Source: Reticulascus tulasneorum (Eukaryota > Ascomycota > Sordariomycetes > Glomerellales > Reticulascaceae). Taken from it: 64,000 nt of DNA. Below, piece after piece: positions 1 through 64,000 of this stretch (the first letter of the stretch is position 1; the number at the start of each line of letters is the position of its first letter). The stretch lies in the NCBI GenBank assembly GCA_001557505.1, contig LSAX01000003.1, forward strand, positions 310,001 to 374,000, written 5' to 3'. Under the pieces are notes generated by a model that was not told where the DNA came from, ran no database searches, and saw only the letters and a program-made list of their open reading frames with translations. A program made the translations under genes and the position numbers.

Positions 1-2635
1 CAACGTTCGCCTACTGTGCCAGCCATTCCGACCACGAACGTGGCTGGATATGTCCTTGCCCCAACACTTTCTGCATCTCGGATATCTCGTCACGTTGTGT
101 GATGGGATGAAATCTTGCGGTTTACTCCGCCGGCTCGTCGACCGGAACTACCCACGAGTAGTAACCGAATCGCAGGTGTTGCGGGGAGATTATCTAGGCC
201 GAAATGCAGGAAGTTCATCGCACGCTTGTCATATGCTACGATTGACTTCCTCCATTCATTCCCACTAGTTATTAGCATGGGCATGGAGAGATCACCAACG
301 TGTTTCGTCCCCGCCGGGCCCATGCCCTTCCCACCAACACGCGCAGGCTAGCGTGGAATAAAGGTGAGCTACGGCGCGGCTCATGGCGCCAACGCCTGGC
401 GAGCAAGGCGAGGTCTCACACCCAAACCCTGGCGCAAGCCATCATGTCTCTCCTTCTTTGCTTTTTCTTCTTCTCCCCAAGGGCCATCCCGTTGTGTCGG
501 TATTAGAGTTGGGTCCCTAAAACTCTAAGGGGTGTGAGACACTTCTTGTCCGCGAGGGAGCGCCAAGCGGCATGAAGCGAAGCGCATCCCCGCCTGATGC
601 CAGGGCACGCTCGCTGTGTGTTCGGGGCTCGGGCAAACTGAAAATAGGGCCCCAGGCAGACATGCAAGTCAGCTGATCGTTCAGCTTGAACCAAGATGCC
701 GCCCGCTCCATGTTCCAGATCGTGTGATGCTATGTTCGCCCCGGTAGGCCTCGTGATGACTGAGCTACGGGCGGCGGAGAACCAACTTCGGATCCGTAAA
801 GCCCGGCACAACTCAGTGCCCGACCGCCATTTCGTACCAATTCTGAGCAGATCATGTTGAGTGAGGTGCTATGTAGTAGTACAGACTAATTTACCAAGCT
901 GTCAGATGCCATCATCAGGATCCCAACACGAGAACATTGCTTTTCGATTCAATCCGTCGTTTCCAGTCTTGCAAATCAAGGCCTCACAGCCAAGCCACCA
1001 CATGTGGCCCACCACGCCTCGCCATAACGAGAATGAATATTCGCCAGCACACGCAGCCACGAGGTCATCGGATCCCTCTCACACGTCTCACCCCGTCGAG
1101 CAGATCTAAAAAAGCAAAGTCGCCGCCGCAGCAGGGGTTGGTAATTCAAGGCCTTGGTGGGGGGTTGTCTGTCATCCCTCAATCTCAAACCTGGAATCGG
1201 CGTCCTCACCGTCAGTCCATTGAACTAAGATCCCGCCTTCTCACCAAGACGATTGCAGCATAACACAGCGCTACGCAGAAACGTGCCCGGCTCACCTTGA
1301 GACCCCGACGATCCTTCGCTTGTGTGCCAGTCTCAAAGGGAAGCCTGACTGCCGTAAAACAAAAAGTTCTCTCCTCTTCCGACCTCCGACCTCTTCTACA
1401 GCCCTCCTCCCAGCTCGCATCATGCAGTTTCCCAAAGCCCTGGAACCCCGCCCCGAGCACGTCAATTGACCAATGGCTCTAGTCCAGTCCCTGGAGGCGT
1501 TCAGCTGTCACTGTGTCTTCGCTCCTTAACTTCGTCGTCTTATTGCAGCACCATCGGCTACGGTCCTCAACTCATGGATGACTCCGATCAAGAATTGTTC
1601 GATTCCTAGATCTCGCTTACAAGTAAATGTGACCCCACAGCAAGGGCTGTTGTGATTGACGTGCAGAAGGGGGCTGACGATGAGGCCTTCCTAACATCCT
1701 AAGGATCGATTCTTGATCCGCTGATATGAGCTGGGCTAGCCTGGATCCTGTGTCTTCCCAACCCTAGCCCAACCCCAGCCATGCGGGTGTGTCAAATCAT
1801 TGAGCACAGTCCCGCTGTCAAACACGTCAAAGTCCCGCTGTCTCAACTTCCCACAATTCCACTTACGTTCCAAGCTCTCGTGCCATGAGTGATCTCCGAA
1901 GCCTTTCCTTTCCACCCAGGTTTTTTGGAGTTTTGGGACAAGGGCAGTCGGCAGACCGACGCTTGCAAACTCGCAGCGTCGCATCGTTCTTCAAGACGCA
2001 CTGCGACATAGCGGCCAGGGTACCCAATCCGGCAGTTACTCGAATCCGGCCTACCCCTGAGGATTGGCCGTTAGCCTTTCGCGGATCCGGTGCAAAGACA
2101 TCCGGATCTTATCGCGCGAGCTATTTCCTTTGAGTTTGACCGCTGCATCGGCTCCTTACCGAGGCGGGACACCACAATTAGAAGGGAACAGGCTTTGATC
2201 AGGATCACTGGACGAAAGACATGATCTGACGTGTGGCACGAGCTTGGAACTGGTGCCCAGCTTTGAAGAGCCAATTCTTCCCGCTGCATAGAAACATCTT
2301 AGCCCTCTGACGCTTGGAATGGGAATAATAAGTCTCGGGTTTGAGCCGATTACAATAAAAGAATTATATCCACTGACCTTGCCAGATAGTTGGATTATCA
2401 ACTTGGAAACGGTTACTGGGGAAGTGAGGAGAGTGCAGATTGCTTACTAGAGTCGTATTGAACTCGTTTTGAATATGCTCTTTCAAAGCCTGGGGAATTT
2501 TATTTTGGTTTGAATCAAGCGTAGATGACTAGACACATCCTTGTTCGACGATTTGATTCATCTAAAAGCCAAGTGCTTTTCACCCCTATCCCCTCTATGC
2601 CAATGTTGTCCACTTCTACTATACAAGCGTGCTGT
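1..2635. other. Intergenic, no gene seen
   Basis: I see no ORF with recognisable domains or a plausible spliced model here. The stretch lies downstream of sec18 and contains only short random frames. A tRNA-like D-arm and T-arm resemblance on the minus strand near 1180-1235 does not fold properly and was rejected. Confidence 0.6.
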
Positions 2636-5198
2636 CTAATCCACCGCGACATTAGATGCCATGGCCCCCATGATCCTATTCGAAAAACTTTCCAACATGT
2701 TCGCATCCCCACGAGCCGCCTCGACCCGTGATTCCTCCAGGCATTCCAGGACCGTCTTGATCCCGAGACCCACATGATCCGACCCGGTATCTTGCCGGAC
2801 GGTGTTGATGACTTCGTTGATGTCTGTCTGCGCAAAGGCCTGACTCTCCGACAGCACGCTCGCGAGCTCTCGCGTATTTGTGATGGCCGGAACGGGGATC
2901 TGTCGGCGGAAGAGCTTCATGAGGTTGAGCATCTTCAAGACTGTGAGCTCTGATGTCGTCACAAAGATGAGCAGTCGGCGACCCTGGGATATGTTAGCGT
3001 GGTCATTGCGTCAAAGAAGGAGGAAAGCTTACTTTTGGAGGTTGTGACTGGATGAGTGACATCAAACGGTCGAGGATCGTATTGGAGAAACGAGGACCGA
3101 TGGGATTCCACTCAATCAACTGCTCAAAGTTGTCGAGAATAAGAATGCTCAACGGTGACTTGTAGGCGTCCGCGAAGACCTTGGACAGGTAATCTTTCTT
3201 TCCAAATTCGTCCCTGTATGGGGTAAGATTCTGGGGCGAGATAAGCTTGACGAATGGATACTCCGAGAGTATGGAGATATGTGCGGCCATGGCTGTCTTT
3301 CCAGACTCGGATGGCCCATGGAATAAAACGGCCATTCTGTCGAGGACTTGGGAGTCCTTGAGCGTGTTGACGTAGCCCATGCCCGTCCGGATAATGTCGT
3401 CAATATGCCGGCTGTAGTGGATGATGCCCATGCTGACGGACCGCTCTAGCTCGTCCTCGGAGACACCATAGGCGGGCTTGACTTCTGTCAGGGCCGACAG
3501 GAAATCCTCCATCTTGATCTTCATCGACGCAACGTCGGACTTCATCTTTGCGAGCTGTCCGACCTCGGTGTGGCGGTTGAAGGCGAACGAGGTTGCTGCC
3601 TTAACGACACCGGCAATTTCGGCGCCGGAGTAGTTCTTGGTCTGCGCGGCAATCAGGTCGATGTCGACGGCAGGGTCCATAATGTCGTTGTCTCGCATCT
3701 TGGCCGTGTGGATTAGAAGGATTTCCTTCCGTCCATCCTCGTCCGGCAGACCAATCTCTAGCTGAACCTCCAATCGACCGGGGCGAAGCAGAGCCTCGTC
3801 GATCATGTCCTTGCGATTCGTCATACCGATGAGGAGAATATTATTGAGCTGGTCCACACCATCGAGCTTCGTGAGTAGCTGATTGACTACGCTGTCCCCG
3901 ACGCCGGTGCCTCCGCCCGCGCCGGAACCTCTCTGTTTGCAGACGGCGTCCAGCTCGTCGAAGATGATGATGTGAAGGCCGCTCTCGTCGCCCTTTTCTT
4001 TGTACTCCTTCTCCGCATCCGCAAACATCTTTCGCACGTTTTCTTCCGACTGGCCCACAAATTTGTTCAGAATTTCTGGCCCATTGATAATCTTGGGCTC
4101 TCTGGCGTTCAGCATCTTGCCGATCTGCCGCGCAATCAAGGTCTTTCCCGTTCCCGGGGGGCCGAAGAGCAGAATTCCTTTGACGTGCTGAATTCCGAGC
4201 TTCTCTACAAGGCGGGGTGGGAACACGCGAGAGGCAAAGGCTCGGCGAAAGATGGTCGAGAACTCACCGCCCAAACCGCCGATGCCCATGTCTTCAAACT
4301 TGAAGTCCGGCGCGATGATGGCGTTGGTGTTACCCCTATGCGCCGAGGCTTTGAGATTCATCTCGACGCCGGGCGCCTTAAAGAAATTTATTTTCGTCTC
4401 GGTGGTTAGGATGCCGCGGGCGGTCGGCTCCCTCAACGAGGTAGATCCGCCATCTCCTGACATGCCTAGGTCCACAAGACCCACGGTCTTGATGACTATG
4501 AGAAGCGGCACGTTGTTGACATCCATCACAATGCGCTCACCTGGCGCCAAGATCTGGTTCTGGTAAGTCCTTGTGAAGCGAGGAGAAAGGTCGTCCTCGT
4601 CGTAGGCGGCCGAGGAGGTCCTCTTTGCGGAGGCGAAACTGAGCTCGACGTCCACCGACCCCAAATAGGCCTGGCTCCCTTGGCCGAAAGGATTGTATAG
4701 CTCTCCAGTAAACTGGTCCATCATGCCAATGCGGCACCATGTCCGCTGGGGATCCGACAAGCTGATCGTCCCTGGCTGGAAGCCTTGAACGGGGCGTGCG
4801 CTCACGACGTACTCCCCGCGCGGTTCGCCGCCGCGGATCTTGATGTATAGATCGGAGCCGTCTGGGTTCGGGGGAAAGTCCATCGGTGATACGGCGCACA
4901 CATTCTGGTATATCAGCTGCGATTGCAGCGTCTTGTCTTGTACCTTGCCGACCGTGAGAGGCACTTGGCGACCACCCCCACCACCCCCTCCCTGTCCTCG
5001 CCCCGGCGACATTGGCGTCTTCTCGTATGTCCTCGGATAGCCAGGGGATCGTTGGGGTTGATCGGGAGCGCCGCCCCCGTAGCTCTGATAGGATTCCCGT
5101 GGTGGTGGCGCTGGAGGCATATCGCGTCCGGGCATCGCTCGTGGGTTCGCCCCAGGTAAGCCCATGCGGCCTTGACCGAAAGGCGGGGCTCTCGACAT
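2636..5198 (-). CDS. sec18: Vesicular-fusion ATPase Sec18/NSF
   Basis: NSF-type AAA+ ATPase that disassembles SNARE complexes after membrane fusion, working with the SNAP adaptor Sec17 on Golgi, ER and vacuole membranes. The model has two exons (3033-5198 and 2636-2983 on the minus strand) with a 49-nt intron (donor GTAAGC, acceptor CAG), giving 837 aa. A Gly/Pro-rich N-terminal leader (about 95 aa) precedes the NSF N-domain. D1 carries Walker A GPPGTGKT and Walker B IIIFDELDAV. D2 carries Walker A GPSESGKT and the degenerate Walker B ILILDNFEQL, as expected for the D2 domain that drives hexamerisation. The intron removes the tail of D2 from the first frame, and the second exon resumes at GRRLLIFVTTSE. 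The start is the ATG at 5198; an upstream in-frame TTG is not a start. It is longer than yeast Sec18 because of the leader. It is divergent from the LENG1-like gene, with about 460 bp between the two starts. Confidence 0.97.
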
Positions 5199-5656
5199 GT
5201 TCAAGGTTGTGGTTTAAGGAACAAATGCGAAAGGTGGGTTTCTTGTGGTACACCAAGTCCTGTCGAAGAGCAGAAGGGAGTGTTTAAGTAGACAGGTTGT
5301 GAGTTCAGAAGGCAGCAGTGTAAGATGTGTTCTTTGGAGATGTTGAAGTCGTGGATGGATGGTGAGTCGCAGGGGTGTTTCGTAAGTGCATGTGGCCCCG
5401 ATGGGGTTTAGCGTGCGGATTACAGGTGCCTTACCCAACTACCTGGAAACGGAAGTGTTAGAAGAGTACTTTAAGAGTAACTTGAATGATCGCAGAATCA
5501 GAGTAGCGCCTTAAGACATAGCTGGGCCCCTCACCCCACCATGATGTCAGGTTCTTTCCCTTACAAAACATTACCAACCTGTCCATTTGCATCCACACTA
5601 CGCCTTGGGCGGCTTTTCCTGGCGACTGGAGTGTGCGAGTCCCACCACTTTCCATC
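5199..5656. promoter_or_regulatory. Bidirectional promoter region, sec18 / LENG1-like
   Basis: About 460 bp separates the two divergent start codons and no other gene fits. It must hold both 5' UTRs and a shared or back-to-back promoter. I see no canonical TATA box, which suits two housekeeping genes. Confidence 0.5.
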
Positions 5657-6666
5657 ATGCCTCTGTAAGCAACCTTCTCCTCCCCTTATGCAGCCGGCGA
5701 CGTACTAACCATATCAGACATTTGCTAGGCAAGAAATCATGGAACGTCTACAATACCGACAATGTCGAGCGTGTCCGCCGCGATGAGGCAGCTGCGAAGG
5801 CTAAGGAGGAGGCGGAGGAGCAGCGCATGCAAGAAATCGATGCGGAACGACGACTAGCCATCCTCCGCGGCGAGGAGCCGCCCCCTCTACCAGCTGCTGA
5901 AGAGCCCGCCGAGGAGGGCGTGCAGCCTCGGGATCACATCCCGGGCAGGGAGCGCAAGAAGCGCAAGCGCACCGGAGAAGACGACACGGACTTCGAGCTG
6001 CGCGTCGCCAAAGAGCGCTCCGCTGTCGTCCAGACGGCAAATGATAACCTCCGCAAGACGAGCAGCGCGCCGATCGTTGACCGCCTCGGTCACATCGACC
6101 TCATCGGCGACGAGCGCAGGCACAAGTCAGGCAAGAACGAAGAGGCGGAGAAGGAAAAGGCCAAGAAGAAGAAGGAGTACGAAGACCAGTTTACCATGCG
6201 CTTCACCAATGCTGCAGGCAAGGAGGGACTGCAGGGGCCATGGTACGTCAAGGCGGATGCCGGCACGGCACCAGCCGACTTGGAAATCCCAGGCAAAGAC
6301 GTCTGGGGCAATGAAGATCCCGGAAGGAGGAAACGGGAGGCCCAAAGAGCTGTGACGAATGATCCCCTAGCGATGATGAAGAGTGGCGCAGCCAGGGTGC
6401 GGGAGGTGAAGAAAGAGAGGCTGAAGGCACAGGAGGAGAGGGAGAGGGAGCTGAAGCAGCTGCGAAAAGAGGAGCGGCGGCGAGAGAGGAGGGCGAAGGA
6501 AGAAGAGGAGTCTAGCAGGCACCGTTACAGAAGGCGAGATGACAAGACACACGATAAGGACAGGCGACCTCGAGACGAAGGAAGTAGTCGAAGGCTTGAT
6601 AGGTCGCCGAGACGCAGCGATGAAGACCACAGACATCGGCGACACCAGCAGAAATTAGTACCTTAA
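5657..6666 (+). CDS. LENG1-like protein with CIR N-terminal domain
   Basis: Highly charged 318-aa protein of the LENG1 family, nuclear and probably linked to pre-mRNA splicing; the role is inferred from relatives that share the CIR_N domain. The ORF appears to start upstream, but the correct model uses a tiny first exon (5657-5664, coding Met-Pro and two bases of Leu), a 53-nt intron (donor GTAAGC, branch CTAAC, acceptor CAG at 5717) and exon 2 (5718-6666). Splicing gives the conserved N-terminus MPLHLLGKKSW, which matches the LENG1 pattern of KKSW, then N-DNV, then RVRRDEA. Residues 5-50 form the CIR_N helix. The rest is Lys/Glu/Arg-rich coiled coil, ending in an Arg/Asp/Ser-rich tail of RS type. 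It converges with the subtilase gene, with 105 bp between their ends. Confidence 0.85.
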
Positions 6667-6771
6667 GATACCCAGATCACGAAATATCTACAAATGAACT
6701 AAATAAACCCACACCATTTTCAACTATCCTTAATTTTGGATATCCTCCAAGATGTCCCGTCCAATCTCCTC

Positions 6772-9700
6772 TCATTCCAAAGGAAGTACGGCGAATGCCT
6801 TCGTGTATGTGTCCCAATTATCAGAGTTCTGGGGTATTCCGAATGGGGCGAGAACGGCAAACCGCATCCTAGACACGCAAGGGTCAGTCAGTCACGCGCA
6901 CTTCCGGTCCGCCGAGAGAAAGGGGGAGGCTCACCAGTAATCGCCGGGAGCGATCCTTGATCCGTTGGCAAGGTTGCCGAGCCACCAATACTCCTGATTG
7001 TAGCTGCCCTGCCCGCTACGCGGGAGGTTTGTGAGCGGGAACGACACGGTCATATTCCCGTTGCCATCCTCGGGGTCGAAGATGTATTGCTCGGCGGAGT
7101 AGAGGAACGAGGTCGCGGATCCCACGTAGCCGTCCTTGCCGATGACGGGGGGATATGACCAGTCCCGCTCAACCCAGTCAGAGTCAAATATCTGGCTTTG
7201 TTAGTCGCGGTCCATGACGGGCAAATTCACTACGTACATCCCACCGGAGCTCTTTGGATGCCCAGTTCGTGCGTGATTCCAGACGAGGAAAGTCTTGAGC
7301 GTAGTATGTGAGGTTGAAGGTCCAGCTTGGTCATTGTTATTCTCGCATTTTCTTTCCGGGGGTTGCTGACGGCCCAGATGACTTACTATGGCTTCTCATC
7401 GATGCTAAAGAATGGCCAATAGAACCCGGTGACCACGGTGGGATAAATGGAGCGGAAATTTTCTTTCTTCAACTCGCTCTTCAAGTCCGACGCGACACCT
7501 GCCACTTCAGTTAGCTGCGACTCGCCTGGTCTGACATGTATCTGAACCCACCAAAGTACGGCACAGATAGCTGCTCGTTGTTGGATCCGCTGATCAGGAT
7601 CTTGCCGCTGTAAGCGGGAATATTGGTCTGGCCCTCTGGATACATAAAGTTGAACCTGTGCTCAAAAGTCAGTCGCCGCACTCGCAACACGATGAACCCG
7701 CCACTCACTGCGCCTTCTTGGTCTGACCAGGCTTCACCTTGAATGTCCCTGATGGTAGCGTCACCTTAGGGACCATCTTGACGGGGAATAGTTCGAAAAA
7801 CATCTTGAACCGCGGGCTGTTCTGGACCTCCGGATCGTAATCCCACCACGTCTCGAAGCCGCCGGCGTCCTGGACCGCAAACTTGTAGGTGACGGTTTCC
7901 TCGCCATTATTGGTGATTTCGACGCTATGGTACCGACTGAAGTGACGCGTGTCGTTCAGCTCGAATCGTGCAAACGACAGAGCAGTGGTGTATTCAAGCA
8001 CCTACAAGATGTTAGCAACGACGCGGCACGCGCGACTGGCATTGATCGACTTACTTTCATGGCGTTAACGAGTCCGCTTCCAACCTGAGTCGGTGGAGCC
8101 CAGAAACCATAATCCGTCAGCGTAGCGCCGTCGGAAAAGGGAACGGAGGCGCCGCTTGAGACGATGCGCATGGCGAGGTCCTTAGCAAAGTCGGGTCCGT
8201 GGACATTGCGCCCTCCATATTGGCCGATGTAGAGCGCAGCAATACCAGCAACGTAGGGGCAGGCCATTGACGTTCCGCTGAGGATCGCATAGCCGTTCCC
8301 AGGATAGGTGCTGAAAATATTGCCACCCGGCGCGGCAATATCTGGCTTCAACGATAGGTCGTTTAGGCCGCCCCAGCTCGTGAAGTAACTGGCCTTACCG
8401 CCGGCTGAGTTGTACATGCCCACGTAGTTTGTGTTTGGGTCGAGGGAAAAGTCGCCTGTCACATTACCACCCGCCTTGTAAGTGCTGATGATGGCCTCGC
8501 CAGCAGCTTGCCCGACCATCCCCAAAACGGAGATATCTTGGTTGAACGACCACGGCGCCTCAATTGGATTCTCATCGTTGTATAGCATGATATACTTGGC
8601 GCCGTACGCCTCGAGGTTGGCCTGTTTGATGGAGTAGTCACATCCGCCACGGCGAACGAGCGGGATGGACTGTGATAGGTCCGGCGTGTCGGCAGGTAGA
8701 GGGTCGCACGCGTCGGCCAGAACGGACGTGTCCAGCGACAAGGGTACGATGGCCTGCCCCGAAATGCTGTTAGGAAAGGCTCTGTCCCAACCCGGCATGT
8801 AGGCAACCTCTGTCGTGTTGGAGAATCCGTCTAGGTTGAAGGTTGCCAGAAACGGCGGGGCGACAACCGTCGAGGCCTCAAGCGATGCGACTGCGAGGAC
8901 ATACTTGCCAGCCGCTCCGGAGGAGGAGAAGAACGTGCCTTCGATTCCACTGTTTCCCGCTGCAATCGTGACTAGGATCCCTTGCTCCACTAGACGGGAT
9001 GCCACGACGGCCCACGGAGTGTCCGCCCAGCCACTATCGCTACCGACACTGCAAGTGATAATGTCGGCCTGCCGATTTGTTAGCAGTGTGGAGAGGCTAT
9101 ACTGGGAGCCCAACTTACCCCATCCTCATACGCCATCAAAAAGGCTTCGATTATAGTGTCCTCGTCTGTTCCATCCTTCATGATGTTAACGAGGGCCAGA
9201 TCCAAACCGGGTATGAACACTTACGATATTTCCAAATACTTTGTAAGACAGGATTGTAGCCTCTGGGGCGACGCCGACAAATCTGCTAGGCTCAGCCACA
9301 GATATCAAGGGGGAGTCGGGGGCTACCTACCCGTCGCCATTCGCGCCAACGATTCCTGCTACGTGCGTCCCGTGCCCGAGCACGTCGTAGGGGTCTGAGT
9401 CGGGAAGCTTCTCCGCCCCCGGGATTGGCCAGTCTATAAGTTACAGTCAGTACTCGATGAGGCTTTGAAAAACAGGAACTGGCGCGTACCGCTGTCTCCG
9501 ACAAAGTCATAACCGCCAGCAATCTTAAATCCCGGTCCGAATCCGCCCCCAAGCTAGTGATGTCAGCAAAGTTTGTCACTGTATAAGACATCGGGACTTA
9601 CGGCGGGGTGATCCCACTGTGTTCCGGTATCAACGATGGCCACGACGGCGCCTTTTCCGTAGATGCCGGCAGCATGAAGTTTATCGACACCCGTCCAGTT

Positions 9701-10135
9701 ATGGACCGTGTACGCGTACGCAGTAGCATCGTCACTGAAGGACTGCGTGGGAATATGGGGGGCGAGCTTGATCTTGTTGGAAGCCCAGGCCTTCGAGACA
9801 GACAGGATGGATTGGAAGGTGTCAACATTGTCAACCGAAGCTTCGACACTGATACCAGAGAAGATGTCCGAGTCGAACGTCTTGAGAACCTTGACGCCTT
9901 TGCGAGCACTGATCGTGCTGATCAAGTCTGCTTTGTTGATACCCTGCAAACAAGTTAGAAAGCGTCACTCGAAAGGCCGTGCCGACATGGGGTTTCCCAC
10001 CTCGGCAAATTCGATGATGTATCGCTTAGACAGGGTACTGGTGCTGTTAGAAGCTGGCGCAAATTCATCGCCACGGCTGGCCGCAAGACCGCTGCCCGCC
10101 AGCGACAATATTGACACGAACGTTGAAAGACGCAT
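6772..10135 (-). CDS. Secreted subtilisin-like serine protease (S8), 13 exons
   Basis: Extracellular endopeptidase of the S8 family, resembling minor extracellular protease Vpr with an inserted PA domain. Exons (minus): 10001-10135, 9602-9943, 9490-9553, 9331-9433, 9225-9285, 9119-9175, 8055-9068, 7709-8001, 7552-7655, 7387-7504, 7238-7325, 6935-7191, 6772-6868. The assembled frame is unbroken, 910 aa. A signal peptide (MRLSTFVSILSLAGSGLA) is followed by an inhibitor-I9-like propeptide. The catalytic triad is visible: Asp about 150 (AIVDTG), His about 201 (GHGTHVAG) and Ser about 521 (GTSMACPYVAG), with oxyanion Asn about 293 (AAGNSG). A PA-like insert lies around residues 340-460 and an Fn3-like/DUF1034-type C-terminal region follows. 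Twelve introns is unusually many for a fungal protease. A paralogue with matching exon lengths starts at 63293. Confidence 0.93.
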
Positions 10136-13100
10136 ATTGATCAAGACGGCCAGACAACTGATCTTGGAAGAGGCTCGGTAGTGCAGAGGCACGCCTGCCG
10201 CCTCTTACTTATGTCTGACATTGGATGCAGAGTAACACGAATAGAAGCTAGGTCTTTCGTCTGGGCGAATGAAGCGAGAGTGAATCCGGAAAGTCGATAA
10301 AAGACACCAGGTCCCAAAGAGCGTATAATTTGGGCAAGCAGATCTTCTACGAATACAATGGAGACCTTCATCGCATGGCCCCAAGTCCCAGCCATTCAAC
10401 CTAATCCGACCTGCCAAATGTAGGCTGGGCCATCATATATTCATCTGGACAATGAGCTAGCAGACTTCCATGGCGCGATTCAAGCTAGGGATTCATCGTG
10501 CATTCCCTGCCCATCGGTTCCGAAGATTATAAGATATGGCCCAAGGGCGATGGAAGCTTTCCAGGTCTTTTGAGTTGTTCGATATGGCACCGAGATAAGC
10601 TCCGCAAAAGATCCTGGGTAGTTTTATTTTTAGTATCGCAGGATCTATCTGGGCGGGGATATCCATTAAGCAGCCTGGCTTGGCTGCTATCCCTGCAACT
10701 TCTCGGACCTCACTTAATGTCTTTCAACCCACCATGACCCTAACAGCGACCGGTTCAGGGTCAACGCTTACCTATTGTGGCCCTTATTCACCGGTTAGGC
10801 AGGACTCCAGTGTGGAATTCTCGCTGATGAGTTGAACACCCAAATTTCGGGAGAAGTAGCCGGTGCTTGGCATCATGAGCCTCCAAAGGACCCGCCTTCA
10901 TTCCGATGGGCCGTCTGGAAAATTCCACGCATTGCGGGGATGCCTGCTTCCCAGCATGCTTCTTTGGGTTCCTTTGGTTTCGAAGGATCGTGAACCAGGT
11001 GCATTAGGCGATAAGAACGCAGCCATGGCGCCTTGGAGAGGAGAAAATGACACATGGGATCATTAAACTTCAGGAACGTCGGGAGTTCCAAGTTTACCAC
11101 CCACGATAGTATTTCACCGCTCCAGCCTGAATGTGGGTACAAGAAAGCTGCTTAAGACTTGGTAACAAAGAATGCTAAACTACCTCGATATAAAAACGAT
11201 TATTCACCATGCCAAATGTATATGCGGGATGTTGGCCGAAAGAAGGCCAAATAAGGTATACGGTACTATGCAATCTATGATCTTACTTCCATAGCTTGCA
11301 AGGAACGAATCTGAGACCAGCCCGAGGAACTAGATCTATGCTGGGGAGCCAGGTCCGAGCACTTGCTCTCCTGACCAGCACGTGTACAGCGTCCAAACTG
11401 GCCTTTTGACGACTAAGTTCACAAATCGTAGTTCAGTTGCATTTTGCGGGGTCAAAGCCCTCTCTTGTCTGAGACTTCTCGAGGCATGATAAAGATGTGA
11501 TGTAGACATCGCAGACTCACATTCGACGCTACAGAAGCTCGCAAGATTCGCTGCCCTTACAAAACGCGGGTATGCAGCGACTTGCTGTGAGAAGAAACTC
11601 AAGGGCCGCAGTACGCAAAGTGGTTGCTTGCTGAACAGCCCTATACATCGCGCTTGACAATTGTAGCATGGCGGACTGGGAGGGGGCGCCCTGAGAGCCT
11701 GGTTCCCTAGAAATCACGGATGGTTGAACAGCACACCTTCACACTTCGTCTATCTCATCGAAGAAGACCTGCGTCTGGCCCAGATGGGCAACTAAGGCTC
11801 ATTTCCGATTATCCCGGGTCAGTGAAAGGAAAAGAGACTGGAGCGAGACCATGGGCAAGAGCTACGAGAGTTAGCGGGCTTGTTCAACAGCGGTTGAGTG
11901 GACTTGGCAGACCAATGCAATAGAATTTCTTTCGGAGCTGAACAAGCGGTTCTCCGATGGCTGAAATTAGAGAGCGCAGCACCGCCACGGGCGAATGGCA
12001 GTGATTCAAGGTTGTTGGCGATGGGTTGGGATTTGGGTCTAGATCTTGGTAGGCATAATCTGTACACGAGCAAGATATCTGGGAACAGAGAGGTAAAGTA
12101 TTGCCCGAGGCACAGACAATGAGCGTTTGTAACCTTGCCGTGTCTTCATTGGGGTTGGGCTGGCTGTTTCCTCAATTTGATCGTCAAGAGACTCATCTCG
12201 GTTTACCATGGCTGGGAGTCCCGGTGAAAAATTGTTTCCTTTGGAACCAACCCTGTCGCGTCATATTCACGCCTAAAGGTCAAGCAGAAGTTCCTCACGA
12301 TCTCCCAAATGAAACTACAGCAAAGCCGGGCGTAATATGCAGCCTCGGACTCTCGGTACGTCGGGGGCTGCAGATTCCCAAGACAAATTCCCCACATATG
12401 CGGCAGTGGCGGAGCAAGGCGGGATGGAGGGTGTGCAAATTATCGGCGCGGTTGAGGGTAGTCAGTCGTCCAGTCAGCTGCCTTAGTGGCCAAAGTCCAT
12501 CCGCTACGGCTCCGTATTTCGCAAAGGAAGAGGTTTCGGAATATCTAGGGTTAGGGAGGCGTTGACGCCTGAGAGCTGAGGAAGAATACACGCTGGGATT
12601 TTGTGAGCATGGCTCAGCGAGGTGGCCAATTTGGAAGGATTCTCGAAGGCTTCGATGGCTGAGCGACGGTTAAGATGGATAGGCAGATGATGATGATCTG
12701 TCCCACTCGAGATCCGCTTGTCCATGACTGCCGCCCAGGCCACTGGTCTGACAAGTCTAATTCTCTCGGCGCATGTGACGAGCCCTCGTGGTTTTGAGGC
12801 CCCTCTTGGAGATCCGAATTACGCTTGCATCTTCCATCCCCATAGCAGATCTCTAATCTCATCCATATCCGGAGGAACGAGGTCTGCCGATTGAGGCTAT
12901 GCAAAGTCACGTTGGCCGGCCTCATCGCCAACAGCCCGACCAAGGAGGGCGGAGGTGAATGGTGAGTGGTGGTCTGCCTAGGTTAGGCGTTCAGGGCTCT
13001 CTGAGCCTTTCCCCTTTTGGGATCAAGGTAAGACGGCGCTATTCGATGGGCAGCTCTGCCAAAGATGGGAGATTCCAAATGGACGCAAAAGTCATGATGT

Positions 13101-14338
13101 GCACTATTGCATGTCGGACCGTCGAATGCCACGACCTCTTGGCCATTCGCCAATGAATGCTCTCCACTTGGATGCCGAATGCGGCAAACAACCATACGCG
13201 TTCGCCATGCTTATCGGTGGAGGACATGGACCAAACCATCATGGTGTCATTATTAGCAAGCTGGGCGAAACCCCGTCTTCCCTTGGGGGACGGGACACAC
13301 GGGCCAAAAAGCTCTCCCCAAGGCCGTTTCATCCCCTCTTCTTCGCGGAACTCGGCACTGGTGATTGGGAGAATGACCTGCAGAAACGTTTTGATCGGTG
13401 GTGTGTGCCCATCTTTGGTGTCACCCCAGAAAAGTCATGACACAGTGATTGTTTGGGCAACGCCCCCTCTCGCAACACACGGATCTTCGATGTTTCTCGT
13501 GGGGTGACATGGGATGGCCGGGGCGCCTGGGCTGACTGGTTTGTGGAAATGCGAGGAAGCCATCGTCTGCGCCTTATTATTTCCTGGATTGAATTGTTAG
13601 GGCCTGCGGTGCCTGGCATTGTCGCTAAATGTTTGTTGGTACAGCAGGTAGTAATTTAAGTAAGCTGATTGTACGGTATTATATCTCGAATAACCGTTCG
13701 AATGAGGTCATAATTAGCAGAAGAAGGAACTTAACTGCAATATCTTACCTAAGAGAGCTAAGTTGAGACCTCTCAGAGAGGAAAAAAATGCCCTACGGGG
13801 TGCAGTGGTGCATGTCCCGCCATGTTTACGCCCAATCACCGAAAATCATCACCCAACAGCCCCCGCACGGTCCAAGAAGTTAGGCTACCAAGGTTCATTG
13901 CCACCCCCCAATAGACAAGTGCCACACCACAGACCCCTGTCTTTCCAGGGTCTCCGGCTTCTGAATGGGTTCCCTCGGGGCCCTCTTTAGTGGTTGATGA
14001 CCCCTCCCACAGCTGCAGGAGGTCTCCACTCCCCGCTCGAGGGTTGTTAGCTGACCCCGTCTCTTCAGAAAGAGCACACCTTGAGCTATTGCAAACACAC
14101 AGCCTCCTCACCCATCCTTACCTATTGACCATCACTCGACAAACAAGTACAAATAACCGCGACTCGCAACCACACCCGCACCCCAGGAGATCGTGCTACT
14201 GCAATTCCATCCCCGCTCCTTAGACCTCTTCACTTCCACTTCCATCCCCATCAAGACCGGTAGCTCCTAAGCTACAACACCTTCACCACGTCCGAACGAC
14301 AGCTTCTCGATTCGACCTCGTCGCATTCCATATCCGCA
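10136..14338. other. 4.2 kb gene-free stretch
   Basis: This separates the divergently transcribed subtilase and stomatin genes. I found no conserved ORF, spliced model or RNA gene. The part from about 13640 to 13780 is AT-rich, and 14080-14338 is a C-rich leader that is probably the stomatin 5' UTR. Confidence 0.55.
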
Positions 14339-15527
14339 ATGAGTGCTCCTAGCGCCGCCGTCGCCGAGTCTTCTGCCGGGAAGACAAAGGCCCAGATCGA
14401 TAATGAGAACATCGCCAATGGCGGCTTCCGCCCCAGCAACAACATGATGTTCGTCGAACCGCCAAAGCAGGAGGACCTACAGCAAAGCTACGCCACCGTT
14501 GTTGCGACCGACAGCAACCCCCAGGGATGGTACGGCACTATGAGTACGCGCTCCTCCTCCTGACCCGTTTCGTGTCGTCTTGCTAACCGTCTTTCTCAAC
14601 AGTCAACGCCCTTGGCGCCTGCATCGGTACCATGGGTGCCGTCCCGTGCTGCGTCGTCTGCCCCAACCCTTACAAGAACGTCCAGCAAGGCAACGTCGGC
14701 TTGGTCACAAAGTTCGGCAAGTTCTACAAGGCCGTTGATCCCGGTCTCGTCAAGGTCAACCCCCTCAGCGAGCGCCTCATCCAGGTCGACGTCAAGATCC
14801 AGATCGCCGAGGTCCCCCAGCAGACCTGCATGACCAAGGACAACGTGACGTTGCTCCTCACATCCGTCATTTACTACCACATCACCTCTCCCCACAAGGC
14901 CGCCTTCGGTATCTCCAACGTCCGCCAGGCTCTGATGGAGCGCACCCAAACCACCCTGCGTCACGTAGTCGGTGCCCGCATTCTTCAGGACGTCATTGAG
15001 CGCCGTGAGGAGATTGCGCAGTCTATCGGCGAGATCATCGAGGATGTGGCCACTGGATGGGGTGTCCAGGTCGAGAGCATGCTCATCAAGGACATCATCT
15101 TCAGCCAAGAGTTGCAGGAGTCGCTCTCTATGGCCGCCCAGAGCAAGCGTATCGGAGAGAGCAAGATCATTGCTGCCAAGGCAGAGGTACGTCGCTCACC
15201 TTTACCCCTATTGTCCCAACCCTTTTCTAACAAGCACAGGTCGAATCCGCCAAACTCATGCGACAAGCCGCCGATATCCTGTCGTCTGCCCCAGCTATGC
15301 AAATCCGCTACCTCGAGGCCATGCAAGCCATGGCCAAGTCAGCCAACAGCAAGGTCATCTTCCTGCCCGGTGTCAACCAAGCCATCGGGAACATCCAGCA
15401 GGCGCTCGCGAGCAACCCCACAGGCGAATCGAGCGGCCAGCAGCAGGACACCACGTTTGGCGATTTTGGAGGTCAGGACCCAAGTTTCCAAAGTGCTATA
15501 AATGCTCGGATCGTCGAGCAGATCTAA
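14339..15527 (+). CDS. Stomatin-family SPFH/band-7 membrane protein
   Basis: Membrane-scaffold protein of the stomatin/prohibitin superfamily, expected to oligomerise on the plasma membrane or endosomes. Three exons (14339-14543, 14603-15186, 15240-15527) code for 358 aa; the introns are 59 and 53 nt, both with good GT-AG ends. A hydrophilic N-terminus of about 68 residues leads into a short hydrophobic segment with a Cys cluster (GAVPCCVVCP). This is the usual place for the membrane hairpin and palmitoylation in stomatins. The SPFH core follows (about residues 90-260, including GLVTKFGKFYKAVDPGL and the MTKDNV stretch), then a helical region (IIAAKAEVESAKLMRQAADIL) and a Gln/Gly-rich tail. 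The length and layout fit fungal stomatin-like proteins. I cannot assign a specific paralogue. It is convergent with spb4. Confidence 0.9.
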
Positions 15528-16030
15528 GGAAATGAATGCACCGAGTGCTGACTTTTGGGCTGTTGTGGTGGGAACAGGGTGGTCCACTTAGTTCCAACTT
15601 GTCGATCGATGTCTTCGAAAACGACATCTCCGCGTTTATGACTTGAGACGGCTGCTTTGATTTCATATACCCCCCAGTTTGCGAAAATCCGCCACCAAAA
15701 AAAAAAAGGCGCAACAAAAAAGAAAACAAAAAGTCATGTACTTGTACCAATGATTCGATAAGCTCAACTGTATGTTTGGGGCCCATTTAGGAAGCGATAC
15801 CCGGGATTGATCACCATGGATGGCAAAGGATGGAAAGGGTAATGTTCTGGGAAGGCTGGCAGTAATATACCCACAGTTCGTTCACTTTGGGCCTCTTTCA
15901 TGGAGAGGCGGGAAGGGGCATATTTGACCATGGCGGTCCTCTAGTCGTACTTCTTAATATCAACCTCATTCGTTTTGTATATCCACTTATCCGCAGATGA
16001 GACTCGTAAGTTGCAAATGGACCTTGATGT
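15528..16030. other. Convergent 3' intergenic region
   Basis: About 500 bp between the 3' ends of the stomatin and spb4 genes. It contains an A-rich tract at about 15696-15732 and presumably both polyadenylation regions. No gene is seen. Confidence 0.5.
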
Positions 16031-18084
16031 CTAGTCTTTGAACCCCTCAAACTCCTCGTCGTTTGCAGCAGCTTTGGCTTCGTTTCGCCGCCTCACCTCC
16101 AGGATCAGCTCCTTTAGCTCCATGTCCTTCACCTGCTCCACGTCTGTCATCTTCGAAACCCGCTCCGCCTCACGCTTCCGCCTCCGTTTCTCCCCCCTCT
16201 CGGTCCGCATATCCTCCTTCTCCTGTTTCCCGCTCCACGCCTCGTTGTTCTTGCGCTTTCGCTTGGCCTCGCCCCTGACCCTGTCCGTCTCGCCGTTTCG
16301 GTATGCCTCGAGGGCCAACTTGCGCGCGCTCTCCCGCGTCTTGTCTTTGTAGGCGAATGCATCCCAGTCCATTGCGATGCCGAGCGTGCGGTCGCCCTCC
16401 CAGCTTTTGAGTTCCGGCATCTTGGGCATGCGAAGGAGGCCCCATGCGTTGCCGAGGTCTGCCCAGTCGAGCTCGCCAATGCGGAAGATGGAAGAAGTCT
16501 GGTGAGCCGCATAGCTCCGAACCCAGCTCACGAACGCTTTTTGCGCCTTGTCGTGGTAGGCTCGGTCGTCACGCGCTAGTTGACGTATCGTTTCGGCGGC
16601 GACGAGAGCGTCCTCGTTTGTGACCGTGATGGATGGCTTAAGGAGCGGTGTAATGGGAGTCTTCCGAATCTCGAGAAATGCGAGGTAGTCCTCCTCTCTC
16701 CCTGGCTGTAACATCAACACTGCCAGCCCTTTCCTCCCAGCTCGGCCGGCTCTTCCACTTCTGTGAATGAACACCTTGGGGTCGGACGGAGGGTCCACCT
16801 GTACCACGAGATCGACTTGTGGGATGTCCAAACCCCGTGCGGCCAGGTCCGTCGTCAATAGGACAGACGGCGACACTGCAGAAACAAACCGGGCAAAGCT
16901 CTTCTCACGGGCTTTAGGGGGTAGCTTCCCGTGCAGTGGCACGAGCGAGAAGCCAGGTGGAAGTATCTTGGGAAGGATATGTTGCAAGTAGTCAACGGCC
17001 GCGCAAGTCGAAACAAAGACGATGGCTCTCTGCGGCCGCGGTTGTAAATGCTCGAGCAGATGAGCTAGCGCCGGCAGCTTTTGACTAGCCGGGGTTATAA
17101 TGTAGTTCATGCGGAGGCTCATGGGCGTCCGCTTGTCCTCCACGACTCCACCGTCCTTGAGGTTCTTTACCCGCACCGCAATCTTGACTGGGTTTCGCAA
17201 CCCTACCGTTATGATCTGGGATACCGCCTCAGACACCGAGGCGCTGAACAGGCCGGTGCGTCGCTGCTTCGGGAGGTGTGCGAGAATCCTTGTCAGATCC
17301 TGCCGGAACCCCAGGTCCAAGATACGGTCGGCCTCATCCAAGACCAGATACTCGAACGAAGACTGCGAGCAGTGAACGTGAGGAGACGAAAGCAGCTCGA
17401 CCAGCCTGCCAGGCGTCGATATCAGGACGTTTGGCGAATGCCGCGTGAAGAAACTAAGGTCCTGCTGGATTGTTGTCGTCCCGCCGACGAGGAGTTGCGG
17501 AACGACAATCGGCTCTGTCGTATCTGGCCGCTTCTCGTCGCCCTTGAGATAGGGGAGAATGTTCGCAGATGGCTGATGGAATGCTAGGAGAGAAACCAAG
17601 ACCCCGTGTATCTGCGCGGCAAGTTCCCTTGTCGGTGTTATGATGATGGAGAAGACATGGAGCCGTTTTGTTGGCTCGTCGAGGCGAAGACATTTCTGGA
17701 CAATGGGGATCTTACGGTATTAGCTCTGAGTAGTGGGGAATTTGAAAGCAGAGGAAACATACCAGAAATGCGAGGGTCTTGCCGCTGCCCGTCACAGCCT
17801 AGGTCTCATGTCAGTTCCCAAGCAACACATGTTGGATGGGCGGCGTGATTGGATCTGTACCTCAACGACAACATCCTTGTGGCCTAGCAGATATTAGTCG
17901 AGGGAACGTCTTCTGAAGCATGAAATGTGCGCCTACCTAGGAAGTTTGGTAGAGTAGCTGCTTGGACGGGAGTCATGCGAGCAAAGCCCTGGCTTGCGAC
18001 AGCATCGAGAATCCACTCGGCCAGTGGCGGCGTGAGGGCATCCCAGCTTCTGGGGTCCTTCTTTACAGGCTTTTCAGGAGCCAT
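16031..18084 (-). CDS. spb4: ATP-dependent rRNA helicase Spb4
   Basis: DEAD-box RNA helicase of the nucleolus needed for 27S pre-rRNA processing and 60S subunit assembly. Four exons (minus: 17937-18084, 17861-17883, 17763-17798, 16031-17710) give 628 aa, close to the roughly 606 aa of yeast Spb4. Two very short internal exons (23 and 36 nt) carry the segment up to and including motif I. Visible motifs are Q-motif region [11 protein letters not shown], motif I AVTGSGKT, Ia PTRELA, Ib [29 protein letters not shown] and [12 protein letters not shown]. The C-terminal third is a DUF4217-type region and a Lys/Arg/Glu-rich tail, as usual for Spb4. The start is the ATG at 18084, which begins [10 protein letters not shown]; an in-frame stop-free stretch upstream is leader. 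It is divergent from the dgk1-like gene. Confidence 0.93.
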
Positions 18085-19095
18085 TGTGCGAGATTTTCGT
18101 GGAGGAAATAGAAACTCAAGATGTCCAGGCCGAGAAAGCCATGTGGCTTCTATGAATTCCTTCGGTTTTGGGCGCACGCGGTCTGCTCTGCTATCCAGCA
18201 GCTTCACACATGGAGGGGATTCAGAAAGTTTTTTGGTTATCATTATCTGTCGCTATCTTATCATCTTATCACTATCTCCACGTGATGCATGCCGATGTTC
18301 GTTTCCGTTTCCTTGGCTAGGCTTGCAGTCGTGATATCATGCCGATTCCAAGAAATGTTCGCCTGGCTTAATGACGTGCAAGGGTCATATATTGCATTTT
18401 CTCGCTAGAACAGGAAATTTGGGACAAACTCGAAACAAGCTGATATAGAGAATACATTATTCAACACCACTACGTCCCGATGGAACACGTAGCAAGAATC
18501 TTCGATAGCGAAGACGTCGGCATCTTCGGGGGCTTCACATGCCTGTAATCAGCACCCAACCCCTGCCACCCCCAAATCCCACCCAAGTTAGCAGGGAATT
18601 TACAGCGACTGGTAGGTCGCGTGCACAGTGTGCGTCCAGCCGGCGGCAGGCGCTACTGCACCAACGAAAAAAACCTCGCCAGCCTGGCTTGCTGTCGGCC
18701 TTGCAGAGAAAACAAGTCACCGACAATCCGACAATAAAATCCTGCCTCAGCCGCCTTCTCATCTCACATGTCATCCCGTCTGTCCGACCGCCTACGTGCG
18801 TCGTCAGTCCTCTTCACGACCCGACTCGACACAACATGCGGCGGAGTCGACCTCCGCTGCATCTTCACTACACATCACGCTGGATCCGATAATCCCAGTC
18901 GCTTCGACTCTCGAACACCACCACCTGAACAGTAGCCACTTGTCCGGCTTCTCGGGCGCGGCCACTGTCGAAACGCGCACCTCGAGAAAAGACAAACATC
19001 TCCACTCTTGCTTTTGGCCCTTGCGAATCTCTCCTTTCGAGCGTATCCTCGCCGGTGCCCTTCGCTCTCCGGTTCTCCCACCTTTTCCTTACGAC
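18085..19095. promoter_or_regulatory. Bidirectional promoter region, spb4 / dgk1-like
   Basis: One kilobase between divergent start codons. The open frame upstream of the dgk1-like ATG (from about 18628) is low-complexity leader and I do not regard it as coding. No TATA box stands out. Confidence 0.45.
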
Positions 19096-20280
19096 ATGTC
19101 CTTTCGAAGTAGGCCGAGCGTGCCGGCCACCCCCCGAGTCATCTCGCCGAGTCCCACGCCTTCGGAGGGTCCAGATGGCTCCTCACAAGATTCATATTTC
19201 GGGCCGATGACGAGATCGGCTGCGAGAAAGCGCGTGACCACCCCGCAACCGGTGCAGGAGCACAGTGACGAGGACGACTATGGACACCATGGTCTGCGGA
19301 GGTCCCGAACGCGAAGTCGCTCGCCCATCGATACGCGCAGAGTGGCTCCCCTGACCAGGACCAAGTCTCCGAAGAAGACAAAGACCCCGATCATCCCGAG
19401 CGAGCCGATCACGAACGGCAAGGCACCTACGGCGAACGGCCACTTGGCTCCGCCGTCCGCGGCACCGTCCGGCTGGAGCTGGAGAGACTTTAGCCGCAGC
19501 CCGAGTCCGCTGGGCTTGATACCTATCCACAGGAAATGGCGGACGTTCGTTCACAAGCACGAAGTGCCAAGGAAGGTCTTGCACGTGTCAATTGGCTTCA
19601 TCGCCCTCTGGCTATACGTGACGGGGACGCAGACTCAAGGTGTCGCGCCGTGGTTGATGGGTGCGCTGCTTCCCATCTTTACCGCCGACTATTTGCGCCA
19701 CCACTACCCAGGGTTTAATAGGTTCTACGTCTCGGTGCTTGGCGCGCTCATGCGCGAGAGCGAGTTTGCGGGCTGGAACGGCGTCATATTCTACCTGCTG
19801 GGAGCGTGGATTGTACTCTACTTCTTCCCAAAGGACGTGGGCATGATGGGAGTGATGCTCCTCAGCTGGTGCGACACTGCTGCCAGCACTTTTGGGCGCC
19901 TTTATGGGCGATACACTCCGCGCCTTCGCCGCGGGAAGTCGCTCGCGGGCTCGTCGGCCGCATTCCTGGTCGGCGTGGCCACCTCGTACTTCTTTTGGGG
20001 ATGGCTGGCACCGCGAACGGGACCCTTCCCAGGTGATGAGAACTATCCATTTATGTTTGCCGGAATCCTCCGGCTGCCCCACGCCATAGCCAATGCGGTG
20101 GGCTTGTCAGATGGGCAAGCCACTATCACCGGCCCCTTGGCTCTGGGGGTGATGAGCCTGTGGTCGGGGTTCGTGGCTGCCGCTAGCGAGGTGGTGGATA
20201 TATTCGGCTGGGATGATAATCTGACGATACCGGTACTTAGCGGCGCCGGGATTTGGGCATTTCTTAAGATATTTGGCTAG
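19096..20280 (+). CDS. dgk1: CTP-dependent diacylglycerol kinase, Dgk1-like
   Basis: Integral ER/nuclear-envelope enzyme that phosphorylates diacylglycerol with CTP to give phosphatidate, opposing the Pah1 lipin phosphatase. Single exon, 394 aa. Residues 1-150 are basic, Ser/Pro-rich and disordered, with several RSRS-like stretches that are likely phosphorylation sites. The membrane core follows with about six hydrophobic segments: RKVLHVSIGFIALWLYVTG, then WLMGALLPIF, FYLLGAWIVLYFFP, MLLSWCDTAASTFGRLYGRY, SSAAFLVGVATSYFFWGWLA and a C-terminal pair. The motif WCDTAASTFGR...RGKSLAGS is characteristic of the Dgk1/dolichol-kinase CTP-transferase fold. I chose the ATG at 19096 (MSFRSRPSVP) over the longer frame because the upstream part is low-complexity and the local context is good. 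Dolichol kinase is the main alternative, but the size favours Dgk1. Confidence 0.85.
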   Translation: MSFRSRPSVPATPRVISPSPTPSEGPDGSSQDSYFGPMTRSAARKRVTTPQPVQEHSDEDDYGHHGLRRSRTRSRSPIDTRRVAPLTRTKSPKKTKTPIIPSEPITNGKAPTANGHLAPPSAAPSGWSWRDFSRSPSPLGLIPIHRKWRTFVHKHEVPRKVLHVSIGFIALWLYVTGTQTQGVAPWLMGALLPIFTADYLRHHYPGFNRFYVSVLGALMRESEFAGWNGVIFYLLGAWIVLYFFPKDVGMMGVMLLSWCDTAASTFGRLYGRYTPRLRRGKSLAGSSAAFLVGVATSYFFWGWLAPRTGPFPGDENYPFMFAGILRLPHAIANAVGLSDGQATITGPLALGVMSLWSGFVAAASEVVDIFGWDDNLTIPVLSGAGIWAFLKIFG

Positions 20281-21797
20281 ATCAATTAGTTGGTCGGGCT
20301 AGATGGAGGATGGGGGGCATGGGAAAGCAAGTTAGAGATGTGACGCAAGATTGGAAAAAAGGCCTCTGCCCAGTATCACCCCGTATGGATGGATGACTGG
20401 CATGGGCACATGCATGATTGGCGTTGCCTTTTCCTTCGCTCGGAACTTGACATGGCCTAGGGTGGGATCGAGGACGCTATGTTAGTGTCACTTTTACTAG
20501 TGTCTGTGACGGATAATGGGATCTGTATGGGTGGATGACTGATGTCTGGCAATGTAATCCGGGTTGCTATAACGCGATATCAACTCCTTTCACCCCTCAC
20601 TTGGCTGCCATAGGTCATGGTGATATTAAAATGGCATGGACAAGGTCTTGTTCGTAGTGTGGTTTGACTGTTCCCCTCTGGTCACTTGCCAACCTTTTTT
20701 TTCTTTTAGTGTAGCTAAGACGGAGATGCAAGAGCTGGAAGATCACTACCGCTCGTTCTTGGCGGCGGTCTGGTCTGGGGGTTCTGGCCTCGCATCTGCA
20801 GACCGGAGGGTACATACATCGTACATCGTACATCGGAGTCAGGCGGAGGGGGGATCATCGAGGTACGAAAGTACATATTTCCCTCCCAGGCGGCGGTCGA
20901 AGGCGCTTTTTGCGAGGGCAGGCCGTCTCCGCTGCGCAGCTCGTCACACCAGGTGCAAGGGGTACCCTATGCCATGCCTGTGATGTCGTGCAGCTGTCGG
21001 GTCAATGTTTGGGCTTGTTTCCTTTTTCTTCTTTATTCTGGATCTACAATCCATGAACATGTTTTTGTGAAACACAGCCATGACGGTGCATATGTTCGTT
21101 GGAGGGTTCCTTTGCCCTATCAACCAACGGTGGCTTACACAGCAGATAGCTGATCAGAGAGGTCGTGGCACCGAAAACCTTAGGTATTTCCCCCGCGCAT
21201 CCAGTGTTCTGGTGGCTTTCGCATGGGGGATGGCCGATTCGACACGGCGGGAACGGATGCTCCTATTAATGTGCTTCTCTAATTTTTGTCTTCTTCTTTT
21301 GATTTGGTCGCAAACCCGCATCACGCCAGTCAGCGCGTGAAGTGCGAGCAAGCCCCGGTTTGCGAGTCTGAGTGGTTGAGAGAAAGCCCAAAATGGGGCC
21401 GGCCTGGCCTGGCTCGCTCAAATGGCGGGGATGTAACATGGACAGCCAGCAAGCACAGGGAATCGGTTCTAGGATCCCAGACCAAAAAAAAACCCAGATA
21501 CCGGGATTTGTACCTTGAAGATGAGGACAGGCAAGATACCGGAGAAGGGTAACAAAACCTCCAGATTAGAAACTGGAAACATCAAAGAACCGACCCGGAG
21601 GCAGTGGCGGAGAGTACCATTAGGGCCAAAGGAAAGAGGCATGTTAAAGATGAAATTTTTAGAAAAGATGTCCGCCGCCACCACCACTACCCACGCAGTA
21701 GGTTCGGCTACATGTGTCTCCATCCAGTGAGATCGTGCCCCATCATCAATCCGCCCTGTTTGACTGCATCTTACTCCATTGAAGCCCTGCAGGTTCT

Positions 21798-21821
21798 GGG
21801 GGGGGGGGGGGGGGGGGGGGG
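21798..21821 (+). repeat. Poly-G tract, 24 G
   Basis: An uninterrupted run of 24 G followed by TGG. Runs this long are expected to form G-quadruplexes and to vary in length. It lies about 500 bp before a C17 run on the same strand. Confidence 0.95.
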
Positions 21822-22318
21822 TGGAAGAAGGGAAGGAATTCGAACGGCAGGCAAGGCAGGCAGGCAGGCAGGCGAGCAAGCAGGCATGTGTTGTCTCCCA
21901 TCCATGCGTCCCGAACATGCATCAAGACTCATCATCATGGTCGTGGGTGAATGGCTAAGTTTCTATGAATGAAATAGATCCAATTGAGAAGATGGCCACC
22001 TGATTTCCTGCGTGTCCGTCCATGACCCAGTCCATGGCATTGCACGTAACGTGTGCTTGAGAATACACGAGTCGTGAGCCAGAAACCACATGAACCTTCA
22101 CCTCTGTAGCATCTGTTCTAGAGCTGTAGTCCCCAAAAAAATGCTTGTCGTCGTGCAGCGTGCGTTCCCAAGCCAAGGCATTCATGACGGGAAGTATACG
22201 TTGCACAGACCGTTTTGGTTTTACCATTCTATTCAAGCGAACCCTGGAAAAAGCTGGGTCCGGACTACCAATCCCTTCGGTTGACAGCATCACATCACCG
22301 CTCTCACATGGCAGGTCG

Positions 22319-22335
22319 CCCCCCCCCCCCCCCCC
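22319..22335 (+). repeat. Poly-C tract, 17 C
   Basis: An uninterrupted run of 17 C on the plus strand. Together with the upstream G24 tract it could pair in a transcript to form a long-range stem. Confidence 0.95.
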
Positions 22336-23663
22336 AGGCAGACCGTTTCCCAAGGGCCGGATTCCCAAGTGATTGGCGTGGCTTGGTGTTAGTGTCCCCA
22401 TCCATTCTGGTGTGGGTGAGCAAGTCAAGCCAGGACCTCTACGATGTACCGAAGGAAAATACCATAGGCCCCATCCACTCCGTGGTACCAGACCCGTCAG
22501 CCAAACAATCGCTAGCCTCGATATCGAACTGGATCCCCAACCCAATTATCGGCTCGCGAGAGATCCCAGGGACTGGATTGGCAAATCTAGAAGAGAACCA
22601 TTGCTCGGCTTCCCCATCAAGCTCGCATGGAGAGCAAGTCATGCCCCTCACCCCTCCTTTGGCATCTCGTTAAAGCACGAGCAGCGAGAAGGTTCTACCA
22701 AGTCCCAACGGCGCCGAGCCAGGACGACGCTATCGGCATTCTTCACCAAGCCCATTGCCTTGTCTATCCGGGATCATCCTGTCAAGTCATACGCCCGTCA
22801 TCTACGAGGGGCGTGGGGCCCCTGCCGAGCTGATGATGCCCACGGATTGTTGAGATGCGAAGCGATGTACATATGTGACGACCCAAGATAGGCGGTCATC
22901 CTCATGCTGGGCCGAAGGGGAGAACTCTCAGCCCGCACGGGCGAGAGCACAGAGGCTCCGAGTCACCGCAAGGTGTAGGCAGGTCGAGATCGACTCGACG
23001 GACGTTGGCCTTGGATACATCACCTCCGTACCGCGTCCCACCTTGGCTGGATGGTCGGCCAAACAAGCCAACAACGCCGGCTGATGTTGGGCTAGTCCTA
23101 AGACATCCTCACGAATACTCCGTCCCTCGCACCCTGGTCTAGGAGATCTGTCTGAGCATGGGGATAACCAACTACGCAGCTAAGACGGAAGGAGCGAACT
23201 CGCAGGGCAGGGGTCGTGGCCCTTTTACGTTCTTTCGCCTCTTAGTACTTACATAGCTAGGTAGGTAGTTGACAGGCAATGGCGTTTGGAATGTGTAACT
23301 GCATGTCCAGAGTTCGGATTGGGTACCTTTGGGCTGCCTCCAGATGCAACGACACGACTTACACACACACAAGACACCAGCACGGCTAACCATGCTCGGC
23401 GGAGGAGGTCTGTAGGCAGAGTGCACTAACGAGGTGGTCCCCCGTAACCCCCCATATCAGACGGCCTTATACCCATACAAGAGGTGATGTGTCCTGCGTC
23501 AGTTCGCCGTACATGCGCATGGTCCGAGGCACCATATATATCACGTCCCGCCCACATGGTAGGATCCAGCACACACGGACGCTGTCATGTCATGGAGAAA
23601 AAGGGGGACGGCAAAGATGGGGAAGAGGAAGAAGCCAGCCAGAGGGATGGGACGGGGTGCATT

Positions 23664-23693
23664 GGATGGATGGATGGATGGATGGATGGATGG
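23664..23693 (+). repeat. GGAT tetranucleotide microsatellite
   Basis: About seven tandem copies of GGAT, then imperfect copies (GGCTGGATGATGG). Confidence 0.95.
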
Positions 23694-23934
23694 CTGGATG
23701 ATGGGCATGAGGGGGGCGATATGCGAGAACGTATTCTCCAATTTTCCCAATTTTCGTCCAATGAAAATTCGATAAAACCAGCACAATTAAGCCGAGATGG
23801 CCCACGGGCGACGTCTGCCACCATTCCCTTTTCCTTGGGAGGTGGAAGGCACGAAAAGTCACCCCCCGTTCTAGGAAGGGGGAAGAGGGATTAAGTTCCA
23901 ATGAGAAGGCGAAGAAATCCAGAAATGGGTTCTG

Positions 23935-24100
23935 GAAAGAAAAAAGAAAAAGAATTAAAGTATTGTTTTATTCGAGAGGGGAAATTTGGGAAGGGGGAGG
24001 GAGGGTGTAACACAAGAAAAAAATAATAAAGGAATAAAAAGAATTAAATAAAACATTTTAAAATATTAAAATAAAAAAATATTATAATTTGTTGTATGGC
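23935..24100. other. AT-rich island
   Basis: About 165 bp that is nearly pure A/T apart from a short G-rich block, within otherwise GC-balanced DNA. It contains A-runs and AATAAA-like sequences. It could be a 3'-end or polyadenylation region of a non-coding transcript, or a remnant. Confidence 0.7.
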
Positions 24101-25854
24101 TTTCATCTTGACAACGCATCACCACATCCCAAAAAAAAAATCGCCCGACCTGCTGCACTTCTGCCTGACATGGCTTGCGTTTGACGGACCATCGCATCGA
24201 CTCGACAGGCTGTCCCTCTCGTCCAATCCGTAAGCCGTGATCTACCCATTCTCCCCCTTTGCCAAAGTTTGGGTTCCTTGGGGAGAGAGGGAGGGGGAGG
24301 GATCTTTGTTCTGTTTCCCACCCCCGAAACGAAAGGAAAAGGCACTTTCCGCAGTCCCGCAAACGCCGCCGCCCGCCACAGGATCCATGCCCAACGCAGG
24401 CAATAAAGATGTCATTCCTGTACTCTGCCACTTTTCTCACCAACCCAATGAAAAAAAAACTAACCGGCGAGTCACAATCTGACGCTGCTTTTACCGTGCT
24501 CCATCGCCCGTTCCCCGTTAGCGTCAGCAGCGCGCTTGTTGCTTGAGGGGGTGAACGGAGAAGCAGAGAGTCCTGGGACGAGCAGAAAGGGTTTCCCATC
24601 CCACAGTCCGGCCCTATGCATATCCAACCTATCTCCCAACTCGCCCGTTCAGCCCGGCCATCTTTGCCCTTCGCACTCCCTTCCCTTGAAACCCTCTTTT
24701 TGGTTTCTTACACACACACCCTAGGTACGTACTGCGTACTTACACTGACCACGCTCGGCGTGCATGCGTCTTCGTCATACCCGGGCCCCATCTCAGCCTA
24801 CGCTGCGGTGTGTCCCTGATACATCATCTGCTGTGCGTGTGCGTGCGTGTGAGTGTGTATGTGTATGTGTTGTTCCGAAGCCTCGAGGAAAGCCGTGTTG
24901 CCTCCGGGAACTACTACGACCTACTTCGACCACGCCCCATGGACCACACACACCTTTCTTACTCCTACATCGCGCCGGCGCTGAACTAAGTTGCAACCGT
25001 CCCTTCTCACCAAACAGAGCCCCATGTTTCTTCTTGGTCACTCACTCTCTCACTCACTCACTCCCTCTCTTTCTCTCTCTCTTTGTCTGGCTCGGCTCGT
25101 GCAGCCACCCTCCCTAACATACACCCTGACTAGGTACATACCTACTTCACCTGTCTGTGCCGGGCTACAGGCTGCCTGGCTCACCTCTCGCCGGTTTTAC
25201 AACCACTCTATTCCACATTCTGCCTTTGGTCCTTACTTTGCCTTTGTTGGATTCTGCCCCCGTCATATCCCACTTCTTTCTTCGCTGGAACAGCCTTCCA
25301 CTTTCTCTCACCCTCGACGCTAGACGGCCCAGACAGATCCTTTGCCCCTTCCGGAGCCACCCTCCCATCGTGCGCCATATCCACCAATGCAAACCATGAT
25401 AGTCGCCTCTCGGCATATGCACACGCTTGCTGGTCCTTGAGACTGGCCGTTTATTCTCTGAGAAATCGAAACTCGCTTGCAGATGCTCAATCTGTTTCCT
25501 CCCTTCCCTTTGGCCAATGTCTCCATCCACCGCCCTCCACATCGGTCACTCCATGTCCCCTTGCTCCAATCCCGTTGCCTCCTTCACCCCACGGCATGAT
25601 GAACCAGAAGCAAGCAGACGAAGACAGGGTTTAGTCTCCCCTCCTCCCTGCCCGCTAACGCTGCCGGGTGACTAGCTAGGTCGGCCCAGGCAGGTCGCTG
25701 CTCATCGTCAGTCTGTCATTTCGTATCATGTCATGTTCATCCCGTCCATCCTCGAGCGGGGTCGATGATGAATCGATGCCTCGTCTGACGAATGGAGGCG
25801 TGATATCTTATCCTCAGGACTCGAGAGATGGGGTCCGGGATGGTCTGGGAAAAC

Positions 25855-25863
25855 TATAAAAGG
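25855..25863 (+). promoter_or_regulatory. TATA box of the KxDL-like gene
   Basis: TATAAAAGG, followed within 20-60 bp by a pyrimidine-rich block (25880-25925). This is the arrangement of strongly expressed fungal promoters. It lies 234 bp before the ATG and implies a 5' UTR of roughly 200 nt. Confidence 0.7.
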
Positions 25864-26088
25864 GACCAACTTGAACTGGTTTGGTTCATCTTCTCCTTCT
25901 TCCTTTCTCATCACTTTCTCCGCTTCAGCAAGCTCTCTTCTGAAAAACGCAAACACACTCTTCCAGCCAAACACAGCCAACTTACCTGTGCCCTCTCCAC
26001 TACCACCAAACAGTCTTTGTTTGCCCACCGCATCCATACACACCCACCCACCCACACCTCGAGCTTAGCCTTGCCACTATCAGTCACC

Positions 26089-26906
26089 ATGTCTGCCCAC
26101 TACTCTGCCTCCTACTCCCTTCCCATGCCAGTTCCCTCCAAGGGACAGCACTACCCCAGCTACAGCAGCACCTACTCGGTGTCGCCTCCAGAAGTGGATG
26201 AGTCCGTCAGCTCCGGCTCGGGCGTCCAGTCCTACAGCAATACCGGCTACTCGGTCTCCAATTCCACCTACGCCGGAAGCAACAGCGGTGACTACGAGAG
26301 CACCGGCTCTGCCAGCGGAGTTGACTTCAATGAGTACATGCAAGATCGTTTTGCCAGCACCTTCGACCCCATTCCGCTTGATCGCAGCATGGCCGTGCAG
26401 GCGCAGACGTGAGTTTCCTCCCTTCGATCGTGATTTCAGCCTCCTGCCGTTAGGCTGGAGGCGGGATCTGCGTTGAATCAGTTCGAGAGGGAGCGGTGGC
26501 TGACACTGAAATTGCAGTTCTGGCAAGCTGAACGCCAAGCACCGTGAGCTGCTCGAGCTCCAGAAGAAGGCGCAAGCGCGTCTTGCAAAGACCCGCGAGC
26601 GATTCCAGGAGGGTTACCGCGATGCCCAGGATGTGCGAGCGGATCTCGAATGGACACAGAAGAAAGTCACGTAAGTTTGCCCGAATCGCAGAATAATCTT
26701 TTGGCGATCTATCGACTATCTACGGATCTCACCCCTTGCGGAGAGATCTGGTGGTAGTTGGAGATCTCTAGATCTGAAATCTGCGAGATCCGGGTTGCAT
26801 GCACGGCTAACAGATTTCCTGCAGATCGCTAAAGAGCAAGGCCTCCCGCAAGCACCAGAAGGAGTTCAACAAGGCGCGCGCTCGGTACCCATCTCCTGAG
26901 TACTAG
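26089..26906 (+). CDS. KxDL-like protein (BLOC-1/BORC-related)
   Basis: Three exons (26089-26408, 26518-26670, 26825-26906) give 184 aa. Residues 1-105 are Ser/Tyr/Gly-rich and disordered. The remainder is a helical coiled coil. In it, RERFQEGYRDAQDVRADLEW followed by KKVTSLKSKASRKH aligns in pattern with the KXD1 family, whose members sit in BLOC-1/BORC complexes and act in endosome or lysosome positioning. Assignment rests on this resemblance only. The introns (109 and 154 nt) are long for this window, and the second contains several GATCT repeats. The start is the ATG at 26089, preceded by CACC. The TATA box plus pyrimidine block and the 5.8 kb upstream space suggest stronger or more complex regulation than expected for a trafficking subunit. 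Confidence 0.7.
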
Positions 26907-28177
26907 AGGAAGATGCGACTTTGAGCCGCATCGGAGCCGCAATGCACCTGCGGCCCGCCTTTCTAGCGTGACATTTTTTCTAACAAGCACACCACATACA
27001 GCATCCCTGTTGTTCGCTGCAGGAACAAAGGATATCAGATACCAGGATTTTGAGTTTTGACTGCATTTCATTCACACACGCCTCCTCCAACTGTTTTGGG
27101 AAACGGGGCATGGAATCGGGCATGATCTGACGTTGGGAGCGGATGGCGTGCAGCGGCACGGCGCGTTTGGCGCGAACGCCAGATCTCGCGCTGCTTTTAA
27201 ATCTGCCAGTTTACCCCCCCCTGGGCTGCAGGCGGCGGCGGCGAACAAGTGTGGGTGTGGGTGTTCGTTCCCACCCACGTTTGGGCGCTGGCTGACGGAA
27301 GCGGTGGGGGGTGGGCTGGGCGGCTGTTTCACGAACGTTATGATTTATGATTGGATGAATGGACGATCAGGGCACGTATTAAAAGTACGCCACCTCCATC
27401 CTGCTCGAAATGACGGGCAGGGCGGGCAAGCGCCAGGGCTGCAGTAGCCCAAGGGATGGGCACCACTGCAGGCTGGGGACTCTCGAGACCCCCAGGCCCC
27501 AGGCGGGAGCGGCCCGGTGGGGTTGGCAGGGGAGAGAGAGAGAGAGGGATAAAGGAGACAGGGCGGAGGATAGGGACAGGTTTCCAGCACATTCACGGCG
27601 CTTTTCCTTTTCGGGGTGGTGAACTATTGCTCTTTCGGGAAAGGAGAGGGAGGTCGACGGTGAGATACTGCCCCATTAGGCCGGTTGTGGCATAGGGTGG
27701 CCTCTCCCAGGGCACCCCAGGTGTTCCCACGTCGATGGAGGCGGTCTCCTCGTTTCGTAGTAATACAGGGCTTGAACTTGACCGGTCGAGGTGGCTCCTT
27801 CGCTGAGCTGCTGGCCTGTGTGAAGTTCCTCCAGCGTGCCTCCATCACTGTAATCGTAAGCAACCCCTTCAGTGGGCTCCGGCTCCCAGACCGCCCATTG
27901 GCCTCTGGGGGGAGGCCGACGGCGACACAGTAATCCAATCCAATGATCCATCATGTGACGGGGCGTGAGGGTCACCCATCACTCATGCTCTCCAGACCGA
28001 GCCTGAGGGGCGTCACGTGATATCGGTCAGGCCCAAGGGGTAAGGGGCCGATGGAGGCCCAAGGATGGATCGATGAATGATGCAGCGGCTTGGGCTGACG
28101 AAAGGTATATAGTGTCTTGCGACTGTCCTTCTAGGATCTTGTTCCACCAACGATAGAGTGTCATCACCCGGGGACAC
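26907..28177. other. Intergenic, no gene seen
   Basis: 1.27 kb between two convergent genes. It holds a GA-rich patch near 27532-27550 and only short random frames. Confidence 0.5.
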
Positions 28178-28909
28178 TCATGTTGCAACCGAAGGCCCTC
28201 CACTTGGCCCTCCTCCCCTCGACAGCCAGGACCCCTTCGAAGCGATACCCATGGCCTGTTCCAACCGCGCCCAAGGGTTCTCATTGAACGACGGGTCGTA
28301 GTACCCCTGCCACCATGGCGTGCCAGAGCCTCCTCCGCCATGATGGCCTCCTCCTCCTCCTCGGGGGAAGACCCGTCCGCCACGACCACCAGGAGCTGAT
28401 GGCCCGCCTTGCTGCCCCCACGAACCATCCGGTCGACTGGGAAGGCCAAGACCGCCACCCGTCTGCACTGGCAGAACCCCATCCCCGTCTCCGAGATCTG
28501 CCCCCTCGTCCCTCACGATATTGCTAATCGCGTCCTGGACAGCAGCCGCTCCACCTGCTCTTTCCGCGACAACCTTCTCCTCTCCGCCAGGCTCGCCATC
28601 CCCGTCATCATCGTCGTCGAGGTCAATTTCGTCGTCATTCGACGCCTTGCCGATTAGGCCGCCGCTAGCCGCGTGCGACAACGCCGTCCTCGAAGCCAAA
28701 CTCATCGGCGCGGCTCGTTGTTGGGCCTGCACAGTCTCGTTCGCGGAGTGGACAGAGGAGGTGGAGACGGGGATGTCGTTGGGTGCGGACGGCGCGACAA
28801 ATGCGGCGTCGAGACGCGGGTTATATTTTCGCTTTTTGCTCGCCCGCGGTTGTGCGCCGAAGCTGGCAAAGCCGAGGGCTTGGGCCACGTCTGCGTCGTC
28901 GACGTCCAT
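28178..28909 (-). CDS. Unrecognised nuclear-type acidic/Gly-rich protein
   Basis: Single-exon 243-aa protein. I know no function for it. Visible parts are: an N-terminal motif MDVDDADVAQALGFASFGAQ; a basic patch ASKKRKYNP that could be a nuclear localisation signal; a run of Asp/Glu (about residues 98-112); a Gly/Arg-rich stretch (GGRGGRVFPRGGGGGHHGGG) of RGG type; and a C-terminal motif around TPWWQGYYDPSFNENPWARL that looks conserved-protein-like because of its aromatic density. The first motif, ALGFASFGxQ next to KKRKYN, has the look of short motifs seen in small splicing-associated proteins, but that is only an impression. The start is the ATG at 28909; an open frame runs further upstream without added motifs. 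It is divergent from the gene at 29903. Confidence 0.65.
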   Translation of the reverse strand: MDVDDADVAQALGFASFGAQPRASKKRKYNPRLDAAFVAPSAPNDIPVSTSSVHSANETVQAQQRAAPMSLASRTALSHAASGGLIGKASNDDEIDLDDDDDGDGEPGGEEKVVAERAGGAAAVQDAISNIVRDEGADLGDGDGVLPVQTGGGLGLPSRPDGSWGQQGGPSAPGGRGGRVFPRGGGGGHHGGGGSGTPWWQGYYDPSFNENPWARLEQAMGIASKGSWLSRGGGPSGGPSVAT

Positions 28910-29902
28910 GGTCCGTCTGCACGGCTGGGCGCAAAGAAAGAGCCGCACGCGCACAAACGGTGCGAGGAATTGCGGAGGAGGAGTGTCAAAGAGAGAGAAA
29001 AAGAAAAGACAGAGCTATAGATGGTGCTCTGGCTGGCTAGCCCGTATTAACGCGCTTTTGGAAAGCGGGACTGGACCAGGTAGGTAGTGGGCGACTGTGC
29101 GTTGGAAAGGTGTGAGGGTTGATGCGCTGGCAGGGTACAGTTTAGTTGGCGGGGAGCTGGAGCGGGATTGGTTTTGGAGGAGGGGATGGAGTCGGATTCT
29201 TAAAATGGAGTTAAATTAAGACCCTGGTCGTTTTTTTGGGGCTTCTTCAGCCTCGCGGGGAGAAGCGAGCTCTGTGTGAGACAACCACACCCACAGGCCA
29301 AAGGAAGAAAAAAAGGTGAGGGTTGCTTGCTGGCTCGTCTGGATTTCCTTCGGCCGTGGAATGCCGGGCTGGGCTGGTCGTCTGTCATATGTCATGTTTT
29401 CGGTTCCGTCGGGTTACACGACTTCCAACCGGACGACCTACGTCTTGGCTGTATGTATGTATGTATGTACGTATGTATGCCATGCTCTGCGACGGCACCC
29501 GGTCCATGCCCCTCTCGCCTCTAAGGACGACAATCCGTGGTTTGCTTCGAGGGCCGCTGACATCATTGTGAAACTTGCAAGGCACAAGAACCCCTGGCGT
29601 TGATCTGACGCTAAGAGCTGGGCCCTGGTCGGCTGGCCAAAAGCCCGTGGTTTGCGAACGACTTCACATCTCTCTTTCCTTTTTTTCTTTTTTCTTTCCC
29701 TTTCTGTATTTGTTCCCAGTTCGTCGTTTTTGTTTGGCCTGCTGCTTGCTATTGACTCTCGGTTCTGCGCAGCACTCGACATTTCTTCTTTCGTGTTTCC
29801 CGACATCTACTTTTTCGGAACCTCGAGCTCCAGCTCCAGCGCAAGCTCTGGTCATCCCTGCTACTATTTCCTACCCACGGCTCTCTAGACCTACATTTTA
29901 CA
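28910..29902. promoter_or_regulatory. Bidirectional promoter region
   Basis: About 1 kb between two divergent genes. It includes a GTAT microsatellite (29451-29479) and a CT-rich block (29664-29705) upstream of the plus-strand gene. Confidence 0.45.
29451..29479 (+). repeat. GTAT tetranucleotide microsatellite
   Basis: Seven near-perfect GTAT units with one GTAC variant. Confidence 0.9.
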
Positions 29903-30511
29903 ATGTCGGCGACACCACCGACGACTGTGGTGCTTCGCTGCCCTTCCAAATACCCGTCCACCGCCTCGACGGCCTTCACCCCGCCTCCCATAGAGTGGCT
30001 GCTCCGAACATGGACCATCGTTCACTCCACGCTCTCCATGTGGCGCTCCGCCCGCAATGTGCGCCTAACCTACTCCTCCCTCCCACCAAAGGCCAACGGC
30101 CTACCGCGGATCGACGATTTTCTCGAATACGAATCCAACAAAGGCTCGAGCAGCGGCACCAAGACCGTAAAGGGCGTCGACACGGCCTCGTCCGCGACCG
30201 ACAATTCGGCGTGGGACTGGCGGGGCAAGGGGCTGCTGACGCCGATAACGAGCCACTGGGAGGTGCTGGGCTGGGGGGACCGGCCGCTGGCGGGCGGAGA
30301 GGTGGAAAGGTGGGCGGTTACGTGGTTTGCGCCTACGATCTTCACGAAGGAGGGAGTCGACATCTACTGCGATCGGAAGGAGGGGTTGAGTGAGGAGACG
30401 TATGGGTTGGTGCTGGAGGCGCTGAAGGGGCTGGAGGCGAAGCCGACCGCGACGCTGGTGGAGAAGGAGATGCAGCCGGTCGAGATCAAGCTGCCGTGGA
30501 ATGAGAAATAG
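29903..30511 (+). CDS. Unrecognised 202-aa protein, possibly calycin-like
   Basis: Single exon, 202 aa, ATG in a good context (CACA ATGTC). It is rich in Trp. Visible segments include EWLLRTWTIVHSTLSMWRSA, a central GKGLLTPITSHWEVLGWG, and RWAVTWFAPTIFTKEGVDIY followed by a Glu/Leu-rich helix. The alternation of strand-like segments and the regular W..T.. pattern recall small lipocalin/calycin-type beta barrels reported in fungi, but I cannot name a family with confidence. No signal peptide or membrane helix is visible, so it is probably cytosolic. A CT-rich leader precedes it. Confidence 0.65.
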   Translation: MSATPPTTVVLRCPSKYPSTASTAFTPPPIEWLLRTWTIVHSTLSMWRSARNVRLTYSSLPPKANGLPRIDDFLEYESNKGSSSGTKTVKGVDTASSATDNSAWDWRGKGLLTPITSHWEVLGWGDRPLAGGEVERWAVTWFAPTIFTKEGVDIYCDRKEGLSEETYGLVLEALKGLEAKPTATLVEKEMQPVEIKLPWNEK

Positions 30512-32102
30512 CCGCGTCCAGGTTGGAGGATGAGAACAAGGCGGCTTTATTCACGTTACAGGACTGTCGTATTACACTAGGATTCTTGGAAGTCAGTGGA
30601 CTTATTGTCCCTCTGTGCACGGAGTCCACGATATATCTCTTTTCTAATGCTCAGATAGCTCTGGTCGCTGATGATATCCTCAGGCGGTCTTGCTATATCT
30701 TCCTCGACTCCATTCAAGGTTGCTTATGCGTTGAATACAATAATATCTCCTTGATGTCTTTCAACATTACCTAGTACGTTGATTCTCCATCTCAGACATC
30801 CAGTGCCTGGCCAGGAGACTGCGGTTCCAAACGGCCGCATCACTCTCACCCACGCATGTGAAATCCAATCAAGGAGGCAGACGTGAGAGTTTCTCAAGCT
30901 GATATTGTGATAACACTCCTGGTGAAAAATGATATGCTACGTCACGGCGACCGTCTGAATCGCGCCGGCGCCGACACCGTCTGGCTGCCACTTTCCCATG
31001 TATGCCCTAACCCACAATTGCCTAGGTAGCAAGAGACTAGTACTAGATAACCGACCAACTCCGAGAGTCCAAGCTGTTGCAAATACCGTGTTCATGTCGT
31101 CCAGGCGAACATGGCTTGCTGCTAGTCTTGGTCGAGGGCCACAACGTGCTTTCCTCGTCTGCTGGCGAGGACTGCTGGGGAAAGAAGGACTTCCCTTTCT
31201 GCTGCGAGCGCCCCTTCTCTCTCCTTCCATCTCTACATGCCATTACATATCAACTGCATTAAGTCGGGGAAACTACCACAAGAAACTTGGTCGAACGGGT
31301 TCGTGGCCAATTCCCATGAGTTCGTTCGATCCCCAATGATGACAAGCATAGGCGGATTTCAGAGAACTCTACAGGAAGCCCAAACTATTCAGGAGAATGA
31401 GCAGCTAGGCCATAGGCCCGGAGGACACCTCCGTTTCATACCCTAAGGGATGATGGGCAGCGAGACGTTGAGCGGCTTGGTGCGGACTGGAAAGTTCTCT
31501 AGGAACCACCACAAAGTCTGAGGGGCATCCTTTTCTTTTTGCTCTTTTTTTGTAATTACTACTGCGTCCCTCGTTCGTTCCAACCTACCTACCAGGTAGG
31601 ATATTGGAAACCTCATAATACCAGGAATATTGAAAATATGTAAGCGCAAAATGCGGTAGATGAGACTGTTGGCGAGAAGAGATATATGGTATGTGAATAT
31701 TCGCTTTCGTGTAAGTGGGGTGGACAGGACAGGTCAGATGTAGAGACCTACGATGATCTGATCATCACTTTGAGCTATTTATGATATATATATATATATA
31801 AGAGTGGCCAATGCTAAGTTGCTTTGATAGCATGTCTTGAACCAACATGAGCTGTATACTGTTCGTGCCTTGGTCGGATGAACAGCACTGGAATGCTCAC
31901 CTTGCTCACCATCGCTACGTAGACTCACCGAACGTGGGGCATGGCCGATCACGTGATCAGCGTGGGGCACGAGGTTCTGCCTTGGTCGAGGAGGGGTGGA
32001 AGATCATCATGCTCTCTTCCCAACATCGTAGCTAGAGGAGGCTTGGCTTCCCCTACCAAACGACTATCAGAAGACAGATATTAACCAGTCCCAACCCCCA
32101 AC
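30512..32102. other. Intergenic, no gene seen
   Basis: 1.6 kb with only short random frames. A dinucleotide AT repeat sits near 31784-31801. Confidence 0.5.
31784..31801. repeat. AT dinucleotide repeat
   Basis: About nine tandem AT units. Confidence 0.85.
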
Positions 32103-32672
32103 ATGGCCGACAGACAGAGGTCAAGATCAAGATCCCCACGACGGGATCGTGACAGAACCCGAGACCGACCACGAGAGCGCCGACAAGGCGGCTTCAAATG
32201 GAAAGACAACAGTCGACGGGACGATGGTCGTGATGATCGCGATTCTCGCAGAGGCGGTCTCGAGCGCGGCTACCGCAACCGCTCACGCTCGCCCCGCCGC
32301 GACAGAGACCGCGACCCTGATCCGAAAGAGAGCAAACCCGCTGCCAAGGACAAAGACAAAAATAAAGACAAAGACACGCCGAAGACAAGCAAGAAGGACC
32401 AGCCAAAGGCTCCAGCACCGAGCGGCGGAGGCGAGGAGATGATCATCGTCACGGTCAACGATCGGTTGGGCACGAAAGCGCAGATCCCCTGCTTTGCATC
32501 CGACAGGATCAAGGAGTTCAAGATACTGGTTGCCGCGAGGGTCGGCCGAGAACCACATGAGATCTTGCTGAAACGGCAGGGCGAGCGGCCATTCAAGGAC
32601 CAGTTGACGCTGGAAGATTATGGCGTATCGAATGGTGTGCAGATCGACCTTGAGGTGGACACGGGTGATTAA
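32103..32672 (+). CDS. hub1: RS-domain / Hub1 (UBL5) ubiquitin-like fusion
   Basis: Single exon, 189 aa. The C-terminal 75 residues (about 113-187) are a Hub1/UBL5 ubiquitin-like fold: VTVNDRLGTKAQIPC and FKDQLTLEDYGVSNGVQIDL follow the family pattern V-NDRLG-K-----C and FKD---L-DY----G--L-L. Hub1 binds spliceosomal proteins (Snu66, Prp38) non-covalently and tunes splice-site choice. The first 70 residues are an Arg/Ser- and Arg/Asp-rich domain with repeated RSRSPRRDRDR, followed by a Lys/Asp-rich linker. Canonical Hub1 is only about 73 aa with no such extension, and usually ends in a Tyr-Tyr pair that is replaced here by EVDTGD. Whether the extension is general in related fungi I cannot tell. 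It is convergent with the modular Cys/His gene. Confidence 0.85.
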   Translation: MADRQRSRSRSPRRDRDRTRDRPRERRQGGFKWKDNSRRDDGRDDRDSRRGGLERGYRNRSRSPRRDRDRDPDPKESKPAAKDKDKNKDKDTPKTSKKDQPKAPAPSGGGEEMIIVTVNDRLGTKAQIPCFASDRIKEFKILVAARVGREPHEILLKRQGERPFKDQLTLEDYGVSNGVQIDLEVDTGD

Positions 32673-33083
32673 GATCCTGTGTGGACGTTGGAAATGGACT
32701 GTTCGGTTCGGTTAGCCTGCCTGCATTGGATCGCAAGACAACATGACTGGCGAGGAGAGCAGGGAACGTGGAATGGATCAGGCGTTAAGGACTGCGGCCC
32801 TCATTGGGAGGCTCATTTGAAAACTGAAGGATACCCTTTGTAGAACTAAATACAATGCGTTGGAACCAATATCTCCACGCCCTTGACCCGCGGTGTCTGG
32901 GGAACCACCCATAGCTGTAGGACCCCCCCCGCCTAATCATGGCCATTGCCATGTCGATCAGTGTAGCTGCGATGGTCACTCCCTAATAACTGAGAATTCG
33001 CCTTGAGTTAGCCAGATAAAGAGTGATTGTACGCCAGCTTCGTTAGGCAGCTTAGCCTGCGCATTCCCCATCGCGAATGATAA
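32673..33083. other. Convergent intergenic region
   Basis: 410 bp between the 3' ends of hub1 and the modular Cys/His gene. No gene is seen. Confidence 0.5.
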
Positions 33084-34766
33084 TTACTGCGCTGCCATGC
33101 GTAGCCCATTCCCATTAACCATCCTAAGATCCCGAATCTTCTCTTCCTGCAGCCCACGAATCAGCTGCTCCTTCTCCCGCAGCTGCTTGTTCAGCTCGTC
33201 GGTCTGGCTCTTCGCCCGCGCCTTGGCTGCGTTCTCGATATAGAGCTTAATATCTGCAAGGCCGTTAGTTAGATATTCGCCCACACGATGCGAAACTGGC
33301 TTACGCTCGCCGCATTTTCCGTCCACGACGCCTTCTGATTTGCAATATATGATTGAGCAGTCGTCTGGCGAGGTTAGCGATATCCCAAGACAGGGTAAGT
33401 GGATGCTCACGATCTTCACAGTAGAGCTGCTCGTCTTCGACAGGGTTCTTGCATTGATGAACTCGGCAGGAGTCTAGATCTAATGAGTATCGGCCGTAAG
33501 AACGGATAGAGGGAGGGGCGCATACGTTGGGCACAGAGCCTTAAACGGACTTTTCGATCATACCATGCCTTCTGATGCTCGCATCCTCCCTGCTCGCAAC
33601 GATCTGTCGGTATTAGCTCATCGTACTCCAAGCATTGTATCGCGTGGTATGCCGTACGGTCATCACAGAACCTATTCCTCCCGGAGCTCTGGTCGCAGCC
33701 CCTGTCTAAGCATGTGTGTTTCACACAATGACACGAGTCCCTATCCCGAAGGCCACTACACTCCGGGGTGTCACAGGTTACATCTATCAGTCAAGTCAGA
33801 CACGGCCGCATTCGAGGAAATGGAAACAGACGAGCTTGGCAGTATTGCCGATATTCTTTTGTATTCGGGATCGGATGCTTCGGCTTGTCACAGTTTCTCA
33901 TCTCGCAGCGAAGATCTGGAATGGGGTCAGTGGCATGCCTGCTAGTCAAGATTGTCACTCACGAGCAGCACACAGCGTGGCTTTTTCAACCACAATTATC
34001 TGGCAGTTGCCCATTCGGCACTTGTCTGCGATGGAGGTTAGCATGCAATCGTGGACAGGACATTCGGGGACTTACGATCGGGGCAGTAGTGCCGCTGCTC
34101 GAGTCTGAGCTTCAAGCAACCTTCGATACGGCACCGATCTGTCCGTCCATTAGCCAGGCATCTAACCCTTAACAACGAGATAACTCACGGTTTTCACAAT
34201 GGTTCTGAAATGTTCCTTTGCCACCAACGCCCTGAGCTCTCACGTAAGGACAGTGCGTGCTTATACATTTATCTGGCAGGATGTTAGACGGGTCTAGGCC
34301 ACTGGTTTGCCGACTTACGCTCAGCGCAGAATTCCAGCCGCAGGTAGCGCGGCGTGGATTCAACGCTCGAATCCGGCTCCAAGCATTGAATCTTTCCGTT
34401 TGGACATCCCGGAATGGAGCATTGGGTGTCTGCCACCAGTTGAGCAAAAGCGCATCAATGATCGGTCAGGGGTACGTACGAAGCAGGCAAACGGAATCAT
34501 ATTCTGCCTTCTTATATGTGCAGCCTTCGAGTCGGAAGAAGTAGGTACACGTGTCTAGCAGCGGCGTGAGCAGGTCAGCCAAGCAGTGTGCAAAGGTTCT
34601 TACGTTTTTCGCAGTATCGCGAGTCAATTTTACCACCGCCACCATAGCTATTTCTCTCGCGCGAGTCTCTCCCTTCTCGCGGTCCCGCCGATCTGGCACC
34701 TTGCTGCCTCGAATCTCCGACCTTGCAAGTCACTTCATACTTGCATCCGGCGCTCTGGCACACCAT
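33084..34766 (-). CDS. Tandem Cys/His-module protein, one module per exon
   Basis: I do not recognise a named family. Twelve exons (minus): 34604-34766, 34480-34554, 34319-34429, 34189-34272, 34076-34138, 33963-34025, 33832-33915, 33658-33783, 33526-33603, 33411-33479, 33305-33364, 33084-33253. They splice to an unbroken 381-aa protein. Exons 1-11 encode twelve modules of the form C-x4-C-x(n)-C-x2-H (the second module has a longer first spacing; exon 8 carries two). Examples are RCRIEGC...YCPDH and KCRMGNC...LCAAH. Every one of the eleven introns (46-54 nt) is phase 1 and falls after the first base of the His codon that closes a module. Each module has the ligand set of a small CCCH zinc site. 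Exon 12 is a coiled coil (KSQTDELNKQLREKEQLIRG). There is no signal peptide or membrane segment. The acceptor of exon 10 has an in-frame alternative 6 nt downstream that would give a tighter H-S-C junction. Confidence 0.85.
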
Positions 34767-35933
34767 TGCGGGGTTGGGATATGGGAATCGGAAATTGGAG
34801 ATCAGTCACTCATAAGGGTGGGACGCCGTGCGAGAGCTCGGCACAGCATGAGCAGGAGATGCTTGCTATATACACAGAAGCAACAAACCTATCACATTTG
34901 AAAAGCTGACATCACGAATGCGCGCGCCGCCTCGGACAGACCATCGCAGCTTGACCTGCCGCCCTGAAGTAAAGCGCGATTTACAAATGCAGCACTGATT
35001 GGACCTCTAACACAGCTCAAAGTCCTTCGGCGGGGTGAGCCACCATACCGAGGCTGTCCTAGAGATGCTGTGAAACCCGACTCACAGGTCAGATTCGTCA
35101 GATATCGTTCGAGAAGGGAATAGGTTGGGGCCAACTGGCATCCGTGGCGTCTGCAGGCTCAGTCGACCACCAGTGAGGTTCCCCGCGTCTGGCCTGCACT
35201 GCATGGAGAGAGCATCAATCGAGCAAAGGTGCATTTTCCGGGAACGTATCCAACGTTAGCTGGGCGCAACAAGTGACGTTTCCTGCAGCACATTCGACAT
35301 CCCGGCTGTCGGTCCTCTGCACTTTCATGGTTGCCTCGTCTGCATGCTAGAAAGCAGACACCTCGCTTGTTCGGCGAGAGGAGACAGATTGAACTACCGA
35401 AGCCTAGAATAAGATCGAGACGTGGCCGACTCCGGACGGCTTGAAGAGGCCTGCTGAACAGCAATACCAGTCTATGGCCGACCGCGACTCCGTTGACGAT
35501 GTGACCCTGCAATCCGTGGTTCTCTGCGAAACATCTCTTCAAACGTCTCTGTGAAGAGGTCTGATGTAAGGTAGCTGGAGCCAGTCCAGGATTTGACTAA
35601 TTAGTGGGAGACCACTGTAAGTACCTTTCCACCTGCCCTAAATTTATGGGGCGTTCCCAGCAGCACATGACTTCGCGAGTTCGCGTGCAGCTGAATCGGC
35701 AAGGATCGCGTCACTCCGTCACGCCTTTCTTTTGATCACTTCAACTTGCACCGCAGCCCCCACCAATGACTCCTGCGTCAATATATACCTTGACCTTAGT
35801 CTGCAATACTCATACTTCTTTGTCTCAAGCACGTCGTCTGATTCTCACAGATTTCTGAGATACTCTTTGGGCACACATTTCCACAACACATCCTCTCGGC
35901 CGTCTCCAGCACTAGACACTGGCGCTGGACATC
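34767..35933. promoter_or_regulatory. Divergent intergenic region upstream of MGMT
   Basis: 1.17 kb between the modular Cys/His gene and the alkyltransferase gene. I see no complete gene. A short minus-strand frame at about 35219-35329 has a Cys-Cys pair reminiscent of a hydrophobin, but lacks the rest. Confidence 0.45.
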
Positions 35934-36371
35934 ATGTCGACAGTCTCCATCATCAAGACCACGCCCACCACGCGAGATATCACAACCTACGTGATACCCG
36001 AAGGAGATGGTATGGTAGTTCAAATCGACCGCATCGCCCAGTCCAAGCGTACCATGTTTGAAAAACGCGTGTGGACGGCCTTGTGTCAAGTACCAAAGGG
36101 CCAATTTACGACATACGGCATCATGTCAGCCCACCTCAAATCATCGCCAAGGGCAATCGGCAATGCATTGCGTCGCAATCCTTTCGCGCCGCTCGTCCCG
36201 TGCCACAGAGTCGTCGCTACCGGAGGGGCCCTCGGCGGGTTCAAAGGCAAATGGCCGAAGAATGGTGAGGGCATAACGCTGGACGAGAAGAGGATGCTTC
36301 TGAGGAAGGAAGGGGTTAAGTTTGACTCGAGTGGTAGAGTTTTGGGGTCACCCTTTGTTGCTTTCGTCTAA
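35934..36371 (+). CDS. O6-alkylguanine-DNA alkyltransferase (MGMT)
   Basis: Single-exon, 145-aa suicide DNA-repair protein that transfers methyl or alkyl groups from O6-alkylguanine to its own cysteine. The active-site signature PCHRV is intact, with Cys about residue 90, so this is a true transferase and not an alkyltransferase-like (ATL) protein, in which Trp replaces Cys. The helix-turn-helix DNA-binding part is seen as FEKRVWTALCQVPKGQFTTYG and the arginine-finger region as SSPRAIGNALRRNP; GGFKGKW follows. It consists essentially of the C-terminal domain with a 35-residue N-terminal extension, similar in size to yeast Mgt1 (188 aa) minus part of its N-terminal domain. The start is the ATG at 35934. 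Confidence 0.93.
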   Translation: MSTVSIIKTTPTTRDITTYVIPEGDGMVVQIDRIAQSKRTMFEKRVWTALCQVPKGQFTTYGIMSAHLKSSPRAIGNALRRNPFAPLVPCHRVVATGGALGGFKGKWPKNGEGITLDEKRMLLRKEGVKFDSSGRVLGSPFVAFV

Positions 36372-37792
36372 ATATCTGTAGGAAGACGGTAATTATACCA
36401 TGTTTAAATATAGCTTTGACTCGCTGAACGCTGTCACATCCGTTTTCTGATATTCTCCTGCACGGCATTCTGCTCCCATGTTGAAAGTGAAGCCAGTGCA
36501 AGTGTTCTCTCAATGTGCTAAGAAGTAGAGAAACGACCTTGAGAAGCCGATGAATGACTGGTACGACGCCTCAGTCGGGGAACCACAGCGGTACTGCGCG
36601 AGGTGGCAAGTAGGTTGTACAAAATAGTGCCGCTTGTCTGAGGGGACGGAAAGATGACAGATACAGATTATGTTTTCGCCAGCTGCACGCCACTTTCTTT
36701 TGGAAGTATATGAAAGATATTGTAAGAAGGTATCGAATATTCCAATCATTGCTGTTTACTCACTAATACATTCACTCCAATATTCATCTGAATAGCTACT
36801 TGAACATCTTGATATTTTACGATATATTCATGACAATATTCCCATGAATAGCAACTTGAATATCCGGATGACAAAGAGGCACTACCTTTTCCCACTCCAT
36901 GGTGCTCATTGATGTCAATGTAAGGAGGGTCTCTCAGCTACAGTCGTGCCTGGTACTTCAACATGGGTTTGGTGGAGCTGATCCACAGCGGCGTCGTCAG
37001 TGTTCACAGAGGTTGGATCGTCTAGCTTTTGTGGAGTGGCATTACGCGAGACTCAGCAGGATGAGTTGGTATCATTCTAATCCGCCTCCGGACACCATTT
37101 TAAGCTGGGATAATGTGATTTTGATTCCTTTAAGTCTAGTGCGGTATCTCCGCCAGCCTAGTTGCTCTAACCGCCTCGTTAGCTGATATTCAGCTACTAA
37201 GCAGGTAATCATTCTATCGGTGATCGTACCACTTCAGGTGCGGGATGGTTGAGCTCGGACTGTAAGAGCTCCCGCGAAAGAGTCTCGCAGAAGGAGAGCC
37301 ATTATCGCTGGTAAAGATTGTGAATGGTCAGGCTTCCCAGCCCAATCACTTTTCCTAATCTTTCATGTTACAGCCTGGAGGCCGAATTATGCCTTCTGTC
37401 CTTTGTTTCAGATATTACTGTCGTCTTCAGATTGTTGAGGGGGTAGAGTATCGGTTGCGCGACAGTGGGATCTGCATCTCGATAGGCTGCGTGGATGATG
37501 ATTACCATGTCAACACCGTGGACGAGTACATTGTCCATTGAACATGCTTTTATCCTGCTCTGCATACTAAACTTGTGCCATTCTGGCGTCTAACATCATC
37601 GTGCCAGAGGTTTCTATCAATACCGTCCCAGAAAAACTGAAGGACAGAAGCTAGTAATTCAAAGTCTAGAGCTTACTGTGTAATTAGTAGCTCGGTGAAA
37701 TAAAGAAACCAACTAGCAGAACATGACTCCTAAGCGTGCTGCAAATACAGGCCGTTCTGAGAACGCAAACCAGTCTAAAACAATACACTATA
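36372..37792. other. AT-rich intergenic region, likely decayed repeats
   Basis: 1.4 kb, low in GC relative to flanking genes, with no open frame of note. It contains the 56-bp-period duplication listed separately. The 37000-37300 part has many stops and TA-rich words, as in old repeats; I see no intact transposon ends. Confidence 0.45.
36778..36864 (+). repeat. Diverged direct duplication, 56-bp period
   Basis: Copy 1 at 36778-36808 and copy 2 at 36834-36864 share the frame CAATATTC...TGAATAG..ACTTGAA.ATC with a handful of differences. This is a short tandem duplication in AT-rich DNA. Confidence 0.75.
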
Positions 37793-39954
37793 CTAGAATA
37801 GTGCATAATCTTCATCCTTGTTATCTATTTCAAATGAGGTTGGGGCCTTCACGAAGTCTAAACAAAGTCAGTTAGAAGCAACTCAGAGAGCAATTGAGCA
37901 AGGTAGACAGTTGAGAGGGAAAACGTACTCGCGTCGCCTACTAGTAAGCAGCCACCCTTCTGCCTCCGCAAGACGTAAGCATTTACCGCGCCGTATAAAT
38001 AGACTACGATGTCTCCCTCTCGCGCATCTTCGGGAAATAAGCCAACTTTTCCAGCGCATTGGCCAACGCGACGACCTACACCGTATCTACGCATACCCTT
38101 CTGGATTGAAGGGTTAGAGATCCGCCTCTCGATCCAGGTGTCTGGTGCAAGAAATGACCTGGAATAGGCGTGGTCGACTTGAGGCAGAGTTCCAAAGTTC
38201 CAGCCCTCTGTAGTAGAGTGCAGGTTTGACACCAGAAGCAGCTTCGCCATATGATTATTTTCTTCAGAGCCGAAGTCTGCCGACTGGCCCCCGAATTTGT
38301 AAATTCCGAGATTCGTTTCAGGCTTTGCCTGCCAGATTGTCGTTGCAAATTCCTTCCAGGCGCAAAACACTTGGTGCAGCTCATGGCTGGAATGCGTATT
38401 TTTGGCGATCTGGTCACTCAGTCGCTGGATATAACCGTATGTACGCCCTCTAACGGTAAGGACCTTACCACTTGGGTTAATTTGCCAGGAGGCAGGTGCG
38501 TGACCCAGCGGATGTATGGGAAAGATGGTCACACCTGTAGGGAATGGTTGAGCCTTCCAAGGATCAATAAGATTTGGCGCCCAGGATGGAAGGGAATGAA
38601 GCCTGTCTATGTTTTGAGCTGCACTGAGAATGTCGAGCTTCTGAGTCTTTGAGAATATGGTAGTCGCCGCCTTCAAAAAGACATCTCTGATAGGAAGTCG
38701 ATAACCTACAGGCAGCTCATAGACGTTCGGATCCGCCAAGCCAAGAACAGCGAAAACTTTGTCTCTCAGATCTTTGGCCTTGCAGGCTCGGGCGTGACAG
38801 AGAAGCTTGCAGAAATCAATATAGCTATCCCCTTTCTTTGACTCGGCCCTCAGCTCCAGGAGCCTTTCTGCTGTTCCGGCTTGTTTCGTCTGGATAGTTT
38901 TCAATCTGTGGGCCACTTCTTCCTGCTGTGTATCGACCCGAAGCTGCAATAAATTATCCTCCAAAGCTCGCTCGGCAGTTGTCAGCTCCTCTAGGGTGCA
39001 GCTTGCGCTTCCACAGAGGAAACTCAGGTCGTATGCAAGAGCAATTTCCTGGCGCACCCAAACACGATCCCACCATGCCCGCTGGAACAAAGATGAGACG
39101 CTCAACAAGTTTTTCAGCTTTGTTTCGTCCGAAAGGTCTGGGTATGCCGTCTTCGGGTGCGCTGGTCCACGCGGTGGCACATGAGCGAGCTTCTTGATTA
39201 GACTGATGGCCTCTGTACTGTCATCAAACTCGTCGCCAAGCCATACTCGGACTTTCATCGCGCTGCCGTAGATCCTGCGCATGAGGGCGACCTGTGAATT
39301 GCGCTCCTCGATGTCATCCTGGTTGATACAAATCGCATCGATCCACCAGTATGATGGCTGCTCCGAAGGTTTAATCTCATTCCGTAGCTGCTGGAGGGCA
39401 TGGTCTAGGTTTTCGGTTATTCGGAGAGGAGCGCCAGCGATCAATATTGAACTGGTTGGTCTGTTCGGATCAGGTTCGCCCCACGTGTAAGAGAGAGCCT
39501 TGTATTTATGGGTCGATCTGGAACTACCGAAAGAGAAGCCTCCTTGAACAAAAGACGGTACTGTGTTGCTTGCCAGGTCGTCTAGACTCACACGCAACAA
39601 ATCTCCTCGGATGGGACCTGTGGTTTGCGGACTTGGGGTGAGACTGAGGATTCGGATCTCACTTCTTGACGGATCCAGGGCGAGATACTGGTAGGATTCC
39701 TTAGAGACCAAGTCTGCTTCAGAAGATTCCCCACCCTGTGGCCGTTTCTGTGGAACTGAAGAAGTAGAGGCTTTGGCGAACGGATTGCCCAGATGGTTCC
39801 GTGTAGGTCGAAAGGAGTTGGTGAAAGGCGATGATGGCATTGCAAGCGATCCCTCAATCCGTTCAAGACGCTGCTCGATCGCTTCTAGTCGAGCTGTAAC
39901 GGGCTCGATCAGCTTGGCGAACGCCTGTATGTCAATCAAGGAACTCTGGGTCAT
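37793..39954 (-). CDS. HET-domain (heterokaryon incompatibility) protein
   Basis: Member of the fungal HET family, whose members trigger cell death on fusion of unlike strains or act in NLR-like immunity. Two exons (37929-39954 and 37793-37857, minus) give 696 aa. The 71-nt intron has a perfect donor GTACGT, branch CTAACTGAC and acceptor TAG; without splicing the frame would add a different short tail and stop at 37858. All three HET-domain blocks are present from about residue 150: KYKALSYTWGEP, SYWWIDAICINQDDIEERNS and AWWDRVWVRQEIAL. An N-terminal helix (residues 8-36, heptad-like) may mediate oligomerisation. The C-terminal part carries the usual GGCLLVGDA-type motif. I see no STAND or WD domain, so it is a stand-alone HET protein. 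Confidence 0.92.
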
Positions 39955-40831
39955 TTTCCGTTCCCTAGAGCAGGAATTTGCAGGTTGATCCGAATTCCCC
40001 AGGCCCTATACCCTTTGTAAAGTCTTATTGTCGCGATGTTAATCAAATCGGTCAAGCCGTAGCCACAGCTCTTTAATAAAAGATCCGATTCTACGAAGTT
40101 GGCTAGAAACATGGCGGGCAGCACGTGATAGAGCACATTGAGTTGCTGTCTAGTTACGGAATAGTGGCGTATCTCAGCCCCTCCAGTACTCCCGTCTGCA
40201 CCGCCGCCTGTGTGCCTACTCTTTGCCATGCTGACCGCAATCGCAAACAAAATCTAATTACACTTAAACCCTTAGTTCCAGGCTGTATCCTTTCTCCCAA
40301 CTACGGTTGTGGGTCGACTAGCTGGCTGCCTAGCTGCTGTTAGGTTTAGTGGGTCTAGCGTTTACAGCCAGTCTAGCGTTGCCTTGCACTTTACGAGTTA
40401 CCTTGCCCAGGCCTTCGCATAGTCGATATTGAATCTGGCGCTCGTCGCATATACATTAACGGGCCTATTTTACCTTAGAAATGATGGGAGAGGCGTATAA
40501 CCCGTCATGCAGTCGACTACCGGGAGGACGCGTTCGTCACCATTTGATGACCGGGAATGCACCTTTGGAACTTGGCGTGTGCGAAATCCACGTTGCGAGT
40601 GAACTATATCTCTCATTTCCATCAGCCTGTTCTTTCAGATGCGGAAATGTATCAAGAGTCTCTTAGTCACTTCGATCGTTTCTTGGCATAACTTCTAGTG
40701 CCTCTAGGCCTTATATAAGTCCCCATATGCCTCACAGCCTGCCTTTCTGCGCCACTGTGCCCTTCTTGGCTTCACATAGTCTCCGAAGTTTGGAATCTCT
40801 CGTAAGCAGGGTGTTCGTCTCTACCAACCTC
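39955..40831. other. Intergenic with probable repeat remnant
   Basis: No gene is recognised. The 40060-40480 part (TAGC/CTAG-rich words, many stops) looks like an old mobile-element fragment. A 99-aa minus frame at 39951-40250 has no recognisable domain. Confidence 0.4.
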
Positions 40832-42119
40832 TTAAGCTGGAGGAGTTCTTGGAGGAGCTCCTGGAGGGCCCCCCGGAAACCCGCCAGGAGGACCACCCGG
40901 GCCGCCTGGACCACCAAGGCCGCCATTTGGATTTGGAACACCTCCGTCTGCGGTTAATGTGACGGCATTGTGAATCGTGCGCAAGGCCTCGTTAGTTCTA
41001 TTCACAGCAATGGTAGCCCAGCCGAGCAAGCCATCGGCGAGGGCGTCCCCCAGAAGTTCATAATTCACAAAAGGATCGCTACCTGTCTCTGCCTGTAGCA
41101 GGAAGTCGTTGGCATTGAGCGTGAGCGGCTGCTTGTTCGTGATGTATACAGGCTCAGCCTCTACACGGCTAATCAAGTCCTGGTCAAAGTAGAGCTGGCC
41201 AACGTGGCTGGCAACAACGTTGTTGATCGTTCCGTTGGCTTGTGCAGTGGCATTAACATGAACCATGATGTGAATGTGCGTGGCACGACCCATATAGTGG
41301 CCTGGGAACATGCTCGCGAACTGGACTACGCCGTCAAAGTCGGACAACTGGATCCCCCGGAAGGCAGTGTTGTCAAGATTGGTAAGATCGCCATTTACCC
41401 CATTTCCACCGGAAGTGACACCTGAGTATACTCCAGTAGAATTGCTGTCTGAAACTTTGTTAGGGTAGAGCTCGAAATTATGAGTTTGGGAAACAACATA
41501 CGCCATATTTCGATGAAAGACTCCGTGACGGGTTCGCAGGTCTCAATATCTAGAACCTGAACATCAAGATGAAGAGGAACGCCTGGCTGCTTATTGGTGA
41601 TGTCCGAGCGAATATGCTCTCCTGCAACATCTGACCGATAAAACGATTAGCATGTAAAGTGGCTGGCAGCCAATAGTGAATCCCTAGTCGGGTACTCACA
41701 GTATGGACCTTCAGTAGCCTCTGGCTTCAGGACGCAAGTGTTGTTCGTTCCAAAGATGACTCCAAGATCGGTGTCGGTCGTATAGTTCTTTGTTGACTGG
41801 TGGCTCTTGCCGTCACCTGTGGCCTGTCGGATGCTTACTTTTAATCGTTATCAGTTCAAAGCGCGCATTAGGAAATTTGAGGAGGATCGTATGGCTTACA
41901 AGATCGCTTCGCATGTCTTCTGCCCAACTCCGCACGACGCGAAACAGCACGGTCAGGAACGCCTCTTGCCTTTAGCTTGTCAGTACAGTGACTGAGATCG
42001 CGTTTTGTCGTCATGAGGAAGGCACGACGCTCAAGTGCCTCTTCCACGACATCGTGGCCCGGGTGAGCGATTGTGAAAACCGCGGCCGTGGCCACAAGAA
42101 AAAGAGATTCGAAACGCAT
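40832..42119 (-). CDS. Secreted intradiol ring-cleavage dioxygenase-like protein
   Basis: Non-haem iron(III) dioxygenase-type protein of the catechol 1,2-dioxygenase superfamily, of the secreted fungal type with a signal peptide (MRFESLFLVATAAVFTIAHP). Four exons (minus: 41900-42119, 41700-41837, 41502-41630, 40832-41448) give 367 aa. The exon 4 acceptor at 41448 restores EIWHSNSTGVYSG. The iron ligands are all visible: Tyr about 120 (EGPYY), Tyr about 214, His about 220 and His about 222 (PGHYMGRATHIHI). The last 30 residues are a Gly/Pro repeat tail. Such enzymes act on catechols from lignin or plant phenolics outside the cell; the substrate here is unknown. A TATA box lies about 100 bp upstream (42221-42228). 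Confidence 0.92.
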
Positions 42120-43107
42120 TTATCTAAACGGCTATATCAGGTAATGGCGAGTATTCCATCAGAGGTGACTAGAGCCCTTGGATTCTTGGAGGAGAAGATA
42201 TGAGAAGGAGGCGTTCCTAGCTTTTATACTTTTCGAAAGGTCCTCTCTTTGGCAATTAGCATCTGCACATGCACTACCTCGCCTTTCCTGCTCGATCATT
42301 GTTCCGCTCATGTCCCGATCCGGCCGGCGGTTAGAAACCATGAATTGACAGATACTACGAAAGTTGCTGATAGGGATAAAGCAACGCTATGGGAGGTACG
42401 CTATTCGGGGATGATGTCGCAATTTACATACGACCACGAAAGACGCGCAAGCAGGTTCCATGGTGTGGTTCTACTTCAATAGATCACACGGGATTGGGTG
42501 CCATTTTTCTTGGCGGCTATTTGGTGTAGAGTGAGGATTCGTAGTCCCTGAAAACAAAATCCTAGTCCGGAGCCGTGAACAATCGCGTAGCGTCTCTCCA
42601 CGGCGATGCGGCCTTGCATATAAAGCCCTGGGTAAATTTGGTCTCCGGTAGGTGGCAGGGAAATCATAAATTGCTTGCATCAGGGGCGCAGTTATAGCTC
42701 CGAGAACTGGTTTACTTGTTAATGAAGACTACCCGTGGGCGCCCACATCCCGACATGGGGCTCCTTTTCCATGCCGCGCCAGGGGTCTTACCCTACTCTT
42801 CGTCACAGCAGAGAGTTTTGTTGGTAATCCAAGAACGGTAATAGGCAGATCACCATGACAGGCCCAGTGAGTGCGTAGCATTTTTCTGGTCCATCTTTAT
42901 GTTTACTTCCAACCGGCTCTTTGTAAGATGGTCGCGTTTACGTACGACCTAATCTCATAGCCATTGACGAACTTCCCGAAAGTTAGCTAAAATCTGCCCG
43001 AACTCACTGGCATGAGCTCCGCGCTATCATAGTTCTGTAGAAACTAGTGCTGTCTGTTATTCCTACGATTTATCTCAAAAAAAAGTCCCCTCGAAATTGT
43101 TTGACGA
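42120..43107. promoter_or_regulatory. Intergenic between dioxygenase and F-box-like genes
   Basis: Nearly 1 kb, holding the dioxygenase promoter. I see no other gene. Confidence 0.45.
42221..42228 (-). promoter_or_regulatory. TATA box of the intradiol dioxygenase gene
   Basis: TATAAAAG on the minus strand, about 100 bp before the ATG at 42119. Confidence 0.6.
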
Positions 43108-44263
43108 TTATGGCCCGTCGTCTGGGCCTGCCAGTTGCGGTCCGATATCTGACATAGAAAAAGCTTCGAGGCCTTTGAGAAATGGACCATTCTCCTCATT
43201 CCAGATGTAGACCACGTCCACTCCATTAGGTCTCGCCCAACCTTCGACTACGATAACATTGGGAATCTTGGTCCCGTAGTGGAATTTGGTAGATGTGAAC
43301 TGTAACGGACGACCTGTGACTTTTGCATACTCTCGAGCCAGCCATTGGAACATGTCCGTCTCAAGCGACGAATTAAGAGGTCCTGCTCCACCTGTTTCGT
43401 CCACGGGCTCGTATAGGGCCGATGTTGATAATGATAAGGCGAGGAATTCCAGGTCCGGAGAATTAAGGAGAATTTTGAGGATGTGATTCCCCCAGGATCT
43501 GATACCCCCCCAAAGAAGTAGTAGTGATAGTCTTCGCAAGCCGGCAAACGCAAATTGCTCTTCTGGATGACTAAAGCTGTCCAGAGATTTCTCTGTCGCA
43601 TCCGTGTCGACATTCAAGATTTGTTCATTATCTTCGTGGAATTCAATCGAGAGGTTACGCAGTGACGGGATAGAAGACAGCGCAGCTACGCTGTCGCAAC
43701 ATATCGCTATGTCCTGGGAACTGCCAAGTAAAAGGTTGTAGGTGAGCGTGTGTCTATTATGCCATCACTCTTTTACTGGTAGACTTACGCAAAGGTCTGT
43801 AGCCCATGGGTGTGTTGACAGATTTCGACAATAGCATCGTTCAGCAGTTTCCATATAATCTCCAGGCCAGTAAAATACCAATGGTCCTGGTGCCTCCAAT
43901 GCACTTCCTTACGTGGATTCTCACTTTTCCAAGCAGAGTGTAGTGCTTCCACCCCGGATCGTACGACGATAAAAATCTCGGTATTCGCCAGCTTGTTATC
44001 CTTAAGCAGGTAACGACGCCGGCCGGGATCAGTGAGAAACCTAATATTACTGTTGTCCCATCTCAGGCAGCGATAAAGCTGTGGTGTAAAGGCGTCTTTG
44101 AAGGCATGATTAACTAGGCAGAGCTGACTCAAAGATGCAGGCGCATATATCTGGTAATTAGATCAGTAGGTCTAGCCTAATTGCAGTCCGAGAGGCAACG
44201 CACGGGGGATGCAATCTCCCGTAGTAGTTCGGGTCTTCCGATCACAACTCTTGCAGCCATCAT
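43108..44263 (-). CDS. F-box-like protein with leucine-rich C-terminal region
   Basis: Three exons (minus: 44204-44263, 43789-44150, 43720 down to 43108) give 344 aa; the introns are 53 and 68 nt. The N-terminal residues GRPELLREIAS followed by SLSQLCLVNHAFKDAF have the F-box pattern (P-ELL-EI ... L--L-LVN--F). F-box proteins recruit substrates to SCF ubiquitin ligases via Skp1. The rest has repeated Leu-rich stretches (IPSLRNLSIEF, GLRRLSLLLLWGG, SPDLEFLALSLS) typical of the divergent LRR-like C-termini of fungal F-box proteins. The leading Pro is part of RPEL and the F-box is degenerate, so Skp1 binding is uncertain. Confidence 0.75.
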
Positions 44264-44607
44264 AATGAGTGGTTGTCGCACCAAATTCAAAGCGTCACTT
44301 CAGCTGGGTGTTAAGTTGAAGAGTTTTGCGCGTAGCTTTGTAAGCAGGATAGAATTCCAAATGTACTACTGCAACACTGCCCATGTGTGCAGGGCAATCA
44401 GGCGAGTAAGATATGGCTTGCGGGGAGGGGGTCCTGTAGGATTTTGGCCACATTGATTACAGATTACAGATTACCTAGGTACGGTAGGTCAAAGTAATGT
44501 TTACCAGCTTGGCAGCGCGTTCCCCAATAAAGGGACCAAAAACCGAACCCAGGATAATGACAATGAAGAGATGGCAAACGTTGAGTAAATAACTGATTGT
44601 AAATATC
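44264..44607. other. Short intergenic region
   Basis: About 340 bp between two minus-strand genes. Nothing is recognised. Confidence 0.45.
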
Positions 44608-45399
44608 TCAACAAATTCTTGCTATCCTTTTTATCATATCCTCGTATGCGCGTTTATTAGCCCCGAGAGTAGAGCCTTCACCCTCAAAGGTCCAAAAATT
44701 CATTATCCTGTCAAAATCATCCACTGCAGCTTCAGGTAACTGAGCTTTAGTGGCGACAGGATCGAGTTTTTGATATGAAGTGCCATCAATCAACGTCTCT
44801 GTCGTCGTTACTGCCGGTGGCATTTTTAAAGACTCCAAGCAATTGTTTGCTATCCTGATCATTTCTTCCGCCCTCGCCAAAGATATGACGAGCCTTGCGT
44901 TGTATACACTTTGGCCAACACGTTGGAAACAAACGCGTTGTCTTTCACTAGGCTCCATTCCAATCCCGGCCTGTACTTCACGCATCTGCTCAGCTAAGCC
45001 TATTACATGGCTGAGACCCATGAATCTCGTACTACCCATGACGTTGAAGACTCTGTCAAAATCGATTCCAGCAAATCCGTTCAGGCCGGCCCATGTCGGA
45101 AAGTTTTTGGCTCCGAGCACTTCGGGCGCGTCAGGGTGTAAACCCTGGCGTTCAACTAGCTCGCTCCAATCCAGAGGTGCGGCTCCGTTCAGCGGCCGTA
45201 CGACGAATTGAAGATATTGGCCGAAGTTGCAAGGATTGTGCGGACAACCAGACATGGTAAACGTGTTGAAGCCAACCATCTCAAATTCCATTCGATGTAG
45301 ATAGTATGCCGCCACTACGAGATATGAATCGACTTTCAAAGATTGACTAAGAACAAATCCACTAAAAGTGGTGAGAAGAAGAAAGACGCATAACCTCAT
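44608..45399 (-). CDS. Secreted protein of unknown function ending in Cys
   Basis: Single exon, 263 aa, starting at the ATG at 45399 (MRLCVFLLLTTFSGFVLSQS is a clear signal peptide). A longer frame upstream is excluded by the TATA-like sequence at 45505-45514, which would lie inside it. I do not recognise the family. The mature part is helical, with a Cys pair near the start (SGCPHNPC), Cys at RVCFQ and NNCLE, and Cys as the very last residue (RIARIC). Five cysteines in the mature chain leave at least one free. It is transcribed divergently from a killer-toxin-like chitinase with 1.1 kb between starts. In zymocin-type killers of yeasts, the small gamma subunit is joined by a C-terminal cysteine disulfide to the chitinase-bearing alpha/beta subunits, so a partner role is a reasonable hypothesis, not a demonstrated one. 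Confidence 0.75.
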   Translation of the reverse strand: MRLCVFLLLTTFSGFVLSQSLKVDSYLVVAAYYLHRMEFEMVGFNTFTMSGCPHNPCNFGQYLQFVVRPLNGAAPLDWSELVERQGLHPDAPEVLGAKNFPTWAGLNGFAGIDFDRVFNVMGSTRFMGLSHVIGLAEQMREVQAGIGMEPSERQRVCFQRVGQSVYNARLVISLARAEEMIRIANNCLESLKMPPAVTTTETLIDGTSYQKLDPVATKAQLPEAAVDDFDRIMNFWTFEGEGSTLGANKRAYEDMIKRIARIC

Positions 45400-46516
45400 A
45401 TTCGGTCTTCGTTCAGATTCTTGTTGAGGATTCGAGTGGTCGTGGAAAAAGAATGAACTATGGTGGACTGACTGTCGATAAAACAAGACAATCAAGCAAC
45501 CTAATATATATAAATGTCGCCCCAAGCTCCAAATAGTGTCTGCCAAAGACGAACCAAAGAAATAAGATTAATGCCTATTCGAGGTAATGCTAGACTTGGC
45601 ATCTGTGTTTTGCATACTTGAATGCCACGGAAATAATATCAACTGCGTCCAATTCCTCGGCCACTTCCTGCAAGTTACCCAGCTACAGTGTCAAGTAAGC
45701 GCTAACCTGTTAATGGCTACCGCTCGATCTTGCGGGCCAGATCTTGCTATTAAGCATTAACTTAAACAGACTTGCAGCACAGATTCTCATGCAAATTGTG
45801 TTCTAGTATTTCTCGACCCCCTCCCTCCATGCCTAATCGGGAAGGATTGTTAGTGGAGTGGAGTAGTCTCATTGGCTCGTTGCTTTTCGCTATTTTAGCC
45901 GGGGAGAAGCAAATGCCTTTTTTTCTTGCGTTTCTTCCTGTGTTCTTGTGGAGGGCTTTGTGTAACGTAAGCCCGGTAGAACCGAGGGAGAGATGTGCTA
46001 CTACGTAGTGATGTAGGTAGCCGTATCCTAGAAAGGATAGCGCTTCTTAGCATTAACTCTTTCTTGTACGGATGGTTCAAGGCCCAATTTCATTCCAGGA
46101 GTTGATATATGAGCATAAGTAAGGAGGTAATGAGCTTACGGGGGCTTTAAAGGACGGTTATTGGTCACTTTGTGGCGCGGTCGTCAATCCAGACAACTTC
46201 AACAATGTCCTACGCTTCCATGTGTGTGAGATCTCTTATAATACCGCAAAAGGTAGTCTCATGTAACATTACAGCAAGCTTCGCCCGAAAGAGTGCATTT
46301 TCCCATGAAGAAAGCAACTAATTTACCTTACTCGGGAAATCGCGAGGCATGCCTGCCTTTGAAGAGTATACTTAAAGACACTCTGCTCATGTAAGTGTTG
46401 TGGTGATCCCCCTCTCGTCGTTCTACCGTCTTTGTAACATCCACTAGAGCGGCTCACCTGCTCCACCAACTTTCTTTACAGTTACCCCGGCACTCTTGGT
46501 GCTTCGCCAGTATAAG
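45400..46516. promoter_or_regulatory. Divergent promoter region, secreted protein / chitinase
   Basis: 1.1 kb between the two start codons. It contains the TATA-like box at 45505-45514. No other gene is seen. Confidence 0.45.
45505..45514 (-). promoter_or_regulatory. TATA-like box of the secreted-protein gene
   Basis: TTTATATATA on the minus strand, 106 bp before the ATG at 45399. Confidence 0.5.
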
Positions 46517-49500
46517 ATGAAGCGCAATGTTACCTTTATCACCCTACTATGTCCAGTAGTTTCTGTTTCGGGATACTCTGTTCCCATCGATCCATCCCCA
46601 GCACATACCGAGCTACATGAAGAATCCGGGCCAGAGATACACGGAAGATCGACAACGCGCTCTGTTCGGCTGCAGTCTCGCAATGTGTGTCAAGCTATTA
46701 CAGTGGTTGCGGACGACGGTTGCTGGTCTCTTTCTCAGCGCTGTGGCATATCGCAGGCTGATCTGTCAGGCTTTAATCCTGCAGCCGATTTCTGCGAGAG
46801 TCTCAAATTAGGACAGCTGGTATGTTGCACATCGGGCGACCTACCGGACCTCTCGCCAACACCCAGTCAAGACGGAACTTGTGCCACCTATACAATCATA
46901 CCTGACGATATCTGCTTCTCGATTGCAGACAAGCATCATCTCACGGTCGAAAAGTTGAACGACTTCAACCTAAATACTTGGGGCTGGGCCGGCTGCTCCT
47001 CAATCCAACCTGGTCAAAGAATATGCGTGAGCAAAGGCGACCCTCCCATGCCTGCATATCTCAGCAACGCAGTGTGTGGACCGCAGGTTCCTGGGACGCA
47101 ACGACCTACTGATGGTACTAGAATTGAGGATATGAATCCTTGTCCGCTTAATGCGTGCTGTAACGTATGGGGGCAGTGCGGCATAACTGAGGGCTTCTGT
47201 ATCAAAAGCCCAGCAGACACAGGTGCCCCAGGTACATCGCAACCGGGAGCTAATGGGTGCGTTTCCAACTGTGGCATGGATATTGTCAACAGAGATGAAG
47301 TCCCTGAATCGTTCGCTCGTGTGGCATACTTTGAATCTTGGAATCAGGATCGGCCGTGCCTTCGCATGGATGTTACGGAAATAGACACCGAATATTATAC
47401 GCATATACACTTTGCATTCGGAGACATTACGCCAAATTTCGAAGTCAACGTTTCTCGAGTTGAGCAACAGTTTGAAAAGATGAAGGGAATGAGTGGTATC
47501 AAGAGGATTTTATCCTTCGGTGGTTGGGCCTTTTCGACTGAAGCACCGACTTATACTATCTTCCGACAAGGAGTTACAGCAGCCCACAGGGAAACACTTG
47601 CAAATAATATTGTTGGGTTTATCGAAACTCACGGCTTAGATGGCGTCGACTTTGACTGGGAGTACCCATCTGCGCCAGACATGCCAGGGATTCCTGCCGG
47701 GATCCTTCAGGAAGGGAAAGATTACCTGGAGTTTCTGAGGACTGTTAAAGGTCGCCTGCCGGAAAAATCAGTATCAATTGCTGCCCCTGCATCTTACTGG
47801 TATTTGAAAGGCTTCCCAATCAAAGAAATTGGAGACACAGTCGACTACATCATTTATATGACATACGACCTGCACGGACAATGGGATTATGGCAATAAAT
47901 GGACCAGTCCTGGCTGCGAGAACGGCAACTGCCTCCGGTCTCATGTTAATCAAACAGAGACAAACAATGCCCTGGTTATGATAACTAAGGCGGGCGTACA
48001 AGCTAAGAAAATATTTGTTGGCTTGGCTAGTTATGGAAGGACCTTCAAGATGGCCGAGGAGGGTTGTACAAACGAAATGTGCTTGTTCGAGGGTTCAGCA
48101 ACGGAATCACCGGCAGAGCCGGGCAGCTGCACAGCGACTGCGGGGTATCTTGCAATGAGCGAGATCCGGAGTCTCATAGAGGCAGGGCAGGACGAAGAGA
48201 CAGCATTTACGCTTGATTTCAATTATTATGATGATTTCGCCAAGTCGAATGTGTTGGTCTACAATAAGTACCAATGGGTGTCTTATATGGACGATCAGAC
48301 TAAAGAGATGCGTTATGATTGGATCCGAGGCATGAACTTCGGTGGGATATCAGACTGGGCTGTTGACTTGGATCAGGGTCGGGGCAAGTCTGAGCCACTG
48401 CCAAGTTGTGATCGAGAACTTGAGTTCAATACGCTAGAGGCTCTGGAAGCAGCGATGAATACCTTCCATTCTGTCTGCAAAGGCCGTTACGTCGTCAAAG
48501 TTCTTTCTAAGATGCTAGATACTTCTCTGGCCAAATACGACATAGTAAATCGGGGCTACGACAGCAAGTTTAAGTCTTGTGAAAAATATCTCAAAGCGGC
48601 ATTGCCTGTAGCACTTGCCGATTTCATGAACTTTAGGGATGGAGAAGGGCAGAAATATTTCTCGTGCAAGTTCCACACGGGGGACCGCAAGTACGATGGA
48701 CCCTGCCCTGTCCCGAAGTCCACCTACAACCAGCAACTTAGTATTGGCGTCTGGGAGGTGAAATACACCCTCACCGACGAGAAGGGTTTCTACGATGCGA
48801 TCGAGCAAAAACTTGGCATCTCGAAGGACTGGGTCAAGTTTGGAAAAACCGAGGAGGAGGTTCGCTGCGAGTTCGTGCAGCAAGGGGTGTGTCCCAGCTG
48901 GATTTTCACGCAGTCCAATGTCCCCCTGATCAACTCCGCTTTTCAGGTTCCAAATCCGAAGAAGATCATTCAGCAGGCTCAAAACGGCACTAACAAGGTG
49001 GTCACAGATATGGCTGTCGCTGTGTGGGAAACAGAGACTTCTTCATGGGTTGGGGATTCCGAAGAACTCGCAGAAGTGTTATCGGTGCCCGTGTTTCTTA
49101 TTTCGCAAGCCGTCGAATCCATGGAAGATGCGAAGGAGATAGCAGAGGATTACGAAGAGGAGCAGAAGAAGAATCTCATTCTCACGATTGTTAGTGCATT
49201 ACTAATGATCGTTCCATTTATTGGAGAAATTGCGGCTGCGGCTGCAGGAATGGCAACTTTGGCGCGCATCGTGGCAATGATTGGCTATGCTGGTGAAGTA
49301 GGTTTGAGCATTCTTGAAATCATCGATGATCCAGCATCGGCACCTATGGCGATTATTGGTGCCTTGATGATGGACCGGTTTCGGAGCCCGAAGGCTGTCA
49401 GCGATGCTGCTACGCTAAAGCGAGCTATGAATGCAAAGGATATTTTGAAGTTGGGAAAGCAGTTCAAGAAAAATGACGACACATTGAGAAGAATCATTCC

Positions 49501-49522
49501 ACTAAACTCATGCTCGCGGTAA
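46517..49522 (+). CDS. Killer-toxin-like LysM/CBM18/GH18 chitinase (subgroup C)
   Basis: 1001 aa from the ATG at 46517; the open frame begins 21 nt earlier at a TTG. Domains in order: signal peptide (residues 1-20); LysM about 57-103 and about 121-170; CBM18-like chitin-binding module about 186-230 (NPCPLNACCNVWGQCG); GH18 catalytic domain about 267-620 with DGVDFDWEYP and catalytic Glu about 382, plus FGGW and YDLHGQW landmarks; and a C-terminal region of about 380 aa. That region holds a hydrophobic segment (about 886-936), much as the alpha/beta precursor of yeast zymocin pairs chitinase and a hydrophobic part. Subgroup C chitinases bind and cut chitin in other fungi's or their own walls, in antagonism or remodelling. 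A donor-like GTAAGT overlaps the stop codon, so a short extra exon cannot be excluded. Confidence 0.95.
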   Translation: MKRNVTFITLLCPVVSVSGYSVPIDPSPAHTELHEESGPEIHGRSTTRSVRLQSRNVCQAITVVADDGCWSLSQRCGISQADLSGFNPAADFCESLKLGQLVCCTSGDLPDLSPTPSQDGTCATYTIIPDDICFSIADKHHLTVEKLNDFNLNTWGWAGCSSIQPGQRICVSKGDPPMPAYLSNAVCGPQVPGTQRPTDGTRIEDMNPCPLNACCNVWGQCGITEGFCIKSPADTGAPGTSQPGANGCVSNCGMDIVNRDEVPESFARVAYFESWNQDRPCLRMDVTEIDTEYYTHIHFAFGDITPNFEVNVSRVEQQFEKMKGMSGIKRILSFGGWAFSTEAPTYTIFRQGVTAAHRETLANNIVGFIETHGLDGVDFDWEYPSAPDMPGIPAGILQEGKDYLEFLRTVKGRLPEKSVSIAAPASYWYLKGFPIKEIGDTVDYIIYMTYDLHGQWDYGNKWTSPGCENGNCLRSHVNQTETNNALVMITKAGVQAKKIFVGLASYGRTFKMAEEGCTNEMCLFEGSATESPAEPGSCTATAGYLAMSEIRSLIEAGQDEETAFTLDFNYYDDFAKSNVLVYNKYQWVSYMDDQTKEMRYDWIRGMNFGGISDWAVDLDQGRGKSEPLPSCDRELEFNTLEALEAAMNTFHSVCKGRYVVKVLSKMLDTSLAKYDIVNRGYDSKFKSCEKYLKAALPVALADFMNFRDGEGQKYFSCKFHTGDRKYDGPCPVPKSTYNQQLSIGVWEVKYTLTDEKGFYDAIEQKLGISKDWVKFGKTEEEVRCEFVQQGVCPSWIFTQSNVPLINSAFQVPNPKKIIQQAQNGTNKVVTDMAVAVWETETSSWVGDSEELAEVLSVPVFLISQAVESMEDAKEIAEDYEEEQKKNLILTIVSALLMIVPFIGEIAAAAAGMATLARIVAMIGYAGEVGLSILEIIDDPASAPMAIIGALMMDRFRSPKAVSDAATLKRAMNAKDILKLGKQFKKNDDTLRRIIPLNSCSR

Positions 49523-50500
49523 GTAGGGTTGGAACTTGGAGCTCATGGTTCCATTCCTGGGTCACCAGGTACGGACGATGGCGGGATAAGCTCGCAGGTC
49601 GACAGACAGGCTTCAGAGAATACACGGACATAGCCCCTTACCTAAGGTCAAAGAATATAAGACTGAATTCAACTCTTATATTATAGTGAACTTTAAGAAG
49701 CAGGTACCCGAATCACCCTATAGGGCGGTAAGAATAGCAAAATATAAGATCGGTCACCGAATCAGTGGAGAGTGATATCCCGCGGAGTGTTTTGCGATTA
49801 GTGCCGTAGATAAACTGTTTCCGGGATTGGGAGTTCATCGTAGTCGCAAATGCTCGAACATGCACCGCAATCTGTCTTGTCGGCCTGAGCTGGCGTGGAT
49901 AGGAGCAGAGAGATACTACGTAGTATAATGTCTCCGGTGGCTTGCGGTGAATATCAAATTGAGGTGTTACAACAGCATACGCTTAATCGTAAGCTTACTT
50001 CAAAAGAAAATTTTCGTCTCACCTGAGGCATGGTCGCTGCATGACCAGGCCAATTAAATCCTAATGCATTACCTGCCGTTCTGTAAACGCCCCTTCTTCT
50101 ACAGCTGGATCGGCTCTCAGCCAAAAACCTAGCCAAGAGAGAAGGCTTTCTTGGCTTACATCACGCGAGATCCCTACCCCGGCGCTACAACCCGCACCCG
50201 CACCCGCATTCTGTCAGACGGATGTCAGCTGCCCAGGAGATGGCCGAACCATTCTCCGAACCAGTTGGGACTTACAACCCTGCCCGATAGCTGTCAAATA
50301 CACCTCTTGCCACCGCTATTGCCACTTACCATGACCGAAAGTCTTCCTTCCGAAGGAAGTACTTATAAGAGGGATGGCTGACCGCAGGAGAAGGGAGAAT
50401 TGCAATTATCCCTCATCTTTGCCATCAGTTCTATCCCTTTGGTTTACAATTCCACTTCTCGCATCATACTTTCACAGTCTAGTAACAAAATTTCATCGAG
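49523..50500. other. Intergenic, no gene seen
   Basis: Nearly 1 kb. It includes a small perfect inverted repeat around 50343-50359 and a TATAAGA-like element at about 50364, upstream of the GFA-type gene. Confidence 0.45.
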
Positions 50501-51286
50501 ATGGGCCTCACGGACGAAGCCGTCACAGTCAGGGGCGGGTGCAACTGTGGCGCCATCCGGTACCGTATCTCCGTCCCGGCCAAAGCGGATCGTCCTCCGA
50601 ACTTCTCCTTAGGCCCGAACCCGGACCTCAATGACCCGGACACGCCTCGAGTTCCGAGCGTCGTGACATGTCACTGCAATGACTGTCGCTCAGCATCTGG
50701 CCATTTACCCTTTCAGGCATTTCTCTGCGCAGCTCCTATGGTCACCGTGTCGGCCCTTCCTCGCGACGACGCAGAAGAGGCAACCCGAGCCATAACGGGG
50801 CGAATCATCGAGCGCCTCAATCCCGGCCAAAGCGCAGAGGAGAGCGACGCCAAACGGCCGCCGTACCTCCCTGGCGTGGATGTCCTACGACCCGATTTAC
50901 CAGGGTCTAGGGATACCTGGCTGCGCTTCTTCCACACTAAGATCTGCAATGCGGAGTATTTCTCGCGCAGTTTTTGCGGACGGTGCGGTACTCCTGTTGC
51001 ATATCACTGGAAGATCATGCCGGAGTTCATGGGTCCGACTTTTGTGAAGCCAGACGGGTGGGAAGATGTCATTGATATCGTGCTAGGCACGATCGACAAA
51101 GAAAATCTAGAGCAGCCCTGGATGGAGATTGAGCGGGAGCTTAACTTTGATATTGCTCTTCCATGGGTTAAGCAGAAGTCCCTGAACGGATTGGCCGGAC
51201 CGAAACACCCTGGCGGCTCGTTGCACGAGCTTGTGCCTGACATTGACTTGAAGCGAGCGGCCGACGTATGGAGAACCGTCGTCTGA
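50501..51286 (+). CDS. GFA/CENP-V family zinc protein
   Basis: Single exon, 261 aa. It belongs to the glutathione-dependent formaldehyde-activating (GFA)/CENP-V family, with the expected cysteine ligands: GGCNCGAIRY near residues 12-21, CHCNDCRSASG and FCGRCGTPVAYHW. The family binds two zinc ions. Proven enzymes form S-hydroxymethyl-glutathione adducts, but most fungal members have no defined substrate. Two inserts (roughly residues 27-50 and 80-130) make it longer than bacterial Gfa (about 190 aa). There is no signal peptide, so it is cytosolic. The ATG is preceded by CGAG. Confidence 0.9.
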   Translation: MGLTDEAVTVRGGCNCGAIRYRISVPAKADRPPNFSLGPNPDLNDPDTPRVPSVVTCHCNDCRSASGHLPFQAFLCAAPMVTVSALPRDDAEEATRAITGRIIERLNPGQSAEESDAKRPPYLPGVDVLRPDLPGSRDTWLRFFHTKICNAEYFSRSFCGRCGTPVAYHWKIMPEFMGPTFVKPDGWEDVIDIVLGTIDKENLEQPWMEIERELNFDIALPWVKQKSLNGLAGPKHPGGSLHELVPDIDLKRAADVWRTVV

Positions 51287-52124
51287 AGAGAACTGGGGTC
51301 AGGACCAGAAGGAGATGATCTTTTCTCCAGTGAATCTTCACTCGAAGCGCTCTACCGTAGGTCTTGTATTAAATAGCATCGAAGCGGGAAAGGAATTTCA
51401 CCTCTGCATGGTACTAGCCCCCTAGTTAAAGGTGAATGTAGTGAGCCAGTTTCCAGAGCCAAATAAACCCAGCCGACATGCCCCCGATTTGTGGCGGGAT
51501 ACGGGGGTAGCGGCCGCCCAAGCAATCCCCGTGCCGTTTCTCGAGAGCGGCAGTTGGTCGATCTGAACCGGGCCGACTCTAGCTAACTCCTGCCCTTGTA
51601 CACCTGTCAATAGGAAAGAACACGGAAAGATTATCAAGAGGTCGAAACATGACATAATTAGGCCCCTATTTATAAACCTCGTGTTCGCGGTGGGGTCCGC
51701 GCTGACGCATGGGGAAGAACCATCAGCGATCTTACCGAGTGCCGGTTCCTAACCTTGTCCCCATGCCAAACACGACATTTAGTCAGCAGTATAACATAGG
51801 GTTCCCCTCTTCAGCATCATTTGATCATGGGTCTACGCGAGGTAACTGGACGGGAGGGGCTTTTCGGCCGCCATTGAAGTGACGTCAGTGTAACTGTTGC
51901 ATCGAGCCCATGAGCAGGTGCTTAAAAACCTCGTATTGTGCGATGCCGATATTTTTGCATGATGCCAAAAGAGGCACGGATGAGCAACACGATGTTCCTT
52001 GCGCTCGAAGCTAAGTTTATAAATCTGTGAAGTCAGCCCTTAAGGCAAAGGACAGAAAAGAAGAAACCAACTCCTACCCAGCCTTCTAACCTACCATATT
52101 CTCAACTTCCAACAAACAGCAAGC
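51287..52124. promoter_or_regulatory. Intergenic, with promoter of the small secreted protein
   Basis: About 840 bp. A TATA box sits at 52016-52023. No other gene is seen. Confidence 0.45.
52016..52023 (+). promoter_or_regulatory. TATA box of the small secreted protein gene
   Basis: TTTATAAA, 102-109 bp before the ATG at 52125. Confidence 0.6.
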
Positions 52125-52527
52125 ATGCATCTCTCCAAGATCGCCGCCGCAGCCGTTCTTGCCACTACTGCCACCGCCGCCCCAACTCCCCAGGACGAGC
52201 CCAAGCCAAACTTTGGCGTCGCCTTCACCTTCGAGAACGGGACGTTCACCGATATCTTCCCCGTGCCCGATTCCATCTCGGAAATCGAGCTAAGTGTGTT
52301 TCATTCCTACCTCAAGTTGGTATGATTTCTGACATGCTCGGCCAATAGACAGTGGCGGCGTAGTCTCATTCGTATTCGTCCAGCCCGCGGTGACGGGCCA
52401 GTTCGGAAGTTGCGCGTTCCTCAGGCCCAACCGACAATCGCTCGGCACCGTCCAGGTCAACAAGGCTACTATGGTGCCCGTTACTCCCCCGGCACCTATT
52501 GGCTTTGTCCAGTGCAACACTGTATAG
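52125..52527 (+). CDS. Small secreted protein, 115 aa
   Basis: Two exons (52125-52293 and 52349-52527), 55-nt intron with donor GTGTGT and acceptor TAG, giving 115 aa. The signal peptide is obvious (MHLSKIAAAAVLATTATAAP). The mature part has two cysteines (GSCAFL and VQCNTV), consistent with a single disulfide, and beta-strand-like patterns (GGVVSFVFVQPAVTGQFG). I do not recognise a family. It has the size and features of small secreted or effector-like proteins of fungi; no catalytic motif is seen. It has its own TATA box. Confidence 0.8.
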
Positions 52528-53506
52528 ACGAAGTTGGGTTTGCTCAACAGCCCAGCAACTGTGTTCGGTTAGGACATGCTCGCAGATCCCAGATTCGAAT
52601 ACGATATGGAGAATAAAAGAACTTTGCACACAAAAGTGCAAGGAATAAACCACTATAGACACTTGTCCACGTGCTATCCCATTGACTTCAACGGTGTGCG
52701 CACAATTATGTACGAGATATATTCATATCTGAATCTCCTGCCGTGAACCCAAGCGAGCCGTTTTGCATTGGCAGATGGGAGACGATGGAAATCTCCGCTC
52801 ATTTGATCTTTAAATGCTGGCATTCCCTTAGTAAGCATCCCGAACTGCACAATTCCGCAATAGGAATAGTCAAATCGCAGTCCGGGCTGAACTTCAGCGT
52901 CAACGTTGACCCATCCAAGATCTGCCAGCAAAAGAACCAGTCGTGGAAAGGGGCAACGGCATCCATCTTGCAATCGCCATGTACAAGGGGCAGATCAGGG
53001 GTCTGTTGGTAGTTGGCCCATGGCAGAAGAGGCTTAGAGGGTCATGGCGCCAACCCACCCCCGCATTCATTTCACCACCTTCATGCGACTCCAAGCAAAG
53101 ACTGAGCAAGCCAACCGGGGTAGGGTTCTGGAAATAACCAATAATTGGCCTACATAATTTCATAAGTGGGGAATCGATTGCGCGGCGCTGGGGTTGGACA
53201 CAAGGGGGACCCGGCAGGATGGTTGAGTTTTGCCAATATTCTCTGCCCTACCGGGATTCATGGCCAGATCCAGTCGCCATTTATGGATCAAACCGGTGTG
53301 AAGTCCCTATTTCAGCCTGGAGAACTGGAGCACCGGGAGATGAGATCCAGATGCCATTTCGCGCACAACTCATGCGCACTCCATATAAGAATGGTCGCCC
53401 GTACTCTCGGGAATCTGATGATTGTCTGTGCAGCTAGCCCACTCGACTCTTCTCGTCGACCGTGAATACCTCGTTTGTCTTGACGGATCTAGACCCTTCC
53501 CCGACA
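52528..53506. promoter_or_regulatory. Intergenic upstream of the FAD oxidase
   Basis: About 980 bp with no other gene. A TATAAGA element lies at 53384-53390, about 120 bp before the FAD-oxidase start. Confidence 0.45.
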
Positions 53507-55330
53507 ATGAAGTACTCGGCAAGCATAAGCGCTACTGTCGCGGTGTTCCTGGTCGTGGTGGCCGTTGGAACCCCAGTGCTCAGACAAGCCGGTGAGGAAT
53601 GTCACTGCCTCCCCGGCGATGAGTGCTGGCCCTCGATGGAAGCTTGGGATCAGCTCAACTCGACCGTGGGCGGTAATTTGATCAGCACCGTGCCCATCGG
53701 CTCAGTGTGCCACGACCCAACCTATGACGAAGCAGCCTGCTCCGCGCTGCAGAGCGCGTGGACTCTGCCAGAGACACAGTAAGTGTGGAATTGATAATCC
53801 CAGAGCTCGACTAACACCAACCAGTCTGCCTTCGTCATCCTCGGTCATGCAGGCCTTCTTCGCCAACCAGTCTTGCTCGCCTTTCACTGCCCAGTCTGAG
53901 CCATGTCTGCTAGGGAACTACGTCAGCTACTCTGTTGAAGTGTCCTCCGCAGAAGACGTCCTAGCCACCTTGAACTTTGCCAAGGAGAATAACATCCGCT
54001 TCCTTGTGCGCAACACAGGACACGAGTAAGTCGCCTTGTTCTGGTGTGTTTTAGCTGTGCAGGTCTGACGGAAATTAGCGTCTTTGGCCGGTCTACCGGC
54101 GCTGGTGCCCTCGCGGCCTGGACGCACAATCTGAAAGAGAGCACTGTATTGGAGTGGGCCGATGATGTCTACACCGGCCCAGCCATGAAGTTTGGCGCTG
54201 GCATTCTGGGATTCGAAGCCACTGAGGCCTCCAAGGATGCTGGGCTCGTCGTCATTGGGGGAGAATGTCCCACCGTAGGCATCGCTGGCGGGTACGTCCA
54301 GGGCGGCGGTCACTCGGCTCTGACAACTAGCTTTGGCATGGCCGCGGACCAGGTCCTCGAATTCGAAGTGGTCACCGCAGCGGGCGAGATCGTTACAGCG
54401 TCGTCCGTCGAAAACACTGACCTCTTCTGGGCGCTCAGGGGTGGTGGCGCGGGCACTTATGGCATCATCATCTCCATGACCGTCCAAGCCCATCCTGACG
54501 TGATTGTGGGGGGTGTCGGGCTCCAGACCGCAGCCGTGTACACATCGCAGGAGAAGTGGTGGCAGATGCTGACAGAATTCCACGCTCTACTCCCGGGCAT
54601 GACTGACAAGGGCGCCATGGTAGTCTACTACTACAGCAGCAGCATTTTTGCCATAAACCCACTGACGGCATACGGCCAGACAGCGGAGCAAGCCAAAGAG
54701 ATCATTGCGCCGTTTCTGGCCGTCCTCGCTAATCTCTCGATTCCGTATGCTGCGTCCTACATAAACTCGAGCACCTACCGAGACCACTACGACAGGTATA
54801 TGGGTCCTCTGCCCTACGGCCATGTCGCCATCGCGGAATACCAATTTGGCTCCCGTCTCGTCCCTCGCTCGACACTGTCTTCGCCCAATCTTCTCGCAGA
54901 CTACATGTCCGCCATCCGTTACACAGCCGATGCCGGCGTGCTCGCAGCCGGTGTAGCTCTCAACGCCAGCGCCCCCAGCGGCGTCTCCAACGCCGTCAAC
55001 CCGGCGTGGCGCGACGCAACCATTCATGTCCAGTACACACGGACATGGAGCAACGACCCTGCCGAGTGGAATGCCATGTCCGCGGACCGCACACGGATCA
55101 CTGATGACTTTATCCCTCGCATCGAGGCCGCGACCCCCGGTGGGGGCAACTACGTCAATGAGGCAGACTTCAACCTGCCCGGATGGAAGGAGAAGTTCTT
55201 CGGCAGCAATTACGAACGCCTGCTGGAGATCAAGCAGAAGTGGGATCCTGAGGGTGTGTTCTACGGACTCAAGACCGTGGGGAGCGATGCTTGGACTGTG
55301 GCCGAGGATGGGAGAATGTGTAGGGCATGA
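53507..55330 (+). CDS. Secreted BBE-like FAD-linked oxidase
   Basis: Berberine-bridge-enzyme-type flavoprotein of the FAD-linked oxidase (VAO) family. Three exons (53507-53778, 53825-54025, 54079-55330) give 574 aa. The start is the ATG at 53507; the longer frame begins at a GTG. Signal peptide MKYSASISATVAVFLVVVAV. The two sites for bicovalent FAD attachment can be seen: His about 157 (RNTGHD) and Cys about 221 (GGECPTVGIAGGYVQGGGHS). The C-terminal BBE motif NEADFNLPGWKEKFFG is intact, so the protein should be active. Such enzymes oxidise oligosaccharides, alkaloids or secondary-metabolite intermediates; the neighbourhood does not identify a substrate. Confidence 0.93.
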
Positions 55331-58264
55331 CTAGTTCGCAATCGGCGATTTCGGGAGAATTAGAACCGATGCTTAAGATACCAAATACCTAATATAATGA
55401 AATAATGACTCAATTCGTCGGACAGGTATCGTGAGTGGTCTACATCTTGTCTTGTTAGGAAAACTAGACAATGATGTCTAAGAGATGCACTCACTTGGCT
55501 TATTACTGTCCCAGGCCTATATCTTCAGTTCTGCGACGCAGAACTTTGTCACAACACCTGGAACATAGGGACTTGGGTGATCAGCACAGATGCCTAGATC
55601 TATGTTGAGAATCAGGGAGTTGCATATCTAGTGAATATGGGGATGTAGCATCAATGATTATAACTGTAAATTCGGTGTTTGGAGATCAACCGCGGACGGA
55701 ATGGAGTTGTCTTCAATCCCGAGCCAGCTGTGTGTGCCAGTGTGAACGTTGGCTGCGTTCCGAGCCAATACTCGCGGAGCTCCGCGGATTTCTGCAAAAT
55801 GTGTCATTCAACCTGCTTGGCCCTTTGCAACCTGGAATTGCCTGTATCTTGGTATGCCAATACTCTTGGCTAACTTCAATTTCGCAAAGCACATCTCATA
55901 TGCGTTCTGCTCTGGTAAGAGGTCGACACTACTAGACTGTGATTGGTCGGTGGGGGTCCGGGGGCTGATCCGCGGAGATTTCCGCAAGCGGATATGTAGG
56001 TGAATTCGAGCCGCCAGCTGACTCGAGATCTAGATGTATTATACGTAAGCCTGAATATGTCTACGCCGCAGGCGTGATGGAAACCTGACGAATTAAAGTT
56101 GAATGCTTGATAAATCGGTTGGCTGAAGGATGTATTGATGACAGGCTGTATTGGCTTAGCTGCGCCGGGGTAATCGATTAGGAGTTGTCGATGAACGAGC
56201 CATGGCTAGAGTAGTCTGATTGGTAGTCATTAAGGAGAAAGATGCAAGGGCCCCTAGCTTTATCTCCTTAATTGCTCTATGGCAAACCAGGCTCCGACTT
56301 TACGCCGAGCGCTGGGCTTTAGACTCAAAGCAACTCCTTTAAATACTTTACTGCAAGCTTGCCTATAGAGGCTTGTAGGTTTCCCTAAGCTTGATTGGCA
56401 ACATTTCTCTAGGAATCTATATAATAATAGGCAACATACTTTACTAATAACTCTAGCGGTGACGAATATATCAAGTAACAAAGGAGTTCCGTTCGACCGA
56501 CAGACCCAAGGGCCAGACTTCCTCGGTCCCGTTAGTAAGATAGTATTTTTGCTGCAGCTTATTTCTACTGGAACCAGAAGATTACAAAGAACGATGGCCA
56601 AATTTACCAGTTTTCTGAACCCGATTTCTCCTTTCATTTACGGTTTTGGTAGAGGACCTGACTTTCCCGAATGACATTTAGAATATTACGAGCCACCACA
56701 GCCTTGAAGATACTGGAATTCAAGTTGAAAAGGAAGTCCAGCAACTCAGTGATATCCATATGTACGCCGTTCGTAGCCAGTAAAAGTAGTCCCAACTTAA
56801 CAAAATGTACTTGCCATACCACATTGCCATTCTTAGACCCCTTCTATGAATACAATATAGCTATTACAGATGTACCTTGTGTCTTGCAGCTCCTAATCTT
56901 CTAATCTACCCCAGCCATACTGACCGTATGCAGAGCCTGGTTCAGCTTCACCACGGCAGTATTCACATCCACCAAGAGAGCCTGCAGGCCACAAACCATT
57001 TGTGGCAGATCTTCCGGGGATATCTCATGCCTGCGCTATGCGTCAGTCGCTGGAGTCATTGACATCGGACCTGGCTTGCGACTTACTGGCCCAGAGGATC
57101 ATCCACTATTAAAGCGCCGAGGCCTAGCAAAACTGCCTCCACTCCATCATTACTTTCTCGGGGGCATATGCTGCAACTGGCTGCCAAGCTCACGCTGCGA
57201 TGAGATAAAGAGCATGGGGGTTCTACCCCGATTGAAACGGAGTCACTATCGGATAGAGAGGATGTTCCCAATCCCGCGGCGGCAGTCCATGGTGGAGGAT
57301 TGGCGGAGTAATGGGCCCTGGGTTATCCTCCAGCAGCCAAGACTTGATGGTGTAGGGAAGGGCGGCGAATCGGGAGGCGAATGACCGCGATCCTGAGCCT
57401 TGGATGGTAGCGGCATTGGACGGCTTAATTGCGAGCAAGAGGCGGCTTCCATGTTGATGTGCCGGATTGGCTGCAGACTAGACGGCTCTGAGAAGCTACG
57501 CTTCAAGAGCATGTATGTTCTGACAAGCTGTTGGTCGTGTAAATGCATCGTAGATGGACTAGTGTTTGGGATACGCGACTTGGAGTGGCAGGAAGCTGAA
57601 CCTAAGGCAGCGGCAGGCCTGAAGAATATACTGCGCAACCTATCATACGATAGTGTTGGTTTGTTGAAATACGATATTGATGGCTTGAGGAGTATGGTAG
57701 GCAGACGGGGTGGTCTGATATGCATCTTTATAGAAGTCATGCTGAATATGCCACGCGGCACTCAGCCGCCAGGTTCTTCTGGTCTGGTCTCTCTGCTGGC
57801 CATAATTGAAGCCATGAACCCACGTCAGACTTAGGCCACCAAAGTCCTGAGCAAAGTGCTCTCTTTTTTGTTGGCACTGGAACCGCGGTGTTAAGGTGAA
57901 CGTGGTCAATATTCAGGGCGAAGTTCATGGTGTGGCCTGAATGTGGTGGGGTGCATCGCCCAATGAAGAATGGCCCCCACCATCGGCAGCTAAGCCTGAT
58001 CTGGTCGAGAATAGAGTAAAGAGAAGAGACGTGATCAAGGCCTGTAGTCCGTATTTGAACGTTAAAACGCCGACGACTATGCAGCCACTTTAAGTTCTCA
58101 CCCATATCATCCCGGCCACCCAGTTCAAGCCCAAGTTCGTCCGATACTTAGGCGACTAATGCATCCGAGACCAGACATCATAAAATCCCAGCCTTACCTT
58201 TGAGACCGCCGTATTTATTTCTTCTTCCTGAGTCATTCAATTAAAGTCAGCCCAAGTTCCAACC
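55331..58264. other. Intergenic, remnants
   Basis: 2.9 kb. The part at about 56240-56460 is AT-rich with many stops and looks like a decayed repeat. A regulator-like remnant lies at 56901-57317. A perfect 14-bp palindrome (CGCGGAGCTCCGCG) sits at 55773-55786. Confidence 0.45.
56901..57317 (-). pseudogene. Possible AflR-type regulator remnant (C-terminal exons)
   Basis: Two minus-strand exons splice cleanly: 57087-57317 and 56901-57030, with a 56-nt intron (donor GTAAGT, acceptor CAG). The product runs into CSICPRESNDGVEAVLLGLG and, after the junction, EDLPQMVCGLQALLVDVN followed by TAVVKLNQALH. The Cys pair followed by a hydrophobic helix, then a second helix ending before the stop, resembles the C-terminal half of AflR-domain Zn2Cys6 regulators. 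I could not find the zinc cluster or an upstream start, and a TAA precedes exon 1 in frame. It could be a decayed gene or the 3' end of a gene whose 5' exons I missed. Confidence 0.3.
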
Positions 58265-59685
58265 ATGGCCCAGGCTCCTCCCGCTCCCACCATTATCGTT
58301 GGGGCTGGCGTGTTCGGCGCCTCGACGGCATTGCACTTGATTAAGAAGTATCCGAATGCGGACATCACACTTGTGGATCGTAACGGCTTCGATGCAGCCA
58401 CCCGCGTGGCCGCTTCGTGGGATTGGAACAAGGTCGTTCGTTCCGACTACAACGACATTGTGTACACGAAGATGGGTTTGGAGGCGCGAGATGTCTGGAT
58501 TAACGATCCTCTGTGGAAACCATTCTACCATGAAAGCGGGATCTACTGGATATCCGCCACGGGATTCGCCCAGCAGGTGCTCGATAACTTCAAGGAACTA
58601 GGCGTCAAAGCCGAGCTCTACTCCTTGACAGTAGACGAGGCTCGAAAGCAATACAATGGAATGTTCGATGATGCCGACTACACGGGAATAAAAGATATAC
58701 TTGTCAACAAGACAAGCGGCTGGGCTGCAGCAAAAGAAGCCCTGCAGAAAATTATCGAGACGGCTGTGAGCCTTGGTGTCAAATACGTCGAAGCCGAGGT
58801 TTCGGCGCTGGAATTTGATTCCTCGGGCAACTGTACAGGACTGAGGACGCAGGCCGGCGGCATTCTGTCGGCTTCTCGCACCGTTCTTTGTACGGGGGCG
58901 TTTACTCCGAGGTTGCTGTCAGAAAGCGCGCCGGACCAGAAAGACCTTCACGCAGGAGGGAGGATCATCGCAGCTGCTGTAACGGAGGGATTTGCACGTC
59001 TTGATCCGGAATCAGCGTCCAAGTACTGCAAAGGGCCGGTCTGCATTCAAGAGGTCCCGCCAGAACGAGGTAAGATTTCAGAACTGAAGCGCCAGACCGC
59101 GCCTAATCAGTGGGGGTTCAGGGGCTAGTAATGGGAGCGTTCCACACACGGCAGATAACTTGCTCAAATTTTGGGGTCAGTGGATATTCAAGAACACGCT
59201 CCCGCATTCCTCTGGAACTCCAATGTCTATGCCACCTCCGGAATCCGATTACGCGCAATGGAATGTTCCCGAGTCCTTAAAAGACGACGTGCGGTTCGCA
59301 AATAAATGCATCTTCGATAAGCAAGGGGCTGAATTTCAGGTGGAAAGTTTTCGAATATGCTGGTAAGTCTCGCCCGACCCATCTGTTATGAGTTTGGGCC
59401 AGCAAGGCGTTCTAATTAATTACTGGAATAATGTGCAGGGAGGCCCTCACACCGAGCGAAGATTTCATAATTTCGCCGCACCCAGCTTGCCAGGGTCTCT
59501 ACATTGCCACCTGCGGCTCATTCCACGGTTGGAAGTTTTTTCCTATCCTTGGTGGATATGTGCTCGAGATGCTGGAAGGTAGCCTTGAAGCTTCTCTTGT
59601 GAAAAAATGGGCTTGGGACCGTGAGTTACCCGCCACTGATGACAATGTCATGCGGCCGAAGAAGGAGCTTAAGGATCTTTTGTAA
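58265..59685 (+). CDS. FAD amine oxidase, fructosyl-amino-acid/saccharopine type
   Basis: Flavin oxidase of the MSOX/FAOX family, oxidising secondary amines such as fructosyl amino acids, saccharopine, pipecolate or sarcosine. Three exons (58265-59069, 59122-59362, 59439-59685) give 430 aa. The Rossmann motif IIVGAGVFGAS lies at residues 10-20. The second junction forms CWEALTPSEDFIISPHP, and PACQGLYIATCGSFHGWKF carries the Cys expected to bind FAD covalently in this family. The first intron (52 nt) uses an acceptor 7 bases before a competing TAG; only this choice keeps the frame. The start is the ATG at 58265. Which amine is used cannot be decided from the sequence. Confidence 0.9.
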
Positions 59686-62600
59686 TACTGAGCTCGAGAT
59701 GTCAGGGACCAGTTGGAAATCGTATGTCAACACGCATACTTTCCATGTTTCTCTTATCAAACTTGACGAACGTTGAAGCACTGAACTTGAAGTACAATAC
59801 TGGTATGTCTGTTTCCAACATTGGTAAAGTAGTAGCACGATTATTACGGTATGCATCTCATGAACATGCGTACCCCACCGCCGCTACTACCACTTGCGAA
59901 GGATGAACAAAGTGAATAGCAAATGCGTGCCGAGTGCCTGGCTCTCAGACGTGGGATATATTGACTTGCTCAACTAGATCCCGTGTTAAGCCGAATGAAT
60001 ATAAATGACAGTCCCTTAAGACCGGAAGAGACCCAACCCGTGCCTGTGGCAATGCCGTTCAACTGAAAGGTCAGCTCGGGGCGCACCGCCATTACCCAAT
60101 GCTTAAATGCCGGTAGCCTCGATGCTACAACTCTTCTATCTGTTAGCCTGCGTGAAAAGTCGGGGGTTTGCCATGTCCATAATGCTTTACACGATATCTA
60201 CCCAGCAGTAGTAAATGCTCTGGCCCCAGCGAACGTTGACAGTGCTCCACAGATAGTGAATCATCATTGTAGCATGTAAAAGTCTTGAAGCCGCTCCAGC
60301 CGCCGTTATCATGCAAGTAAATATCGTATCTGCTAGACAGAATGGCGCGGAAGCTTACCCGGCTATTTGCCCGGTTTTGAGGGATGCACTATTAGCACCT
60401 ATGTCGCCTACAAAGCGGACACCGCTGGGGAATGTGCAATCAACATGTTGCTCCCACGTGCGGTAGTCTTTACCACCCTCATCTACATGGCAGATATTTG
60501 CACTTCGATGAGCAGGTATAATAGAGAGCCAAGTAACGATCTCAAGCAGTCTCATCTCTAACACGCACTTCGGATAGCCACTTACTCATGGTCATCTCTA
60601 CCTACCATATATGCTTTCAAGTAAGCCTCTTCTACGCAAATCTCATAAGTCTACTTACCTTTCTTGCTCTTGGTTGATCTCGCTTATCGAGGTTAACTGT
60701 TTCCTGAAAATAGTTGCTGTCTTTACCTAGATTAGTTATCTATCTCTAAACAGTAGTGCGAGTAGGCAGAATGTCCTTCTCGATAGCCGCAGCTGACTCA
60801 CGCCCCCGTCGGAACCAAGATTTACAAGTCATAATTAGGAGTCCCTCATGGTACCGCTGCATACAAACGTGCAGACTGGAGCGAATGACAGAATGATTTG
60901 GACGCAGATTCTTGTGCGTGGCGCATTCTTCTAGTTCTGAACTGAGCAGGGAGAGTAAATTTGACACTGCCAAATCTCTGACAGTTAGCAGTTGCTCAAC
61001 CTGAGTGCTGCAAGGCCTAAACCCTCCCGATAATGGAAAGGGGAGGGAACCCATGTAGTGCATCATGACGTGCACTAGGTACCTAATTAGGTAGGTCATC
61101 CTCAAAGGCGTGATGGTAATGGAATCGGATGATGAAAATAGTGGCATCCGATGTTCAAAATGTAGATGTATCTACTCCATTGGTTGTCTATCCCCGCCTC
61201 GCATGGATACTGGCGAAGCGTTATTCAAGATAGAATCAAGGTTGACAAGAAACAGGGTTATACCAGCAAATAGTGGTCTACATGCCCCTGGAGCTTCACA
61301 GACCGGAACGCCAACTGGTCACCAGTCGTATGTCCAAGTACCCGTCAGTAATCTGTCACATGGAAGACTCTTGGCGCCAAAATTACGGATTGCGAGGCGT
61401 GAAAGAATTGTCAGACTCAGAGTACCTACTATCAATCAAACTTCAAAACCTTCACACTGCTGCTCGCTGGGATTAAATAAAGCCGGGCAAGAACTGCTGG
61501 ATTGATTAGATCATTACGCACAGCATTTCATATTTACAGCACAACCTAGATTGTAGTCGACGCCAAGAGCGCCGCGTCACGATGGGCCTCACCAGACTGC
61601 AGCTATTTCAGTATCTCCTTCTCTGTTGCCCTTAGGCTGTGATGCATACCTATCCTGGCAGAAATAGCATGCTCTTGGCGCGAAGATCGTACATTGTTTC
61701 GGCGTGAAGTGCTCCTGGATTCTCCTGGTGCGCCTGGGGAGCTTAACGGTTGTGGCGGATGGCGAGGTGGCACTACTATCCATTTTGAGTCAAGTGTACG
61801 GAGACAAGGTTCTCAGGTTGGTCAGATAAGTTCCTTGCTCTCGCTTGGACCAATGCTCGCGAGAAACACCCTACCCTGGGTGGTGCGCTTTCTTTGTCAG
61901 CCAATCGTTCAGTTGGCGGGCCCACTACATTTATTTATAACTAGACTACCTAATTACCTTCAACGTCGTCGGGGCGGGGGAAGTCTAAATGGACTGGGGA
62001 TGTGAGATAAGATCGTGTTAGAGACAGGGCCCAAGGTGCATTGCCATGGCGGCAGGCCTGCGGACTCGGTGATATCGCTCGCGAAAGTCTTTCACCGAGA
62101 CTGCTAAATGGCAATTCGAACGATAACTAAATGATTTCTTTTGGAATACAGGAAAATCCCAAGGAGAATGTATGTGTACGTCGTACTCTAAGCCCATAAT
62201 TAAGACGGATCACCTCCCAAAACATTCTTTCATCAATACCTTACACCTCGCACCACCCACAAGAGAATCCCAGTTATCTTTCTCGAATCTATACCTAGGA
62301 AATGCCTAATGAGGCTGCTTATCTCCTAACAGCTTTCCAATGTCTGCAAAACAGTCGCTGATGCAACACTCATGTTGGGAACTCGCCCAGTCACTCGCCT
62401 GGCGGCGCAATCTTCTTCACCAGGGACCGATGAGCCGCGGACCAACGTTGAAATGCTTAGTCCCCTCTGGTGTTATTGATAACGTGTTTATATGACCAAC
62501 TCCATTCACATCTCTACTTCATACTCGTACAGGCCCTGCCTGCTATTGCTCTGCCCCCCCGGCCAATGTCCTACTTTTGCTACAATGCGTCTTCGTACTT

Positions 62601-63292
62601 AAGCTTCCGGGGAAGTTCGTAGAACACACCGGAACAAGGGCACTCCCATGTAATAACATTCTATCGAAATAGGAATTCTGGCGAGTACTAGCAGATGGAT
62701 GGCGCATAAAGATGGAGCGCCTTAAGGCGCAGATACAGATGTAAGGCTGGCATTCTGCGCGTGCCATCCTCTTCCAGAACTGTTCCATGCAGGGGATGAA
62801 TCCTCCAAACCCCCTCATATGGAGACAGAAGGGATTCGAATAGACCTAACCAGTACATGTCACAAGGAATAGATTCAAATAGAGTCCTCCCTGGCGGGCC
62901 CGTCCCAGAAGATGCCTTGTCTCCTGCCCCTTCCGCAAATCTCACACTTCCTTGGGCTATCGACGCTTCCTTTGTTATTGGCTAGACGTTCTCTATCCTT
63001 TAGAAGTCCCACTAGACTTTCCCTTTAGCTCATATAGATGCCCCCTGCACGTAGCTGGAAACCGCCGCCGAACTGCCTAAGCGGGAAAACTTTGATACAC
63101 TCAAACATCTTGCAATTTCTGTAAATATATGAATTAAGAGGCTGGCATCGGATCCACCAGAGATGTAGACAATGTGTTCAGCCTATAAAGAGAGCACTCC
63201 CTTGGCCGGTTGTAAGAAATTGAGAATACCAACCAGGTCAAGGAGTAATTTTCCCCGACCCATTTCCCACGAGACTCATCGATAGCTTCAAG
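59686..63292. other. 3.6 kb gene-free stretch
   Basis: Many short frames, none with a recognisable domain or coherent splice model. Slightly AT-rich with numerous CTAG/TACC words. A TATA box for the following protease lies at 63184-63190. Confidence 0.45.
63184..63190 (+). promoter_or_regulatory. TATA box of the second subtilase
   Basis: TATAAAG, about 105 bp before the ATG at 63293. Confidence 0.6.
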
Positions 63293-64000
63293 ATGCAGCT
63301 GCGTCAAACTCTCCTGGCTCTCTCCCTAGCGGGAAGCAGCTTTGCCTCCTACGGTCCACCGCTGAACCGTCGCGACACACCCGAGACTGCGCGTCCCGTG
63401 ACGAACCAGTACATCATCGAATTCGCTGACGTACGTACCTGTTGATACACATGCGATGCCTTGGTTTAACATTTACACTGACTTACCTAGACTGTCGATT
63501 ATGATCAAATTCTTGCGGAGGTCAACGCACGCCCGAATACACAGGTCTTGAAGAAGTTTGACTCCGCCGTGTTCCGTGGCGTCTCCGTACAGGCCATTGG
63601 CGAGAGCACAGAATCGCTTCAGGCGAGCTCCATGATTGCGAATGCATGGCAGTCGCACATGGTTAAGCTTTTGCCCTCGGTGGACACCACAGCCGCAGAC
63701 AATGGTATTGACCCCGCCAACTACTCCGTCCACAGCATGACCGGGGTGGACAGGCTCCATGCCATGGGCGTGTATGGCAAAGGGGTCAAGATAGCTATTG
63801 TGGACACTGGTATTGATTATATGCACCCCGCCGTAAGAATTACCCACGATATCGTCGGCAACCAGCGATGTGATGCTGATTATCAGTAGCTAGGAGGTGG
63901 TTTCGGACCAGGATTCAAAGTCGAGGGCGGCTATGACTTTCTCGGAGATACCTGTGAGCCAGCACCAAGATTCGCCCTCACACTTGCGATAGAGACTAAT
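63293..64000 (+). CDS. Subtilisin-like protease, 5' part (runs off the window)
   Basis: The N-terminal part of a second secreted S8 protease. Signal peptide MQLRQTLLALSLAGSSFAS, then propeptide and the start of the catalytic domain with Asp about 151 (AIVDTG). Exons seen: 63293-63430, 63491-63832, 63890-63953; the next intron begins GTGAGC and the window ends inside or just past it. Exons 2 and 3 are exactly 342 and 64 nt, the same as in the subtilase at 6772-10135, and the introns sit at the same places, so the two are paralogues. Sequence in exon 2 is only moderately similar. His and Ser of the triad lie beyond the window. Confidence 0.9.

Follow-up and report, generated by a model that had tools for sequence, protein, structure and literature searches.

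The window, i.e., the whole stretch of 64,000 nucleotides of Reticulascus tulasneorum DNA that was analysed, contains on its minus strand (34766-33084) a single gene of 12 exons that encodes a protein of 379 aa. The reading frame starts with an ATG at 34766, ends with a stop at 33084 and covers 1140 nt including the stop, with no internal stops. The encoded protein consists of twelve Cys3His modules, each closing with C-x2-H, followed by a charged C-terminus. Twelve C-x4-C...C-x2-H modules were described in the initial annotation; the number stands, and the C-x4-C opening is found in 11 of them, the exception being module 2 with C-x8-C. The gene and its exons are listed below (exons 1 to 11 are based on the gene model and the module spacing).

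33084..34766 (-): complete gene with its 12 exons, encoding twelve modules and a charged C-terminal region in 379 aa (gene model; homologues P0001 and P0002)
34604..34766 (-): exon 1, module 1 (C-x4-C-x43-C-x2-H) with an Arg/Ser/Gly-rich insert
34480..34554 (-): exon 2, module 2 (C-x8-C-x10-C-x2-H)
34319..34429 (-): exon 3, module 3
34189..34272 (-): exon 4, module 4
34076..34138 (-): exon 5, module 5
33963..34025 (-): exon 6, module 6
33832..33915 (-): exon 7, module 7
33658..33783 (-): exon 8, modules 8 and 9, His237 codon uncut
33526..33603 (-): exon 9, module 10
33411..33473 (-): exon 10, module 11
33305..33364 (-): exon 11, module 12
33084..33253 (-): exon 12, charged C-terminal region, putative helix or coiled coil by homology to P0001 (gene model, alignment, P0001 model)

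Exons 2 to 11 measure 75, 111, 84, 63, 63, 84, 126, 78, 63, and 60 nt, all divisible by three. Exon 8 carries two modules, and the boundary between modules 8 and 9 is the sole one without an intron, as had been read from the letters before. The loop between Cys 2 and Cys 3 ranges from 9 to 43 residues, and the linker between a closing His and the next Cys is 1-2 residues long (0-4 in the paralogues described below). The fourth ligand position is His in all twelve modules.

The eleven introns are all of the GT..AG type and in phase 1, with lengths of 46, 46, 47, 48, 49, 50, 50, 50, 51, 52, and 54 nt. Each of them cuts the codon of a closing His after its first base, so that C and AC or AT are joined to His (11/11). 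The positions are given below (evidence in each case: gene model, slot count, splice-only program).

34555..34603 (-): intron 1 (49 nt), within the His55 codon
34430..34479 (-): intron 2 (50 nt), within the His80 codon
34273..34318 (-): intron 3 (46 nt), within the His117 codon
34139..34188 (-): intron 4 (50 nt), within the His145 codon
34026..34075 (-): intron 5 (50 nt), within the His166 codon
33916..33962 (-): intron 6 (47 nt), within the His187 codon
33784..33831 (-): intron 7 (48 nt), within the His215 codon
33604..33657 (-): intron 8 (54 nt), within the His257 codon, without in-frame stop; missed at penalty 10
33474..33525 (-): intron 9 (52 nt, or 46 nt if the upstream acceptor is used), within the His283 codon; missed at penalty 10
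33365..33410 (-): intron 10 (46 nt), within the His304 codon; penalty 10 shifted the donor
33254..33304 (-): intron 11 (51 nt), within the His324 codon, without in-frame stop; penalty 10 shifted the donor

The splice-only program is a dynamic program that was given the start, the stop, an intron length of 42-75, and generic splice-site weights (the analyst's own typical values), with no rule on His codons. At penalty 8, it returned all 11 introns exactly and no extra ones. At penalty 6, it again returned 11/11, together with one extra intron (33157-33092), and at penalty 10, it returned 7/11 plus two others. The eleven phase-1 introns of 46-54 nt that split CAY His codons, first noticed in the initial annotation, are thus borne out by both the gene model and the program. 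The chance of 11 random slots all falling on such sites is about 1e-24, an estimate based on 13 CxxH sites that include one non-closing site. The coincidence of introns and closing His codons is not due to chance. Read-through of an intron would turn the ligand into Arg in 11/11 cases, with a stop inside the intron following in 7/11. A YTRAY branch-point-like motif is present in 10 introns and absent from intron 9. The latter ends in tandem acceptors, TAGATCTAG (33474-33482, minus strand), six bases apart. Either acceptor preserves the frame and the His codon, and the products differ by two residues; the longer choice agrees with the homologue P0001.

A search of the genome (42.8 Mb, 35 contigs) revealed three paralogous loci on two contigs, L016 and L017 on the contig of the window and L018 on contig 3. 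In the exon-by-exon search with the window protein, they were found at E-values of 1e-7 (L016), 0.001 (L017), and 0.02 (L018). Once spliced, their proteins match the window protein by blastp at E <= 6e-13 and each other at E <= 2e-17, and the values among all four family proteins extend from 6e-13 to 2e-37. The models contain 17 modules and 3 introns for L016, 14 modules and 5 introns for L017, and 13 modules and 3 introns for L018. All 11 modelled introns of the paralogues are in phase 1 within a closing His codon. They lie after modules 1, 2, and 6 in L018, after modules 1, 2, 3, 7, and 9 in L017, and after modules 2, 3, and 12 in L016, a placement biased towards the 5' side (p = 0.0003 against random placement). 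In the four genes together, 22/22 modelled introns cut a closing His codon after the first base; introns occur at 22 of 56 closing His codons and at none of 38 other His codons (p = 1.4e-6). The splice-only program with penalties 6 and 8 reproduced exactly 3/3 introns in L018, 3/5 in L017, and 2/3 in L016. For L017, it chose a different acceptor at intron 1 and replaced intron 2 by a different intron. For L016, one intron received a different acceptor, and no path was obtained at penalty 10. The three disputed introns of L016 and L017 were chosen by the module pattern and, for L017, also by the Colletotrichum relatives, and they are therefore less independent. A weak L016 match (E = 4.8e-4) was also seen at L034, 2978-3745 on the minus strand, where an open frame without introns encodes a few widely spaced C-x4-C...C-x2-H modules.

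Relatives were found by searches of a protein collection. The window protein alone retrieved one relative, P0001, a protein of 427 aa with 50% identity over 97%. As the source contig of P0001 is only 1485 nt long, its frame has no intron, and the record likely originates from a spliced transcript. A profile of the window protein and P0001 added P0002, the hypothetical protein V8F33_001374 of Rhypophila sp. A six-sequence profile that included the paralogues added P0003-P0010, comprising seven Colletotrichum proteins recorded as hypothetical or uncharacterized and one unnamed protein. Profile E-values are 3e-142 for P0002, itself a member of the profile, and 2e-66 to 2e-32 for P0003-P0009. By blastp, P0002 is nearest to the window protein (39%), and P0003-P0009 are nearest to the paralogue L017 (41-60% identity). 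P0001-P0009 are thus tied to the family by a significant sequence match and a conserved Cys pattern. Rhypophila belongs to the Sordariales and Colletotrichum to the Glomerellales, both within the Sordariomycetes. Because the protein searches depend on shared short words, the family may be spread more widely. P0010 (477 aa, unnamed source) is more distant than the other relatives and has about 16 related modules by a rough pattern.

P0001 and P0002 align without a break across all 11 junctions and carry the same 12 modules in the same order as the window protein, including the C-x8-C of module 2. At the last (11th) junction, i.e., the last closing His, P0002 has Asp instead of His. Modules 2-12 of the window protein find their best match at the same index in 11/11 cases in P0001 and in 10/11 in P0002, and in only 5/11 when P0001 and P0002 are compared with each other. 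In alignment A2, which as a repeat alignment is prone to sliding, 32 of the 33 Cys of modules 2-12 occupy invariant columns (the exception is C88), and the closing His of modules 3, 11, and 12 lie outside such columns. P0002 has a long Gly-rich and acidic tail, and its alignment leaves a gap across much of the region predicted to be helical in P0001. These comparisons establish a real, conserved gene from an uncharacterised fungal Cys/His-array family. A second module of the C-x8-C type is also common to L016, L017, L018, P0003, and the window gene. A C-terminal DSG..GSPSVSD motif occurs in L017, P0003, and P0004; P0005 and P0006 carry variants of it.

The intron position seems to recur in another genus. 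P0005, P0006, and P0007 have extra residues directly before an Asp-Thr-Cys that follows module 3, at a site where P0003, P0004, P0008, and P0009 have His-Thr-Cys. In P0009 itself, the sequence continues at the closing His of module 7 with Arg-Glu-Leu and a low-complexity stretch. By eye, the four proteins appear to have retained an intron at closing-His positions that correspond to those after modules 3 and 7 of L017. Retention of an intron at this point of the codon would produce G|AC, which reads as Asp.

How did one module per exon arise? Tandem exon duplication was put forward in the initial annotation. The correspondence of modules and exons, the symmetric 1-1 phase, and the 11 introns of the three paralogues speak for it, while the modules are too diverged to leave a trace in the sequence itself. 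Mean identity between modules of the window protein, with Cys and His left out, is only 0.18, so that the case for duplication rests on shape and intron position rather than on residual similarity. The same value of 0.18 is obtained between modules of different index in the window protein and P0001. Since the same 12 modules stand in order in P0001 and P0002, the duplications must be old. A comparison module by module revealed no correspondence in order between the window protein and the paralogues, and orthology of the introns cannot be claimed position by position. With an intron site common to four genes and probably to another genus, the simplest account is nevertheless a phase-1 module-exon that multiplied, followed by intron loss, and the modules probably multiplied as exons. 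The ancestor would have been a one-module exon flanked on both sides by phase-1 introns and duplicated in tandem. The window gene would have retained nearly all introns, and most paralogue introns would have disappeared from the 3' side, the pattern predicted for loss mediated by a reverse transcript. Overall, with moderate confidence, we regard the gene as a member of an unnamed ascomycete tandem-Cys3His family whose module exons were duplicated before introns were lost, and whose products would act as intracellular zinc-bead scaffolds or adaptors.

Alternatively, the introns might be younger than the array. An intronless array could have been invaded repeatedly at TGY-N6-C|AY, and one module per exon would then result from site-specific insertion. 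The Cys-x2-His-x-Cys context indeed offers a recurring target, the exons of the paralogues hold many modules, and the divergence of the window modules is too great for a duplication to be traced in the sequence. The lack of introns at the 38 non-closing His codons speaks only against insertion at any CAY. Nonetheless, the flank C|A differs from AG|G, the usual protosplice site, and the 5' bias of the paralogue introns fits loss. Moreover, the repeat search found no common intron body: D1, the sole three-copy repeat, crosses from exon into donor at introns 3, 5, and 11, and D3 lies across the acceptor junctions at introns 4 and 8. We consider insertion unlikely. The family allows exon duplication and intron insertion to be tested directly against each other. 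In the duplication reading, the closing-His introns mark the history of the modules where sequence similarity has faded.

As every donor provides C and every acceptor AY, joining a donor to whichever acceptor lies downstream would yield His, an intact frame, and complete modules, so that the gain, loss, or skipping of an exon would leave the other fingers unaffected. A bolder reading takes the closing-His codon as a universal splice junction, with alternative splicing producing a ladder of strings of different module number and the family evolving by the same freedom in DNA; we give it little credence. That the 1-1 phase permits gain and loss of modules was also proposed at the outset. The phase is symmetric and the counts do vary among the four genes (12, 13, 14, and 17), while the count of the window gene is steady: it looks fixed at 12 in all three likely orthologues, with no sign of recent change. 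Symmetric exons with one module each are familiar from animals. To our knowledge, they are seldom reported for filamentous fungi, whose genes have few, short introns. The window gene shares one module per symmetric phase-1 exon with the extracellular modular exons of animals (EGF-like and others). In contrast to these, it is fungal, has no secretion signal by eye, and carries the intron inside a presumed metal-ligand codon.

No named family was known to the initial annotation, and none was found by Pfam at cut-off in the window protein, in P0001-P0010, or in the 48 of 56 modules scanned; the module itself, however, is of a known sort, the small C-x4-C...C-x2-H finger. Weak matches of single modules were obtained with Zf_WRKY19, zf-TRM13_CCCH, zf-CGNR, WRC, zf-C3Hc3H, EsV_1_7_cys, and CxC6, which are small Cys/His motifs, and with four other families. 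Among the 11 window modules scanned, the one match was to CxC6 (14.6 bits against a cut-off of 27.5 bits). The ligand spacing of tandem CCCH fingers, C-x8-C-x5-C-x3-H, does not fit: 12/12 window modules close with C-x2-H, and only module 2 opens with C-x8-C, with a loop of 10.

A weak resemblance is seen to the EsV-1-7 and WRKY19-type fingers. The modules could be a diverged form of one of these finger types, which are known outside fungi, with altered spacing. The ligand order C-x4-C...C-x2-H is identical, and a few modules gave weak matches. Zf_WRKY19 (PF24906) matched 3/48 modules at 14.1-18.5 bits, all in L016 and L017 (best match an L016 module, 18.5 bits, E = 0.0018), and EsV_1_7_cys matched 1/48, a module of L017 (14.6 bits, E = 0.031). 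All these values are below the curated cut-offs of 27 and 25 bits, respectively, and none comes from a window module, a Zf_WRKY19 score of 9.5 bits being reached with a piece of the window. In the genome search, Zf_WRKY19 gave four matches, all below cut-off, one of them in L016 (16.7 bits), and EsV-1-7 gave three weak matches below cut-off, none at the four family genes. EsV-1-7 (PF19114) is not listed for the window protein or P0001-P0010. PF19114 is the EsV-1-7 cysteine-rich motif, known from IMMEDIATE UPRIGHT of Ectocarpus and from giant viruses. Its spacing is C-x4-C-x16-C-x2-H-x12; the window modules agree in C-x4-C (11/12) and C-x2-H (12/12) and differ in their loops of 9-43 and linkers of 1-2, where EsV-1-7 has a fixed 16 and 12.

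No PDB chain matched at E 0.001. Foldseek with the AlphaFold2 model of P0003 against viral predicted structures (BFVD) gave 27 matches at E <= 10, six of them at 0.001. Four of the six are uncharacterised proteins of Tetraselmis virus 1, Barrevirus, Edafosvirus, and Hyperionvirus; the remaining two are a Faunusvirus protein named endonuclease and the endonuclease VII of a Gordonia phage. EsV-1-7 itself ranks eighth (E = 1.5e-3), a match that favours kinship, with a probability of 0.28 and TM-scores of 0.10/0.12 that speak against it. TM-scores of the viral matches are 0.04-0.18 by query length, which is low, as expected for strings, so the viral likeness is local only. Membership in the EsV-1-7 or WRKY19-type fingers seems doubtful; being a matter of family membership, it is compatible with the intron history above, and the likelihoods of the readings need not add up to one. 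The family may work like these fingers and is no member by the tests made. It represents an uncharacterised Cys/His-array class with a distant local structural likeness to EsV-1-7 and other viral proteins, distinguished from EsV-1-7 also by its fungal occurrence and its intron rule. Passages of three papers describe the function of the EsV-1-7 motif protein as unknown, perhaps that of an uncharacterised zinc finger (PMC7457493; PMC12993054; PMC12477816), and one of these passages calls the domain itself a possible uncharacterised zinc finger (PMC12477816). According to a passage of another, the domain is patchily distributed across eukaryotes and present in several viral genomes (PMC7457493).

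Judging from the residues, each module would bind one zinc through three Cys and one His. Our best guess for the protein, a tentative one, is an intracellular multivalent zinc-bead scaffold or an adaptor for nucleic acids or proteins. The model of P0003, built from 10 sequences, suggests an array that forms a string without a fixed overall shape (331/471 residues at pLDDT 70-90, mostly in the array; pTM 0.39). Direct binding of DNA or RNA by the array is possible; with 62 K+R against 51 D+E, the protein is only mildly positive, which is weak support for it. The C-terminal coiled coil of the initial annotation is plausible, as the counterpart in P0001 is predicted to be one helix (residues 332-396), with the reservation that the P0001 model is otherwise poor and ten-residue blocks exceed pLDDT 70 only in this helix. 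Such a helix would join the string to itself or to partners. Many fungal Cys-rich proteins are secreted, and with 39 Cys among 379 residues, the modules might instead hold disulfides in a secreted protein. This is very improbable given the His at the fourth position of 12/12 window modules, an N-terminus (MVCQSAGCKYEV) without a hydrophobic signal stretch by eye, and a charged C-terminus that is predicted to be helical in P0001.

Other open frames are found in the window. The frame next to the gene, at 32103-32669 on the plus strand, begins with an Arg/Ser-rich part and ends in a ubiquitin-like one (19.7 bits with Pfam ubiquitin against a cut-off of 25.4 bits, E = 0.00075); it presumably resembles the splicing modifier Hub1/UBL5. 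At 37861-39954 on the minus strand, an open frame encodes a HET domain (E = 4.5e-31). On the plus strand, a frame of 1008 aa at 46496-49519 contains GH18 and LysM domains, with a chitin-binding match just under cut-off, and the frame at 50501-51283 contains a GFA domain (E = 1e-9).
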